This document shows, in pieces, positions 1 through 64,000 of a stretch of DNA of 64,000 nt. Made by a program: the position numbers and the translations under genes. The first letter of the stretch is position 1. Each line of letters begins with the position of its first letter. Below the pieces are notes generated by a model. That model had not been told where the DNA came from. It saw only the letters and a program-made list of their open reading frames with translations, and searched no databases. The DNA is from Protaetiibacter larvae (GTDB taxonomy: Bacteria; Actinomycetota; Actinomycetes; Actinomycetales; Microbacteriaceae), in contig NZ_CP043504.1 of NCBI RefSeq assembly GCF_008365275.1, positions 1,860,001 to 1,924,000 of the forward strand. Reading direction: 5' to 3'.

Positions 1-842
1 ATCGACTCGAGCATCTGGGTGGCCACGATGACGGGCTTCGCCATCCGACGACACAGCTCCACGGCGTGCTTCTGCACCACCGGGACCGCCTCCAGCGGCA
101 GTTCGACGGCGAGGTCGCCGCGGGCGACCATGATGCCGTCGAAGGCGTCGATGATCTCCTCGAGGGCGTCGACCGCCTGCGGCTTCTCGATCTTGGCGAT
201 GACGGGCACCTTGCGCCCCTCCTCCGCCATGATCTCGTGCACGCGGGTCACGTCGCGCGCGTCGCGCACGAACGACAGCGCGATGTAGTCCGCGCCGAGC
301 CCGAGGCCCCAGCGCAGGTCGGCCTCGTCCTTCTCGGAGAGCGCCGGCACGTTGACGGCGACGCCGGGCAGGTTGATGCCCTTGTTGTTCGACACGGGAC
401 CGGCGACGATCACCTGGGTGCGCACGCGCACGCCGTCGGTGTCGAGCACCTGGACCTTCACCTTGCCGTCGTCGATGAGCAGGAAGTCGCCCGGCTTCAC
501 GTCCTGCGGCAGACCCTTGAAGGTCGTGCCGACGAGCTCCTTGGTGCCGGGCACGTCCTCGGTCGTGATCGTGAAGATGTCGCCGACGGCGAGCTCGTGC
601 GGCCCGTTCTCGAACTTGCCGAGGCGGATCTTGGGCCCCTGCAGGTCGACGAGCACGGCGACCGGCTGACCGGCGTCCGCGGCGGCGCGCCGGATGTTGG
701 CGTAGATCTCCTCGTGCACGTCATAGCTGCCGTGGCTGAGGTTCATCCGCGCGACGTTGACGCCCGCGTCGATGATGGCGCGGAGGTTCTCGTAGCTCGA
801 CGTGGCGGGTCCCAGCGTCGCGACGATCTTGGCTCGTCTCAT
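1..842 (-). CDS. pyk: Pyruvate kinase, N-terminal part (3' end outside window)
   Basis: Converts phosphoenolpyruvate and ADP to pyruvate and ATP, the last step of glycolysis, in the cytoplasm. About 280 residues are visible from the ATG at 842; the C-terminal part lies beyond base 1. The start reads [14 protein letters not shown], the usual beginning of the TIM barrel. Further landmarks are NLSHG (about residue 34), the Lys-containing [10 protein letters not shown] active-site strand, [11 protein letters not shown] (metal and substrate binding) and VATQMLES at the visible end. The B domain lies between them. It is 38 bp downstream of gltD on the same strand, so it may be read through from gltBD or have its own promoter; I see no clear terminator in the gap. 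Identification is secure; only completeness is open. Confidence 0.97.
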
Positions 843-880
843 GATTCCTTCAGTAGGGGTGGGTGGTGTGGTCGGGGGGC

Positions 881-2338
<1,458 letters not shown>

Positions 2339-2340
2339 GA

Positions 2341-5300
2341 TCAGCCCCCCGTCACTTCCATGATGCGGCCCCAGACGACGTCGCCGTCGGGGTCGAGCCC
2401 CTCGTCGGCGGCCTGGCGGCGGGTTTCGAGCACGGCCGCGTAGTCGCGCGGCAGCACCTTGACGAACTTGCTCATGGTCTCCTCAGGCGTCTCCAGCAGG
2501 CGCTTCGCGAGTGCGGAGTCGGTCTCGGCGATGTGGGTCGCGAGCAGGTCGGTGACGATGGCCACGTCGGCGGAGTCGAGCGGCAGCAGTTCGAGCTCGC
2601 CGTTCGCGAGCGAGTCGCGGTTGACCCGCTCCCGACGCAGCTCGTAGACGTATGCGGTGCCGCCGGACATGCCGGCGCCGAGGTTGCGTCCGGTTCCGCC
2701 CAGGATGAGGGCGAGACCGCCCGTCATGTACTCGAGCGCGTGGTCGCCGACGCCTTCGACCACGGCGGTCGCGCCGGAGTTGCGCACCAGGAACCGCTCC
2801 CCCACGACGCCGCGGATGAAGATCGATCCGCGCGTCGCGCCGTAACCGATCACATTGCCCGCGATGACGTTGCGCTCGGCCGGGAACACGGCGCCGCGCG
2901 GGGGCCGGACGACGATCTGGCCGCCCGAGAGACCCTTGCCGACGTAGTCGTTCGAGTCGCCTTCGAGCCGCAGCGTGATGCCGTTGGGCATGAAGGCGCC
3001 GAGCGACTGGCCCGCGGCGCCGTGGAGCGTCACCTGGATGGTACCTTCGGGGAGGCCGTGCTCGCCATGGCGCTTGGTGACCTCGTGACCGAGCATGGTG
3101 CCGACGGCGCGCTCGGTGTTCTTGATCGGGAGATCCAGCTCGACGGGCGTGCCGTGCTCGAGGGCGTCGGCGGCGAGGCGGATGAGCTCCTGGTCGAAGT
3201 GCTCGTCCAGCTCGTGCTCCTGGCCGCGACGGTTGTTGCGCGGCTCGTCCTCGGCGAACTCGGGGCCCACGAGCACCGGCTCGAGGTCGAGACCGTCCGC
3301 CTTCCAGTGCTCGACGGCGCGGTCGACGTCGAGCAGCTCCGAGTGGCCGATCGCCTCGTCGAGCGAGCGGAAGCCCAGCTCGGCGAGGTACTCGCGCACC
3401 TCCTGGGCGAGGAACTCGAAGAAGGTCTCCACGAACTCCGGCTTGCCGCTGAAGCGGGCCCGCAATTCGGGGTTCTGCGTCGCCACGCCGACCGGGCAGG
3501 TGTCGAGGTGGCACACGCGCATGAGGATGCAGCCCGACACGACGAGCGGCGCGGTCGCGAAGCCGTACTCCTCGGCGCCGAGCAGCGCCGCCACGATGAC
3601 GTCCCGACCGGTCTTCATCTGACCGTCCACCTGCACCACGACGCGGTCGCGCATGCCGTTGAGCATGAGGGTGTGCTGGGTCTCGGCGAGGCCGATCTCC
3701 CACGGGGTGCCCGCGTGCTTGAGCGAGTTGAGCGGAGATGCGCCGGTGCCGCCGTCGTGACCCGACACGAGCACGACATCCGCGAGCGCCTTGGTCACGC
3801 CCGCGGCGACCGCGCCGATGCCCGACTGGCTCACGAGCTTGACGTGCACCCGCGCCTCGGGGTTGGCGCGCTTGACGTCGAAGATGAGCTGCTTGAGGTC
3901 CTCGATCGAGTAGATGTCGTGGTGCGGCGGCGGCGAGATGAGCCCGACGCCGGGGGTGCCGCCGCGCGTGCGGGCGATCCACGGGTACACCTTGCCGGGA
4001 GGCAGCTGCCCGCCCTCGCCGGGCTTGGCGCCTTGCGCCATCTTGATCTGGATGTCGGTGGCGTGGGTGAGATACATGCTCGTCACCCCGAAGCGGCCGG
4101 ACGCGACCTGCTTGATGCGGCTGCGGCGACGCGGGTCGAGCAGGCGGTCGACATCCTCGCCGCCCTCGCCCGTGTTGGAGCGCCCGCCGATGTTGTTCAT
4201 GGCGATCGCGAGGGTCTCGTGCGCCTCGCGGGAGATCGAGCCGTAGCTCATGGCCCCCGTGTTGAAGCGCGTGAGGATCGAGGAGATCGGCTCGACCTCG
4301 TCGAGCGGCACGGCGGGGCGTGCGCCCGTCTTGAGGCGGAACAGTCCGCGCAGCGTCATGAGGCGCTCGGCCTGCTCGTCGACCGACTTCGTGTACTCGC
4401 GGAACACGTCGAAGCGGCGCGTGCGGGTCGAGTGCTGGAGCTTGAAGACCGTCTCCGGGCTGAACAGGTGCGGCGGGCCCTCGCGGCGCCACTGGTACTC
4501 GCCGCCGGTCTCGAGGCGCTCGTGCACCTTCTCGCCGGCGTTCTCGGGGTAGGCGCTCGCGTGGCGGGCGAGGTTCTCGGCCGCGATCACGTCGATGCCG
4601 ACGCCGCCGAGCAGGGTCGTGGTGCCGGTGAAGTAGCGGTCGACGAACGCCTGGCTGAGCCCGACGGCCTCGAAGGCCTGGGCGCCCGCGTAGGAGCCGA
4701 TGACCGAGATGCCCATCTTGGACATGATCTTGAGCACGCCCTTGCCGAGCGCCTTGATGAGGTTCTTGACGGCCTTCTCGGCGGAGATGCCCGAGATCAT
4801 GCCGCTCGCGACGAGCTGCTCCGCGGTCTCCATGGCGAGGTACGGGTTGATCGCCGAGGCGCCGTAGCCGAGCAGCAGGGCCGCATGATGCACCTCGCGG
4901 GCGTCGCCCGTCTCCACGATGAGGCCGACCCGCATGCGGGTCTCCTGGCGGATGAGGTGGTGGTGCACCGCCGCGACCATGAGCAGCGACGGGATCGGGG
5001 CGAGGTCGCCCGTCGAGTCGCGGTCGGAGAGCACGATGAACTGGGCGCCCGCCGCGATGGCGGCGTCGGCCTCGGCGCACATCTCGTCGATGCGCTTCTC
5101 CATCGCGCGCTTGCCCGACTCGAAGCGGTACAGGCCCTTGATGGTGTGGGTGAGGCGCGTTCCGTCCTCGGCGCCGATGCGGATGATCTTCGCGAGCTCG
5201 TCGTTGTCGATCACCGGGAAGTCGAGCACGATCTGGCGCGCGTGCTCGGGGGTCGCGGTGAGCAGGTTGCGCTCGGGTCCGAGGCCGAGGCGCATGGAGG

Positions 5301-6945
5301 TGACGACCTCTTCGCGGATGGAGTCGAGCGGCGGATTGGTCACCTGCGCGAACGCCTGGGTGAAGTAGTCGAACAGCAGGCGGGGGCGCTCGGACAGCAC
5401 CGCGATGGGCGTGTCGGAGCCCATGGCGCCGAGCGGCTCCGCACCGTTCTGCGCCATCGGGGTGATGAGGATCCGCACCTCTTCCTCGGTGTAGCCGAAG
5501 GTGCGCTGACGGCGGGTGACCGAGGCGGCCGTGTGGACGACGTGCTCACGCGGCGGGAGGTCCTCGAGCTCGATGCGGCTGGCCTCGACCCATTCCCCGT
5601 AGGGCTGCTCGGCGGCGAGCTGCGACTTGATCTCGTCGTCCTCGATGATGCGCCCCTCGACCGTGTCGATGAGGAACATCCGGCCGGGACGCAGCCGCCC
5701 CTTGCGGACGATCTTGTCGGCCGGGAAGTCGAGCACGCCGATCTCGCTCGCAAGCACCACGAGACCGTCGTCGGTCACGAGGAAGCGCCCCGGGCGCAGG
5801 CCGTTCCGGTCGAGGGTGGCGCCCACGAGGGAGCCGTCGGTGAAGACGAGCGCGGCGGGGCCGTCCCACGGCTCCATGAGCGCCGAGTGGTAGTCGTAGA
5901 AGTCGCGGCGGGCCGGGTCGATGTCGAGCTGGTTCTCCCAGGCCTCCGGCACCATCATCATGATCGCGTGCGGCAGGCTGCGGCCGCCCAGAGTCAGCAG
6001 CTCCACGACCTCGTCGAAGGAGGCCGAGTCGCTCGCACCTTCCGACACGATCGGGAACAGCGGACGCAGGTCGCCGAGGTCGGCGGACTCGAGCTGGCTC
6101 TGGCGGGCGCGCATCCAGTTGCGGTTGCCCTGCACGGTGTTGATCTCGCCGTTGTGGGCGATCATCCGGAACGGCTGGGCGAGCGGCCACGACGGGAAGG
6201 TGTTGGTGGAGTAGCGCGAGTGCACGAGGGCGAGCTTGGTCGCGAAGCGCTCGTCCGAGAGGTCCGGATAGAACGGCTCCAGCTGAAGGGTCGTGACCAT
6301 CCCCTTGTAGACGAGGGTGCGGCTCGACAAGGACGGCAGGTAGGAGCCGAGCTCGCGCTCGGCGCGCTTGCGCAGCCGGAAGGTCTGCCGGTCGAGGGCG
6401 ATGCCGGCGAGCGGCGTGCCCGCGGCGTCGCTGCGACGCGAACGCACGAAGACCTGCTCGAAGGCGGGTGCGGCCTCCCGGGCGAGGGTTCCGAGGTGGG
6501 TGGGGTCGGTGGGCACCTCGCGCCAGCCGATGACCTCGAGGCCCTCCTCGGTGGCGATCGCGCCGAACGCGGCCTTCTCGGCCTCCCGTGCGTCCTCCTC
6601 GAGGGGCAGGAACGCCATGCCCACGGCGTACTGGCCGACGGGCGGCAGCGCGAAGTCCACGACCGCGCGCAGGAAGGCGTCCGGGATCTGGGTGATGATG
6701 CCCGCACCGTCGCCCGTGCCGGCGTCGGAGCCCACCGCGCCGCGGTGCTCGAGGTGGCGCAGCGCGTCGAGCGCGTTGGTGACGATGTCGTGCCCGGCGG
6801 TGCCGCGGAGCGTCGCGACCATCGCGAGTCCGCAGGCGTCGCGTTCGAAGCGCGGGTTGTAGAGCCCCTGTGCCTCCGGGATCGCGCCGAAGCGCGCAAA
6901 CGGGTCGAGTGGGCCCGATCCGGGGGTGCTTCGAGACTGCGCCAT
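2341..6945 (-). CDS. gltB: Glutamate synthase (NADPH) large subunit
   Basis: Alpha subunit of glutamate synthase. It hydrolyses glutamine in an N-terminal class II amidotransferase domain and channels ammonia to the FMN/3Fe-4S synthase domain. I chose the ATG at 6945 (1534 residues) because a GAGGA Shine-Dalgarno sits 8 nt upstream; an in-frame ATG at 6993 has no such support. The catalytic Cys is residue 38 in [12 protein letters not shown], so a propeptide of about 37 residues would be removed, as in known GltB. Order: amidotransferase (38 to about 430), central domain, FMN-binding barrel, the cysteine cluster [12 protein letters not shown] (about 1138-1149), and the C-terminal GXGXG beta-helix. 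It pairs with gltD 2 bp downstream. Confidence 0.97.
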
Positions 6946-7013
6946 GGCAACCGTCCTCACGATGGAACTGGAAGTGGGACGTCGATGGCCCAACGGTCAA
7001 CTGTAGATACCGA

Positions 7014-7032
7014 GAGCGCCGCCATGGCGCTC
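7014..7032 (-). other. Hairpin between lgt and gltB
   Basis: Perfect 7-bp arms (GAGCGCC/GGCGCTC) separated by 5 nt lie in the 112-bp gap between the lgt stop (7058) and the gltB start (6945). There is no T-run on either strand, so it is not a classical intrinsic terminator. It could end lgt transcription, stabilise an mRNA end or act in the gltB leader. No other clear signal was found in this gap. Confidence 0.4.
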
Positions 7033-7057
7033 CGGCTGGTCGGCGTGGTGTGCGGAA

Positions 7058-8137
7058 CTAGCTTGCTCGGGTCGAGCCGCTTGTGGCGGCGACTTCGGTG
7101 ACCTCCGCGGCATCATCGCCCGGCTCGTCCGAATCCGAATAGGTGTCCTCCGAGTCTAGCGCAGCCGCAGGCACCGGTCGGCGACCCGGCAGATACGGGT
7201 CGGGTTCGAGGCCGGGGTGGCGTCGCGACTGGACGATGATGATCACGAGGCCGAGCACGATGGTGCCGAGCGCGGCCCACACGTTCGAGCGGATGCCGAG
7301 GAAGGTCTCGCTGGGGTCGAGGCGGATCGACTCGAACCAGGTGCGCCCGATGCCGTACCAGATGAAGTACAGGCCCAGCACCTTGCCCCACTGCCAGAAG
7401 TCGCGGCGCTCGAAGGCGGGAAGCACCTTGCCGGAGACGCGGCGGACGCGGTTCTCGATGAGCAGGATGAACACGAAGCCGGCCAGGTTCCAGAGCAGCT
7501 CGTAGAGGAACGTCGGGTGGAAGAGCACGTCGTCCGGGATGCCGTCCGGGATCGCCGGGTTGGGCCGGTCGATCACGAGGCCCCACGGCAGGTCGGTGGG
7601 CAGCCCGAAGAGCTCCTGGTTGAACCAGTTGCCGAGACGGCCGAAGGCCTGCGCGATGAGCAGCCCCGGGGCGATGGCGTCGGCGACGGTCCAGAAGCGC
7701 AGGCCGGTGATGCGGCAGCCGATCACGACGCCGAGGGCGCCGAAGATGAGGGCGCCGAAGATGGCGCCGCCGCCCTGCCAGATCGCCCAGACGTTGCCCT
7801 CGGCGAAGATGTTCCACGGGTCCGGGTGCCCGGGGCCGAAGAAGTCGTCCAGGTGGGTGATGACGTGGTAGAACCGCGCGCCGACGATGCCGAGCACGAC
7901 CGCCCAGATGCCCACGTCGACGATGACCCACGGCTCGCCTCCGCGCTGCGTCAGGCGACGGTTGGCGATGACGACCGCGGAGAAGATGCCGATGATGATG
8001 ACGATCGCGTACGTCGTGATCCGGATCGCCCAGTCCTCGGGGACGAAGGGCAGGATCCCGTGCAGCCATTCGCCGATCGGGAGGTGGAGCTGCTTCCACT
8101 CCGGCGGCGGGCTCGGGATGCTGAAGGGCACGGACAC
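7058..8137 (-). CDS. lgt: Phosphatidylglycerol-prolipoprotein diacylglyceryl transferase
   Basis: Transfers diacylglycerol from phosphatidylglycerol to the lipobox cysteine of prolipoproteins, the first step of lipoprotein maturation, in the cytoplasmic membrane. The product has 359 residues and about seven membrane segments. Family motifs are present: ARFYHVITH (about residue 95) and the Lgt signature GRLGNWFNQELFG in the middle. The C-terminus is an acidic tail (DSEDTYSDSDEPGDD), typical of the variable end of actinobacterial Lgt. The start is the GTG at 8137, giving MSVPFSIPSPPPE. There is no ribosome site before it, but a TAGTAT box lies exactly 7 nt upstream, which suits leaderless initiation. 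It follows trpA by 10 bp and can also be read from the trp operon. Lipoproteins at 16.1-18.4 and 36.6-37.7 kb are potential substrates. Confidence 0.95.
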   Translation of the reverse strand: MSVPFSIPSPPPEWKQLHLPIGEWLHGILPFVPEDWAIRITTYAIVIIIGIFSAVVIANRRLTQRGGEPWVIVDVGIWAVVLGIVGARFYHVITHLDDFFGPGHPDPWNIFAEGNVWAIWQGGGAIFGALIFGALGVVIGCRITGLRFWTVADAIAPGLLIAQAFGRLGNWFNQELFGLPTDLPWGLVIDRPNPAIPDGIPDDVLFHPTFLYELLWNLAGFVFILLIENRVRRVSGKVLPAFERRDFWQWGKVLGLYFIWYGIGRTWFESIRLDPSETFLGIRSNVWAALGTIVLGLVIIIVQSRRHPGLEPDPYLPGRRPVPAAALDSEDTYSDSDEPGDDAAEVTEVAATSGSTRAS

Positions 8138-8144
8138 GATCTGA

Positions 8145-8150
8145 ATACTA
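8145..8150 (-). promoter_or_regulatory. Candidate -10 box for leaderless lgt transcript
   Basis: TAGTAT on the minus strand ends 7 nt before the lgt GTG, and its TAG is the trpA stop codon. In actinomycetes a TANNNT box 6-7 nt before a start codon marks leaderless transcripts. No good -35 is seen. It explains why lgt has no Shine-Dalgarno sequence, but it is an inference. Confidence 0.4.
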
Positions 8151-8963
8151 CTTTCCCTGGGAGAGAGCGGAGGCCGCGCGCGCGGCGCCTGCGACGCCGC
8201 CCTCGGCGACGGCGGTGACGAGTGCGGCGCCCACGATGGCGCCGTCGGCATAGGACAGGACTTCGGCGACCTGCTCGGCCGTCGAGATGCCGACGCCGAC
8301 GCACGCCGCGAGAGTGTCGGGCCCGGTCGCGCCGGCGGCGCGGAGTCGCGCCACGAGCGCGCGCGCCCGGGCGTCGACGCTCGCACGGGCACCCGTGATG
8401 CCCATGGTCGACACGGCGTAGACGAAGCCGCGGCTCGCCGCGACGGTCTCGGCGAGGCGCGCATCGGTGGATGACGGCGCCGCGAGGAAGACCCGGTCGA
8501 GTCCGGTGCGCTCGCTCTCGGCGATCCAGACCTCGGCGGAGTCGGGGGTGATGTCGGGCGTGATGAGGCCCGCTCCCCCGGCGTCGCGGAGCGCGTCGGC
8601 GAACCGCGCGGGTCCGTACTGCAGCACGGGGTTCCAGTAGGTCATGACGAGCACCGGCACGTCGACGCGGGCGCGCACCGCCTCCACGGCCGTGAAGACG
8701 TCGCGGGTGCGGAAGCCGCCCGTGAGGGCCTGCTCGGTGGCCTTCTGGATGGCGTGGCCGTCCATGACCGGATCGGAATACGGCAGGCCGAGCTCGAGGG
8801 CGTCGACCCCGTTCTCGACGAGCGCGACGGCCGCGTCGATGCTCGTCGCGAGGTCGGGGAAGCCGACGGGCAGGTAGCCGATGAGCGCCTTCCCGCGGGC
8901 GAGGGCGTCTCCCGTCCTCGCCGATCGAGCAGCCGGCGAAACCGGCGTATCGAGCTCGCTCAC
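8148..8963 (-). CDS. trpA: Tryptophan synthase alpha subunit
   Basis: Cleaves indole-3-glycerol phosphate to indole and glyceraldehyde 3-phosphate; indole is passed to TrpB. The product is a 271-residue TIM barrel of normal size. The active-site segment [15 protein letters not shown] carries the catalytic Glu and Asp, and phosphate-binding loops follow ([16 protein letters not shown]). The start is the GTG at 8963, whose GTGA overlaps the trpB stop by 4 bp, so translation is coupled and the subunits should be made in equal amounts. An N-terminal extension of about 25 residues ([19 protein letters not shown]) precedes the barrel. Confidence 0.97.
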
Positions 8964-10177
8964 GACTGCACCGCCCCGTCGTCGAACAGGCCGAACCAGT
9001 GTCCCGCCGTCGCCACGTCCTTGTCGCCGCGACCCGAGAGGTTCACGAGGATGATCGCCTCCGGTCCGAGCTCGCGCCCCAGTCGCAGGGCGCCCGCGAG
9101 GGCGTGCGCGGACTCGATCGCCGGGATGATGCCCTCCGTGCGGCTCAGCAGCCGCAGGGCCTCCATCGCCTCGGTGTCGGTCGCGGGAAGGTACCTCGCG
9201 CGCCCCGTGTCCGCGAGGAAGGCGTGCTCGGGACCGACGCCCGGGTAGTCGAGGCCCGCCGAGATCGAGTGCGACTCGATCGTCTGGCCGTCCTCGTCCT
9301 GCAGCAGGTAGCTGCGGGCGCCGTGCAGCACCCCGGGGCGGCCGCGCTCGATGGATGCGGCGTGCCGCTCCGTGTCGACGCCGTCGCCCGCCGCCTCGAA
9401 GCCGTAGAGGGCGACGCCGGGGTCGTCGAGGAAGGCGTGGAAGATGCCGATCGCGTTCGAGCCGCCGCCCACGCAGGCCGCGACGGCATCCGGGAGGCGT
9501 CCCGTGAGCTCGAGCACCTGGGCGCGCGCCTCCTCGCCGATGATCTTCTGGAAGTCGCGCACCATCGCGGGGAAGGGATGCGGGCCGGCCGCGGTGCCGA
9601 AGATGTAGTTGGTCGTCTCCACGCTCTGCACCCACTCGCGGTAGGCCTCGTTGATGGCGTCCTTGAGGGTGCGGGAGCCGGTCGTGACCGAGACGACCTC
9701 GGCGCCCAGCAGCCGCATCCGGGCCACATTGAGCGCCTGGCGCTGGGTGTCGACCTCGCCCATGTAGATCGTGCACTCGAGACCGAAGAGCGCCGCGGCC
9801 GTCGCGGTGGCGACGCCGTGCTGTCCGGCCCCCGTCTCGGCGATGACACGCGTCTTCCCGATGCGACGGGTGAGGAGCGCCTGACCGAGCACGTTGTTGA
9901 TCTTGTGCGAGCCCGTGTGGTTGAGGTCCTCGCGCTTGAGGATGATGCGGGCGCCCCCGGCGTGGGCGGCGAACCGCGGCACCTCGGTGATGATCGAGGG
10001 GCGGCCCGTGTAGCTGCGATGCAGTTCCGCGAGTTCCGCCTGGAACGCGGGGTCGGCCTTCGCCGAGGCGTATGCGGCGGCGAGCTCGTCGATCGCGGCG
10101 ATGAGCGACTCGGGCATGAACCGCCCGCCGTACTCGCCGAAGAACGGGCCCGGCTGATCGCGGAGCGAGGCGCTCAT
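8960..10177 (-). CDS. trpB: Tryptophan synthase beta subunit
   Basis: PLP enzyme that condenses indole with L-serine to give L-tryptophan in the alpha2beta2 complex. It has 405 residues. The N-terminal [11 protein letters not shown] is the family signature, the PLP lysine is in HTGSHKINN, and the phosphate-binding glycine run is in [10 protein letters not shown]. The start overlaps the trpC stop and the stop overlaps the trpA start, each by 4 bp (ATGA and GTGA). Confidence 0.98.
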
Positions 10178-10950
10178 CCGGCGGCCAGGAACGATTGCAG
10201 GGTGGCGATCGGGTCGTCGCCCGTCACGAGGGCCTCGCCGATGAGGACGACATCGGCCCCCGCCTCGCGATAGTGGCTGACATCGGCGGGCGAGCCGACC
10301 GCCGACTCCGCGACCCGTACGACGCCCGAGGGGATCGATCCGGCGAGGGTTCCGAACAGGTCGCGGTCGAGGTGGAAGGTCGAGAGGTCGCGGGCGTTGA
10401 CGCCGACGATGGCGGCGCCGATCTCGAGGGCGCGATCCACCTCCTCGGCGCTGTGCGCCTCCACGAGCGCCGTCATCCCCAGCTGGCCGATGAGCTCGTG
10501 CAGCTCGCGCAGCACCGGCTGATCGAGCGCCGCCACGATGAGCAGCACGAGGTCGGCGCCCGCGGCGCGTGCCTCGAACACCTGATACGGGTCGGCGATG
10601 AAGTCCTTGCGCAGCACGGGCACGTCGACGGCCGAGCGCACCTCGCTCAGGTCGGCGAGCGAGCCGCCGAAGCGACGCTGCTCGGTGAGGACGCTGATGG
10701 CGCTCGCGCCGCCCGCCTGGTACGACACGGCGAGCCCGGCGGGGTCGCGGATCTCGGCCAGGGAGCCGCGCGACGGGCTCGCGCGCTTCACCTCGGCGAT
10801 GATCTTCACGCGGTCGGCGGGTGCCAGTGCGGCGAGCGCGTCTCGCGGCGCGCCCGCGGCGAGGGCATCCGCCTCGACCTGGGCGAGGCTGCGGGCAGCG
10901 CGACGCTCCGAGGCGTCGGCGAGAGCCCCGGCGACGAGTTCGGACAGCAC
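10174..10950 (-). CDS. trpC: Indole-3-glycerol phosphate synthase
   Basis: Closes the indole ring from 1-(2-carboxyphenylamino)-1-deoxyribulose 5-phosphate. The product is a 258-residue monofunctional enzyme from the GTG at 10950 ([18 protein letters not shown]). Motifs: [12 protein letters not shown] (catalytic Lys and substrate binding), LRKDFI (catalytic Lys), GVNARDL and VAESAV. The start is 1 bp after the stop of the HGxxPAAW gene. The isomerase that feeds it (TrpF/PriA) and trpD are not in the window. Confidence 0.96.
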
Positions 10951-10951
10951 G

Positions 10952-11182
10952 CTAGGAGTGCGCCTTCGGCGCGTACTTGGGGCCCTTGACCCCGTAGCCG
11001 AGCTTCGCGAGCACGGCACCCGTGATGAGCCCGAGCACGAGGAGGCCGGCCGACGCCCAGACCAGCCACGGCAGCTCGAACCAGAACGCGAAAGTACCGA
11101 TCGTGAAGGCGATCAGCATGATGATCACCGCGACCCAGGCAGCGGGCGAGTTGCCGTGTCCGGGATCGTGCGTGTCGGTCAC
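10952..11182 (-). CDS. HGxxPAAW-family small membrane protein of the trp operon
   Basis: A 76-residue protein with a hydrophilic N-terminus carrying the motif HGNSPAAW (matches HGxxPAAW), two membrane segments (about residues 15-34 and 39-62) and a basic tail GYGVKGPKYAPKAHS. Such small proteins recur in actinobacterial trp operons next to trpC; no biochemical role is known to me. It starts with GTG at 11182 behind a good AAGGAG site (8 nt spacing). The gene lies 1 bp before trpC, so it is certainly co-transcribed with it. A role in the membrane side of tryptophan synthesis or transport is only a guess from position. Confidence 0.88.
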   Translation of the reverse strand: MTDTHDPGHGNSPAAWVAVIIMLIAFTIGTFAFWFELPWLVWASAGLLVLGLITGAVLAKLGYGVKGPKYAPKAHS

Positions 11183-11217
11183 GTGGGGGCTCCTTCGAGA
11201 GAACGTCGCGGGTGGGA

Positions 11218-11247
11218 TGCCCGCGGGGAACGCCCGCGTGGCGGGCA
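11218..11247 (-). promoter_or_regulatory. Intercistronic hairpin upstream of HGxxPAAW-trpCBA
   Basis: Arms TGCCCGC and GCGGGCA enclose a loop that can itself pair (GCGGG with CCCGC), so two alternative folds exist. It lies in the 73-bp gap after the trp membrane-protein gene, just downstream of a TAGACT box (11253-11258) that could be a -10 for the distal trp genes. It may be a 5'-end or attenuator-like structure; no leader peptide with Trp codons was found. Confidence 0.35.
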
Positions 11248-11255
11248 GGGTCAGT

Positions 11256-11855
11256 CTAGCGGGCGGTGCCGGTCGGGTCGTCGCCCTCGCTCAGCGCGTC
11301 CCATTCGGCGATCGGGTCGGGTTCGGCGCCCTCCACGGGCGCCGTCCGGGTACGGCTGTAGCGACGTCCGGAGACCGGCCAGCGCGGCCCCGTGACGGCG
11401 CAGAGCGCACCGGTGACAGCCAGGATCGCGCCGAGCACGACGGCGACGACGGGCCACGCGGAGGAGTCCACCGACTCGATGAGCGCCCGTACCGAGTCAT
11501 GCCCCGTGACGGCCGTCGCCGAGGTGACGGCACTCGCCGACGCTCCCGCGGGATCCCCGAGCGCGACGGCGGCCACGATGACGACGCTCACGCCCACGAA
11601 GGCCTCGAGCACCCCGAGGATCACCCGGAAGACGCGGCCGGAGATGGCGAGTGCCGCGACGAGCGCGAGGGTCGTCAGTGCGAGCGGGGCGAGAGCGCCG
11701 GCCGCGACGTCCCCGCGCACCACGAGCGGGGCTCCCTCGCCGCTGCCGGGGGTGAGGGTCAGCGTGAACCACGGCTGCGACCAGGCGAGCAGCACGAGCC
11801 CGGCGAGCACCGCCGTGATCCCGAGCAGCAGCCCGCGCAGCCTGGCCCCCGTCAT
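11256..11855 (-). CDS. Tryptophan biosynthesis-associated membrane protein
   Basis: A 199-residue protein with four membrane segments (about 7-27, 52-72, 77-100 and 134-156) and a hydrophilic C-terminus. The N-terminus MTGARLRGLLLGITAVLAG followed by WSQPWFTLTL, plus the place directly after trpE, fits the actinobacterial Trp_oprn_chp family of tryptophan-operon membrane proteins. The W-x-Q-P-W segment in the first extracytoplasmic loop is typical. Function is unknown; transport or sensing of an aromatic compound is possible. It starts 3 bp after the trpE stop. Confidence 0.88.
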   Translation of the reverse strand: MTGARLRGLLLGITAVLAGLVLLAWSQPWFTLTLTPGSGEGAPLVVRGDVAAGALAPLALTTLALVAALAISGRVFRVILGVLEAFVGVSVVIVAAVALGDPAGASASAVTSATAVTGHDSVRALIESVDSSAWPVVAVVLGAILAVTGALCAVTGPRWPVSGRRYSRTRTAPVEGAEPDPIAEWDALSEGDDPTGTAR

Positions 11856-11858
11856 GTC

Positions 11859-13391
11859 TCAGCCGATCCGGCGCATGGCGTTCGCGATGGCGACGGCGCG
11901 CAGCGGAGCGGCCGCCTTATTCTGCGCCTCGATGTGCTCCGACACGGGATCGGAGTCGGCCACGAGACCCGCCCCCGCCTGCACGTGCGCGGTGTCGCCG
12001 ATGAGCGTCGCGGTGCGGATGGCGATCGCGAGGTCCGCGTCGCCCGCGAGGTCGAAGTAGCCGACCACCCCGCCGTAGAGCCCGCGCTGGGCCACCTCGA
12101 GCTCGTCGATGATCTCGAGCGCCCGCGGCTTCGGGGCGCCCGAGAGCGTGCCGGCCGGGAAGGTCGCGCGGAACACGTCCACCGAGGTGGCGTCGGGGCG
12201 CAGGTCGCCTTCGACGCTCGAGACGAGGTGCATGATGTGGCTGAAGCGCTCGACCTGCATGAACTCGGTCACCTCGACGCTGCCCGCCGTGCAGACCTTC
12301 GAGAGGTCGTTGCGAGCGAGGTCGACGAGCATGAGGTGCTCGGCCTGCTCCTTGGGGTCGGCGAGCAGCTCGTCGGCGAGCTCGACATCCCGTTCCGGGG
12401 TCTCGCCCCGGGGCCGGGAGCCCGCGATCGGATGCGTGAACACCCGACCGCGTTGCACCTTGACGAGCGCCTCGGGCGAGGAGCCCACGATCGCGTACGG
12501 CCGCCCCGCGGGGGTCTCGAGACTCAGCAGATACATGTACGGGCTGGGGTTGAGGACCCGCAGCACCCGATACACCTCGAGCGGGGTCGCGGCGAGCTCG
12601 TGGTCGAAACGCTGCGAGATGACCACCTGGAACACGTCGCCGTCGCGGATGAACTCCTTGGAGCGCACGACGGAGGCCTGGTAGGCCTCGGGTGTGATGC
12701 GGGCGCGGGGCGTGGCAGGGGCGGCGAGGTCGACCTCGGCGAGCTCGGTGGGCGTGGGCTGCGCGAGCGCGAGCTGCAGGGCGTCGAGGCGGGCTTGAGC
12801 GCCCGACCAGGCGGCGTCCGGGGCGTCGATCCCGTCGTTGAGCACGGCCGCGATGAGGGTCGCGGTGCCGGTGCGGTGGTCGAGGGCGATGAGCTCGGAG
12901 ACGAAGGCGAGTGCCTGACCCGGAAGCGCCACCTCCTCGGGCGGCACCTCGGGCAGATGCTCGAGCTGGCGAACGGCCTCCCAGCCGATGAAGCCGACGA
13001 GGCCGCCCGTGAGCGGCGGATGCCCGTCCTGCGGCGGCGTGCGCCAGCGGTCGTAGAGTCGTCCGAGCGCCTCGAGCGGGGCGGTCGGGGCGTCCTCCCC
13101 GAGCGCCCGTCGCGCATCCAGTCCGTAGTCGAGCCACTCGGCGCGGTCGCCGGAGGCGTCGCGCGTCTGCGTCAGCACGCCGAGCGAACCGGCACCGACG
13201 AACGACCACCGCGACCAGATCCCGCCTTGCTCGGCCGACTCGAGCAGGAAGGTTCCGGGCTTGCCGCCGGCGACCTTGCGGTAGACGCCGACGGGCGTCT
13301 CGCCGTCCGCGAAGAGTTCGCGCAGCACCGGGATCACCCGGTGACCCGCCGTCACCGCGGCGTCGAACTCGGCCCGGGAGGTGGTCGTCAC
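11859..13391 (-). CDS. trpE: Anthranilate synthase component I
   Basis: Makes anthranilate from chorismate with ammonia supplied by a TrpG amidotransferase, which is not in this window. The product has 510 residues from the GTG at 13391 ([13 protein letters not shown]). The feedback site LLESAE is present near residue 50, so inhibition by tryptophan is expected. C-terminal chorismate-binding motifs include DLARNDLSKV, GTLSGAPKPRALE and QAGAGLVADSDP. The GTGA start overlaps the hisI stop, which couples tryptophan and histidine genes, two pathways that both draw on PRPP. Confidence 0.97.
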   Translation of the reverse strand: MTTTSRAEFDAAVTAGHRVIPVLRELFADGETPVGVYRKVAGGKPGTFLLESAEQGGIWSRWSFVGAGSLGVLTQTRDASGDRAEWLDYGLDARRALGEDAPTAPLEALGRLYDRWRTPPQDGHPPLTGGLVGFIGWEAVRQLEHLPEVPPEEVALPGQALAFVSELIALDHRTGTATLIAAVLNDGIDAPDAAWSGAQARLDALQLALAQPTPTELAEVDLAAPATPRARITPEAYQASVVRSKEFIRDGDVFQVVISQRFDHELAATPLEVYRVLRVLNPSPYMYLLSLETPAGRPYAIVGSSPEALVKVQRGRVFTHPIAGSRPRGETPERDVELADELLADPKEQAEHLMLVDLARNDLSKVCTAGSVEVTEFMQVERFSHIMHLVSSVEGDLRPDATSVDVFRATFPAGTLSGAPKPRALEIIDELEVAQRGLYGGVVGYFDLAGDADLAIAIRTATLIGDTAHVQAGAGLVADSDPVSEHIEAQNKAAAPLRAVAIANAMRRIG

Positions 13392-13753
13392 GAGCCCGCC
13401 TCCGAGGCGTCGCCGACGACCGCCGCGAGGGGGTCGACATCGAAGCAGCTGCGGGCGCCCGTGTGGCAGGCGGGGCCGAGCTGATCCACCTGCACGAGCA
13501 GGGTGTCGCCATCGCAGTCGAGTGCCGCGGCCTTCACGTACTGGCGGTTGCCGCTCGTGTCGCCCTTGCGCCAGTACTCCTGACGGCTGCGCGACCAGAA
13601 GGTCACCCGCCCCTGGGTGAGGGTGCGCCGCAGGGCCTCGGCATCCATGTAGCCGAGCATGAGCACCTCGCCGCTGTCGTGCTGCTGGATGATCGCGGGC
13701 AGCAGACCGTCGGCGTTGAACGTCGCGCGGCTGATGATCTGTTCGGTGCTCAT
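13388..13753 (-). CDS. hisI: Phosphoribosyl-AMP cyclohydrolase
   Basis: Hydrolyses phosphoribosyl-AMP in the third step of histidine synthesis. The 121-residue protein is the monofunctional form; the pyrophosphohydrolase is the separate hisE. Metal ligands are visible in LDCDGDTLL and the C-terminal [32 protein letters not shown] is the substrate-binding segment. ATGA overlaps with hisF upstream and GTGA with trpE downstream. Confidence 0.97.
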
Positions 13754-14511
13754 CGGACCTCGATTCCGGCTTCGGCGAGGGCCGACTTGACGTCGCCCAC
13801 GGTGAGTTCTCCATTGTGGAACACGGATGCCGCGAGCACCGCGTCGGCGCCTGCCGCGACCGCGGGCGCGAAGTGCGCCGCCGCACCCGCGCCGCCGCTC
13901 GCGATGACCGGCACGCTCGAGAGGGCGCGCATGGCCGCGACGAGCTCGAGGTCGAAGCCCTCTTGGGTGCCGTCGGCGTCGATCGAGTTCACGAGCAGCT
14001 CCCCCGCCCCGCGCTCGATGGCCTCCCGTGCCCACTCCAAGGCGTCACGATCCGTCTCGGTGCGTCCGCCGTGGGTCGTGACCACGAAACCCGATGCGGT
14101 GCGCGGGGAGCGCTTGACGTCGAGCGACAGCACGCACACCTGCGCACCGAAGCGGTCGGCGATCTCGCCGAGCAGCGCCGGGCGCGCGATCGCGGCCGAG
14201 TTGACCCCGACCTTGTCGGCCCCGTGCCCGAGCAGTCGCGCCACATCCTCGGTGCTGCGCACCCCGCCGCCGACCGTCAGAGGGATGAACACCTGCTCGG
14301 CGGTCGCGGTGACGGTGTCGTACATCGTCGAGCGGTCCTCGACCGTGGCGGTCACATCGAGGAAGGTGAGCTCGTCGGCGCCCTGCTCGAAATAGCGCCG
14401 CGCGAGCTCGACCGGGTCGCCGGCATCCCGGAGGCCCTGGAAGTTCACTCCCTTGACCACCCGGCCCGCGGCGACGTCGAGGCACGGGATGACCCGCACG
14501 ACGACGGCCAT
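13750..14511 (-). CDS. hisF: Imidazole glycerol phosphate synthase subunit HisF
   Basis: Cyclase subunit that uses ammonia from HisH to form imidazole glycerol phosphate and AICAR. The 253-residue barrel shows the catalytic Asp11 in RVIPCLDV and the second catalytic Asp in LSLDVKRS (about 130). VGGGVRS and ASGGAGA are the phosphate loops. hisH is not in the window. The start overlaps the hisG stop by one base (TGATG). Confidence 0.97.
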
Positions 14512-15350
14512 CAGATCCTCGCCGCGTGGATGGCGCTCACGAGGATCGCACGCGCGCCGAGGGCGTAGAGCTCGTCCATGACGTGATTGGTCTCGGTGCG
14601 CGGCACCATGACGCGCACCGCCACCCAGCCCGTGTCGCGCAGCGGCGAGACGGTCGGCGACTCGAGTCCCGGGGTGATGCGGGACGCCTCCTCGATGAGC
14701 GCGGCCGGCAGGTCGTAGTCGACGAGCACGTACTGGTGCGCGACCATGACGCCCTGGATGCGGCGACGCAGGGTGTCGAGCCCCGGCACCCCCTCGCGGG
14801 CCGCGATGAGCACGGCGGACGACTCGAGGATGACGGGCCCGAAGATCTCGAGCCCCTGCTTGCGCAGCGTGCTGCCGGTCTCCACGACGTCGGCGACCGC
14901 ATCCGCGACCCCGAGGCGCACGGCGGACTCGACGGCGCCGTCGAGACGCACGACCGTCGCGGTGACGCCCTCGGCGGCGAGGAACTCGGTCACGAGACCG
15001 TCGTAGCTCGTCGCGACGCGCACCCCCTGGAGGTCCTGCAGGCTCGCGAAGCGCCCGATCGGGCCGGCGAAGCGGAAGGTCGAGGCGCCGAAGTCGAGCG
15101 CGTCGATCTCGACGGCGGCGGAGTGCGAGTCGAGCAGGAGGTCGCGGCCCGTGATGCCGACGTCGAGCGCCCCCGAGCCGACGTAGGTGGCGATGTCGCG
15201 CGGGCGCAGGTAGAAGAACTCCACGTCGTTGCGCGCATCGGTGACGATGAGCTCCTTGGGGTCGCGACGCGTCGCATAGCCCGCCTCGCGGAGCATCTCG
15301 ACGGCGGTCTCCGACAGCGTGCCCTTGTTGGGCACGGCGATTCTCAGCAT
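14511..15350 (-). CDS. hisG: ATP phosphoribosyltransferase (long form)
   Basis: First and feedback-controlled step of histidine synthesis, joining ATP and PRPP. The 279 residues are the long form, with a C-terminal ACT-like regulatory domain that binds histidine, so no HisZ is needed. It begins [30 protein letters not shown] and the PRPP-loop region around [13 protein letters not shown] mark the catalytic part. The start has an AAGGA site 6 nt upstream in the 60-bp gap below hisE. Confidence 0.97.
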
Positions 15351-15410
15351 GTCTGTCCTTCTCCGAGGGGGAGGGCTTTCTGGTCGTGAACGGTCATCGA
15401 TCGGATGAGT

Positions 15411-15674
15411 TCACAGATGTCGGGAGATGTCCTCGAGCGTGAGACCCTTGGCGATCATGAGCACCTGCAGGTGGTACAGCAGCTGCGAGATCTCCTCCGC
15501 CGTCTCGGCGTCGGACTGGTATTCGGCGGCCATCCAGACCTCGGCGGCCTCCTCGACGATCTTCTTGCCGATCGCGTGGACGCCGGCGTCGAGCTCCGCG
15601 ACGGTGCGCGACCCCTCGGGACGCGCGACGGCCTTGGCGCTGAGCTCCTCGAAGAGGGCGTCGAAGGTCTTCAC
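15411..15674 (-). CDS. hisE: Phosphoribosyl-ATP pyrophosphatase
   Basis: Second step of histidine synthesis, hydrolysing phosphoribosyl-ATP to the monophosphate. The small all-alpha protein has 87 residues and the MazG-like metal-binding motif [15 protein letters not shown]. It starts with GTG at 15674 and heads the hisE-hisG-hisF-hisI-trpE run. No ribosome site precedes the GTG, but a TAGCCT box 6 nt upstream suggests a leaderless transcript beginning here. Confidence 0.96.
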
Positions 15675-15680
15675 CCGGCT

Positions 15681-15686
15681 AGGCTA
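15681..15686 (-). promoter_or_regulatory. Candidate -10 box for leaderless hisE-hisGFI-trpE transcript
   Basis: TAGCCT on the minus strand is followed by 6 nt and then the hisE GTG. This spacing is the leaderless pattern of actinomycetes. The -35 region is poor. It would make hisE the first gene of the his-trp operon. Confidence 0.4.
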
Positions 15687-15712
15687 CCGGGCGCCCGAGC
15701 ACTTCACGCGCG

Positions 15713-16081
15713 TCAGCGCACGCCCAGCAGGTCGATCACGAAGACGAGGGTGCGTCCGCTGAGCCGATGGCCGGATCCGGCAGGGCCGTAGGCCTGTGCG
15801 GGCGGCACGACGAGCCGGCGGCGGCCGCCCACCTTCATCCCGGGGATGCCGTCCTGCCAGCCCTTGATGAGACCGGCGAGCGGGAACTGGATCGACGCGC
15901 CGCGATCCCAGCTCGCGTCGAACTGCTCGCCCGTCTCGAAGTCGACACCGACGTAGTGGACGTCGACGGTCGCGCCTGGCGCGGCCTCGGCACCGTCGCC
16001 GACCACGAGGTCGGTGATGACGAGCTCGGCGGGCGCCGGGCCCTCGATGAAGTCGATCTCGGGCTTGGTCTTGTCGCTCAT
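15713..16081 (-). CDS. FKBP-type peptidyl-prolyl cis-trans isomerase
   Basis: A 122-residue cytoplasmic FKBP that should speed prolyl isomerisation during protein folding. Family features: VDVHYVGVDFETGEQFDASW, IKGWQDGIPGMKVGGRRRL and a final VFVIDLLGV strand. No signal peptide is present. The ATG at 16081 follows a GGGAG site. It is 38 bp upstream of hisE and 32 bp downstream of the lipoprotein gene. There is no evident metabolic link to histidine synthesis. Confidence 0.93.
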   Translation of the reverse strand: MSDKTKPEIDFIEGPAPAELVITDLVVGDGAEAAPGATVDVHYVGVDFETGEQFDASWDRGASIQFPLAGLIKGWQDGIPGMKVGGRRRLVVPPAQAYGPAGSGHRLSGRTLVFVIDLLGVR

Positions 16082-16113
16082 GCTCCCAGTCAAGCAGACG
16101 GCGGGGGCCCGCG

Positions 16114-18402
16114 TCAGGCGGGCGGCCGCAGGTACGAGACGGTGAGGATCGACTGACCCCAGTACGCGCCGGTCGCCGTGTTCACGAGCCACACCCGGAT
16201 CGTGTACCCCGTCGCGCTGTTCTGGGCGGGCGTCGTCCACTCACGGGCGGATCCGCTGCCCGAGTCGCCGGACCCCGTGAGCGGCGTCCAGGCACCCACT
16301 CCGCTCGCGGTGCGCTGCTGGACCTCCCAGTCGTAGCGCACCGGCACGCCGATGGTGCCGGCGTTCGAGTTGACCACGAGCACCACCCGGTCTCCCGGGC
16401 CGACGACTCCCCCGTTCGGCAGCGGGGTCCCGTCGTATTTCGCGGCCGTGATCGGGGTGAGGGTGAGCGTCGGGGTCGGCGGCGCGGCGGCCACCACGAC
16501 GGTGATGCTCGCGGACGCGTGCTTGCCGTTCGGATCGGTGACGGTTCCGGTGATCGTGTGGGTGCCGGTCTGCGTGAAGTCGACCCGGAAGTCGCACGCG
16601 CCGGTGCCGAGGTCGGTGATCGGCAGGGGCGAGGACCACGTCATCGTCCCGCAGTTGCCGATCACGAAGGGCACGGGCGAGGTCATGACCGCCCGGAGGT
16701 AGCCCGAGCCGCCCTGGGTGCCGCTCAGCTGGGTCGTGGCTTGGAAGGCGGCGCCCTTCTGCACCTGGAACGTCAGGGTGGGATCACCGGAGAGCGCTTT
16801 CACGGTGACCGTCGCCGTCGTGGTCGCTCCGTCGAGGTCCGTCGCGGTGGCCGTGATGAGATGCGTGCCAAGCGACAGCCCGGGCACATCGAGCGGCACC
16901 GTGTTGGTGCTGTCGCCGAGCTCGCCGTCCCGGTCGCTCGTCCAATGGATCGGGAGCGCACCGTCTTCGAGATCCATCGCGTCACCGATGAAGCGCGGAC
17001 CTGCCGCGCCGGTGACACCGGGGTAGACCGCGCCGGCGACGTGCAGCTGGATCGTCGGGGCCTGGTTGGCGGCGCACGAGAGGTCGACGGACTTCTCATA
17101 GAGCGACTCCGGGCCCCACCGCAGGTGCTTGATCTTCAGGTCGACGTCGAGGCTCGCGCCGAGGTCCACACCGCCCGTGAGGCACCACACGGGCTTCTCC
17201 GGCGCGGCCTTGCCCTCCAGGGAGAGCGAGAGATCCTCGACGAGGGCGGGACCCACGATGCCGTACAGCAGAAGCGCCTGACTGGCCTCGAGGCTCAGGC
17301 GGGCGCTGAGGCGGCCGCTGCCCGCCGCCGACTCCGAGCCGAACTCCATCGAGTTCGCCTTCACGGCGTAGAACCCGTCGTTGTAGCCGATGCCTGCGGT
17401 CACGCTGCCGTGCTGGGAGGCGCCGAAGCTCATCCCCGCCACGATCGACCCCGATGCGGTGAGCGCGAGACGAAGCTGCGGCACGAGGACCACCGGGACG
17501 GGGCCGATCCAGAAGCTGATGGGCGAGAGATCGATCGCGCCGAGCTCCGTGCGCGCCTCGATGGTGCTGCCCGAGCCGACCGTGATCGCGGCGGACGCGG
17601 TCTCGCTCGCCGTGCAGCGTGCGTCGAAGTAGATGCCGTTCGGGTAGACCTTGTGGCCGGCGAACTTCTGCCAGGTGAGGCCGCCGTAGGCCCCGCAGGT
17701 GAGGCCCAGCTCGACGGTGCCGGTCGCGTGGACTCCCGCGACCAGGTCGACGTCGATCGTCAGCGGGAGGGAGCCCCCCACCTCCTTGGCGCGCGCCGTG
17801 CCCGGCTGGCCCGGTGCCCCGCCGGCGGCGTTCGGCCGGACCCCGAGCGTCACCCCGTCGGCGAGATCGGTGCTCACGACGTCCGCGGCGCCGAAAGCGC
17901 GCTCCACGAGGAACTCTCCCTGCACGAGGGCGTCCCCCAGACTCGCCTCGCTCGCCTGCACGGTCGTGCCCGCGATCGCCGTCACCCGCGCGAGCAGCCC
18001 CGCCGGGGTGCTCGCGGTCACACCGGCGCCGAGGACCGCGCCCACCTCGAGCCCGTCGGGCAGACGCGCGAAGGCGAGCTCGAAACGGCACGGCGGGCGC
18101 TGGGCGCTCCGGGCGTCCGGCGCGGTGCGGCATTCGGACTCGTTGAGGATGCGCACCCCGTCGAGCCCCCGGGTCTCCTCCTCGTCGAGCGCGCGGAACT
18201 CGGGCTGGGCGACCGCCTCGATCCCGAGCAGGGCGGGCAGCCCGAGCGCCGAGTCCGGGTCGGCTGGAAGCTGACCCGCGGCGATCACGCCGTCCGCGGC
18301 ACGCTTCGCGGTCAAGGGGGCGCAGGCGACGAGCGCGGTGCCCGCGAGGGCGAGGATCAGGGCGGTGGCGAGGGCGCGCGGAAGCACCCGATGGCTCGGC
18401 AT
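16114..18402 (-). CDS. Large secreted lipoprotein with C-terminal Ig/PKD-like repeats, function unknown
   Basis: A 762-residue protein I cannot assign to a named family. The signal peptide ends in a lipobox (LVAC, Cys27), so it should be anchored outside the membrane after processing by Lgt. Residues 28 to about 440 form a beta-rich region with several Cys and no motif known to me. Three beta-sandwich-like units follow: about 445-537 (ends GTHLITATATDLDGATTTA), 538-640 (ends GTHTITGTVTDPNGKHA) and 641-762 (YDWEVQQR and WTTPAQNSATGYTI, as in PKD/Ig-like modules). The architecture suggests a surface adhesin or a binding or structural wall protein. It sits alone between the rpe chain and FKBP, with a TAGACT box 6 nt before its ATG suggesting its own leaderless promoter. 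Confidence 0.85.
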   Translation of the reverse strand: MPSHRVLPRALATALILALAGTALVACAPLTAKRAADGVIAAGQLPADPDSALGLPALLGIEAVAQPEFRALDEEETRGLDGVRILNESECRTAPDARSAQRPPCRFELAFARLPDGLEVGAVLGAGVTASTPAGLLARVTAIAGTTVQASEASLGDALVQGEFLVERAFGAADVVSTDLADGVTLGVRPNAAGGAPGQPGTARAKEVGGSLPLTIDVDLVAGVHATGTVELGLTCGAYGGLTWQKFAGHKVYPNGIYFDARCTASETASAAITVGSGSTIEARTELGAIDLSPISFWIGPVPVVLVPQLRLALTASGSIVAGMSFGASQHGSVTAGIGYNDGFYAVKANSMEFGSESAAGSGRLSARLSLEASQALLLYGIVGPALVEDLSLSLEGKAAPEKPVWCLTGGVDLGASLDVDLKIKHLRWGPESLYEKSVDLSCAANQAPTIQLHVAGAVYPGVTGAAGPRFIGDAMDLEDGALPIHWTSDRDGELGDSTNTVPLDVPGLSLGTHLITATATDLDGATTTATVTVKALSGDPTLTFQVQKGAAFQATTQLSGTQGGSGYLRAVMTSPVPFVIGNCGTMTWSSPLPITDLGTGACDFRVDFTQTGTHTITGTVTDPNGKHASASITVVVAAAPPTPTLTLTPITAAKYDGTPLPNGGVVGPGDRVVLVVNSNAGTIGVPVRYDWEVQQRTASGVGAWTPLTGSGDSGSGSAREWTTPAQNSATGYTIRVWLVNTATGAYWGQSILTVSYLRPPA

Positions 18403-18408
18403 GGCCGG

Positions 18409-18414
18409 AGTCTA
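18409..18414 (-). promoter_or_regulatory. Candidate -10 box for leaderless lipoprotein transcript
   Basis: TAGACT on the minus strand, then 6 nt, then the ATG at 18402. There is no Shine-Dalgarno before this ATG, which supports leaderless start. No recognisable -35 was seen. Confidence 0.4.
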
Positions 18415-18454
18415 GGAACGCTCGAGGCCGACCGGTATGGGGGTTGCGGGGTAT

Positions 18455-19123
18455 TCAGCCGTGCCGGTGGACCGCGGCCGCCGTCTCCCGCAGTGCGGCG
18501 ATCGCGGCGTCCGGGTCGGCTGCTCCGTAGACGCTGGAACCGGCCACGAAGGTGTCGGCGCCGGCCTCGGCCGCGATGCCGATCGTCTCCGGGGCGATGC
18601 CGCCGTCCACCTGCAGCCACAACTCGATGCCGTGGCGCTCCGCCGCGGCGCGCAGGGTGCGCAGCTTCGGCATCATGTCGGCCATGAAGGCCTGCCCGCC
18701 GAAGCCGGGCTCGACGGTCATGACGAGCACCTGGTCGAACTCCGGCAGCAGCTCGAGGTACGGATCGACAGCGGTGCCGGGTTTGAGGGCGAGGGCGACG
18801 CGGGAGCCGATCTGCCGGATGCGCCGGGCGAGCGCCACCGGGTCCTGGGCGGCCTCGGCGTGGAAGGTCACCGAGAACACCCCGAGCTCCGCGTAACCGG
18901 GCGCCCAGCGGTCCGCGTCCGTGATCATGAGATGCACGTCGAGCGGCAGCGCCGAGACGCGCTGCAGCGCCTCGACCATCCGCGGGCCGAAGGTGAGATT
19001 GGGCACGAAGTGGTTGTCCATGACATCCACGTGCACGCCGTCCGCCGTGCCGACGCGCTCGAGCTCCGACTGCAGATTGGCGAAATCGGCGGACAGGATG
19101 CTGGGCTGGATGCGCGCGGTCAC
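18455..19123 (-). CDS. rpe: Ribulose-phosphate 3-epimerase
   Basis: Interconverts ribulose 5-phosphate and xylulose 5-phosphate in the pentose phosphate pathway. The 222-residue TIM barrel begins [13 protein letters not shown]. Metal ligands lie in [20 protein letters not shown] and VQVDGGI, and the loop [13 protein letters not shown] is characteristic. It starts with GTG at 19123, overlapping the rsmB stop (GTGA), and ends the long pyr-to-rpe chain. Confidence 0.97.
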
Positions 19124-20499
19124 GCCTCGACCCTAGTGAGCAGTTGGATGAACATGGCGTCGGTGCCGTGGCGGTGCGGCCACAGCTGCGCAGACGGCGC
19201 GGGGGGCAGCCCGAGCGGCGCGCGCGCGATCCCGGTCACGACGGCCGCGGTGTCGACCGTGCGCAGCGCGTGGTGCCTGGCCAGCGCGGCGTCCACCTGC
19301 TCGCGGGTCTCGGCCGGATGGGGCGAGCAGGTCACATAGGCGAGGAGGCCACCCGGGGCAAGGGCGCCGACGGCCGCGTCGAGCAACTGGGCCTGGAGGG
19401 CCACCAACTCGGACAGATCGCTCGGCGACTTGCGCCAGCGCGCCTCCGGACGCCGGCGGAGCGCGCCGAGGCCCGTGCAGGGGGCGTCGAGGAGGATCCG
19501 GTCGAAGCGCTCCCCCGCTGCGCCGAAACGTCGCCCGTCGCCCACCACCACCTCGGGTGCCGCCTCGCCGAACACGGCGAAGGCGTTGCGCACGAGCCCC
19601 GCGCGCGCCGGGACGAGCTCGTTCGCGAGCAGCCGGGCCCCGCCGAGAGCCGCCTCCGCGGCGAGGACGGCGGCCTTCCCGCCCGGCCCGGCGCACAGAT
19701 CCAGCCAGCGCTCGCCTGCCCGGACCGGGCGTGCGCGGCTCAGGGCGAGCGCGGCGAGTTGCGAGCCCTCGTCCTGCACGCGCACCCGCCCGGCCGCGAC
19801 CTCGGGGATGCGGGCGGGATCCCCGCCCGCGCTCCGGAGCGCGATCGGCGAGACGACACCCGTCGAGAACGGGCTGTCCGGGTCCGCGATCAGAACGTCG
19901 GGATCCTGCAGGCCGGGCAACGCGGCGAAGGCCAGTTGCGGTGACGCGTTGTCGGCGGCGAGAAGCTCGGCCAGCTCGTCGGCGGCGCCCTCGAGGGCGA
20001 GGGCGGCGCGCACGGCGTCGACGATCCAGACCGGATGCGAGTATTCGACGGCCAAACGGTCGCTCCCGTGGCGGTCCGCGAGCACCCGCTCCCGCCACCC
20101 CTCGCCCGAACGGCGCGCGATGGTGCGCAGCACCCCGTTCACGAAACCCGCCGCCGACGACACCCGGGCACGCCGGACCAGCTCCACCGACTCGTCGGAC
20201 ACCGCGTACGCGGGGACGCGCATCGACAGCAGCTGGTGCGCGCCGAGCCGCAGGATGTCGAGCACGGGGGGATCGATCCGCGACACCGGGCGACGCGCGG
20301 CGTCCGCGATCACCGCGTCGTAGTAGCCCTGCATGCGCAAGGTGCCGTAGACGAGCTCGGTGGCGAACCCGGCATCCGCGCCATCCAGCCGCGCCTCACG
20401 GATCCGCGCGGGCAGCAGCAGGTTCGCGTAGGCGTCGCTCTCCCGCACCGCCGCCAGGACCTCGACGGCGAGCTGACGCGCGGGTTGGACCCTGCTCAC
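19120..20499 (-). CDS. rsmB: 16S rRNA (cytosine-C5) methyltransferase RsmB
   Basis: SAM-dependent methyltransferase that should make m5C967 in 16S rRNA. The protein has 459 residues: an N-terminal NusB-like RNA-binding domain (about 1-150) and a C-terminal Rossmann methyltransferase. The SAM loop is in [15 protein letters not shown]. The two catalytic cysteines are in [15 protein letters not shown] and the [10 protein letters not shown] motif. The GTG at 20499 overlaps the fmt stop by 4 bp. An in-frame reading region continues upstream but is antisense-like filler within fmt. Confidence 0.95.
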
Positions 20500-21422
20500 G
20501 AGAACTCCGTCGGCCGCGCTGCCGGCCGTCCGCGCCACCAGTCGATGGCCGGCATGGCCCGCTTGCCCGCCGGCTGCACCGTGACCAGCTGGATCGGATC
20601 GGTGCCGGTCCCCACCTGGACGGCCCCATCGCGCAGCGTCACGAGACCTGGCGGCAGCGCGGGGGCCCCGTGCGCGATGGCGGCCTCGTGGATCTTGAAC
20701 CGCTCGCCGTCGAGCACGGTCGTCGCACCCGGCTCGGGGGTGACCCCGCGGATGCGGGAGTCGATGCGGCGGGCGGGCCGAGTCCAGTCGAGGCGCGCGT
20801 CGTCGAGGGTCAGTTTCGGCGCGAGGGTGACCTCGCCCTCCTGCGGGCGGGCGATCGCGCGTCCGGCGGCGATGTCGTCGACCACGACGCTCAACAGCTC
20901 GGCGCCCGACTCGCTGAGCGAGGCCAGCAGGTGTCCGGCGGTCTCGACCCGGCCGATCGCCACCGGCCGCTGCGCGAACACGGGACCGGCATCGAGCTCG
21001 GGGACCAGCTGGAACACGGCCGCGGCCGTGGCCTCGTCCCCCGCGATGATCGCGTGCTGCACCGGGGCCGCGCCGCGCCAGCGCGGCAGCGCGGAGAAGT
21101 GCAGGTTGATCCAGCCGTATCGCGGAGCGCTCAGCACGGGCTCCCGGATGAGCCCGCCGTACGCGACCACGACACCCAGCTCGGCATCCAGGGCGAGCAG
21201 CTCGTCCTCGACCGCCGACACGCGATTCGCGCGGATGACCGGCACCCCCGCCGCTTCGGCGAGCTGCGCCACGGGCGTCGGGGTGAGCACGCGCTTGCGG
21301 CCGACCGGCGCATCCTCGCGCGTGACGACCGCGACCACCTCGTGGGGCCCGTCCAGAAGCGCTCGAAGGCTCGGCACCGCGGCGGCGGGGCTTCCGGCGA
21401 ACACGATGCGCAGCGGGGTCAC
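20496..21422 (-). CDS. fmt: Methionyl-tRNA formyltransferase
   Basis: Formylates the initiator Met-tRNA with 10-formyl-tetrahydrofolate. The product has 308 residues from the GTG at 21422 (MTPLRIVFAGSPAAAVPSL). The catalytic segment WINLHFSALPRWRGAAPV carries the Asn and His of the active site. The C-terminal OB-like tRNA-binding domain begins near residue 205. It lies 29 bp after priA and overlaps rsmB by 4 bp. Confidence 0.96.
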   Translation of the reverse strand: MTPLRIVFAGSPAAAVPSLRALLDGPHEVVAVVTREDAPVGRKRVLTPTPVAQLAEAAGVPVIRANRVSAVEDELLALDAELGVVVAYGGLIREPVLSAPRYGWINLHFSALPRWRGAAPVQHAIIAGDEATAAAVFQLVPELDAGPVFAQRPVAIGRVETAGHLLASLSESGAELLSVVVDDIAAGRAIARPQEGEVTLAPKLTLDDARLDWTRPARRIDSRIRGVTPEPGATTVLDGERFKIHEAAIAHGAPALPPGLVTLRDGAVQVGTGTDPIQLVTVQPAGKRAMPAIDWWRGRPAARPTEFS

Positions 21423-21451
21423 CCCTCGATTCTGCCGCGTGCGGGCGGTGG

Positions 21452-23431
21452 TCAAGACTCCTCGAACGGCGCGGGATCGTCGAAGTGCGCACGCAACGGC
21501 AGCGGCGCCCGCCCGGTGCGCGGAGCTCCCGGCACCGGTTTGCGGCGACTCGCGGCCTGCCGCACGACCTCGGCGCGCACCGCGCGGGCCACGGCCGCCC
21601 CCGCCGCGTAGTCGAAGCGGATGATCGCCCGCGAACGCCCCTCGACGGCACGCTCGCCGATCACCTCGGCGCCCGCGGGCAAGGCGGCACGCGCGGCGGC
21701 CACGGCGTCGGGCAAGCCCTCGAGGGTCGCGACGCGCATGGCGGGCGGGAAGCCCAGTGCACGCCGATCGGCCAGCTCCGCCTGCGCGAAGGCCGTGACA
21801 TTGCCCGTCGACAGGGCCGCGGCGAGACGTCCGCCGACACCCACGAGCATCACCGGTGCGCCATCCGCCGCGAGGGCCGCCGCGTCGGCCCACCAACGCA
21901 GGCAGTCCTCGGCGATCCGCAGCGTCTCGCGGGCGACCATCCGCTCGCCGTCGAGCAGCAGCACGGCGCGATACCCCCGCGCCGCGATCGGCTCGGCGCC
22001 GCGGGTCGCGACGACGAGCGCCGGTCGCTCATCCACCTCGAGCACGCGGTGCTCGCCGTCCGCGACGACGACCCGCGTGCCGGGGAACGCGCGGCCCAGC
22101 TCGTCCGCGGTGCGCGTGGTGCCCGCACCCACCCGGGTGAGGCGCGAGGCGCGGCACTCGACACAGCGCCACCCGGGCTCGGCGACCCCGCACCACAGGC
22201 AGGTGGGCGCCGCGGCCACCCGTGTCTGCTGCAGGGGCCCGCCGCAGCGTCGACAGCGCGCCGGCGTCCCGCACTCCGCGCAGCGCAGACCCGGGGCGTA
22301 GCCCGGTCGCGCCACCTGCACGAGCACCGGGCCGCTCGCGAGCGCTGCCGACGCCTCCCGCCAAGCGAGACTCGGGATGCGCGCGTGCTCGTCGGACGCC
22401 GCACCCGGCGCGTGCGCGGTCGCCACGACGCGCGCGCGGCGCGGTCGTTCTGGGCCGAGTTCGCCGAGCCAGCCGAGCTCGACGAGACGCTGCACCTCGG
22501 TCGTGCGGGTGTGACCGGCGAAGACGAGCGCACCGCCCTGCTGCTCCTGGCGGACCAGGGCGGCGTCGCGCGCATGCACGTACGGCGTCAGGGGCTCGTG
22601 CAGCAGGGGGTCGCCGTCGTTCCACACCGCGAGCAGCCCGAGGCGCGTCGCGGGGGCGTACACGGCCGAGCGGTTGCCCAGGATGACGACGGGCGAGGAC
22701 CCCATCGCGCGGAGCATGCCGCGGTAGCGTTCGGCGTCGCTCTGCGCGGAGTCGTAGCGCACCATCCGGTCGTCGGGCAGCAGCGCCGCGAGGGCGGCCT
22801 CCAGTTGCCGGGCATCGCGATGATCGGGTGCGACGAGGATCGCGGAGGCGCCCTCGGCGACCGTGCGGGCGGCGAGCTGCGCGAGCGCGACCGCCCAGCG
22901 CCCCACCCAGACGCCCGCCTGCGACACGACCCCGGGGTCGACGGCGAGGGCGACACGGCCGCCCGCGAGCAACTCGACGATGTCGGAGTCGCGGTAGCCG
23001 TCGACCCGCGTCGGGCGGGTCTCGAGCGGCGCCGGTTCGACCGCGCCCCGCGCGCGCGCGGCGAGCCAGCTCTTCTCCACGCGCACCTGGCGTTTCGGGA
23101 TCGCGAGGCGCAGCACGTCGATCGCCGACCCTGCGGCGCGATCGGCGACGGCGCGCGCGAGCCGCCACACCTCGGGGCGCAGCACCTCGGCGGAGGAGAC
23201 GAGCGCCTCGACGTCGCTGAGCGGCCCGGGGTGCTCCTGCTGTACGGCGAGCTCGACCACGAAACCCTGGGCCATCCGCTGGGCGCTCCGCAGCGGCACG
23301 CTCACCCGCACACCGGGCACGACCCCCTCCATCCCGGCGGGGATGCGGTAGTCGAGCAGCCGATCCAGCTGCGGGAGCGGGGTGTCGAGGATGACGCGCG
23401 CGATCGTCGGCGGGGCCGGGACCGCCGGCAT
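21452..23431 (-). CDS. priA: PriA-like primosomal protein N' with degenerate ATPase motifs
   Basis: Replication-restart protein, 659 residues from the ATG at 23431, one base after the metK stop. The N-terminal DNA-binding domain (VILDTPLPQLDRLLDYRIP, then GVRVSVPLRSA) is intact. Eight cysteines around residues 377-425 (RCAECG, RCRRCGG, TCLWCG, RCVECR) form the two zinc sites. The helicase core is decayed: no Walker A GxGKT/S is present and the matching region reads ILVAPDHRDARQLE; no DEAH box is seen either. This is the established state of actinobacterial PriA, which is thought to work without helicase activity, perhaps as a fork-binding scaffold. Confidence 0.94.
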   Translation of the reverse strand: MPAVPAPPTIARVILDTPLPQLDRLLDYRIPAGMEGVVPGVRVSVPLRSAQRMAQGFVVELAVQQEHPGPLSDVEALVSSAEVLRPEVWRLARAVADRAAGSAIDVLRLAIPKRQVRVEKSWLAARARGAVEPAPLETRPTRVDGYRDSDIVELLAGGRVALAVDPGVVSQAGVWVGRWAVALAQLAARTVAEGASAILVAPDHRDARQLEAALAALLPDDRMVRYDSAQSDAERYRGMLRAMGSSPVVILGNRSAVYAPATRLGLLAVWNDGDPLLHEPLTPYVHARDAALVRQEQQGGALVFAGHTRTTEVQRLVELGWLGELGPERPRRARVVATAHAPGAASDEHARIPSLAWREASAALASGPVLVQVARPGYAPGLRCAECGTPARCRRCGGPLQQTRVAAAPTCLWCGVAEPGWRCVECRASRLTRVGAGTTRTADELGRAFPGTRVVVADGEHRVLEVDERPALVVATRGAEPIAARGYRAVLLLDGERMVARETLRIAEDCLRWWADAAALAADGAPVMLVGVGGRLAAALSTGNVTAFAQAELADRRALGFPPAMRVATLEGLPDAVAAARAALPAGAEVIGERAVEGRSRAIIRFDYAAGAAVARAVRAEVVRQAASRRKPVPGAPRTGRAPLPLRAHFDDPAPFEES

Positions 23432-23432
23432 C

Positions 23433-24629
23433 TCAGAGCCCGGCGGCGGTGCGGAGCTCGTCGACGCGGTCGAGACGCTCCCAGCTGAACTCGGGCAGCT
23501 CGCGGCCGAAGTGCCCGTAGGCGGCGGTCTTGGCGTAGATCGGGCGCAGCAGTTCGAGGTCGCGGATGATCGCAGCGGGGCGCAGGTCGAACACCTCGCG
23601 AATCGCCTTCGTGATCGCCTCATCCGGCAGCGCGCCCGTGCCGAAGGTCTCGACGTAGAGCCCGACGGGTGCGGCCTTGCCGATCGCGTAGGCGATCTGC
23701 ACCTCGAGCCGATCGGCGAGCCCCGCGGCGACCGCGTTCTTCGCGACCCAGCGCATCGCGTAGGCCGCCGACCGGTCCACCTTCGACGGGTCCTTGCCCG
23801 AGAAGGCCCCGCCGCCGTGACGAGACGCCCCGCCGTAGGTGTCGACGATGATCTTGCGACCGGTGAGACCGGCATCGCCCTGCGGTCCGCCGATCTCGAA
23901 ACGGCCTGTCGGGTTGATGTAGCGGGCCGCCTGCTCCCAGGGGAGTCCGGCGCGCTCGAGCACGGGGCGCACGACGAGCTCCAGGAGCTCGGAGCGCAGC
24001 TGCTCGTTCGAGACCTTCGGCGAATGCTGTGCGGACAGCACGATCGCCTCGATCGACCTCGGGACGACGCCGTCGTATCCGACCGTGACCTGGGTCTTGC
24101 CGTCGGGGCGCAGGTAATCCACCTCGCCGCGATGACGCACCTCGCTGAGCCGTTCCGCGAGGCGGTGCGCGAGCCAGATCGGCAACGGCATGAGCTCGGG
24201 GGTCTCGCGCGTCGCGTAGCCGAACATGATGCCCTGGTCGCCGGCACCCTGACGATCGAGGTCGTCGACACTCGATCCCTCGCGGGTCTCGAACGCGTCG
24301 TCGACGCCCTGGGCGATGTCGGGCGACTGCCCGCCGATCGACACCGACACCCCGCAGGAGCGCCCGTCGAACCAGACGTCCGAGGAGTTGTAGCCGATGT
24401 CGGTGATCGTCTTGCGCACGAGTTGCGGGATCTCGACGTAGCCCGTCGTGGAGACCTCCCCCGCGACGTGCACGAGCCCCGTCGTGACCAGGGTCTCGAC
24501 CGCCACCCGCGCGTGCGGGTCGACGGTGAGCAGCGCGTCGAGGATCGAGTCGCTCACCTGGTCGCAGAGCTTGTCGGGGTGCCCTTCCGTGACGGATTCC
24601 GAGGTGAACAGGCGCAGAGAGGAGCTCAC
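23433..24629 (-). CDS. metK: S-adenosylmethionine synthetase
   Basis: Makes SAM from methionine and ATP. The 398-residue product starts at the GTG at 24629 ([20 protein letters not shown]); an in-frame ATG 54 nt upstream is less likely, as it would lengthen a well conserved N-terminus. Signature motifs are [12 protein letters not shown] and [16 protein letters not shown]. An 83-bp gap separates it from coaBC. SAM made here feeds enzymes such as RsmB two genes downstream. Confidence 0.97.
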
Positions 24630-24712
24630 GGACAGTCTTTCGGTCGAGTCGTCGAGGTCGGGCGCACGAACCCGCTCGAGCATGCCTCCAAGGACACGCC
24701 TGCCGGGGTCGT

Positions 24713-25906
24713 TCAGGGAAGCAGATCCAGGATCGCGTCCGCGACCTGGCGCTTGCTTCCGCTCGCCTCGGTCACTATATCGCCGCCCTTCGACACCACG
24801 ACGATGGCGTTGCTCTCCGTGGCGAAACCCTCGGTCCAGCCGACCCTGTTGACGACGAGAAGGTCGACGCCCTTGCGTGCGGCCTTCGCGCGTCCGAGCG
24901 CCAGGAGCGCGTCGCGGTCGGGCTCGGTCTCGGCGGCGAAGCCGATCACGGTCCTGCCGTCGCGCCCCGGCGTCGCGGTGAGCTCGGAGAGGATGTCGGG
25001 GTTGCGGACGAGGCGCAGCACGAGCTCCTCCCCCTGCGCCTCCTTCTTGATCTTGGCGTCGGCGACGGTCTCGGGGCGGTAGTCGGCGACCGCCGCCGCC
25101 ATGACGACGACATCCGCTGTCGCGCCCTCCGCGAGCACGGTCTCGCGCAGTTCCCGCGCGGTGCCCACCTCGCGCACCGTCACGCCTTGCGGCGCCGGGA
25201 TCTCGAGGTGCGCCGCGACGAGCACGACCTCCGCGCCGCGGGCGGCCGCCGCCGCGGCGATCGCGACGCCCTGTCGGCCGCTCGAGCGGTTGCCGATGAA
25301 GCGCACCGGGTCGAGCGGCTCGCGCGTGCCGCCGGCGGTGACGAGCACCCGCCGCCCGAGGAGATCGCGCGGCCGGACGACCGCGAGGGCGGCATCCACG
25401 ATCTCCACCGGCTCCGACATGCGTCCCGGACCGCTGTCGTTCCCGGTCAACTGCCCGGACGCGGGGCCGACGACGTGGACCCCCCTGCGCTCGAGAGTCG
25501 CGATGTTGTCGCGGGTGGCCGGGTTCGCCCACATCTCCGTGTGCATCGCGGGGGCGACGACGAGCGGCGCCGTCGAGGCGAGGATCGTGGTGCCGAGCAG
25601 GTCGTCGGCGAGGCCGGCCGCGAGCTTCGCGATCGTGTTCGCGGTCGCCGGGGCGACCACGATCAGATCCGCCGACTGGCCGAGGGCCACGTGCCGCACC
25701 TCGGCGACACCGTCGAACAGTTCCGTCTCGACCGGGTTGCGGCTGATCGCCTCGAGCGTCGGGCGGCCCACGAATCGCAGAGCCGCCGGGGTCGCGACGA
25801 TGTGCACGTCGTGCCCGCGCAGCACGAACTCACGCGCCACTCCGACGGCCTTGTAGGCGGCGATGCCGCCGGAGATGCCGACGACGATCCGCAACGCCTC
25901 GGTCAT
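24713..25906 (-). CDS. coaBC: Bifunctional phosphopantothenoylcysteine decarboxylase / phosphopantothenate-cysteine ligase
   Basis: Two consecutive steps of coenzyme A synthesis in one 397-residue protein. The N-terminal flavoprotein CoaC (1 to about 185) begins [14 protein letters not shown], with the catalytic His in VRHVALGQ and the substrate motif PAMHTEMW. The C-terminal CoaB domain carries [20 protein letters not shown] and the KIKKE motif in ADAKIKKE. It lies 27 bp after rpoZ, as in many actinobacteria. Confidence 0.96.
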
Positions 25907-25933
25907 GGGCGCGGATTCTCCCGGAGTGCGGGA

Positions 25934-26188
25934 CTACTCGGCGAGCGGCGTGAGGACGAGCTTGTCCTCGTTGATCTCGTGGAGCGCCACCGACAGCGGC
26001 TTGTCGTCGATCGTGGAGTCGACGAGCGGCCCCACGTTGTCGAAGAGCGAGCCCTCGTGGAGGTCCGCGTAGTAGTCGTTGATCTGGCGCGCGCGCTTCG
26101 AGGCGAAGATCACCAGCTGGTACTTCGAGTCGACCTTCGACAGCAGTTCGTCGATGGGCGGGTCGATGATGCCCTTGTTGTCGGCCAT
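25934..26188 (-). CDS. rpoZ: DNA-directed RNA polymerase omega subunit
   Basis: Small subunit that helps assemble the beta-prime subunit into RNA polymerase. The 84-residue protein has the [16 protein letters not shown] start and the [16 protein letters not shown] helix typical of actinobacterial omega. The start ATG at 26188 has a strong GAGGAGAG site. It is 11 bp after gmk. Confidence 0.96.
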
Positions 26189-26199
26189 TCCGGCTCTCC

Positions 26200-27105
26200 T
26201 CACGATCTCGTGCGCGCGGATGGGGCTCCGGGCACTGCCAGCAATTCTACGACCTCCTGCGCCGCCCGGCCGACGTCGCGGTTGACGACCTTCACGTCGA
26301 ACTCGTCCTGGGCGGCGAGTTCGATGCGCGCGGTGTCCAGTCGCCGGCTCTGCTCGGCGGCGTCCTCGGTGCCGCGACCCGTGAGCCGGCGCACGAGCTC
26401 CTCCCAGCTGGGCGGCAGCAGGAAGACGAGGAGGGCCTCCGGCATGGCCGCACGCACGGCGCGTGCGCCCTGGAGATCGATCTCGAGCAGCACGCTGCGC
26501 CCCTGGGCGAGCGCCGCGTCGATCGGCGGCCGGGGCGTGCCGTAGCGGGAGGCGTTGTGCACGGTCGCGTACTCGAGGAAGTCCCCGCGCTCGATCATCG
26601 CGTCGAAGTCCTCGTCCGTCACGAAGTAGTAGTGCTCGCCGTCGACCTCGCCCGGTCGCGGTGCACGCGTGGTCGCCGACACGCTCAGCAGCACATCCGG
26701 ATAGTGGTCGCGGATGTAGGTCGAGACGGTGCCCTTGCCGACCGCCGTCGGCCCGGCGAGCACCACGAGGCGGCTGACCGGCCGGCTCGGGGCGCCCTCG
26801 CGAGCCTCGAGCCACTCCCGCAGGCGTTCGCGCTGGCGCGAGCCGAGGCCGCCGACGCGCTTGGCGTCCGCGATCCCGAGCTCCGCCATGATGCGCGCGA
26901 CGCGGGTCGCCCCGATCCCGGGGATGCTCGTCAGCAGCTCACGCACGCGCAGCGAGCCTTCGGGGGTCGTCGGGTCGGCCCAGGCCGTCTCGGCGACGTC
27001 GAGCGCGCGCCGGAGCCGGTGGTGCACGGCCTGCTTCACAGCCGCGCGGGCGCGACGCGCAGCGATCGCCGCCCGTCCCGCTGCGGCGCGATCGACGTCC
27101 GGCAT
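26200..27105 (-). CDS. gmk: Fusion of mIHF-like DNA-binding domain with guanylate kinase
   Basis: A single 301-residue reading frame from the ATG at 27105. Residues about 10-103 match the actinobacterial integration host factor (mIHF): [17 protein letters not shown], then [20 protein letters not shown] (a GxG helix-turn motif that binds DNA) and [13 protein letters not shown]. Residues 112-301 are guanylate kinase, with P-loop GPTAVGKGT at 118-126, [19 protein letters not shown] for GMP binding and a lid segment. The kinase makes GDP from GMP; mIHF is a nucleoid protein. In most actinobacteria these are two adjacent genes between pyrF and rpoZ, in this same order. Here no stop or frameshift separates them. 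The start is 2 bp after the pyrF stop. Whether the product stays fused is not known from sequence. Confidence 0.92.
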
Positions 27106-27107
27106 CC

Positions 27108-27926
27108 TCACCTCGGCCACGCGGCGACCTCCCGACGCGCGGCGTCGATCGCCGAGGCGATCCCGGCGGGACCGGCACCGAGCACACTGCGCGACACGGT
27201 GGGGAGCACGGAGCCGAGCGCGTCGCCGAACAGCGCCGGTGCCTCCGGCAGCAGCGCACCTTGAGCACCGAAACCGGGGGCGAGAACGGGCACGGGCACG
27301 AGCTGCTCGCGCCGGATGCCGAGCTCCGCGAGATCCACGGTGGCTCCGACGACCACGCCCACCTCCCCCGCGTGCTCCCCCGCGTGCCGCAGCAGCTGCG
27401 CGGCGACCGTCTCGCCCTGCGCGTCCCGTGCCGTCTGCACCTCGGCGCTCTCGGGATTCGAGGTGGCGGCGAGCACGAACACGCCCTTGGCTGCGGCGCG
27501 GGCACGTGCGATGACACCGTCGAGCGAACCGAAGCCCTGGTAGGCGACGGCGGTCATGGCGTCGGCCTCGAGCGGAGATCCGGGAGTCAGCCAGGCCTCG
27601 CCGTAGGCGTCGACGGTCGAGCCGACGTCCCCGCGCTTGACGTCGGCGATCACGAGCAGCTCCGCCGCACGGGCGGCGCCGAGCACCTCCTCGAGGGCGG
27701 CGTATCCGGCCGCCCCATGCCGCTCGAAGAAGGCGATCTGCGGTTTCACGATGCCGACCCGGGCCGCGGCGGCCTCGACGACCCGCAGCCCGAACTCGCG
27801 CGCCCCCGCGGCGTCGTCCCCCAGGCCCCACGTCGCGAGGAGCGGCGCATGCGGGTCGATGCCGACGCACAGCGGACCGTGCTCGGCGACGACGTCGGCG
27901 AGGCGAGCGCGAAATCCGCCGCTCAT
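27108..27926 (-). CDS. pyrF: Orotidine 5'-phosphate decarboxylase (type 2)
   Basis: Last step of UMP synthesis. The 272-residue protein belongs to the longer type 2 family. The catalytic stretch is [13 protein letters not shown]. The substrate loops are VGIDPHAP near the N-terminus and APGFGAQG near the C-terminus. It overlaps carB by 4 bp (ATGA). Confidence 0.96.
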
Positions 27927-30900
27927 CCGGCCGCCCGCTCCGCGCGGTCGGCGGCGTACGCCTGCAGGCTCCGCACGCGCACGGGGGCGTTCCGCGCCTC
28001 GAGCGAGCCCACCGCGGCGCCCACCTGGGCGATCGTGGTGAACAGCGGCTTGTCGGCGGCCACCGTCGCCGTGCGGATCTCGACCCCGTCGGCGCGGGCG
28101 CTGCGCCCGCTCGGCGTGTTGATGACCACATCGATGCGACCCGCGTTGATGAGGTCGACGATCGTCCCCTCGACGCCGCCCTGCCCCATCGAGTACTTGC
28201 GGACCGTGGTCGCGCGGATGCCGTTGCGGGCGAGCACCTCCGCCGTCCCCTCGGTCGCCACGATGTCGAAGCCCAGTTGCGAGAGGCGCAGCACGGGCAG
28301 CACGACGGCGCGCTTGTCGCGGTCGGCGACCGAGACGAACACGGTGCCGGACTCGGGCAGCCCGCCGTACGCGGCATCCTGGCTCTTCGCGAAGGCCCGC
28401 GGGAAGTCCGCGTCGATGCCCATGACCTCGCCCGTGGAGCGCATCTCCGGCCCGAGCACCGAGTCGACGACGTGGCCCTCGCGGGTGCGGAAGCGCTTGA
28501 AGGGCAGCACGGCCTCCTTGACCGAGACCGGGGAGTCGAGCGGCACGTGCGCACCGTCCGTCGCGGGCAGCAGACCGTCCGCGACGAGCTCATCGATCGT
28601 GCGGCCCGCCATCATGAGCGCGGCGGCCTTCGCGAGCGGGATGCCGAGCGCCTTCGACACGAAAGGCACCGTGCGGCTCGCCCGCGGGTTGGCCTCGAGC
28701 ACGTAGAGCACGCCCGCGCCGATCGCGAACTGCACGTTGAGCAGGCCGCGCACGCCGACGCCCTCGGCGATCTTGCGCGTCGCGTCGACCACACGGTCCA
28801 GCACGTCGCGGCCGAGCGTCACGGGCGGCAGGGTGCAGGCCGAGTCGCCGGAGTGCACGCCCGCCTCCTCGATGTGCTCCATGATCCCGCCGACGTAGAG
28901 ACGCTCGCCGTCGTACAGTGCGTCGATGTCGATCTCGAGCGCGTCGTCGAGGAAGCGGTCGACGAGGAGCGGCGAGCCGGGCCCGATGATGGCCTGGTCG
29001 CGCACCCGGTCGAAGTAGTCCTCGAGGCTGGGGGTGTCGTAGACGATCTCCATGCCGCGCCCGCCCAGCACGAAGCTCGGACGCACGAGCACCGGGTAGC
29101 CGATCCCCTCGGCGACCGCGACGGCGCTCGGTGCGTCGGTCGCGGTGCCGTTGCGGGGCGAGATGAGTCCCGCGCGGTCGAGGATCTGCGAGAACAGCCC
29201 GCGCTCCTCGGCCAGGTCGATCGCGCTCGGGCTCGTGCCGAGAATCGGGACGCCGGCCGCCTCGAGTCCCTTCGCGAGCCCGAGGGCGGTCTGCCCGCCG
29301 AGCTGCACGATGACCCCGACGAGCTCACCCGACTGCGATTCGGCGTGGATGACCTCGAGCACGTCCTCGAGGGTGAGCGGCTCGAAGTACAGCCGGTCGC
29401 TCGTGTCGTAGTCGGTCGAGACCGTCTCCGGGTTGCAGTTGATCATGATCGTCTCGAAGCCGGCGTCGTGCAGCGCGAAGCTCGCGTGCACGCAGGAGTA
29501 GTCGAACTCGACGCCCTGTCCGATGCGGTTCGGGCCCGAGCCGAGGATGACGACCTTGCGCTTCTCGCTCGGCGCGACCTCGGTCTCCAGGTCGTAGCTC
29601 GAGTAGTGGTACGGCGTGAGAGCCGGGAACTCGCCCGCGCAGGTGTCGACCGTCTTGTAGACCGGCCGCACCCCGAGCTGCCAGCGGAGGTTGCGCACCT
29701 CCTGCTCCGCGAGGCCGCGCAGCTGGGCGATCTGGGCGTCCGAGAAGCCGTGGTCCTTCGCGATCCGGAACAGGCGCTCGTCGAGCGGGCGCAGGCTCGC
29801 GATCTCGTCGGCGACCTCGTTGATGAGCACGATCTGGTCGAGGAACCAGGGGTCGATGCCGGTCGCGGCATAGAGCTCCTCGACGGTCGCCCCCGCGCGC
29901 AGCGCCTGCTGCACGGTCACGATGCGGCCGTCGGTCGGCACCTTCGCGGTCTCGATCAGCTCCGACTTGGGAGCCAGGTGCGCGTCCCAGTGGAAGCTCG
30001 ATCCGCGCTTCTCGAGCGAGCGGAGCGCCTTCTGCAGCGCCGTCGTGTAGTTGCGCCCGATCGCCATCGCCTCGCCGACCGACTTCATGGTCGTGGTGAG
30101 GGTGGCGTCCGCGGAGGGGAACTTCTCGAAGGCGAAGCGCGGAACCTTGACGACGATGTAGTCGAGGGTCGGCTCGAAGGAGGCGGGCGTGACCTTCGTG
30201 ATGTCGTTGGGGATCTCATCCAGCCGGTACCCGATCGCGAGCTTCGCGGCGATCTTGGCGATCGGGAATCCGGTGGCCTTCGAGGCGAGCGCCGAGGAGC
30301 GCGAGACGCGCGGGTTCATCTCGATCACGATGACGCGCCCCGTGTCGGGGTGCACGGCGAACTGGATGTTGCAGCCGCCCGTGTCGACGCCGACCGCGCG
30401 GATGATGTCGATGCCGATGTCGCGCAGCCGCTGGTACTCGCGGTCGGTGAGGGTGAGGGCGGGCGCGACCGTGATCGAGTCGCCCGTGTGCACGCCCACC
30501 GGGTCGACGTTCTCGATCGAGCACACCACGACCGTGTTGTCGGCCGTGTCGCGCATGAGCTCGAGCTCGTACTCCTTCCACCCGAGGATCGACTCCTCGA
30601 GCAGCACCTCGGTGGTCGGCGACTGGTGCAGCCCGTCGGCGACCATGCGTTCGAGCTCCTCGCGGGTGTGCGCGAAGCCCGAGCCGAGGCCGCCCATCGT
30701 GAACGAGGGGCGCACCACGAGCGGGTAGCCGAGGTCCTCGGCCGCCTCCACGGCCGCCTCGAGGGTGTGCACGACGTGCGAGCGGGCGACGTCCGCCCCC
30801 GCCTCGATGACGAGGTCCTTGAAGAGCTGGCGGTCCTCGCCCTTCTTGATCGCCTCGACCTTGGCGCCGATGAGCTCGACGCCGTACTTCGCGAGGATGC

Positions 30901-31216
30901 CGGCCTCGTCGAGCGCGATGGCCGCGTTGAGCGCGGTCTGCCCGCCGAGGGTCGGCAGCACGGCGTCCGGGCGCTCCTGGGCGATGATCGCCTCGAGGAT
31001 CTCGGTCGTGATCGGCTCGATGTAGGTCGCGTCGGCGAAGTCGGGGTCGGTCATGATCGTCGCCGGGTTGGGGTTGACGAGGATCACCCGCACGCCCTCG
31101 GCGCGCAGCACGCGGCAGGCTTGCGTGCCGGAGTAGTCGAACTCGGCGGCCTGCCCGATCACGATCGGGCCGGACCCGATCACGAGGACGCTGGAGATGT
31201 CGGCTCTCTTGGGCAC
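27923..31216 (-). CDS. carB: Carbamoyl-phosphate synthase large subunit
   Basis: Makes carbamoyl phosphate from bicarbonate, two ATP and the ammonia channelled from CarA, serving both pyrimidine and arginine synthesis. At 1097 residues it has full length: two homologous halves, each with an ATP-grasp core ([17 protein letters not shown] near the N-terminus and [17 protein letters not shown] in the second half) and a C-terminal MGS-like allosteric domain (about 950-1097). It starts with GTG at 31216 directly after the carA TAA, with no gap. Confidence 0.98.
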
Positions 31217-32359
31217 TTAGTTCTTCTTCGCGAGGTCGGCCACGACGAGGTCGCGGAAACGGTCGAACAGGTAGTTGGCGTCGTGCGGACCGGCCGCCGC
31301 CTCCGGGTGGTACTGCACCGAGAAGGCGGGGATGTCGAGGGCCCGCAGACCCTCCACGACTCGGTCGTTGAGGCCCACGTGGCTCACCTCGAGACGGCCG
31401 TAGCCGTTCGGGCTCTCGATGACGCCCTCGAGCGGGGCGTCGACCGCGAAGCCGTGGTTGTGGGCCGTGATCTCGATGCGGCCGGTCGCCTTGTCGAGCA
31501 CGGGCTGGTTGATGCCGCGGTGCCCGAAGGGGAGCTTGTAGGTCTCGAGGCCGAGGGCGCGGCCGAGCAGCTGGTTGCCGAAGCAGATGCCGAAGAACGG
31601 AAGCCCCTCGTCGAGCACCCCGCGCAGCAGCTGCACGTGGTCGCCCGAGGCGGCCGGATCGCCGGGACCGTTCGAGTAGAACACCGCGACCGGCTCGATC
31701 GCGAGCAGCTCCTCGAGGGTGACGTCCTGCGGCAGAACGTGCACCTCGAAGCCGCGCTCGGCGAGGTTGTCGATCGTGCGCTGCTTCACCCCGAGGTCGA
31801 GCACCGCGAGATTGCCGAGCCGTTCGCCGACCGCGGGGGTGACGGTCGCGCTCGACACCGAGACCTCCGCCGAGAGGTTCAGGCCGGCCATCTGGGCGCC
31901 CGAGCGCACGATCGCGAGCTGCTCGTCCGCCGCCAACGCGGTGTCGGCACCCGAGAAGATCCCGGCGCGCATGGCGCCCGCATCCCGCAGTCGGCGGGTG
32001 AGGGCGCGCGTGTCGATGCCGCTGATGCCGACGATGCCGTTCCCGGCGAGGTCGTCGTCGAGGCTGCGCGTGGCACGGAAGTTGGAGACCACGCGCGAGG
32101 GGTCGCGCACGACGTAGCCCGCCACCCAGATCCGGCGCGATTCGGGGTCCTCGTCGTTGACCCCCGTGTTGCCGATGTGCGGGGCCGTCTGCACGACGAT
32201 CTGACCCGCGTAGCTGGGGTCGGTGAGCGTCTCCTGGTAGCCGGTCATCCCGGTCGCGAACACGGCCTCGCCGAGGGTGCGCCCGCGGGCGCCGTAGGCG
32301 CTCCCGGAATAGCGCGTGCCGTCTTCGAGCACCAGGACCGCGGGTTCGCTGTCGATCAT
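31217..32359 (-). CDS. carA: Carbamoyl-phosphate synthase small subunit
   Basis: Glutaminase subunit. The 380-residue protein starts at the ATG at 32359 with an AGGAG site 10 nt upstream. The class I amidotransferase domain shows the nucleophile in [15 protein letters not shown] and the His-Glu pair in [14 protein letters not shown]. The N-terminal small domain ends near residue 150. ATGA overlaps the stop of the PH-like membrane protein. Confidence 0.97.
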
Positions 32360-32907
32360 GCGGTTGCCTCTCCTGAGGGGTCGGTGGGCGCGTTCTCGCG
32401 CCGTGCGGCCGCGGCCGCGGTGGGGGAAAGCTCGGTGAGCTGCGCGAGCAGCCGGTCGGGGTCGGCCGAGCGCAGGTAGCTGTCGACGGGTGTCTCGCCG
32501 AGCACCCAGCGCACGAAGACCAGGCCGCCCTCCTCCACGCCCTTGTCGATCGCCCAGCTCGCGAGCCCGACGCCGCGGATGTCGGCGAGCGGGATGAACG
32601 CGCTCGGCCGTCCGGCGAGGGAGAGCACGATGCCGCCGCGGGCCAGCACGAGCTCCGCCTGCGCCCGGAAGCCGAGACCGCCCACCACGACCCGCTCGAG
32701 CGGCTGCTCGGCCAGGGTCGTGGCGACGTACAGCGCCCGTTCGCGGGCGAACTCCTCGCCGATCTCGGCGGGCGGCACGGGGACGACGTCGAGGGCCGCC
32801 TGGCGCTTGCGACGGTTCCGCCAGCCGAGCCACATGAGCACGAGCGCGAGGATGAGCATCCCCGCCACGATGAGTGCGGGCCAGAATCGGGCGAACTCCT
32901 CAGCCAC
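32356..32907 (-). CDS. PH-like domain membrane protein of the pyrimidine operon
   Basis: A 183-residue protein with one N-terminal membrane helix (about 8-28), a basic stop-transfer run (WRNRRKRQ) and a soluble beta-rich domain with [15 protein letters not shown] recognise it as the uncharacterised PH-like protein often found between pyrC and carA in actinobacteria; the PH-like label is a fold resemblance, not a demonstrated lipid binder. It starts with GTG at 32907, overlapping pyrC by 8 bp, and overlaps carA by 4 bp. The tight packing suggests a conserved link with pyrimidine synthesis, but its role is unknown. Confidence 0.8.
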
Positions 32908-34210
32908 GGGACACCTCCTCGGCGGGCCGCAGCTCGCCGTCCAGCACGGTCGGCACGCCGCCGTGGATCGTCGCGACCACCCGACCGGGCAGCTCCCGGC
33001 CGAGGTAGGGCGAGTTGACGCCCTTGCCGTGCAGGCTCGACACCGCGAAGACGCTGTGCGCGGCGGGGTCGACGAGCGTCAGGTGCGCGGGGCTCCCGGG
33101 CTCGAACGGCGCGTCGTAGCCGCCCAGGCGGCCGATCTCGGCGGGTGCCTTCGACAGCACGCGGGCGACATCCGCCCAGCCGAGCAGTCCCGTGTCGACC
33201 ATCGCGGCCTGCACCACGGAGAGGGCGCTCTCGAGTCCGACCATCCCGAAGGAGGCCTCCTGCCAGGCGCACTCCTTCGTCTCGACCGGATGCGGGGCGT
33301 GGTCGGTCGCGACGATGTCGATCGTGCCGTCCACGAGCGCGGCACGCAGCGCGTGCACGTCCTCGTCGCGACGCAGCGGCGGGTTCACCTTGAAGCGCGC
33401 GTCGTAGCCGCGTGCCGAGTCCTCCGTGAGGAGCAGGTGGTGGGGGGTCACCTCGGCGGTCACGCGGATGCCGCGCGCCTTCGCCCAGCGCACCACCTCG
33501 ACGCTGCCGGCCGTCGAGACGTGGCAGACGTGCAGGCGCGCGCCGACGGCGTCCGCGAGCAGCACGTCGCGGGCGATGATCGCCTCTTCGGCGACGGCGG
33601 GCCAGCCGGCGAGCCCGAGCTCGGAGCTCAGGGCGCCCTCGTTCATCTGCGCGCCCTCGGTGAGCCGCGGCTCCTGGGCGTGCTGGGCGACGACGCCGTC
33701 GAAGGTCGAGACGTACTCGAGCGCGCGACGCATGAGCAGTGCGTCGTGGACGCACTTGCCGTCGTCGCTGAACACCCGCACCGCCGCCCGCGAGAGCGCC
33801 ATCGCGCCGATCTCGGCGAGCCGCTCCCCCGCGAGCCCCTGGGTGACGGCGCCGATCGGGCGCACGGTCGCGTAGCCGTGCTGAGCCCCGAGCGACGCGA
33901 CCTGCTCGACGACGCCCGCGGTGTCGGCCACCGGCGAGGTGTTCGCCATCGCGTGGACGGCCGTGAAGCCGCCCGCCGCCGCCGCGCGCGTGCCGGTGAG
34001 GACCGTCTCGCTCTGCTCGAAACCGGGCTCCCGCAGGTGGGTGTGCAGGTCGACGAGTCCGGGCAGCGCGACCAGGCCGTCGGCGGCGATCGTGCGCGCG
34101 CCCGCACGGCTGAGACCCGCGCCGCGCTCGGCGACGACCCCGTTCTCGACGAGCAGATCGGTCGTCGAGCCGTCGGGGAGCGTCGCCCCCCGGATGAGGA
34201 TCGACGTCAT
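32900..34210 (-). CDS. pyrC: Dihydroorotase
   Basis: Cyclises carbamoyl aspartate to dihydroorotate. The 436-residue protein is of the amidohydrolase class I type. The metal-binding motif is [10 protein letters not shown] (about residue 54), other ligands lie in HVCHVSTAG and [11 protein letters not shown], and the catalytic Asp is in ATDHAPHP. The end overlaps the PH-like gene by 8 bp and the start overlaps pyrB by 4 bp. Confidence 0.97.
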
Positions 34211-35166
34211 GCCGCGACCTCCCGCGGATCAGCACCTGAGAGCACGAGGTAGAGCACCGCCATCCGTATCGACACCCCGTTCGTGACCTGGTCGAGGACG
34301 ACCGACCGCGGCGAGTCCGCGGCGGACGCGGAGATCTCGAGGCCGCGGTTCATGGGTCCGGGGTGCATGACCATGGTATCCGCGGCGAGACGCGCGAAGC
34401 GCTCGTCGCCGAGCCCCCAGCCGGTCGAGTATTCGCGTTCGTGGGGGAAGAAGGCGGCGTGCATCCGCTCCTGCTGCACGCGCAGCATCATGAGCGCATC
34501 GGGGTGCGCGTCGATCGCCGCATCGAGGTCGGTGCCGACCGTGACGGGCCAGCTCTCGACCCCCGCCGGCAGGAGAGTGCGCGGGCCGACGAGGTGCACC
34601 TGGGCGCCGAGCGCGGTCAGCAGCCAGACGTTCGAGCGGGCGACCCGCGAGTGCAGGATGTCGCCGACGATCGTCACGCGCAGGCCGTCGAGGTCGCGCC
34701 CGCGCGAGGCGGCGCCGTGCAGCGTCTTGCGGATCGTGTAGGCATCCAGGAGCGCCTGAGTGGGGTGCTGATGGGTGCCGTCGCCCGCGTTCACGACCGC
34801 CGCGTCGATCCAGCCCGACTCGGCGAGCACCTGGGCGGCACCCGACGCGGGATGCCGCAGCACGACCGCGTCGACGCCCATCGCCGCGATCGTCTGCGCG
34901 GTGTCCTTGAGGCTCTCCCCCTTCGAGACGCTCGAGCCTTTCGCGCTGAAGGTGATGACGTCGGCGGAGAGTCGCTTGGCGGCGGCCTCGAAGCTGAGGC
35001 GCGTGCGGGTGGAGTCCTCGAAGAAGAGGTTCGCGACGGTGCGGCCGCGCAGGGTCGGAAGCTTCGGCACGGCGCGGGTCGCGACATCCGCCATGTCCTC
35101 GGCGAGATCCAGGATCGCGATCGCCTGGGCCCGCTCGAGGCCGATGGTCGACAGCAGATGCCTCAT
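34207..35166 (-). CDS. pyrB: Aspartate carbamoyltransferase catalytic subunit
   Basis: Joins carbamoyl phosphate and aspartate. The 319-residue protein has the carbamoyl phosphate loop [13 protein letters not shown], the catalytic [12 protein letters not shown] and the aspartate site region MRVQQERM. No pyrI regulatory subunit is nearby, as usual in actinobacteria. ATGA overlaps with pyrR upstream and pyrC downstream. Confidence 0.98.
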
Positions 35167-35714
35167 GCGCTCTCCCCCTCCGCGTCGCCCTCGATCGTCA
35201 CGGCGTCCGCGCCGTCGGTCTCGACGAGTTTGACGAAGATCCGCTCGACCGCCGCCGTGGGCAGGTTCTTGCCGACGAAGTCGGCCCGGATCGGCAGCTC
35301 GCGGTGACCGCGGTCGACGAGCACCGCGAGGCGCACCGCGCGCGGCCGTCCGAGGTCGCCGATCGCATCGAGGGCGGCGCGGATCGTGCGACCCGAGTAG
35401 AGCACGTCGTCCACGAGCACGACGGTCTTGCCGTCGATGCCGCCCGCGGGCAGCCGCGTCGGGCTCGGCGTGCGGGTGGGATGGCGGTCCAGGTCGTCGC
35501 GGTACATCGTCACGTCGAGCGCGCCGACCGTGCCGGCACCCGGCTCGATGCGATCCAGGAGCGTCGCGATGCGTTCCGCCAGCACGGCACCGCGCGTGGG
35601 GATGCCGAGGAGGACCAGATCCGAGCCGCCGCGATTGGACTCGAGGATCTCGTGCGAGATGCGCGTGAGCGCGCGCGTGATGTCAGAGCTCTGCAGCACC
35701 GTACGTGCCGGCAT
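35163..35714 (-). CDS. pyrR: Bifunctional pyr operon regulator / uracil phosphoribosyltransferase PyrR
   Basis: RNA-binding regulator of pyrimidine genes with weak uracil phosphoribosyltransferase activity. The 183-residue protein starts at the ATG at 35714 behind a strong AAGGAGG site. The PRPP-binding motif [13 protein letters not shown] is clear, and [18 protein letters not shown] is typical of PyrR. It heads the pyr chain and is preceded by an RNA element that matches a PyrR-binding hairpin and overlaps its own Shine-Dalgarno, so autoregulation is likely. Confidence 0.97.
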
Positions 35715-35719
35715 TCTGA

Positions 35720-35755
35720 CCTCCTTCCCCGCCTCTCGGGACGGACTTAAAGGAT
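35720..35755 (-). promoter_or_regulatory. PyrR-binding RNA hairpin overlapping the pyrR ribosome site
   Basis: The leader contains AAGTCC, then CCCGAGAGGCGGGG, then AAGGAGG and the pyrR ATG. GAGAGGC is the conserved loop core of PyrR-binding RNAs. CCCG (35740-35737) pairs with CGGG (35731-35728), and an outer CCTT (35753-35750) can pair with the AAGG (35726-35723) of the Shine-Dalgarno. PyrR plus UMP would stabilise this fold and block translation, as established for mycobacteria. No terminator-antiterminator pair is visible. Confidence 0.75.
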
Positions 35756-35769
35756 GTCTGGGTGCCTCC

Positions 35770-35775
35770 AGCATA
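35770..35775 (-). promoter_or_regulatory. Candidate -10 box of the pyr operon
   Basis: TATGCT on the minus strand lies about 56 nt before the pyrR start and 17 nt before the PyrR hairpin, so a transcript starting near 35763 would carry the whole element. No good -35 is present. It lies 9 bp past the end of the ABC permease gene. Confidence 0.35.
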
Positions 35776-35784
35776 GCGCGCGGA

Positions 35785-36615
35785 TCAGCCCCAGCGGCGG
35801 TTGAGCCACCTCTCGAGCAGACCGATGAGCGCATCCGTGGCCTTGCCGAGGATGGCGAGCACGATGATGGCGAGGAAGATCCGGTCGACGCGGCCGTTGT
35901 TGCCCGAGTCGATGAGCAGGAAGCCGAGCCCCATCGAGCTCGAGAGCAGCTCCGCCGCGACGAGGAACAGCCACGACTGGGCGAGGGCGAGCCGCAGCCC
36001 GCTCACGAGTGCCGGGATGACCGCGGGCAGCTGGACCGCGGCGAGCAGACCGAGCGGCTTCAGTCCATACGCCCGGCCCACCTCGACGAGCTGCGGATCG
36101 ACGTGCCGCAGGGCGATCGAGAGGGTCGTCAGCACGGGGAAGGCGGCGCCGATCGTGATGAGGATGATCTTCGGGGGCTCGCCGATGCCGACGTAGAGCA
36201 CGAGCAGCGGCACCCAGGCGAGCGAGGGCACCGCGCGCAGCGCCCCGATGGTCGGCGAGAGCAGCACGCTCGCGGTCTTCGAGAGGCCGATGAGCGAGCC
36301 GAGCACGATCCCGATGAGCGAGCCGAGCGTGAAGCCCTGCAGGACGCGCTGCGTGGAGATCGCGATGTCGCGGGACAGCTGACCGGACGCTCCGAGATCC
36401 GCGGCGGCGCGCACCACATCCGCGGGCGAGGGCAGTCGGTACGCGGGGACGTCGGTGAACTCGGTCACCGCCCACCACGCGGCGAGCACCGCGAGGGGCA
36501 GCAGGGCGCCCCCGACGACGGGCCACCACCCGCGCTCGCGCAGGGCGCGCGAGCGCGCCGGTGAGGCGGCCCCCGTCGCGGGGGCCGCCTCACCGGTCGT
36601 CTGGCTCGCGCTCAT
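35785..36615 (-). CDS. ABC transporter permease, SsuC/TauC/NrtB type
   Basis: Membrane subunit of an importer of the aliphatic sulfonate/taurine/nitrate class. The 276-residue protein has about six membrane helices and the inner-membrane component fold. The EAA-like loop is [21 protein letters not shown], which contacts the ATPase. It follows the binding-protein gene by 19 bp. The substrate cannot be read from this subunit. The gene order is ATPase, binding protein, permease. Confidence 0.9.
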
Positions 36616-36634
36616 GTGCTCGACTCCGAGTCGC

Positions 36635-37663
36635 TCAGAGCGCCCTGGGGTCGGCCTTCTCGGCGTACGAGGGCTCGAGCAGGGTCGAGAGCGCCTTGTC
36701 GATGGACGCCTGGTCGGCGACGTCGCCGCTCTCCACGAAGATCGGGCCGATCACCGACAGCACATCGAGCTGGGCCTGCCCCGGGACCGGGTCGACGCCG
36801 AGGTTCGTGCGGTCGGCGATCACCGCGGTCGCGACGGCGATGTCGATGCCCGCGACCTCGGCGAGGATCGCCGCGGTCTCCTCGGGGTTCTCCTGGGCCC
36901 AGGCGCGCGCCTTCTCGTAGGCGTTCACGACGAGCTGCGCAAGGTCGGGGCTCTTCGTGAGGAACGACTCGGTGGCGTTGAGGAAGCCGTAGCTGTTGAA
37001 GTCGATGTTGTCGTAGATGATCTTCGTCGCACCCGACTCGACGCTCGTCGACAGCAGCGGGTCGAGCCCCGACCACGCGTCGACGGCGCCCGCTTCGATC
37101 GCGGCTTTGCCGTCGGCGTGCTGGAGGTTCTCGACCGTCACCTCGTCGAGCCCGACGCCCGCCTCGGCGAGCGACTGGAGCAGGAAGAAGTAGGGGTCGG
37201 TGCCCTTGGTCGCGGCGATGTGCGTGCCGCGCAGCTCCTCGACGGAGGAGATCGATGAGCTCGACGGCACGAGGAGTGCGGCCCAGTTCGGCTGGCTGTA
37301 GATGTCGATCACCTGGATGGGCGAGCCGTTCGAACGCGCGAGCAGCGCCGCCGAGCCGGCGGTCGACCCGACGTCGATGGCACCGGCACGGAGCGCTTCG
37401 TTGGCCTTGTTGGAGCCGGCCGACTGCACCCAGTTGACGGTCACCTCGTCGCCGAGCGCCGCCTCGAGCCAGCCCTGGTCCTTGATGATGAGGCTCAGCG
37501 GGTTGTAGGTCGCGAAGTCGATGTTGAGCACCGAAGCGCTCCAGCCGGTGCTCCCCGCAGCGGCGTCGGCCTCGACGGGCGCGCCCTCTCCGGCGACGCA
37601 GCCGGTCAGCGCGAGCGCTGCGGCGGTAGCGGCCGCGGCGGCGGCCAGGATGCTCTTCTTCAT
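36635..37663 (-). CDS. ABC transporter substrate-binding lipoprotein, SsuA/TauA-like
   Basis: A 342-residue binding protein with signal peptide and lipobox (LTGC, Cys22). The mature part has the NMT1/SsuA-like fold: VLNIDFATYNPLSLIIKDQGWL, then WVQSAGSNKANEALRAGAIDVG and a second lobe with TDPYFFLLQSLAEAG. These features fit binding of sulfonates, taurine or related anions; the pocket residues do not let me choose. It starts with ATG at 37663; an AGGAATCCCCC stretch upstream is a weak ribosome site. It lies 53 bp after the ATPase gene. Confidence 0.9.
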   Translation of the reverse strand: MKKSILAAAAAATAAALALTGCVAGEGAPVEADAAAGSTGWSASVLNIDFATYNPLSLIIKDQGWLEAALGDEVTVNWVQSAGSNKANEALRAGAIDVGSTAGSAALLARSNGSPIQVIDIYSQPNWAALLVPSSSSISSVEELRGTHIAATKGTDPYFFLLQSLAEAGVGLDEVTVENLQHADGKAAIEAGAVDAWSGLDPLLSTSVESGATKIIYDNIDFNSYGFLNATESFLTKSPDLAQLVVNAYEKARAWAQENPEETAAILAEVAGIDIAVATAVIADRTNLGVDPVPGQAQLDVLSVIGPIFVESGDVADQASIDKALSTLLEPSYAEKADPRAL

Positions 37664-37716
37664 GGTGGGGGATTCCTCCAGTGCTGTGTGGGGGCGGTGC
37701 GGGATGGGATGGTCGG

Positions 37717-38517
37717 TCAGGGGTGGTGCGTGTCGACGCCGAGCAGCGTCAGGAGCTCGGCGCGCACGTCGGCCAGCTCGGCGTCGGTGCGATCGCGCGG
37801 GCGGGGCTTGTCGACCTCGAGCACCCGGCGGATCGTGGCACCCGGTTCGCCGCCATCGGCGCCCAGGAGGACGATCCGGTCGGCCAGCTGAAGGGCCTCG
37901 TCGACATCGTGGGTCACGAGCAGGATCGTGGCGGGCTCGGCGGCGTGCACCTCGAGGAGCAGATCCTGCATCGTCAGTCGGGTGAGCGCGTCGAGAGCGC
38001 CGAACGGCTCGTCGAGCAGCAGCACGCCGGGGTTGCGGGCGAGCGCGCGCGCCAGGGATGTGCGCTGCGCCATGCCTCCGGACACCTGACGCGGGCGCAG
38101 AGCACGCGCGTGGTCCAGTTGGACCAGACGCAACAGTTCGGCCACCCGCTCGCGTCCCGCCCGTCGATCGGTGCCGCGGGGCAGACCGAGCTCCACATTG
38201 CGTTCGATCGTGCGCCAGGGCAGCAGCCGCGGCTCCTGGAAGGCGACCGCGCAACGCTGGTCGACCGGCGCCACGGCTTCCCCGTCGATCGCGACCTCGC
38301 CTGCGTCCGCACGATCCAGGCCCGACACGAGCCGGAGCAGCGTCGACTTGCCGCAGCCGGAGGGGCCGAGCAGCGCCACGATCTCCCCCGCGCCGATCTC
38401 GAGGTCGATGCCGCGGAGCACGATCCGATCCGCGCCATCCGGGCTGGGGAATCGACGTACGACATCCCGGACGCGCACCGGCAGCGCGGGCGCAACGGAG
38501 ACGTCGGCGATGGTCAC
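37717..38517 (-). CDS. ABC transporter ATP-binding protein, SsuB/TauB type
   Basis: ATPase of the importer, 266 residues from the GTG at 38517. Walker A GPSGCGKST, Q-loop AFQEPRLLPWRT, signature VSGGMAQRTSLARAL, Walker B VLLLDEPFGALD and switch His in VTHD are all present, so it should be active. An in-frame ATG at 38577 would add 20 residues, but the sequence upstream of 38517 holds a TTGCGG-18-TACGGT promoter ending 7 nt before the GTG, so I prefer the shorter, leaderless form. Confidence 0.9.
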   Translation of the reverse strand: MTIADVSVAPALPVRVRDVVRRFPSPDGADRIVLRGIDLEIGAGEIVALLGPSGCGKSTLLRLVSGLDRADAGEVAIDGEAVAPVDQRCAVAFQEPRLLPWRTIERNVELGLPRGTDRRAGRERVAELLRLVQLDHARALRPRQVSGGMAQRTSLARALARNPGVLLLDEPFGALDALTRLTMQDLLLEVHAAEPATILLVTHDVDEALQLADRIVLLGADGGEPGATIRRVLEVDKPRPRDRTDAELADVRAELLTLLGVDTHHP

Positions 38518-38524
38518 CCGCTCG

Positions 38525-38554
38525 ACCGTAGAGAAGCCCCCGAAGGCACCGCAA
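38525..38554 (-). promoter_or_regulatory. Candidate promoter of the ABC transporter operon
   Basis: On the minus strand TTGCGG (38554-38549), an 18-nt spacer and TACGGT (38530-38525), ending 7 nt before the GTG start. This fits a sigma-70-type promoter making a leaderless mRNA. Confidence 0.45.
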
Positions 38555-38557
38555 AAC

Positions 38558-38583
38558 GAACCGTCATGAAATGACATGAACCG
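38558..38583. promoter_or_regulatory. Operator-like inverted and direct repeats upstream of the ABC operon
   Basis: GTCATGAAATGAC (38563-38575) is a perfect 5-bp inverted repeat around GAA. CATGAA also recurs 10 bp apart (38565 and 38575), and GAACCG 20 bp apart (38558 and 38578). The block is A/T-rich against its surroundings and lies just upstream of the -35, the usual place for an activator. Confidence 0.45.
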
Positions 38584-38607
38584 CCATACGGCGTCACGAA
38601 GAGCGGA

Positions 38608-39018
38608 TCAGCGGCTGTGTGCGATCGCCGACAGCACGCCGTTCACGAAGCCGGCCGAATCGTCGGTGCTGAGCTCGGATGCCAGCTGCACGGCCTCCGC
38701 GATGGCGACGCCTTCGGGAACCTCGTCGTTGAAGAGGATCTCCCACGCGCCGAGGCGGATGATCGCCCGGTCGAGCACGGGCATCCGCTCCAGAGTCCAA
38801 CCGTGGGCGTGCTCGGCGATGAGCGCGTCGAGCTCCGCCCGATGCTCGTCGACGCCGCTCGCGATCTCACGCGCGTACGGCCAGGAGCCTTCGCGCTGCG
38901 GCTGCTGGGTGGCGCGCAGCGCCTCCTCGGCGAGGGCGTCCGCGAGCGGGCGCTCGCGCAGGTCGGCCCCGTACAGGATGTCGAGGGCCCGTTTGCGGGC
39001 CTTGGTGCGGGAGCTCAC
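38608..39018 (-). CDS. nusB: Transcription antitermination protein NusB
   Basis: RNA-binding factor that pairs with NusE (S10) in antitermination complexes, mainly for rRNA operons. The 136-residue all-helical protein has KARKRALDILYGADLRERP at the N-terminus and FVNGVLSAIA at the C-terminus. It lies 6 bp after efp, an arrangement common in bacteria. Confidence 0.97.
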   Translation of the reverse strand: MSSRTKARKRALDILYGADLRERPLADALAEEALRATQQPQREGSWPYAREIASGVDEHRAELDALIAEHAHGWTLERMPVLDRAIIRLGAWEILFNDEVPEGVAIAEAVQLASELSTDDSAGFVNGVLSAIAHSR

Positions 39019-39024
39019 CGGGGC

Positions 39025-39582
39025 TCAGACGCGGCCGAGGTACGAGCCGTCGCGCGTGTCGACCTTGATCTTGGTGCCCTGCTCAAGGAACAGCGGAACC
39101 TGGATCTCGTAGCCGGTCTCGACGGTCGCGGGCTTCGTCCCGGCGCTCGAGCGGTCGCCCTGGAGGCCCGGCTCGGTGTAGGTGACCTCGAGGATCACCG
39201 AGGTCGGCAGCTCCACGTAGAGCGCCTCGCCCTCGTGGATCGCGATCTGCACGTTCTGGTTCTCGAGCATGAAGTTCGCGGCGTCGCCCACGACCACCGG
39301 CGAGACCGTGATCTGGTCGTAGTCGTCGGTGTCCATGAACACGAAGCCGTCGCCGTCGCGGTACAGGTACTGGAAGTCGCGGCGGTCGACGGTCGCGAAG
39401 TCGATCTTGGTGCCCGCGTTGAAGGTGCGGTCCACGACCTTGCCCGAGACGACGTTCTTGAGCTTGGTGCGCACGAAGGCGCCGCCCTTGCCGGGCTTGA
39501 CGTGCTGGAATTCGACCACGTTCCAGAGCTGTCCGTCGATGTTGAGGACGCTGCCGTTCTTGATGTCGTTCGTCGTGGCCAT
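39025..39582 (-). CDS. efp: Elongation factor P
   Basis: Relieves ribosome stalling at polyproline stretches. The 185-residue protein has three beta-barrel domains. The tip loop is [10 protein letters not shown] with Lys32, the residue equivalent to the modified lysine of other EF-Ps; the PGKG form is usual for actinobacteria and no epmA or earP is in the window. The ATG at 39582 was chosen to match family length. A TACACT box at 39640-39635 may be its -10. Upstream, toward aroQ, lie a palindrome and a tandem repeat. Confidence 0.97.
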
Positions 39583-39648
39583 GATGCTTCGCAGGTTCCG
39601 TTCGTCGGGAGAGGGGGCGGAATGCGCCCGTACGAGTGTAACGAAGGG

Positions 39649-39689
39649 TTTCGATACGCGCCTTCGGCGCTCCTCGACCAGCGGGTGTG
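39649..39689. repeat. REP-like intergenic palindrome
   Basis: The core 39651-39677 is TCGA, TAC, GCGCC, TTC, GGCGC, TCC, TCGA, so a 5-bp GC stem with a 3-nt loop is framed by TCGA boxes, followed by CCAGCGG. Elements of the form tTTCGATACGC...CTCGACCAGCGG are, to my recollection, frequent intergenic repeats in Microbacteriaceae genomes; copy number here cannot be counted. It lies between aroQ and efp. Confidence 0.6.
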
Positions 39690-39785
39690 GCGCGCCGAAC
39701 CTCACCCCGTGGGGGTGGCGCGCCGAACCTCACCCCGTGGGGGTGGCGCGCCGAACCTCACCCCGTGGGGGTGGCGCGGCGAACC
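39686..39785. repeat. 28-bp tandem repeat, 3.6 copies, extending into the aroQ 3' end
   Basis: Units start at 39686, 39714, 39742 and 39770, the last partial (16 bp). The second and third are identical; the first and last differ at one base each. Each full unit contains CACCCC-GTG-GGGGTG, a 6-bp hairpin with a 3-nt loop (39703-39717, 39731-39745, 39759-39773), and copies of GGCGCGCC. The last 8 aroQ codons and its TGA lie in the block, so the array looks like repeated duplication of the aroQ end. Confidence 0.9.
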
Positions 39786-40204
39786 GCGTCGAGGGCGAGC
39801 ACGTAGGAATCGAAGCCGAAGCCCGCGATGACCCCGGTCGCGATCCCCGAGATGACGCTGCGGTGCCGGAACTCCTCGCGCGCATGCGGGTTCGAGATGT
39901 GCACCTCGACGAGCGGGATGCCCGCCTTGGTCACGAGCGCCGCCGCATCGCGCAGCCCGTAGCTGTAGTGGGTGAACGCCGCGGGGTTGAGGATCACGGG
40001 CGTCGCGGCATCCACGGCCTCGTGCAGCCAGTGGATGAGCTCCGCCTCGTCGTCCGTCTGCCGCACCTCCACCTCGACGTCGTCGCCCGCCTCCGCCGCG
40101 AGCAGGGTGCGCAGCGCGGCGAGGTCCTGAGAGCCGTAGACGTCTGGCTCCCGGCTCCCCAACCGTCCGAGGTTGGGTCCATTGAGCACGAGCACGCGAG
40201 GCAT
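39758..40204 (-). CDS. aroQ: 3-dehydroquinate dehydratase (type II)
   Basis: Third step of the shikimate pathway. The 148-residue protein has [16 protein letters not shown] at the N-terminus, the catalytic Tyr in VYGSQ, the binding segment [11 protein letters not shown] and the catalytic His in VEVHISN. The final residues RRATPTG are encoded within the first unit of a 28-bp tandem repeat. It is 17 bp after aroB. A TAGGCT box 6 nt before the ATG suggests an additional leaderless start, in agreement with the lack of a ribosome site. Confidence 0.97.
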
Positions 40205-40210
40205 GCCCCG

Positions 40211-40216
40211 AGCCTA
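40211..40216 (-). promoter_or_regulatory. Candidate -10 box for leaderless aroQ transcript
   Basis: TAGGCT on the minus strand, 6 nt before the aroQ ATG, in the 17-bp gap after aroB. No -35 of note lies within the aroB end. Confidence 0.35.
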
Positions 40217-40221
40217 GTGAG

Positions 40222-41310
40222 TCAGCTCGCGATCTCCTGGTACGCGGCGAAGAGCAGCTGCTCCTCGGGGCCCTGCAGCACGGTCGCGCGCCCGATGCCG
40301 TCGAGCACGATGAAGCGCATGAGGGCGCCGCGCGCCTTCTTGTCACGCCGCATCGAGGCGAGCAGGGTGGGCCAGCGGCCCGCCGGATAGCTCGTGGGCA
40401 GGTCGAGCGAGTCGAGGATGCGGCGATGGCGTTCGACATCCGCCTCGCTGAGGGATCGGGTGAGCAACGACAGCTGGGCCGCGAACATCATGCCGATCGA
40501 GATGGCGGCGCCGTGCCGCCACTGGTAGCGCTCGGCGTGCTCGATCGCGTGGCCGAGGGTGTGCCCGTAGTTGAGGATCTCGCGCAGCCCCTGCTCCGTG
40601 AAGTCCTCCCCCACGACGTGCGCCTTCATCCGGATCGCGAGCTCGAGCGCGCGGCGGAACTCGGGCGTCGCGGGGTCGGTGGCGCGCACCGGATCGGCCT
40701 CGACGATGTCGAGGATCTCCGGGAACCAGATGAACCCGGCCTTCACGACCTCGGCGTAGCCGGCGAGGATCTCGTTGCGCGGCAGGGTGTCGAGCAGCTC
40801 CAGCTCGCACAGCACGACGCGCGGAGCCCAGAAGGCTCCGACCAGGTTCTTGCCTTCTGCCGTGTTGATGCCGGTCTTGCCGCCGACCGCGGCATCCACC
40901 ATGCCGAGCACCGTCGTCGGGATCTGGATGACATCGACGCCGCGCAACCAGGTCGCCGCGACGAAGCCTGCGAGGTCGGTGGTCGCTCCCCCGCCGAGCC
41001 CGACGATGGCGTCGCTGCGGGTGAAGTCGGTCTGCCCGAGGATCTGCCAGCAGAACGCGGCGACCTCGACGCGCTTGGCGCCCTCGGCATCCGGCACCTC
41101 GGCCAGCAGCACCTGGTAGCGGTCCGAGAGCTCTTCGCGGAGCGCCTCGGCCCGGGCGGCGAGGGTGGGCGCGTGGATGATGAGGATCTTCGCGACGCGT
41201 GGCCCGAGGTGCTCGGCGAGCCGCCCGAGGAGGCCGCGTCCGACGAGGACCTCGTAGTCGCGCATCCCGTCGGTGCCGCGCACCGGGATGACGGTCGTCT
41301 CCTCGCTCAT
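40222..41310 (-). CDS. aroB: 3-dehydroquinate synthase
   Basis: Second step of the shikimate pathway, converting DAHP to 3-dehydroquinate with NAD and a divalent metal. The protein has 362 residues. NAD-binding GLGGGATTDLAGFVAAT, the IPTTVLGMVDAAVGGKTGIN motif and the metal ligands in YAEVVKAG, NYGHTLGHAIE and the later RHG are present. The start overlaps the aroK stop by 4 bp. Confidence 0.97.
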   Translation of the reverse strand: MSEETTVIPVRGTDGMRDYEVLVGRGLLGRLAEHLGPRVAKILIIHAPTLAARAEALREELSDRYQVLLAEVPDAEGAKRVEVAAFCWQILGQTDFTRSDAIVGLGGGATTDLAGFVAATWLRGVDVIQIPTTVLGMVDAAVGGKTGINTAEGKNLVGAFWAPRVVLCELELLDTLPRNEILAGYAEVVKAGFIWFPEILDIVEADPVRATDPATPEFRRALELAIRMKAHVVGEDFTEQGLREILNYGHTLGHAIEHAERYQWRHGAAISIGMMFAAQLSLLTRSLSEADVERHRRILDSLDLPTSYPAGRWPTLLASMRRDKKARGALMRFIVLDGIGRATVLQGPEEQLLFAAYQEIAS

Positions 41311-41804
41311 CGGGCCTCCAGCCAGTTCAGCACGTCCTGCGCGATGTCGCGGTCGGCACGGTGCGCGGTGGAGAGCTCGAGGGTCGCGAGCTCCTCGTAG
41401 ATCGGGCGCCGCGCGTCGTAGATGCGCTGCCAGTCCTCGATGCCGCCCCGGACGAGCGGGCGTTTGCCGTCCGCGAGGCGGTCGGCGACGGCGTCGGCCG
41501 TCACCGAGAGGTACACCACGGGATGCGCCGCGAGTGCGGTCCGCGTCTCGGGGTCGAGCACCGCGCCGCCCCCGAGCGACACGACCCCCTCGCCGGCGAG
41601 GGCGTCGCGCACGGCGGCGCGCTCGAGGGCGCGGAAATGCGGTTCCCCGTGGCTGTCGAACAGGGCCGCGATGGGGCCGTGCGCGGCCACGATGACCTTG
41701 TCCGTGTCGGTGAACGGCACGCCGAGCTCGCGCGCGACGCGTCGTCCGATGCGGGTCTTCCCCGCGCCCATGGGGCCGATGAAGACCGCGACAGGACCGC
41801 TCAT
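41307..41804 (-). CDS. aroK: Shikimate kinase
   Basis: Phosphorylates shikimate. The 165-residue protein has P-loop GPMGAGKT at residues 10-17, the DTD shikimate-binding motif (FTDTDKV), SLGGGAV and a lid with KRPLVRG. The ATG at 41804 overlaps the aroC stop (ATGA). Confidence 0.97.
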
Positions 41805-43000
41805 GCCGTGACGCCGCCGGTGCGGAGGGCGTCGGGGATCGCCGCGAGGTAGGCCTCGAGGTTGCGACGGGTCTCGCCCACCGAGTCTCCGCCGAACTTC
41901 TCGAGCACGGCGTTCGCGAGCACGAGCGCGACCATCGCCTCGGCGACGACGCCCGCGGCCGGCACCGCGCACACGTCGGAGCGCTGGTGGTGCGCCTGGG
42001 CTGCCTCCCCCGTGGCGACGTCGACCGTGCGGAGCGCGTGGGGCACGGTCGCGATGGGCTTCATCCCCGCGCGCACGCGCAGGATGGTGCCGGTCGACAT
42101 GCCTCCCTCGGTGCCCCCCGCCTTGTCGGACTCGCGGCGGATGACGCCGCCGTGGGCCACGAGCTCGTCGTGCGCCTGCGATCCGGGTCGACGCGTCGTC
42201 TCGAAGCCGTCGCCGACCTCGACGCCCTTGATCGCCTGGATGCCCATGAGCGCGGCGGCGAGCTGCGCGTCGAGGCGACGATCCCATTGCGCGTAGCTGC
42301 CGAGCCCCGGGGGCACGCCGTAGGCGAGCACCTCGACGACCCCGCCGAGGGTGTCCCCGTCGTCGTGGGCGCGGTCGATCCGCTCGACCATCCGTGCGGA
42401 GGTGGCGGGGTCGAAGCAGCGCAGCAGGTCGGCGTCGAGCGCGTCGACGTCGTCGGGGGTCGGCAACGGCGACTGCTCGGGCACCCGCACGGTCTCGATC
42501 GAGAGGGTGTGCGAGACGAGCCGGATGCCGAGCTCGCCGAGGAAGGCGCGTGCGACGGCGCCGAGCGCGACCCGTGCCGCCGTCTCGCGGGCGCTCGCGC
42601 GCTCGAGCACGTTCCGCGCCTCGGGGAAGTCGTACTTCTGCATGCCGACGAGGTCGGCGTGGCCCGGGCGCGGCCTCGTGAGGGCCGCTCCGCGACCCTT
42701 GGGAAGCGTCTCCGGGTCGACCGGGACGGGTGACATGACCTCGACCCAGCGGGGCCACTCGGTGTTGCCGATCCGCAACGCGACCGGACTGCCCATCGTG
42801 CGCCCGAAGCGGATGCCGCCCGAGATCGTCAGCTCGTCCTGCTCGAACTTCATGCGGGCGCCGCGGCCGTAGCCGAGGGTGCGCCGTTGCAGGTCGGCCT
42901 GGATCTGCTCGGGAAGGATCGGCACATCGGCCGGGAGCCCCTCGAGGATCGCCACCAGTTCGGGTCCGTGCGACTCACCGGCCGTCAACCAACGCAGCAT
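41801..43000 (-). CDS. aroC: Chorismate synthase
   Basis: Makes chorismate from EPSP using reduced FMN. The 399-residue protein begins [20 protein letters not shown]. Further landmarks are [31 protein letters not shown] and a C-terminal [22 protein letters not shown] synthase (aroA) is not in the window. The aroC product chorismate is the substrate of TrpE encoded near 12-13 kb. Confidence 0.98.
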
Positions 43001-43007
43001 GACTCGA

Positions 43008-43829
43008 TCATTCCACAGCGGCGCTCATCGCCCGGATGACGGCGTCCTCGTCGGGCAGGGCGAGCTCCGGGTCGCCGCCCACGAAGATCCGCACCTGGTG
43101 CACGGCCTGGTGCAGCAGCATCCGCACCCCGTGCACGACGCCGCCGCCCGCCGCCTGCCAGCGAGACCCGAGCGCCGACGGCCACGGGTCGTAAGCCACG
43201 TCGAGCAGTCGCTGTTCCTCCGACAGCGCCGGAACCTCCAGGCTGAACTCGGCACGCGGCGGGATCGTGCTGACCACGGCGCGGCTCGCCGCGAGCGCAT
43301 CCCGCGCCTCGGAGAGCGGCACGACCCGGATGCCGCGGAAGCTCGCGGTGCTCTCCGCCTTCGCCGGATCGCGCACGGCGAGGGTGACGCGCGCGCCCAG
43401 CTGCTGCAGCGCCACCACCGCGCTCTCCGCGGTCGCACCCCCGCCGATCACGGTCGCCTCGTCCGCCGAGCGGACCCCCGCCTCCGCGAACGCCGCCACG
43501 ATGCCGTGCACATCGGTGTTGAAGGCGCGGACGGGGCGACCCGCGTCGAGCAGGATCGTGTTGGCCTGCGCCGTGCGTGCCGCGACCGGGTCGACCTCGG
43601 GCACCAACCCCGGAACCCTGCGCTTGAGCGGCATGGTGAGCGAGAGCCCGCGCCAGGAGGCGTCGAGCCCGCCGAGGAACGGCGCGAGACCCGCCTCGGT
43701 CACCTCGACGCGTTCGTAGCTCCACGGCAGTCCGAGCACGCGATAGGCCGCGAGCTGCAGCTGCGGCGACCGCGAGTGGGCGATCGGCGAGCCGAGCACC
43801 GCGAGCCGGTGCACCGGCGGCTCAGCCAC
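43008..43829 (-). CDS. aroE: Shikimate dehydrogenase
   Basis: Reduces 3-dehydroshikimate to shikimate. In the 273-residue protein the shikimate site SPIAHSRSP is near residue 14, the catalytic Lys is in TMPLKRR (Lys69) and a catalytic Asp in AFNTDVHG. The dinucleotide motif is GGGATAESA, slightly unlike the usual GxGGxA, so NADPH versus NADH preference cannot be called. It overlaps mltG by 8 bp and lies 7 bp before aroC. Confidence 0.93.
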
Positions 43830-45087
43830 AGTAGGCGGCGTTCTCGTCGCTCTCCTTGCACCAGGCGTAGAGCTGGTCGGCTGCCCTCTCGTGCTCGGCG
43901 AGGGTGTTGGAGAACACCGTCTCGCCGGTCTTGAGGTTCACCGTCACGAAGTACAGCCATCCGCCGTCCGCCGGGTGCACGGCGGCGTCGATCGCGGCCG
44001 CACCGGGCAGCCCGATCGGCCCGACCGGCAGGCCGGGGTTCGCGTAGGTGTTCCACGGGTTGGAGGCGTCGTCGCGCTGCTCCTGCGTGGTCCACACACT
44101 CGAGGTGTCGCCGAGGCCGTAGTGGATGGTGGCGTCGGACTGCAGGTGCATCCCGCGATCCAGGCGGTTCTGGAACACGCGGGCGATCTTCGGCATGTCC
44201 TCCGCGTTGGGGCCGGACTCGCGCTGGATGATCGAGGCCATCGTGAGCACCGTGAAGCGGTTCTCGGGCGCGACGCCCGCCGCGTCGAGGGTCTCGGTCA
44301 TCTTGTCGACGAGCATCCTGATCGCGTCGACCGCGGTGATACCCGGGTCGAAGTCGTAGGTCGCCGGGAACAGGTAGCCTTCGATGCTCTTCGCGTTCGC
44401 CGGCACCCCGAACTGCGCGAAGTTGGCGGCCTCCGCCTGGAGGTCCGCCACCGGGATGCTCGTCGCGGAGGCGATCAGCTCGAGCGCGCTCTGCGCCGTG
44501 ACGCCCTCGGGGATCGTCACCTGGTTGACGATCTTGTTCGCCGGATCCTGCAGGGCGGCCAGCGCGGCGGCCGCGCTCATCTGCTGCTGGAGCCGGAAGT
44601 TGCCCGGCTCGAAGGTGACGTCGGGGTTCGCGAGCAGCAACTGGTAGAAGGCGTCGAAGGTCATGGTGACGCCGGCGTCGTGGAGTTTGGTGGCGATGTC
44701 CGAGCCGATGTCGCCCGATTCGATGACGATCGTCACCTCGGTGCCGTTGCCGGTGCCCGAGTAGTCGATGGGGTCGGCGATGCCGAGCACGGCGCGGATG
44801 CGATCCTCGAAGAGCGTCCACACGGTCACGCCGGCGCCCGCCACGAGGCCGACGATCACGATCGTCGCGATGAGCCAGCCGATCCACTTCCGCGAACGGC
44901 GCCGCTTGCGCGGTGCCCCCGCGGGACGCCGCGACGGTCCGCGCGAGCTGTCCTGCTGCGCCTCGCGCAGGGCGCGACGCGAGCTGAGCTCGGGCGACGG
45001 CGTCGCGGTGCGCGCGGGATCGGTCACCGTCGTCGTCGGCTGCGTCGCGGGACGGAAGATGTCGTCCCAGTCCGGGTCAGGAACCAC
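43822..45087 (-). CDS. mltG: Endolytic murein transglycosylase
   Basis: Cuts nascent glycan strands and is thought to end peptidoglycan elongation. The 421-residue protein has a cytoplasmic proline/arginine-rich N-terminus (1-65), one membrane helix (about 68-92), a LysM-like region and the YceG catalytic domain. The catalytic Glu is in IIQRESGP, followed by NRLDRGMHLQSDATIHYGLG and NPWNTYANPGLPVGPI. It starts with GTG at 45087, overlapping ruvX by 11 bp. The mltG-aroE neighbourhood is common in actinobacteria. Confidence 0.95.
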   Translation of the reverse strand: MVPDPDWDDIFRPATQPTTTVTDPARTATPSPELSSRRALREAQQDSSRGPSRRPAGAPRKRRRSRKWIGWLIATIVIVGLVAGAGVTVWTLFEDRIRAVLGIADPIDYSGTGNGTEVTIVIESGDIGSDIATKLHDAGVTMTFDAFYQLLLANPDVTFEPGNFRLQQQMSAAAALAALQDPANKIVNQVTIPEGVTAQSALELIASATSIPVADLQAEAANFAQFGVPANAKSIEGYLFPATYDFDPGITAVDAIRMLVDKMTETLDAAGVAPENRFTVLTMASIIQRESGPNAEDMPKIARVFQNRLDRGMHLQSDATIHYGLGDTSSVWTTQEQRDDASNPWNTYANPGLPVGPIGLPGAAAIDAAVHPADGGWLYFVTVNLKTGETVFSNTLAEHERAADQLYAWCKESDENAAYCG

Positions 45088-45550
45088 TGTCAGGATCTTT
45101 CGTGCGGAGGACGACGGATCCCGGGGGACGACCCGACGCCCGCTCGGAATCGAGGGCGTTCTGAAGGATGATAACAGCGGCCACCTGGTCGACCACGGAG
45201 CGCGAGCCCTTCGCGCGCCGGCCGCCGGCCTGGAGCTGCCGGTGCGCGGTGACGGTGCTGAGCCGCTCGTCGACGAGCCGGACGGGCCGGTCGGATGCCG
45301 CTGCGAGCTCGTCGGCGAACAGCCGCGCGTCGGTCGTCGAGGGCGTGTCGCCGCCGCTCAGCGAGAGCGGGAGTCCGACCACGAACTCCGTGGCGTCGAG
45401 CTCCTCCGCGTGCGCGAGCACGGCGCGAACGGTGCCGTCATCCCGTGCGAGGGTCTCGATCGGCGTCGCGAGCAGGCCGTCCGGGTCGCACCGGGCCACC
45501 CCGACGCGGGCGCGGCCGACGTCGACGCCGATCCGGACGCCGCGTCGCAT
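45077..45550 (-). CDS. ruvX: Putative pre-16S rRNA nuclease YqgF/RuvX
   Basis: RNase H-like protein implicated in 16S rRNA 5' maturation. It has 157 residues. RIGVDVGRARVGVARCDPDG holds the first catalytic Asp; VVGLPLSLSG and VRLVDERLSTVTA carry further acidic residues, and D-x-V-A lies in SVVDQVAAVIILQ. The start shares a base with the alaS stop. The alaS-ruvX-mltG order is standard. Confidence 0.93.
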   Translation of the reverse strand: MRRGVRIGVDVGRARVGVARCDPDGLLATPIETLARDDGTVRAVLAHAEELDATEFVVGLPLSLSGGDTPSTTDARLFADELAAASDRPVRLVDERLSTVTAHRQLQAGGRRAKGSRSVVDQVAAVIILQNALDSERASGRPPGSVVLRTKDPDSGS

Positions 45551-48207
45551 CAGCCGCCGAGTTCGCCGCGGATCGCCTGCAGCGCCGAGGCGATCGCCGC
45601 CACGTCGCTGCCGCCGCCCTGGGCGAGGTCGTCCTTGCCGCCGCCGCCGCCGCCGAGCACGGCAGCCGCGGCACGCGCGAGCGCCCCCGCCTTCGCGCCC
45701 GCGTCGCGCGCGGCGGGTGTCGTGGCGACGATCACGGCGGGCTTGTCGCCGATCCGCGCCGCGAGGGCCACGACGGCCGACTCCGCGGCGAGACGCTCGC
45801 GCACCGACGTCGCCAGGGTGCGCAACTCGTCCGCCGACTGGAGTTCGCCGACATCCTCGAGCACCGCGAGCACAGCCCCCACCCGCGCGGCCTGCTCGGC
45901 AAGCGCCGGCACCCGCCCGGAGAGCCGGCTCGCCTCGAAGGCGGCGAGCTTCTTCTCGGCCGCCTTGAGCTGCGCCACGAGATCCGCGATGCGCTCCGGA
46001 AGCTGCTCACGCGGAGTCTTGAGGCTCGAGGTCAACTGGTGCACGATGGCACGCTCGGCCGCGAGATCGCGGAAGGCGTCGAGGCCCACGAGCGCCTCGA
46101 CACGACGATTCGTCGATCCGACGCTCGACTCGGACACCAGGTTCACGATGCCCACCTCCGCGGAGCTGCGCACGTGCGTGCCCGCGCAGAGCTCGCGCGA
46201 CCAGGGGCCGCCGATGTCGACCATGCGCACGGTGTCGCCGTACTTCTCGCCGAACAGCGCCATCGCGCCGGCCTTGCGGGCCTCGTCGAGCGGCAGGATC
46301 CGCGTGACCACCTCGAGGTTGTCGCGCACCGCGTTGTTGGCGATCTCCTCGATCTCGCTGCGCGTCGCGGGCGACAGCGCCTGATTCCACGAGAAGTCGA
46401 GACGCATGTAGCCGGCCTTGTTGAAGGAACCCGACTGGTGCGCCTCCTGGCCCAGCGTCTGCCGGAGTGCGGCATGCACGAGATGGGTCGCCGAATGCGC
46501 CTGCGCGGCCGAGTGCCGGTACTCGCGATCCACGACCGAGGTCGCCGCCGCCCCCACGCCGACCTCGCCCGACCGCACCTGCACGGTGTGGCTGATGAGC
46601 CCCTTCACCGGACGCTGCACGTCGAGCACCTCGAGATCGAAGCCGTTGCCGAGGATCGAGCCCTTGTCGGCCGCCTGACCACCCGACTCGGCGTAGAGCG
46701 CCGACTCCGCCAGGATCACCTCGACGATGTCGCCCGCCGCCGCCGACTGCACGGGCACCCCGTCCGCGATGAGCCCCAGGATCCGCGAGTCGGTCTGCAG
46801 GTAGTCGTAGCCGGTGAACACCGTCTCGCCCTGCGCCCGGAACTCCGAATACACCGAGAGGTCGGCGAGCTTGCCCTTCTTGGCCTTGGCATCCGCTTTG
46901 GCGCGGGCGCGCTGCTCCGTCATGAGCGCGTCGAAGGCGCCGCGGTCGACCGTGAGTCCCGCCTCCTCGGCGACCTCGAGGGTCAGATCGATCGGGAATC
47001 CGAAGGTGTCGTGCAGGAGGAACGCCGTGTCGCCCGAGAGCGCGGGCGCCCCCGCCCGCTTCGTGTCGGCGACCGCGACATCCAGGATCGTGGTGCCGCT
47101 CGCGAGGGTGCGCAGGAAGGTCTCCTCCTCGCCGAGCGCCAGCCGCGAGGTGCGCTCGTACTCGGCGTCGACCTCCGGGTAGGCGTCGCGCATCGCGAGC
47201 CGGGAGGCGTCGAACAGCTCCGCGAAGCTCGGGGCATCCACGCCGAGCAGGCGCATGGCGCGCACGACGCGACGCAGCAGCCGGCGCAGGATGTAGCCGC
47301 GCCCCTCGTTCGACGGCGACACGCCGTCGGTCATGAGCATGAGGCTCGACCGCACGTGGTCGGCGATGACGCGCATCCGCACGTCGTCATCGTGCTCGGC
47401 GCCGTAGCGGCGACCCGAGAGCTCCGCCGCTCGGTCGAGCACGGGCCGCACCTGGTCGATCTCGTACATGTTGTCGACGCCCTGCTTGATGAACGCGACG
47501 CGCTCCATGCCCATGCCGGTGTCGATGTTCTTCTTGGGCAGCTCGCCGGCGATGTCGAAGTCGGTCTTCGAGCGCACCTCCTTGAGGAGGTACTGCATGA
47601 ACACGAGGTTCCAGATCTCGAGATACCGGGTGTCGTCGACCGCCGGGCCCCCGTCCGCGCCGAACTGCGGGCCGCGGTCGAAGTAGATCTCCGAGCAGGG
47701 ACCGCCGGGGCCGGGCTGACCCGTGTGCCAGTAGTTGTCGGACTTGCCGAGACGCTGGATCCGGTGCTCGGGGAGGCCCGCGACCCGCTTCCACAGCTCG
47801 ATCGCCTCGTCGTCGTCCTCGTAGACGGTCACCCACAGGTCCCGCTCCTCGAAGCCGAGACCGCCATCCGACTCGGAGCTCGTCAGCAGCTCCCAGGCGT
47901 AGGAGATCGCCCCCTCCTTGAAGTAGTCGCCGAAGGAGAAGTTGCCGTTCATCTGGAAGAAGGTGCCGTGCCGGGTGGTCTTGCCGACCTCCTCGATGTC
48001 GAGGGTGCGGATGCACTTCTGCACGCTCGTCGCCCGCGGGAACGGGGCGGGGACGACGCCCGTGAAGTACGGGATGAACGGCACCATGCCGGCGACCGTG
48101 AACAGCAGGGTGGGGTCGTCGCTCACGAGCGACGCCGACGGGACGACGGTGTGGCCGCGGTCGCCGAAGAAGCTCAGCCAGCGACGTTGGATCTCAGCGG
48201 TCTGCAC
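45550..48207 (-). CDS. alaS: Alanyl-tRNA synthetase
   Basis: Charges tRNA-Ala and edits mischarged Ser and Gly. The product has 885 residues from the GTG at 48207 (MQTAEIQRRWLSFFGDRGHT), with AAGGA 7 nt upstream. The catalytic core (1 to about 450) shows GMVPFIPYF and HGTFFQMNGNFSFGDYFK. The editing domain has the zinc motif HSATHLVHAAL and the later CAGTHV. The C-terminal DHHA1 domain ends GGGGGGKDDLAQGGG. A frame continuing upstream to 48549 overlaps the small membrane gene and is not used. Confidence 0.97.
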   Translation of the reverse strand: MQTAEIQRRWLSFFGDRGHTVVPSASLVSDDPTLLFTVAGMVPFIPYFTGVVPAPFPRATSVQKCIRTLDIEEVGKTTRHGTFFQMNGNFSFGDYFKEGAISYAWELLTSSESDGGLGFEERDLWVTVYEDDDEAIELWKRVAGLPEHRIQRLGKSDNYWHTGQPGPGGPCSEIYFDRGPQFGADGGPAVDDTRYLEIWNLVFMQYLLKEVRSKTDFDIAGELPKKNIDTGMGMERVAFIKQGVDNMYEIDQVRPVLDRAAELSGRRYGAEHDDDVRMRVIADHVRSSLMLMTDGVSPSNEGRGYILRRLLRRVVRAMRLLGVDAPSFAELFDASRLAMRDAYPEVDAEYERTSRLALGEEETFLRTLASGTTILDVAVADTKRAGAPALSGDTAFLLHDTFGFPIDLTLEVAEEAGLTVDRGAFDALMTEQRARAKADAKAKKGKLADLSVYSEFRAQGETVFTGYDYLQTDSRILGLIADGVPVQSAAAGDIVEVILAESALYAESGGQAADKGSILGNGFDLEVLDVQRPVKGLISHTVQVRSGEVGVGAAATSVVDREYRHSAAQAHSATHLVHAALRQTLGQEAHQSGSFNKAGYMRLDFSWNQALSPATRSEIEEIANNAVRDNLEVVTRILPLDEARKAGAMALFGEKYGDTVRMVDIGGPWSRELCAGTHVRSSAEVGIVNLVSESSVGSTNRRVEALVGLDAFRDLAAERAIVHQLTSSLKTPREQLPERIADLVAQLKAAEKKLAAFEASRLSGRVPALAEQAARVGAVLAVLEDVGELQSADELRTLATSVRERLAAESAVVALAARIGDKPAVIVATTPAARDAGAKAGALARAAAAVLGGGGGGKDDLAQGGGSDVAAIASALQAIRGELGG

Positions 48208-48224
48208 AGTGGGTTCCTTGACTG

Positions 48225-48260
48225 CGTCCCGAAGGACGTGGACTTGCGGGCCGCCGGCCC
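48225..48260 (-). promoter_or_regulatory. Two hairpins in the alaS leader
   Basis: In the 68-bp gap before alaS, the minus strand reads GGGCC-GGC-GGCCC (48260-48248), then CGTCC-TTCG-GGACG (48238-48225). The second is a C(UUCG)G tetraloop, an unusually stable cap. They may end the upstream small-gene transcript, or protect or regulate alaS mRNA. There is no U-run. Confidence 0.5.
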
Positions 48261-48275
48261 GACGGCGAGGGGGTT

Positions 48276-48506
48276 CTAGGCCTTGGCGCGCTTGGCCAGG
48301 TCGTCGATCGCGTCCTGCGCGTTCGCGACCGCGGCGCGGAGCTCGGCCTCGCGGGCCTTGTAGCCCTGCACGACAGCGTCGCCGAACTCCTTGGCCTTGC
48401 CATCGACCTCCGAGAAGAACTGCTTGCCCTTCTCGGTCTTGGCCACCTCGTGGGCGACGACGAAGCCGATAGCGACTCCGACGACCAGAAGCAGTGCACC
48501 CTTCAT
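48276..48506 (-). CDS. Small membrane-anchored protein, YtxH-like
   Basis: A 76-residue protein with one N-terminal membrane helix (about 3-20: ALLLVVGVAIGFVVAHEVA) and a charged helical tail with KTEKGKQFFSEVDGKAKEFGD. The layout resembles short YtxH-type proteins, but I cannot assign a function. It has a good AAGGAG site and lies between rpsD and alaS, a place where actinobacteria often carry a similar small gene. A TAGGCT box (48562-48557), just below the rpsD terminator, may be its -10. Confidence 0.82.
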   Translation of the reverse strand: MKGALLLVVGVAIGFVVAHEVAKTEKGKQFFSEVDGKAKEFGDAVVQGYKAREAELRAAVANAQDAIDDLAKRAKA

Positions 48507-48579
48507 CGTGGTTCTCCTTCGTTCGCGTCGCGGCGGCGAATGCCGTCAACCCTCCTAGCCTATGACCTCCGGTGGGACG

Positions 48580-48613
48580 ACGAAGGCCCCCGGAGAGATC
48601 CGAGGGCCTTCGT
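48580..48613 (-). terminator. Stem-loop terminator after rpsD
   Basis: Perfect 10-bp arms ACGAAGGCCC and GGGCCTTCGT with a 14-nt loop begin 14 nt after the rpsD stop. The stem is strong but there is no U-run, as is usual for actinobacterial terminators. It separates rpsD from the small gene. Confidence 0.75.
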
Positions 48614-48626
48614 GACGTGTTACGGC

Positions 48627-49256
48627 TCAGCGGGCTGCGTAGTACTCGACCACGAGCTGCACCTCGGCGGTCACGGGGACCTCCGCGCGCTTCGGGCGAC
48701 GCACGAGGCGCGCCTGGAGCTTGTCGAGCTCGACCTCGAGGTAGCCCGGAGTCTTCGGCAGCACATCGACGTGGCCACCGGCCGCGGCGACCTGGAAGGG
48801 CTCGGTGCCCTCCGAGCGCTCCTTCACGTGGATGAGCTGACCCGGCTTCACGCGGAACGAGGGGCGGTCGACGATCTTGCCGTCGACGAGGATGTGGCGG
48901 TGCACGACGAACTGGCGGGCCTGCGCGGTGGTGCGGGCGAAGCCGGCACGCAGCACGAGGGCGTCGAGGCGCATCTCGAGCAGCTCGACGAGGTTCTCAC
49001 CGGTCAGACCCTGCGCGCGGCGGGCCTCGTCGAAGACGATGCGGAGCTGCTTCTCGCGGATGCCGTACTGCTCGCGGAGGCGCTGCTTCTCGCGGAGACG
49101 GACGGCGTAGTCGCTGTCGGCCTTGCGCTTGGTGCGGCCGTGCTCACCCGGAGCGTAGGGACGCTTCTCGAGGTACTTGGCGGCCTTCGGCGTCAGCGGG
49201 ATGCCGAGCGCACGGGACAGACGGACCTTGCGGCGGTCCTGGGACTTGGTGGGCAT
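48627..49256 (-). CDS. rpsD: 30S ribosomal protein S4
   Basis: Primary 16S rRNA-binding protein that starts assembly of the 30S body. The 209-residue protein is the cysteine-free form (no N-terminal zinc cluster). The S4 RNA-binding domain is MRLDALVLRAGFARTTAQAR and QFVVHRHILVDGKIVD. It is a single-gene unit: strong AAGGA site, a 145-bp upstream gap and a terminator after it. In the leader a hairpin (CCGCG/CGCGG, 49277-49291) lies just before the ribosome site and could serve S4 autoregulation, which is not shown. Confidence 0.98.
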   Translation of the reverse strand: MPTKSQDRRKVRLSRALGIPLTPKAAKYLEKRPYAPGEHGRTKRKADSDYAVRLREKQRLREQYGIREKQLRIVFDEARRAQGLTGENLVELLEMRLDALVLRAGFARTTAQARQFVVHRHILVDGKIVDRPSFRVKPGQLIHVKERSEGTEPFQVAAAGGHVDVLPKTPGYLEVELDKLQARLVRRPKRAEVPVTAEVQLVVEYYAAR

Positions 49257-49401
49257 GATGTCCTTCCAACACGTGGCCGCGGCTTTCGCGGCTCACAGAC
49301 GTGCATCCCGCCATCCGGCGATCCGGGCGCACGTCGACGCGACCGGCGGATCTGAAGGTGGGATGTGTTCGGAGTCGAACCGGACAAGCTTACCAGACCG
49401 G

Positions 49402-50763
49402 CTACTCGTCCTTGGAGTCCTCGCGCTTCGGCATCGGCCTGCCCTCCAGCAGCGCGCGCAGCCGCTCGAGCCGCGGACCCACCTCGCGCTCGTAGCCGTT
49501 CCCGGTCGGGTCGTAGTAGCGCCGCCCGACGAGCTCGTCGGGAAGGTACTGCTGCTCGGCCACGCTGAACGGCGCGTCGTGCGCGTAGCGGTAGCCCTTG
49601 CCGTGGCCGAGCCGCTTCGCGCCCGGGTAGTGCGCGTCGCGCAGATGGGTCGGCACGCGCCCGATCCGACCGGCGCGCACGTCGGCGATGGCCGCGTCGA
49701 GGGCCGTGTAGGCGGCGTTCGACTTGGGCGCCGTCGCGAGGTACACGACCGCCTCGGCGAGCAGGATCCTCCCCTCGGGCATGCCGATGAGCGCGACGCC
49801 CTCCGCCGCGGACACCGCGATCGTGAGGGCCTGAGGGTCGGCCATGCCGATGTCCTCCGCCGCCGAGATCATGATGCGCCGGGCGATGAAACGCGGGTCC
49901 TCCCCCGCCTCGATCATCCGCGCGAGGTAGTGGAGCGCCGCGTCGACGTCGGAGCCGCGCACCGACTTGATGAAGGCGCTGATGACGTCGTAGTGCTCGT
50001 CGCCCTGACGGTCGTAACGCAGCAGCGCCCGATCGACGGCCTGGGCGACGACCTCGGCGGTCACCTCGGGAACGCCGTCGGCGTCGCCGCTCGCGGCGAC
50101 GATCGCCGCCGCCTCGAGCGCCGTGAGAGCCCGGCGTGCATCACCCGAGGCGAGCCGGATGATGGCCGCCCGCGCGTCGGCGCTGAGCGTCACCGCCCCG
50201 TCGAGCCCGCGCGGATCGGTCAGCGCACGATCGACGAGGACGCCGAGATCGTCGTCCGACAGCGGTTCGAGGGTGAGCAGCAGCGAGCGGGACAGCAGCG
50301 GAGCGACCACCGAGAACGAGGGGTTCTCGGTGGTGGCCGCGACGAGCACGACCCAGCCGTTCTCGACCCCCGGCAACAGGGCGTCCTGCTGCGCCTTCGT
50401 GAAGCGGTGGATCTCGTCGAGGAACAGCACGGTCGAGATGCCGTAGAGGTCACGCGTGGACTTCGCCTCCTCCATGACCTGGCGCACGTCCTTGACCCCG
50501 GCCGTCACCGCCGAGAGCTCCACGAACCGGCGCCCGGAGCTGCGCGCGATCGCCTGGGCGAGGGTCGTCTTGCCGGTACCGGGCGGGCCCCAGAGGATCA
50601 CCGACACGGCTCCGGCGGCACCGCCGGCATCCTCGGCGAGGCTCACGAGCGGCGAACCGGGCTTCAGCAGATGACGCTGCCCCGCGACCTCGGCGAGCGA
50701 GGTCGGTCGCATCCGCACCGCCAGCGGGGTCGATCCCGTGCGGAGCCCCTGCTGGCCGCTCAT
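49402..50763 (-). CDS. rarA: Replication-associated recombination protein A (RarA/MgsA family AAA ATPase)
   Basis: Clamp-loader-like ATPase acting at stalled replication forks. The 453-residue protein has Walker [10 protein letters not shown] (about 59-67), Walker [10 protein letters not shown], sensor AATTENPSF and the tetramerisation domain ([32 protein letters not shown]). The start ATG at 50763 lacks a ribosome site but has a TAGCAT box 6 nt upstream. It is transcribed divergently from the cyclophilin gene. Confidence 0.95.
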
Positions 50764-50769
50764 GCGCTC

Positions 50770-50775
50770 ATGCTA
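50770..50775 (-). promoter_or_regulatory. Candidate -10 box for leaderless rarA transcript
   Basis: TAGCAT on the minus strand followed by 6 nt and the ATG at 50763, the leaderless pattern. It lies in the 124-bp divergent gap to the cyclophilin gene. Confidence 0.45.
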
Positions 50776-50807
50776 TCCGCGGGCTCCGACGCGCGAGGTC
50801 GCCGGGT

Positions 50808-50836
50808 TTGGAGCCCCCTGGACGGCTGACTAAAGT
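50808..50836 (+). promoter_or_regulatory. Candidate promoter of the cyclophilin gene
   Basis: TTGGAG (50808-50813), a 17-nt spacer and TAAAGT (50831-50836): four of six matches in the -10 and ideal spacing. A transcript would start near 50844 and include the hairpin at 50854-50876. Confidence 0.5.
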
Positions 50837-50853
50837 CGAGCTGGACCCACGGG

Positions 50854-50876
50854 CGACGCCCGCACATCGGGCGTCG
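50854..50876 (+). promoter_or_regulatory. 5'-UTR hairpin upstream of the cyclophilin gene
   Basis: Perfect 9-bp inverted repeat CGACGCCCG-CACAT-CGGGCGTCG. It ends 11 nt before the GTG start and directly before the GAGAGGA ribosome site. It could protect the mRNA end, or serve as an operator as DNA. Confidence 0.6.
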
Positions 50877-50887
50877 AGAGGATCGCA

Positions 50888-51685
50888 GTGGCATCGAACC
50901 GGGATCAGCGCGAGCAGCGTGAAGCACGCGAGCGCCTGCGCGTCTACCAGGCGCGGCAGTCGGTCCACCAGGCCCAGGGGCGTCGCCGCCGGCGCGACAA
51001 CCTCATCGGCATCATCGGCGGCATCGTGGTCGCGGCCCTCGCGATCACCACCCAGGTGCTGTACTTCTCGGTCGGCCCCGGTGTGCCGCCCCCCGCCCCG
51101 AGCGCCTCGCCGGAGGCGAGCGACGACGCCGGCCAGAACGTCGGCGCACCGGATCCCTCGCTCGCGGAGGGGCGGACCTGGACGGGCGAGCTCGTCCTCA
51201 ACGACGTCACCCTCGGCATCTCGCTCGACGGCGCGGCTGCGCCGCAGGCCGTGTCGGGATGGATCCAGGACCAGCGTGACGGCTACTTCGTCGGCAAGAC
51301 CTGCCACCGCCTCGCGAACTCGGACGGCTTCTCCTTCCTCCAGTGCGGCTCGCTCGACGGAACGGGTGCAAGCGACCCCGACTACCACTACGGCCCGGTC
51401 GAGAACGCGCCCGCCGACGGCGTCTACCCGGCCGGCACGATCGCGATGGCGCGCGTCGGCGGCGACGGCTTCAGCAACGGCCACCAGTTCTTCATCATCA
51501 CCGCCGACACGACCCTCCCGGGCGATGCCGCCGGTGGCTACAGCGTGGTCGGCAGCGTCACGAGCGGCCTCGACCAGCTCATCCAGCAGATCACCTCCGC
51601 CGGGATCGACCCGGCCACGCTCGGGCAGGACGGCACGGGCCAGCCCGCGATTCCGACCACCATCACGAGCCTCACGCTGCAATAG
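50888..51685 (+). CDS. Membrane-anchored cyclophilin-type peptidyl-prolyl cis-trans isomerase
   Basis: A 265-residue protein with a charged, Q/R-rich cytoplasmic N-terminus (1-38), one membrane helix (about 39-61), a Pro/Ser/Ala linker and an extracytoplasmic cyclophilin domain (about 95-265). The domain has KTCHRLANSDGFSFLQCGSLDGTG and SNGHQFFIITADTTLP, the core of the isomerase fold. The active-site Arg-Phe region is altered (CHRLANSDGF where classical enzymes have FHRV), as in other actinobacterial relatives, so activity is likely but not certain. It starts with GTG at 50888 behind GAGAGGA and leads the plus-strand island. Confidence 0.9.
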   Translation: MASNRDQREQREARERLRVYQARQSVHQAQGRRRRRDNLIGIIGGIVVAALAITTQVLYFSVGPGVPPPAPSASPEASDDAGQNVGAPDPSLAEGRTWTGELVLNDVTLGISLDGAAAPQAVSGWIQDQRDGYFVGKTCHRLANSDGFSFLQCGSLDGTGASDPDYHYGPVENAPADGVYPAGTIAMARVGGDGFSNGHQFFIITADTTLPGDAAGGYSVVGSVTSGLDQLIQQITSAGIDPATLGQDGTGQPAIPTTITSLTLQ

Positions 51686-51688
51686 GCT
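51683..51688 (+). promoter_or_regulatory. Candidate -10 box for the DUF349 gene
   Basis: TAGGCT whose TAG is the cyclophilin stop codon, about 48 nt before the DUF349 GTG. A small hairpin (GTCGGC/GCCGAC, 51696-51715) follows. No clear -35. Confidence 0.3.
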
Positions 51689-51736
51689 GGCACGGGTCGG
51701 CGAGAGGCAGCCGACGTCGAACGAGGTGGGAGAGCA

Positions 51737-52966
51737 GTGAGCGACGAGCAGACGGCCCCGTGGGGTCGCGTCGACGAGGACGGCACCGTGTACGTGCGGG
51801 AGGCCGACGGCGAGCGCGCCGTCGGGCAGTACCCCGGCGCGACGCCCGAGGAGGCGCTCGCCTACTACACGCGCAAGTTCACCGAGCTCGAGGGCCAAGT
51901 GGGCCTGCTCGAGCAGCGTCTTCGCGGCGGGGCACCCGCACAGGATGTCGCGAAGGCCGTCGCGGCCCTCGCCCCGAGCATCCCCACCGCGAACGCCGTG
52001 GGCGACCTGCAGGGGCTCGCGGAGCGCCTCGGCCGGTTGTCGGCGACGCTCGGCGAGGCCACCGAGAAGCAGTCGGCGCAGACCCAGCAGGCCATCGCGG
52101 ACGCGCTCGCCGAGCGCGAGGCGATCGTCGCGGAGGCCGAGACGCTTGCGGCGCAAGACCTCTCGAAGGCCCAGTGGAAGCAGCTCTCGGGTCAGCTCGA
52201 CGCGCTCTTCGCGCGGTGGCAGGCGGCTCAGCACGCGACGCCGCGCATCCCGAAGAAGGACGGCGACGAGCTCTGGAGGCGCTTCCGCGCCGCACGCTCC
52301 ACGATCGAGAGCGGACGCAAGGCGTTCTTCGCCGAGCTCGACAGCGTCCACCGCGACGCCCGCACGCGCAAGCAGTCCCTCGTCGAGCGCGCCGAGGCGC
52401 TCGCCTCCCGCGGCGCCGACGCGATCCCGGACTACCGTCGCCTGCTCGACGACTGGAAGGCCGCCGGGCGCGCCGGCAAGAAGGTCGACGACGCGCTCTG
52501 GGCGCGTTTCAAGGCGGCCGGCGACGTGCTCTACGGCGCGAAGGCCGAGGCGGACGCCATCGAGGACGTGGAGTTCTCGGCGAACCTCGAGAAGAAGCTC
52601 GCCCTGCTCGCGGAGGCGGAGCCGCTGCTCACCGCGACCGATCGCGGCGCCGCGCGCACCGCATTGAGCGCCATCCAGCGCCGCTGGGACGAGATCGGCA
52701 AGGTGCCGCGCGACCAGGTGCGCGTGATCGAGGATCGCCTCCGCAAGGTCGAGACGGCCGTCCGCAAGCTCGAGGACGACCACTGGAACCGCACCGACCC
52801 GGAGAAGCAGGCGCGTTCGCAGGGCTTCGCCGAGAAGCTCGCCCAGGCCATCGCGAAGGCCGAGGACGAGCTCGCCGCCGCGAAGAAGGCGGGCGACAAG
52901 GCCGGCGTCAAGAAGGCCGAGGAGTCGATCGCCGCGCAGAAGGCCTGGCTCGACGCACTCGGCTGA
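51737..52966 (+). CDS. DUF349 coiled-coil protein
   Basis: A 409-residue acidic and basic, mostly helical cytoplasmic protein. The N-terminal part (WGRVDEDGTVYVREADGERA and YPGATPEEALAYYTRKF) is a small beta-rich segment. Then follow repeated DUF349 units with the pattern W-x-x-x-G-x-x-x-x-x-x-x-x-LW-x-RF (for example DELWRRFRAARSTIE, DDALWARFKAAGDVLY and RRWDEIGKVP) in long coiled coil. Family function is not established. It starts with GTG at 51737 after GGTGGGAG and lies 51 bp after the cyclophilin gene. A separate stem (CGGAGCC/GGCTCCG, 53003-53037) lies after its stop. Confidence 0.9.
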   Translation: MSDEQTAPWGRVDEDGTVYVREADGERAVGQYPGATPEEALAYYTRKFTELEGQVGLLEQRLRGGAPAQDVAKAVAALAPSIPTANAVGDLQGLAERLGRLSATLGEATEKQSAQTQQAIADALAEREAIVAEAETLAAQDLSKAQWKQLSGQLDALFARWQAAQHATPRIPKKDGDELWRRFRAARSTIESGRKAFFAELDSVHRDARTRKQSLVERAEALASRGADAIPDYRRLLDDWKAAGRAGKKVDDALWARFKAAGDVLYGAKAEADAIEDVEFSANLEKKLALLAEAEPLLTATDRGAARTALSAIQRRWDEIGKVPRDQVRVIEDRLRKVETAVRKLEDDHWNRTDPEKQARSQGFAEKLAQAIAKAEDELAAAKKAGDKAGVKKAEESIAAQKAWLDALG

Positions 52967-53002
52967 GCCGCGCTCGCCGCTGTCCCCAGGCCGGTTTCTC
53001 CA

Positions 53003-53037
53003 CGGAGCCCGGTCGGGGCTGCCGCGCCGCGGCTCCG
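53003..53037 (+). terminator. Possible stem-loop after the DUF349 gene
   Basis: Seven-bp arms CGGAGCC and GGCTCCG with a 21-nt GC-rich loop, starting 37 nt after the stop. It has no T-run and is a weak candidate only. Confidence 0.3.
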
Positions 53038-53055
53038 GGTGCGGATGCTGGAGTC

Positions 53056-53613
53056 GTGACCCCGTTCCCCCTCATCGACGGTTTCGCCGAACCCGAACTG
53101 CAGGCGATCCGTCTCGACGGTGAGAGCTACCTGCTCGGCGACGCCACCGTGCCGCTCGACATCGCCGACTCGCCGGCGGTGCGAGTGGCGGCGGTGAGCG
53201 ACCGGCGCTCACGACGCCTCATCGCGGCCGGCGAGACGGCCGCCTGGGTGTGGGGCGCCAGCTGGCGCGTGCCGCGTCGCCCCGAGTACCTCGTCGAGCT
53301 GTCCGCCCGTTGGCGACCGGCACCCGGCGATGAGATCGACGTCCGGGAGAGCATCGTGCATCCCGACGATGTGGTCCGTTTCGGCACGGGTGCCGTCACG
53401 ACGCCGCTGCGCACGGTGATCGACCTCGCGCGCTTTCGCGCCGAGTTCGGGCCGAAGGAGGCGGGGCTCGTCCGCGCGCTCGCGCGACTCGGCGCCTTCG
53501 ATGCGGATCGCGTCATCGAGACCATGGACCGAGGGCGCAATCTGGCCGGGAAGCGGATGGCCGCCGACCGGGTGCGCGCCGCGCTCGCGGCTCAGCCGGA
53601 GTTGACGCGGTAG
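53056..53613 (+). CDS. AbiEi-like orphan protein
   Basis: A 185-residue protein from the GTG at 53056 (MTPFPLIDGFAEPELQ). The body resembles the C-terminal part of AbiEi-type antitoxins of actinobacteria: SRRLIAAGETAAWVWGA (the SHxTAAxLxG-like helix), ESIVHPDDVVRFGTGAVTTPLRTVIDLAR (GxxVTTPxRTxxDLAR pattern) and a helical end. The winged-helix N-terminus of AbiEi is not obvious and no AbiEii-type nucleotidyltransferase toxin lies next to it, so it is not a complete toxin-antitoxin pair. Its last 22 bp overlap the 3' end of relA on the other strand. The ribosome site is poor. Confidence 0.65.
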   Translation: MTPFPLIDGFAEPELQAIRLDGESYLLGDATVPLDIADSPAVRVAAVSDRRSRRLIAAGETAAWVWGASWRVPRRPEYLVELSARWRPAPGDEIDVRESIVHPDDVVRFGTGAVTTPLRTVIDLARFRAEFGPKEAGLVRALARLGAFDADRVIETMDRGRNLAGKRMAADRVRAALAAQPELTR

Positions 53614-55844
53614 ACGTCGTAGACGGCGTCGATGCGCCGCACGGCGTTGAGCAGGCGATCCAGGTGGACCGTGTCGCCCATCTCGAACACGAAGCGACTG
53701 AGCGCCAGCCGATCGCTCGAGGTCGAGACCGTCGCCGAGAGGATGTTGACGTGGTTCTCCGAGAGCACGCGCGTGACATCCGACAGCAGCCCCGAGCGGT
53801 CGAGCGCCTCCACCTGGATCTGCACGAGGAACAGACTCGATGAGGTCGGCGCCCACTGCACATCGATCATGCGGTCCGGCTCGGCCAGCAGGGTCTTCAC
53901 GTTGACGCAGTCCGAGCGGTGCACCGAGACGCCCGAACCGCGCGTCACGAACCCGACGATCTCATCGCCCGGCACCGGGGTGCAGCACTTCGCGAGCTTC
54001 ACGAGGATGTCGGGCGCGCCGCGCACGAGCACCCCGGAATCGCTGGGACGCAGCTGCCGGTTGCGGCCCTTGGGGGTGAAGTCGAAGGTGGTCTCCTCGA
54101 CCTCCGGCTCGGTCTGCAGCGACGCGAGCACCTTCTCGATGACCGACTGGGTCGAGACGTGCCCCTCGCCGACGGCCGCGTACAGCGCCTCGACGCCGTC
54201 GTAGCGCATCTGCGAGGCGACCGCGGTGACGACGTCCTGACTCATGAGCTTCTGCAGGGGCAGGTTCTGCTTGCGCATCGCGCGCGCGATCGAGTCCTTG
54301 CCCTGCTCGACCGCCTCCTCGCGGCGCTCCTTGGTGAACCAGCCGCGGATCTTGTTGCGGGCGCGCGCGGACTTGACGAAGTTGAGCCAGTCCTGACTGG
54401 GGGCGGCGTCCGGGTTCTTCGAGGTGAAGATCTCGACGACATCCCCGGATCCGAGCGTCGACTCGAGCGGGACGAGCCGTCCGTTGACCTTCGCACCCAT
54501 GGTGCGGTGCCCGACCTCGGTGTGCACGGCATAGGCGAAGTCGACGGGGGTGGCGCCTGCGGGGAGGCCGATGACCTTGCCCTGCGGCGTGAAGACGTAG
54601 ACCTCCTTGGCCCCGATCTCGAAACGGAGGTTGTCGAGGAACTCGCCCGGATCGGCCGTCTCCGCCTGCCAGTCGCTGATGTGCGCGAGCCAGGCCATCT
54701 CGGTGCTCGCCTGCGAGCGGTCCTCGCTGCGACCGGTCGCCATCCGCTCCTTGTACGCCCAGTGCGCTGCGACACCGAACTCGGCGCGCTGGTGCATCTC
54801 CTGGGTGCGGATCTGGATCTCGACCGCGCGTCCCTTCGGCCCGATGACCGTCGTGTGGAGCGACTGGTAGAGGTTGAACTTCGGGGTCGCGATGTAGTCC
54901 TTGAAGCGGCCGGGGAGCGGGTTCCAGCGCGCGTGGATCGCCCCCAGCACGGCGTAGCAGTCTCGGATCGAGTTCACGAGCACCCGGATGCCGACCAGAT
55001 CGTAGATCTCGTCGAACTCGCGGCCGCGCAGCACCATCTTCTGGTAGATCGAGTAGTACTGCTTGGGGCGCCCGACGACCTGGCCCTTGATCTTGGCGGA
55101 GCGCAGATCCTCGTTCACCGCGTCGATGACCTGCTGCACGAACTCCTCGCGCTGCGGCGTGCGGTCGCGCACGAGACTCTCGATCTCGACGTAGAGCTTC
55201 GGGTAGAGCACCGCGAAGCTGAGGTCCTCGAGCTCCCATTTGATGGTCTGGATGCCGAGGCGGTGCGCGAGCGGCGCGTAGATCTCGAGCGTCTCCTGCG
55301 CCTTGCGGGCGGCGGACTCCTGCGGCACGAAACCCCAGGTGCGGGCGTTGTGCAGCCGGTCGGCGAGCTTGATGATGAGCACGCGGATGTCCTTCGACAT
55401 CGCGACCACCATCTTGCGGACCGTCTCGGCCTGCGCCGAGTCGCCGTACTTGAGCTTGTCGAGCTTCGTGACGCCGTCGACGAGCATGGCGATCTCGTCG
55501 CCGAAGTCGGCGCGCAGCATGTCGAGGGTGTACTCGGTGTCCTCGACGGTGTCGTGCAGCAGCGCTGCCGCGATGGTCTTCGGTCCGATGCCGAGGTCGG
55601 CGAGGATCTGCGCGACCGCGACGGGATGCGTGATGTACGGCTCGCCGCTGCGGCGCGTCTGGCCGTCGTGCGCCCGTTCGGCGGCGCTGTACGCCCGCTC
55701 GACGATCGTGAGATCGGCCTTCGGGTGGTGCGAGCGCACCGTCTTGAGCAGCCGGTCGACGGCGCCGGTCGGCTGGGCGCGGGAGAACAGTCGCGGCAGC
55801 AGGGCGCGTCGCGACCCCACGGCACCTTGCGTGTCACTGCTCAT
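53592..55844 (-). CDS. relA: RelA/SpoT-type (p)ppGpp synthetase/hydrolase (Rel)
   Basis: Bifunctional stringent-response enzyme, 750 residues. The HD hydrolase domain is intact (THPVAVAQILADLG, LLHDTVEDTEYT, KLADRLHNARTWGF), as is the synthetase domain (GRPKQYYSIYQKM, FKDYIATPKFNLYQSLHTTV). TGS (EVYVFTPQGKVIGLPAGATP), a conserved-cysteine domain (CCTPVPGDEIVGFVTRG) and ACT follow. Both activities are therefore expected, as in other actinobacterial Rel. A TAGAAT -10 lies 26 nt before the start, with GGAGG 9 nt upstream. It follows secDF, a common arrangement. Confidence 0.97.
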   Translation of the reverse strand: MSSDTQGAVGSRRALLPRLFSRAQPTGAVDRLLKTVRSHHPKADLTIVERAYSAAERAHDGQTRRSGEPYITHPVAVAQILADLGIGPKTIAAALLHDTVEDTEYTLDMLRADFGDEIAMLVDGVTKLDKLKYGDSAQAETVRKMVVAMSKDIRVLIIKLADRLHNARTWGFVPQESAARKAQETLEIYAPLAHRLGIQTIKWELEDLSFAVLYPKLYVEIESLVRDRTPQREEFVQQVIDAVNEDLRSAKIKGQVVGRPKQYYSIYQKMVLRGREFDEIYDLVGIRVLVNSIRDCYAVLGAIHARWNPLPGRFKDYIATPKFNLYQSLHTTVIGPKGRAVEIQIRTQEMHQRAEFGVAAHWAYKERMATGRSEDRSQASTEMAWLAHISDWQAETADPGEFLDNLRFEIGAKEVYVFTPQGKVIGLPAGATPVDFAYAVHTEVGHRTMGAKVNGRLVPLESTLGSGDVVEIFTSKNPDAAPSQDWLNFVKSARARNKIRGWFTKERREEAVEQGKDSIARAMRKQNLPLQKLMSQDVVTAVASQMRYDGVEALYAAVGEGHVSTQSVIEKVLASLQTEPEVEETTFDFTPKGRNRQLRPSDSGVLVRGAPDILVKLAKCCTPVPGDEIVGFVTRGSGVSVHRSDCVNVKTLLAEPDRMIDVQWAPTSSSLFLVQIQVEALDRSGLLSDVTRVLSENHVNILSATVSTSSDRLALSRFVFEMGDTVHLDRLLNAVRRIDAVYDVYRVNSG

Positions 55845-55869
55845 CGCGTGCGTCCTCCCCGGACTGCTG

Positions 55870-55875
55870 ATTCTA
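55870..55875 (-). promoter_or_regulatory. Candidate -10 box of relA
   Basis: TAGAAT on the minus strand (five of six matches to TATAAT), 25 nt before the ATG and upstream of GGGGAGG. The -35 is weak (CCGGTC region). It would give relA a promoter independent of secDF. Confidence 0.45.
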
Positions 55876-55901
55876 GGCGGGGAGCGCGCACGCGACCGGC
55901 A

Positions 55902-56918
55902 TCAGGCGGCGACCTTCGCGCGCAGCGCACGCACGCGCTTGTCGCGCTTGGCGATCTCGGCCTCGCCCTGGCGGAAGGTCGCGTAGAGCGGCGCCGCCAC
56001 GGCCGGGGTCGAATAGGTGCCTACGATGGTTCCCACGAGCAGGGCGAGGGAGATGTCGCGCAGCGTGTCGGCACCGAGCACGAAGGCACCGATGAAGAGG
56101 ATCGCGGCGACCGGCAGGGCGGCCACGACACCGGTGTTGATCGAGCGGACGAGCGTCTGGTTGACCGCGAGGTTGACGGTCTCGCCGAACGTCCGCGTCG
56201 AGTCGTCGCCCAGCTCCGTGGTGTTCTCGCGGATCTTGTCGAACACCACGACGGTGTCGTAGAGCGAGTAGCCGAGGATCGTGAGGAAGCCGATGACGGC
56301 CGCCGGCGTGATCTCCCAGCCGGTCGCCGCATACACCCCGACCGTCAGCACCAGGTCGTGCAGCAGCGAGATGATCGCGGCGAGCGACATCTTCCAGGTG
56401 CGGAAGTAGAGCGCCATGAAGACGGCGGCGAGCAGCACGAACACGCCGAGGCCGCGCAGGGCGGCGTCGGTGATGTCGGCACCCCAGGTGGCGCCGATGA
56501 AGGACGACGAGACCTCCTGGGTCGCGTAGGCGTCGCGCAGGTTCTCGGTCACGCTCGCGGTCTGCGGGTCGGTGAGCTGGTCGGTCTGCACGCGCACGCC
56601 GTTCTGGCCGACCGTGCTGATGCGCACGACGGCGTTCGGCACGACGTCGTGGACGGCGGTCTCGGCGAGGTCGGTGTCGATCGGCAGCTGCGATTCGGGC
56701 ACCTCGGCGACGAGGAACTGCGATCCGCCGCGGAACTCGATGCCGAAGTTGAACCCGGCCCCGAAGTTGCCGACCCCGCGGATGAACGGGATCGCGATCG
56801 CGACGAGCACGAGCACGATGGCGATCGAGAACCAGATGCGGCGCTTGCCGACGAAGTCGACGCTGCGCGCGCCCGTGTAGAGGTCGTTGCCGAGACGCTG
56901 GAACGGGCTGTTCGCCAT
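55902..56918 (-). CDS. secF: Protein translocase subunit SecF
   Basis: Accessory subunit of the Sec translocon that helps complete export. The 338-residue protein has six membrane helices and the large periplasmic loop with GFNFGIEFRGGSQFLV. Helix 4-5 motifs YSLYDTVVVFDKIREN and NQTLVRSINT are typical. The start shares a base with the secD stop. The C-terminus is basic. Confidence 0.97.
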   Translation of the reverse strand: MANSPFQRLGNDLYTGARSVDFVGKRRIWFSIAIVLVLVAIAIPFIRGVGNFGAGFNFGIEFRGGSQFLVAEVPESQLPIDTDLAETAVHDVVPNAVVRISTVGQNGVRVQTDQLTDPQTASVTENLRDAYATQEVSSSFIGATWGADITDAALRGLGVFVLLAAVFMALYFRTWKMSLAAIISLLHDLVLTVGVYAATGWEITPAAVIGFLTILGYSLYDTVVVFDKIRENTTELGDDSTRTFGETVNLAVNQTLVRSINTGVVAALPVAAILFIGAFVLGADTLRDISLALLVGTIVGTYSTPAVAAPLYATFRQGEAEIAKRDKRVRALRAKVAA

Positions 56919-58678
56919 CAGCGGGCCTCCTTCTTCCCGTTCGCGGGCTTCGTGGACGTCGCGGGCTTCGAGCTCGACGCCGCCTCGAGCTCCGCCGCCT
57001 TGCGCTCGGCGATGGTCTGACGACGCTCCGCCTCCCGGCTCGCGCCCGCACGCCGCGCCTCCGCCGAGAAGCGGAACTCCGCGCGGCCGCGGTAGACGGC
57101 GCCGAGCGCCGTCGGGTCGAGGCCGCTCAGCGGATGCCCGCTCGAGAAGAACCGCGTGGTGGCGAGCAGCTGCAGCATCGGGTGGGTGAAGAGGATCACG
57201 ATGATGACGTCGATGACGGTCGTGATGCCGAGCGTGAGCGCGAAACCGCGCACCGAGCCCACCGCGAGGATGTAGAGGATGATCGCGGAGAGCAGGTTGA
57301 CGCTCTTGGCGGCGAGCACCGTGCGCAGGGCGCGCTTCCAGCCCGCCTCGACGGCGCCGACGAGACCGCGTCCGTCGCGCAGCTCGTCGCGGATGCGCTC
57401 GAAGTACACGATGAACGAGTCGGCCGTGAAACCGATCGCCACGATGAGGCCCGCGACGCCCGCGAGCGAGAGCCGGTATCCCTCTCGCCACGACAGGATG
57501 TTGACCACCAGGTAGGTGACCACCGCCGCCACGACGAGCGATGCGATCGTCACCGTGCCGAGCAGTCGGTACTGGAAGAGCGAGTACACGAACACCAGGA
57601 CGAGTCCGATGATGCCCGCGATGAGGCCGCTCTGCAGCTGACTCGTTCCGAGCGTGGCGGAGATCGTCTCGCGGCTCTCGACGGTGAAGCCCACCGGCAG
57701 CGCGCCGAAGCGAAGCTGGTCGGCGAGGGTCTTGGCCGACTGCTGGGTGAAGCCGCCCGAGATCTCGGCTCGGCCGTCGGGGATCGGGACGTTCGCGGTC
57801 GGCGCGATGACGACACTGCCGTCGAGGACGACCGCGAAGCGGTTGCGCGGCTCCGGAAGCGGCACGAGGCGCGTGGTCACCTTCGCGAACTGCTCGGTGC
57901 CCTCCGCGTTGAAGCTCAGGTTCACGACCCAGACGCCCGTGCTGGCGCCGGTCTGCGTGGTCCGCATCCCGGGCTGGGCGTCGCTGATCGACGCACCCTC
58001 GACCTCCACCGGGCCGAGCAGGAACTTCTCGGTGCCGGTGTTGTCGCAGGTGATGAGCGGCTGGTCGGCGGGTGCCGCGCTCGCGCTCGAGCCCTGGTCG
58101 GCGTCGCAGACGAAGGCGTCGTACTGCTCCTGCAGGGCGGGGGTGACCCAGTTCACGTCGGAGCCGTCGGTCGGCGCGACACTCGGCGTGTCGGAGGGTG
58201 CCGGGGTGTCGGTCGGCGCGGGCGTCTCGCTCGCGTCGTCGGACGGCTCGTCGCTCGGCGAGACCGAGGACGTGGCGGGCGATCCCGCGAGGATCACCGC
58301 GCGGAACTCCATCTTCGCCGACTGCTGGATGCGGTCGAGCGTCGCCTGGTCGGGTGTGGTGCCGGGGATCGAGACGACGATCTTGTTACCGCCCTGCGTG
58401 GTGATCTCCGCCTCGGAGACGCCCGCCGCGTCGATGCGGTTGCGGATGATCTGCACCGACTGCTGCAGCTGCTCGTCGGTGACCGTTTCGCCGTCCTCGA
58501 GGGTCGGCGTCAGGATGATCTGGGTGCCGCCGTCGAGGTCGAGGGCGAGCTTCGGCGCCCAGCCCCACTGCCAGAACAGCGCGCCGGCGGTCTGGAGGGC
58601 GAGCAGAAGGGCGATGATGACGCCCAGCCACGTGAGTGAGCGCCAGGCCTTCCGGACCGGCGTGTTGCGTGCGGCCAC
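56918..58678 (-). CDS. secD: Protein translocase subunit SecD
   Basis: 586-residue partner of SecF. The N-terminal helix is followed by LDLDGGTQIILTP, and the C-terminal six-helix part has GFTADSFIVYFERIRDELR and the motif GLVLVFVYSLFQYR. The first periplasmic domain carries a low-complexity insert (about residues 136-172) rich in Ser, Asp, Pro and Thr. After the last helix is a 90-residue hydrophilic tail with alternating A/E/R and K. It starts with GTG at 58678, 3 bp after yajC. Confidence 0.96.
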   Translation of the reverse strand: MAARNTPVRKAWRSLTWLGVIIALLLALQTAGALFWQWGWAPKLALDLDGGTQIILTPTLEDGETVTDEQLQQSVQIIRNRIDAAGVSEAEITTQGGNKIVVSIPGTTPDQATLDRIQQSAKMEFRAVILAGSPATSSVSPSDEPSDDASETPAPTDTPAPSDTPSVAPTDGSDVNWVTPALQEQYDAFVCDADQGSSASAAPADQPLITCDNTGTEKFLLGPVEVEGASISDAQPGMRTTQTGASTGVWVVNLSFNAEGTEQFAKVTTRLVPLPEPRNRFAVVLDGSVVIAPTANVPIPDGRAEISGGFTQQSAKTLADQLRFGALPVGFTVESRETISATLGTSQLQSGLIAGIIGLVLVFVYSLFQYRLLGTVTIASLVVAAVVTYLVVNILSWREGYRLSLAGVAGLIVAIGFTADSFIVYFERIRDELRDGRGLVGAVEAGWKRALRTVLAAKSVNLLSAIILYILAVGSVRGFALTLGITTVIDVIIVILFTHPMLQLLATTRFFSSGHPLSGLDPTALGAVYRGRAEFRFSAEARRAGASREAERRQTIAERKAAELEAASSSKPATSTKPANGKKEAR

Positions 58679-58681
58679 GGC

Positions 58682-59113
58682 CTACTCTGCGGTCTCGGAG
58701 GGCTTCGCGCGGGAGGCGCGCTTGGGCTTGGCCACGCGCTCGCCGAACTCCGGCTCGCTCGTCTCGACCGCCTCGGCAGCGGTCTCCTCGGCGTCGACGA
58801 CCTCATCGGAGAGGTCGTCGGAGGCCTCGTCGTCGGCGGGCTCGGGCTCGATGGGGTCGACGACGCGCGCGATGGTCTGACGGTGCACCCGCAGCTGCGT
58901 GCCGGGGGTGGTCTCGATGATCGCCTCGTTCTTGTCCTCGTCGATCGAGATGAGCGTGCCGTAGATGCCGTGCTGCGTCATGACCTCGGCGCCGGGGACG
59001 ATCTGCGACTGCAGGTTCTCCGCCTCGGCCTTGCGCTTGCGCGAGTTGCGCCACGTGAAGAAGATCATCACCGCCAGGAGTGCGGCGAGCAGGATCAGCG
59101 TGATGTCGGGCAT
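58682..59113 (-). CDS. yajC: Preprotein translocase subunit YajC
   Basis: Small inner-membrane partner of SecDF. The 143-residue protein starts at the ATG at 59113 (MPDITLILLAALLAVMIFF), which opens directly with the single membrane helix. The core EVMTQHGIYGTLISIDEDKN and TTPGTQLRVHRQTIARVV is conserved. A long acidic tail (EPEPADDEASDDLSDE) ending in a basic run is variable. A GTG at 59152 in the same frame would lie within a large hairpin and is not preferred. Confidence 0.93.
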   Translation of the reverse strand: MPDITLILLAALLAVMIFFTWRNSRKRKAEAENLQSQIVPGAEVMTQHGIYGTLISIDEDKNEAIIETTPGTQLRVHRQTIARVVDPIEPEPADDEASDDLSDEVVDAEETAAEAVETSEPEFGERVAKPKRASRAKPSETAE

Positions 59114-59139
59114 GAGAGGAGGCGGACCTTCCGGGAGTG

Positions 59140-59185
59140 TGGGGAACCTCACGCAGGCTACGGAACGAGCCTGGACGGTTCCCCA
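59140..59185 (-). terminator. Large hairpin between ruvB and yajC
   Basis: Two nested perfect stems: outer TGGGGAACC/GGTTCCCCA (9 bp; 59140-59148 and 59177-59185) and inner CAGGCT/AGCCTG (6 bp; 59154-59159 and 59168-59173) around ACGGAACG. It starts 3 nt after the ruvB stop. It may terminate ruvCAB transcription or mark an RNA processing site between ruv and sec mRNAs. No U-run follows. Confidence 0.65.
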
Positions 59186-59188
59186 GCA

Positions 59189-60229
59189 TCATACGTCATC
59201 GTCGAAGAGCGTCCCGGCGAGGGCGGCGCCCGCGTCGCGCGGCCGGATGCCGAGGTGCGTGTAGGCCCGCGGCGTGGCGACGCGGCCCCGCGGGGTCCTG
59301 CTGATCATCCCGATGCGCACGAGGAACGGCTCGACGACCGCCGCGATCGTCTCGGGCTCCTCCCCCACCGAGACGGCGAGGGTCGAGAGCCCGACGGGGC
59401 CCCCGTCGAATCGGCTCAGGATCGCGTCGAGCACGGCGCGGTCGAGCCGGTCCAGGCCCAGCGGATCCACGTCGTAGAGCTCGAGCGCAGCCTGAACCGC
59501 CCCGTGGTCGGCGGGCCGGCCGTGGACGAGCGCGAAATCGCGCACCCGGCGCAGCAGCCGGTTGGCGATGCGGGGGGTGCCTCGACTGCGCGAGGCGATC
59601 TCGGCCCGCGCATCGGGGGCGAGTTCCAGTCCGAGAAGCCGCGCCGCGCGCGCGAGCACCTCGTCGAGCTCGGAGTCGTCGTAGAACTCCAGGTGCGCGG
59701 TGAAGCCGAAGCGGTCGCGCAGCGGGTTCGGCAGCAGCCCCGAGCGCGTGGTCGCGCCGACGAGGGTGAACGGCGCCAGGTCGAGGGGGATGCTCGTGGC
59801 GCCCGCCCCCTTGCCGACCATGATGTCGATGCGGAAGTCCTCCATCGCGAGGTACAGCATCTCCTCGGCGCTGCGGGCCATGCGGTGGATCTCGTCGATG
59901 AACAGCACCTCGCCGGGCACGAGGCTCGACAGCAGCGCGGCGAGGTCGCCCGCGTGCTGGATGGCGGGCCCGCTCGACATCCGCAGGGGCCGCGCGCCCT
60001 CGTGCGCGACGATCATCGCGAGCGTGGTCTTGCCGAGGCCGGGAGGTCCGGCGAGCAGGATGTGGTCGGGGGTGCGCGACTGCAGTTCCGCGGCACGCAG
60101 CAGGAGCTCCAGTTGACCGCGCGCCTTCGTCTGCCCCACGAACTCGGCGAGCGAGCGCGGCCGCAGCGCGCCCTCGAAGGCGAGCTCCGCCTCCGACTCC
60201 GCGCTCGCCGAGGTGACGGGCTCGCTCAC
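59189..60229 (-). CDS. ruvB: Holliday junction branch migration ATPase RuvB
   Basis: Hexameric AAA motor that drives branch migration with RuvA. The 346-residue protein has Walker [10 protein letters not shown], Walker B FIDEIHRM, sensor GATTRSGLL, arginine finger LRDRFGF and a C-terminal winged helix ([19 protein letters not shown]). The start overlaps the ruvA stop (4 bp). Confidence 0.98.
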
Positions 60230-60843
60230 GCGCCGACCCCGACCCGTGCGCCGGCCGCGGGACCGAGGCGGGTGAGCGCGAGCCGCAGCAGCGCGGGCAC
60301 CTCACGCGGCGCCGACTCCCCCAGCTCCGCGAGCAGTTCGGCGACGACCGCGACCGCGGTCCGTTCCGCCCAGCCGAGGCCGACGAGCGCCGCGACGACG
60401 TCGGCGTCCGGTGCCGCGGCCCGGACGCGCGACGCCGGCGTGGGAGCCTGGAGCTTGCCGGACAGCGAGACCGTGATGAGTTTCGCGGTCTTGGGGCCGA
60501 TCCCGCTCACCTTGCGGAACGGCGCATCGTCCTCCGCGGCGACCGCGCCCGCGATCTCGTCGGGCGACAGCTGCGCGAGCACCCCGAGCGCCGACTTGGG
60601 TCCGACCCCCGACACGCTGCGGAGCAGCTCGAACAGCTCGAGCTGCTCGCGGGTGGCGAAGCCGAAGAGACTCAGCTCGTCCTCTCGGACGATGAGGGCC
60701 GTGTGCACGAAGGCCTCCGAACCCGCGCGGAGCTCGAGCGCGTGCGCAGGGGTGACCGCGACCGACATCCCGACGCCGCCGACCTCGATGATCGCGCTGC
60801 CGCCCGTGACATGGAGCACCCGGCCGCGCAGACTCGAAATCAT
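60226..60843 (-). CDS. ruvA: Holliday junction branch migration protein RuvA
   Basis: Binds four-way junctions as a tetramer. The 205-residue protein has domain I (1-62, [15 protein letters not shown]), two helix-hairpin-helix motifs ([17 protein letters not shown] and [12 protein letters not shown]) and the mobile domain III that contacts RuvB ([17 protein letters not shown]). It lies 3 bp after ruvC. Confidence 0.97.
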
Positions 60844-60846
60844 GTT

Positions 60847-61407
60847 CTAGAGTCTACGTTTCGCCGCCGACTTCTCCGCGGCACGCCACGCCCGCTGCGC
60901 GGGGGTCAATCCCCCGGTGGCACCCGCGTCCGGCGCGGTCGCACCGCCCCGCCAGCCGTGGCAGATCGCGAGGGCGAGGGCGTCCGCCGCGTCCGCGGGC
61001 CGCGGGATCTCGGCGAGCCCCAGCACTCGGGCGACCATCGCGCCCACCTGCGCCTTGTCGGCGGAGCCGTAGCCCGTGATCGCGGCCTTCACCTCGCTCG
61101 GCGTGTGCAAGGCGACCGGCAGCCCGTGTTCGGCCGCCTTCGCCACCGCGATGCCGCTGGCCTGCGCCGTGCCCATGACGGTACGCAGGTTGTGCTGCGC
61201 GAAGACGCGCTCCACGGCGACCGCGTCGGGATGGAACTCGGCGATCACGGCGGCGATCCCCTCGGAGACCGCCAGCAGCCGTTGCGGCAGCTCGGCGTCG
61301 CTCGGCGTGCGGATGACCCCCACGTGCACGAGCGACACCCGCCGGTCGTGCAGCACGTCCACGATCCCGACCCCGCACCGGGTGAGCCCGGGGTCGATCC
61401 CGAGCAC
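60847..61407 (-). CDS. ruvC: Crossover junction endodeoxyribonuclease RuvC
   Basis: Cuts Holliday junctions. The product has 186 residues from the GTG at 61407 ([14 protein letters not shown]). Catalytic acids lie in GIDPG, AVERVF and [13 protein letters not shown]. The start is unusual: the GTG lies only three codons before GIDPG, and upstream codons (ALR) are not starts. No ribosome site is seen, so translation may be coupled to yebC 25 bp upstream. A reading frame continues upstream through yebC but has no sensible start. Confidence 0.93.
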
Positions 61408-61432
61408 CCGGAGCGCTGGCTGGGCGATCGGA

Positions 61433-62194
61433 CTAGTCCTCGGCGTCGAGCTCGGCCTGCACCTCGGCTGAGATGTCGACGTTGCTGAACACGTTCTGCA
61501 CGTCGTCGCTGTCCTCGAGGGCATCGATGATGCGGAACACCTTGCGCGCGGTCTCGGCGTCGACCTCGACCTTGAGGTTCGGCACGAACTCGGCCTCGGC
61601 CGAGTCGTAGTCGAGGCCGGCGTCCTGCAGTGCCGTGCGAGCCGCCACGAGCTGTGAGGGATCGGTGACCACCTCGAAGCCGCCGCCCTGGTCGATGACC
61701 TCCTCGGCGCCCGCGTCGAGCACGGCGAGCAGGATGTCGTCCTCGGTGACGCCGTCGGCCTTGGTGATCGAGATGACGCCCTTGCGGCTGAAGTTGTACG
61801 CGACAGAGCCCGGGTCGGCGAGGGTCCCGCCGTTGCGGCTCAGCGCCGTGCGCACCTCGGCGGCGGCACGGTTCTTGTTGTCTGTGAGGCACTCGACGAG
61901 CAGCGCGACGCCGGCCGGGCCGTACGCCTCGTACATGATGTTCTGGTAGTCGACGCTCTCGCCCGAGATGCCCGCCCCGCGCTTGATGGCGCGATCGATG
62001 TTGTCGTTGGGCACCGAGGTCTTCTTGGCCTTCTGCACGGCGTCGTACAGGGTCGGGTTGCCCCCGAGGTCCGCCCCGCCCATCTTCGCGGCGACCTCGA
62101 TGTTCTTGATGAGCTTCGCGAACGACTTCGCACGACGCTGGTCGATGACCGCCTTCTTGTGCTTGGTCGTCGCCCACTTGGAATGCCCGCTCAC
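61433..62194 (-). CDS. yebC: YebC/PmpR-family DNA-binding regulatory protein
   Basis: A 253-residue protein of the widespread YebC/TACO1 family, described in different organisms as a transcription regulator or a translation factor for proline stretches. It begins [17 protein letters not shown] and has the [17 protein letters not shown] core and an acidic C-terminus. The start is GTG at 62194 behind GAGAGGAG. The TAGACT at 62224-62229 could be its -10. The yebC-ruvCAB order is typical. Confidence 0.95.
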
Positions 62195-62223
62195 GGTGCT
62201 CCTCTCGAAGAAATCCGCCTGTC

Positions 62224-62229
62224 AGTCTA
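62224..62229 (-). promoter_or_regulatory. Candidate -10 box of the yebC-ruvCAB operon
   Basis: TAGACT on the minus strand, whose TAG is the stop codon of the gene above. It lies about 30 nt before the yebC GTG, a normal leader length. The -35 is weak. Confidence 0.35.
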
Positions 62230-62838
62230 TCGGCGCTCGGGGAGCCGGACTCCGGCAGTGCGCGCCTCGAGGGCGGCGAGCGCGTGGACGGCGCGGGAAT
62301 CGCCGTCCCGCCAGTCGCGCAGCGGGTGCGGGGAGATGGCGGCGAGCTCCTTCGATGTCGCGTCGTCGAGCGCCCGCAGCGCGAGGAGCGCCTCGCCGTC
62401 CTCGAGTGCCGCGAGCTCGCGCACCTGAGCGGCGCGCCTCGCGAACCGCAGACGCGGCAGCAGCCACGCGAACACCAGGATCACGAGCGGCACCGCCACG
62501 ATCGCGATCGCGACGAGGGTCGCGCTCGTCTCGATGATCCCCTGGGTCGCGCGCCCGGCATCCGCCAGGGAGCCGCCCGCCCCGCTCGCGGCGTCGAAGG
62601 GACCGCGGATGCCGTCGCCGAGCAGCGGGATCCCGCCGAGCCGATCGCCGATGTCGCCCATCGTGTCGGCGAAGCCCGTGCCCGCGCTCTCGAGCTGGCT
62701 GCCGATCGCACCGAGCGCCCAGATCGCGCCGTGCACCACCACCGCGACGGCCACCGCGGCCGCGAGCACGAGCACCGCGATCGCGTCGGCGACGATCTGA
62801 GCGGTCCGGCGGGCGGCAAAGTCTGCGTAGAGCCTCAT
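62227..62838 (-). CDS. Hypothetical membrane protein
   Basis: A 203-residue protein I do not recognise. A short cytoplasmic start (MRLYADFAARRTAQIVAD) is followed by a membrane helix (about 17-45), a glycine-rich extracytoplasmic loop (45-105: GTGFADTMGDIGDRLGGIP), a second helix (about 107-131) and a cytoplasmic helical tail with ALEDGEALLALRALDD. The layout is like that of other small two-helix actinobacterial proteins of unknown role. It is 32 bp upstream of yebC and may be transcribed with it. Confidence 0.85.
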   Translation of the reverse strand: MRLYADFAARRTAQIVADAIAVLVLAAAVAVAVVVHGAIWALGAIGSQLESAGTGFADTMGDIGDRLGGIPLLGDGIRGPFDAASGAGGSLADAGRATQGIIETSATLVAIAIVAVPLVILVFAWLLPRLRFARRAAQVRELAALEDGEALLALRALDDATSKELAAISPHPLRDWRDGDSRAVHALAALEARTAGVRLPERR

Positions 62839-62872
62839 GCGCCCAGCATGGCCCGTCGGGCCCCCATCCGTG

Positions 62873-62956
62873 CCAGAAATGCAGGAGTTGCGCGCGATCC
62901 TCCCCGCACCCTGGCGGAGAAGTCCGCGCGCGGCGCCACATCTCCTGCATTTCTGG
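62873..62956. repeat. 84-bp palindromic intergenic element
   Basis: Perfect 15-bp terminal inverted repeats CCAGAAATGCAGGAG (62873-62887) and CTCCTGCATTTCTGG (62942-62956) enclose 54 bp that can partly pair. The ends are A/T-richer than the surroundings. It fills most of the gap between two divergent genes and may be a mobile or REP-type element; it carries no reading frame of its own. Confidence 0.75.
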
Positions 62957-62959
62957 GGC

Positions 62960-62965
62960 TACGCT
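62960..62965 (+). promoter_or_regulatory. Candidate -10 box for leaderless VOC transcript
   Basis: TACGCT followed by 7 nt and the ATG at 62973. The box lies 3 nt beyond the palindromic element, so its -35 region would lie inside the right arm. Confidence 0.4.
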
Positions 62966-62972
62966 CTCGGAG

Positions 62973-63389
62973 ATGTTCAGCCTCGGCCGCGTCACGATCC
63001 TCGTCGAGGACCTCGATCGTTCACTCGCCTTCTACCGCGACCTCCTCGGATTCGCCGTGCTGTACGACGGCGAGTTCGTTCCGGGGGTGCGTACCGCGCA
63101 TCTCGGCACCGCCGGGGTGCGGGACCCGGGCATCTGGCTGCTGCCCGCAGGCGAGCACGATCGCGAGCGCGTCGGCGCGCAGACGGGAGGGGCGCCGGCA
63201 CTCGTGCTCTACACCCCCGAACTGCAGGGCGCGCTTCGGCGCTTGGAGGCCGCGGGGGTCACCGTCGTGAAGCCGCTCGTGCGCGACGGCGACGCGGCGT
63301 TCGCACACGTGCTCGACGACTCCGGCAACGAGCTGCTGCTCGCCGAGCTGGGCGCCGTCGACGAACGGGCCTACCGCCTCATCGACTGA
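62973..63389 (+). CDS. VOC-family (glyoxalase/bleomycin resistance) protein
   Basis: A 138-residue vicinal oxygen chelate protein with two beta-alpha-beta-beta-beta modules: VTILVEDLDRSLAFYRDLLG at the N-terminus and LEAAGVTVVKPL with AFAHVLDDSGNELLLAEL at the C-terminus. The metal-ligand pattern is only partly clear, and no substrate can be named. The ATG at 62973 has little room for a ribosome site, so leaderless start is likely. It converges with pdxT, the two stops being 4 bp apart. Confidence 0.88.
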   Translation: MFSLGRVTILVEDLDRSLAFYRDLLGFAVLYDGEFVPGVRTAHLGTAGVRDPGIWLLPAGEHDRERVGAQTGGAPALVLYTPELQGALRRLEAAGVTVVKPLVRDGDAAFAHVLDDSGNELLLAELGAVDERAYRLID

Positions 63390-63393
63390 GCCG

Positions 63394-63987
63394 TCAGGCG
63401 AGCGAGCGCACCTTCTGCAGGAAGCGCTCGTGGAAGCGGTGCTCACCGGTGACCTCCGGGTGGAAGGAGGTTCCCAGCAGGTTCCCCTGCTCCACCGCGA
63501 CGACGCGACCGTCGGCGAGCGAGGCGAGCACCGTCGCCTTCTCCCCCACGCTCTCGACCACAGGCGCGCGGATGAACACCGCGTGCACCGGCACCTCGCC
63601 GAGCTCGGGGATGGCGATGTCGGTCTCGAAGGAGTCGTTCTGGTTGCCGAAGGCGTTGCGGCGCACCGCGACGTCCAGGCCGCCGAAGCTCTCCTGTCCG
63701 CCGATCGCGTCGAGCACCGTGTCGGCGAGCATGATGAGGCCCGCGCAGGTGCCGTAGACGGGCATGCCCGCCGCGATCCGTGCCTTGATCGGCTCCGCCA
63801 TCCCGAACAGGCGGCTCAGCTTGTCGATGACGCTCGACTCGCCGCCCGGGATGATGAGCCCGGCCACCTCGTCGAGCTCGCTCGGGCGCCGCACCGGGAT
63901 GCCCTCGGCGCCGAGCTCGCGCAGCACCGCGAGGTGCTCGCGCACGTCGCCCTGCAGGGCGAGGACGCCGACGCGCGTCTCGGGCAT
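63394..63987 (-). CDS. pdxT: Pyridoxal 5'-phosphate synthase glutaminase subunit PdxT
   Basis: Releases ammonia from glutamine for PLP synthase PdxS. The 197-residue class I amidotransferase begins VGVLALQGDVREHL. It has the GGESSV oxyanion motif, the nucleophile in GTCAGLIML, and the His-Glu pair in SFHPEVTG. The partner pdxS normally lies directly upstream; the window ends 13 bp above the ATG, so it cannot be seen, though a TAG at 64000-63998 is compatible with its end. Confidence 0.97.
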   Translation of the reverse strand: MPETRVGVLALQGDVREHLAVLRELGAEGIPVRRPSELDEVAGLIIPGGESSVIDKLSRLFGMAEPIKARIAAGMPVYGTCAGLIMLADTVLDAIGGQESFGGLDVAVRRNAFGNQNDSFETDIAIPELGEVPVHAVFIRAPVVESVGEKATVLASLADGRVVAVEQGNLLGTSFHPEVTGEHRFHERFLQKVRSLA

Positions 63988-64000
63988 CCGCCGTGCGCTA

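Follow-up and report, generated by a model that had tools for sequence, protein, structure and literature searches.

A gene fusion of an mIHF domain with guanylate kinase in Microbacteriaceae and in a second actinobacterial family

Structure of the fused gene

The DNA between pyrF and rpoZ in the window, i.e., the whole stretch of 64,000 nucleotides that was analyzed, raises the question whether the nucleoid protein mIHF and guanylate kinase (Gmk) are encoded here by one gene, how far such a gene is spread and what the join could mean for its two halves. The window belongs to the Microbacteriaceae (f1), with Protaetiibacter and Homoserinibacter as nearest named relatives. A single open frame on the minus strand (26200..27105) encodes an mIHF domain and then a guanylate kinase, with 301 amino acids from the ATG. 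The fusion claimed in the first-pass annotation was confirmed, both domains scoring above the curated cut-offs within this one frame, and the gene order given there was found as well, with the fusion lying between pyrF and rpoZ. The N-terminus is an mIHF domain and not an mIHF protein, since it shares a single frame with Gmk. The following features were located; residues of the fusion are counted from the ATG at 27105 here and throughout.

27108..27926, minus strand: pyrF, upstream neighbor (Pfam OMPdecase)
27128..27132, minus strand: GGAGG, Shine-Dalgarno-like, 7 nt upstream of the GTG at 27120 (found by eye)
26200..27120, minus strand: mIHF-gmk fused gene, probable GTG start at 27120, alternative ATG at 27105
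26815..27093, minus strand: mIHF domain, residues 5-97 (NCBIfam NF041260, actino_IHF)
26818..26958, minus strand: H2TH part of the mIHF domain with GIG and KRVGGLG, residues 50-96 (Pfam H2TH_5)
26773..26796, minus strand: interdomain linker, residues 104-111, variable in relatives
26239..26772, minus strand: guanylate kinase domain, residues 112-289 (TIGR03263)
26731..26754, minus strand: P-loop GPTAVGKG, residues 118-125
26200-26202, minus strand: stop codon of the fusion
25934..26188, minus strand: rpoZ, downstream neighbor (Pfam RNA_pol_Rpb6)

The GTG at 27120 is probably the true start, which would give a protein of 306 amino acids, because the GGAGG lies 7 nt upstream and the same arrangement recurs in congeners: a GGAGG-like element and a GTG stand at the equivalent site in four of the five compared. 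Further relatives also have start codons several codons upstream of the equivalent of the ATG at 27105. The stop codon of pyrF overlaps the probable GTG start. A scan for promoters and terminators gave nothing useful.

Identity of the two domains

The mIHF-like character proposed for the N-terminus was confirmed by profile search. NF041260 gave 71.9 bits for residues 5-97 (cut-off 60), and values of 64.5-72.3 bits were obtained for all eight fused relatives scanned. Three small-genome Microbacteriaceae (G023, G118 and G052) reach 55-58 bits, which is under the cut-off. Pfam H2TH_5 matched with 53.3 bits (cut-off 27) and has its sole match at E <= 0.001 in the window's genome here. A sequence search with the N-terminal half found sIHF (4itq) and mIHF (6tob), and the predicted structure has the H2TH fold and matches DNA-bound sIHF. 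Searches of the window's genome with PF22525 and NF041260 for a second, free mihF, a check suggested by the first-pass annotation, found none; the fused copy is the only mIHF. The next-best NF041260 match in this genome (16.6 bits) is an ORF in a ribosomal operon beginning MARLAGVDIP, which we take to be ribosomal protein S13.

The C-terminal half was assigned by TIGR03263 with 210.5 bits (residues 112-289, equivalog cut-off 160.45), Pfam Guanylate_kin covers residues 111-289, and the predicted structure has the Gmk fold. The P-loop (G118-G125) is invariant across 34 aligned fused proteins. The same holds for R147, Y188, E208, D210, R244, R255 and others, among which we assume the catalytic residues. 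By sequence, the top match of this half is the Gmk of M. tuberculosis (Rv1389, PDB 1s4q/1znw), to which the kinase domain is 55% identical in a structural alignment; the catalytic domain is complete and the P-loop is kept. Unlike bacterial Gmk, the fusion carries a DNA-binding-type domain at its N-terminus, and a separate kinase start with a Shine-Dalgarno-like element is not conserved. Fold matches were also found to MAGUK-type proteins (DLG, PSD-95, CASK), in which a guanylate-kinase fold is likewise joined to other domains. MAGUK proteins are known as scaffolds that have lost kinase activity. They are eukaryotic and have other partner domains, whereas the fusion retains intact kinase motifs and has a nucleoid domain from bacteria as partner.

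Distribution of the fusion

The fusion is a family-wide state of the Microbacteriaceae, where a survey that the first-pass annotation had recommended found it in 141 of 149 genomes. In 139 of these 149 a single-frame match spans the junction; a stop inside was flagged for 24 of the 139 spanning rows, and all 24 turned out to be single-frame fusions when opened. The figure of 141 includes G163, which was matched only in the Gmk half but has a fused locus (L090), and G157, which is cut by a contig end but has one piece that crosses the junction. Among the named loci, 46/80 are fused in one frame. A sequencing error or misassembly that hides a stop between the domains is ruled out, the junction being open in 141/149 genomes.

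Two species outside the 149 genomes, Pseudolysinimonas kribbensis (L044/L101, G017) and Homoserinibacter gongjuensis (L074, G004), show a frameshift in the fused gene. These are likely sequence errors; the two assemblies, paired with the species names through contig and gene position, are 86% and 89% complete, respectively. A record titled Acidobacteria bacterium (L009, JABBOD010000020.1) contains a typical Microbacteriaceae-type fusion, which aligns with the window protein at 80% identity, and is probably mislabelled.

A second family, f37, which we presume to be Nanopelagicaceae, was covered by 101 genomes, of which 90 carry the fusion and 11 have mihF and gmk as separate genes. Its genomes measure 1.0-2.2 Mb. 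Twelve of the 90 fused rows were flagged as having a stop inside; five of them were opened and are fused, and the other seven show the same pattern. The count includes G528 and G556, which are cut by contig ends past the junction.

Fifteen genomes from other families of the order showed separate matches for mIHF and Gmk, or Gmk alone. Larger samples covered 149 genomes of the order (10 of them Microbacteriaceae), 158 of the class and 159 of the phylum. Among the matches listed for these samples, none crosses both domains free of stops outside Microbacteriaceae and f37, a result that holds for the sampled families and may miss rare fusions. None of the 45 pairs opened outside the two families (L165-L169, L240-L279) is fused; they comprise all 44 listed rows in which the match starts at residue 20 or earlier (44/44), and L255. 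In line with what had been claimed for other actinobacteria, mihF and gmk are separate in the other families opened, with f37 as the exception. In one opened batch of 40 of these pairs, mihF and gmk share the reading frame in 35, and in 30 of the 35 exactly one stop codon separates both open frames; 30/40 and 35/40 are not rates, the pairs having been selected for spanning matches. Many lineages are thus one stop-loss away from the fusion, yet unfused. As these 30 single-stop pairs are all separate, tolerance alone cannot explain why just two families fused. The pairs cut both ways: the join is easily made, yet elsewhere it was not made or not kept.

Independent origins

In a tree of CarB, CoaBC and MetK, f37 lies far from the Microbacteriaceae, and the genera with separate genes are basal in f37. 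In a tree of mIHF and Gmk, the fused and the separate proteins of f37 cluster together (support 91, unstarred). A single origin of all fusions was considered. The single clade that it implies was rejected on mIHF+Gmk (AU p = 1.6e-11, with groups picked after the first trees) and was not rejected on Gmk alone (AU p = 0.26). From these phylogenies we conclude that the fusion arose at least twice independently, because f37 is distant, separate-gene genera stand at its base and the one-clade constraint is rejected on mIHF+Gmk. The annotated fusion is therefore real and wider than the one genome in which it was noticed: it is a family-wide state with at least two origins.

Within f37, the trees need two to three state changes, and one clade of the f37 fused proteins was not rejected (AU p = 0.41). 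It is possible that more than one fusion occurred in this family, or a fusion followed by re-splitting. Two f37 fusions (L211 and L212, from G506 and G555) have a linker about 10 residues longer and are placed among separate-gene genera, hinting at an additional fusion event.

Microbacteriaceae without mIHF

Gmk alone was found in 8/149 Microbacteriaceae genomes (loci L082-L089), which belong to three genera, g11, g14 and g81 (G018, G109, G164; G021, G111, G166; G088, G145). With NF041260, seven of the eight gave just weak matches (15-20 bits, frames 126-165 amino acids long), and G145 gave none. The weak matches are read as ribosomal S13, an identity that was checked in the window's genome alone. 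The function of mIHF is dispensable in some lineages, as these eight genomes are without it. In the tree used for mIHF loss, from which the row L120 was excluded for its long branch, g81 branches from within the fused genera (support 92), and g11 and g14 together are sister to all remaining rows. A constraint that keeps all fused rows in one group was not rejected (AU p = 0.26). In g81 the mIHF half was likely lost after the fusion, judging from this tree. G088 (L118) has a long low-complexity tail rich in Ala, Thr and Pro in place of the mIHF half, and G145 (L119) has a short tail. We also considered whether HU compensates for missing mIHF and found no signal: 21 of 22 genomes have one HU copy and one has two, independent of the presence of mIHF, and all eight mIHF-less genomes keep one.

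One protein or two

A further point is whether the fused frame gives one protein. The predicted structure has its block mean pLDDT drop to 66 at residues 101-110. With a pTM of 0.61 and this low-confidence linker, it gives no fixed interface between the halves. The linker differs in length and sequence among fused relatives, and no shared cleavage motif was seen by eye in the junctions of the aligned fused proteins. An in-frame ATG within 26 codons upstream of the P-loop is present in 6 of 80 distinct Microbacteriaceae fused genes and is accompanied by a Shine-Dalgarno-like element in 1/80. For comparison, such an ATG was found in 20/47 separate or lone Gmk genes (4/47 with the element) and in 7/20 f37 fused genes (three with the element). 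The in-frame GTG codons common in Microbacteriaceae fusions lie three to four codons upstream of the P-loop, inside the first strand.

Since in-frame ATG codons are rare and a common junction motif is missing, an internal start or cleavage is unlikely in Microbacteriaceae; in f37 the codon pattern makes this less clear. The suggestion that the protein is split after translation thus found no support in Microbacteriaceae, where the linker varies and has no common motif. That cleavage, or a kinase also made from an internal start, leaves two ordinary proteins in the cell is very improbable for the fusion as a whole: the ATG codons before the P-loop in f37 speak for it, and the near absence of an ATG with a Shine-Dalgarno-like element in Microbacteriaceae, together with junctions that show no motif, speaks against it.

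Changes in the mIHF half

Free actinobacterial IHF, like Mycobacterium mIHF (6tob) and Streptomyces sIHF (4itq, 6bek), is a protein of about 105 amino acids, whereas here it forms the N-terminal third of an enzyme of about 300 amino acids. The RRxRG of the free proteins reads KRxGG in the fusion. Its third Arg, which we take to be a DNA contact, is kept in 1/35 fused Microbacteriaceae mIHF rows vs 26/27 free outgroup proteins. It is absent in 34/35 fused rows of this family and in 20/20 of f37. It is present in 4 of the 11 separate mIHF proteins of f37; because most of these are without the Arg as well, its loss is not strictly tied to the fusion. Four Lys positions conserved in free mIHF are altered too and are kept in just 0-2 of the 35 fused Microbacteriaceae rows. 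On account of the lost Arg and Lys residues, DNA binding of the fused half may be weaker or different. R17, R20, K24 and G65 are kept in all 35 rows, the net positive charge is the same as in free mIHF, and strong purifying selection acts on this half; the Gmk half is under purifying selection as well. Key residues had been described as kept in both domains, which holds for the kinase but only in part for the mIHF half, where the third Arg of RRxRG and the four Lys are gone.

Possible role of the fusion

mIHF is described as an abundant nucleoid protein that is essential in M. tuberculosis, where deletion of mihF required gmk and rpoZ in trans owing to polar effects (PMC6155035). It is reported to bind and bend DNA without sequence specificity (PMC3724605), and sIHF to bind as a monomer (PMC10028186). 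Across several phyla, (p)ppGpp is reported to inhibit GMK (PMC6783271).

Based on sequence and predicted structure, we consider it probable that the fusion is a loose tether of two independently folding halves, in which each half works as it did before the join and the mIHF half simply takes the kinase along to the DNA. The H2TH-containing mIHF half would most likely still bind DNA without sequence specificity and, being the cell's sole mIHF, would do the nucleoid-protein work. The kinase may thereby ride on or near the nucleoid, and the C-terminal half is predicted to be a normal GMP kinase. The join probably took place by one stop-loss or a small deletion, since mihF and gmk are neighbors with little between them, and may have been retained as each half tolerates the other. 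Active regulation between the halves is not needed to explain the data.

A functional coupling, in which DNA binding places or regulates the kinase or is itself influenced by the GMP/ppGpp state, would make the fusion an adaptive link from the state of the chromosome to the supply of GDP/GTP. It is unlikely in our view, although several findings point to it. The fusion was made at least twice, going by the AU rejection on mIHF+Gmk, and was long retained in both families, while the 30 of 40 opened pairs that are one stop codon from it elsewhere all stayed separate. Moreover, the same motif position is changed in both fused groups, and (p)ppGpp is known to target GMK across several phyla (PMC6783271). 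Realized in two families, the coupling would amount to a convergent regulated nucleoid enzyme built on the sole mIHF of the cell, in which the making of GDP/GTP and the state of the chromosome (or ppGpp) influence one another in a single molecule; we regard this as just as improbable. It is at odds with the variable linker and the missing fixed interface, with the third Arg being mostly gone in separate f37 proteins too, and with the existence of Microbacteriaceae lineages that have Gmk alone. Loss of that Arg and of the four Lys in nearly all 35 fused rows could also mean that the mIHF half is no nucleoid protein any more and is kept as a structural or oligomerizing appendage of Gmk. This would fit the three genera wholly without mIHF, one of which has the low-complexity tail of G088 in its place. 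It is the less likely of these two alternatives, given the strong purifying selection, the unchanged net charge, the four residues kept in 35/35 rows and a fold match to sIHF in its DNA-bound form.

Whether as a loose tether or otherwise, the fusion sets a 1:1 ratio of nucleoid protein to enzyme, so that soil and freshwater bacteria which are harmless could serve to test how much mIHF a cell needs and how a nucleotide kinase is affected by being tethered to DNA. Two independent fusions kept family-wide, next to single-stop lineages that are still separate, form a natural experiment, which suggests either that the halves are functionally linked or that the join is very well tolerated. In the limited literature searched, partly judged by title, we found no publication that describes an mIHF-Gmk fusion, and the literature searched gave no explanation for mihF adjoining gmk and rpoZ. 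Each of the two domains is familiar by itself, but that literature has no description of a protein that combines them, of its presence throughout whole families or of its having arisen repeatedly. NF041260 is typed as "equivalog_domain", and its cut-off of 60 is just below the scores of those fused members that were scanned (64-72 bits), which suggests that its curators had already met longer proteins with an mIHF domain.
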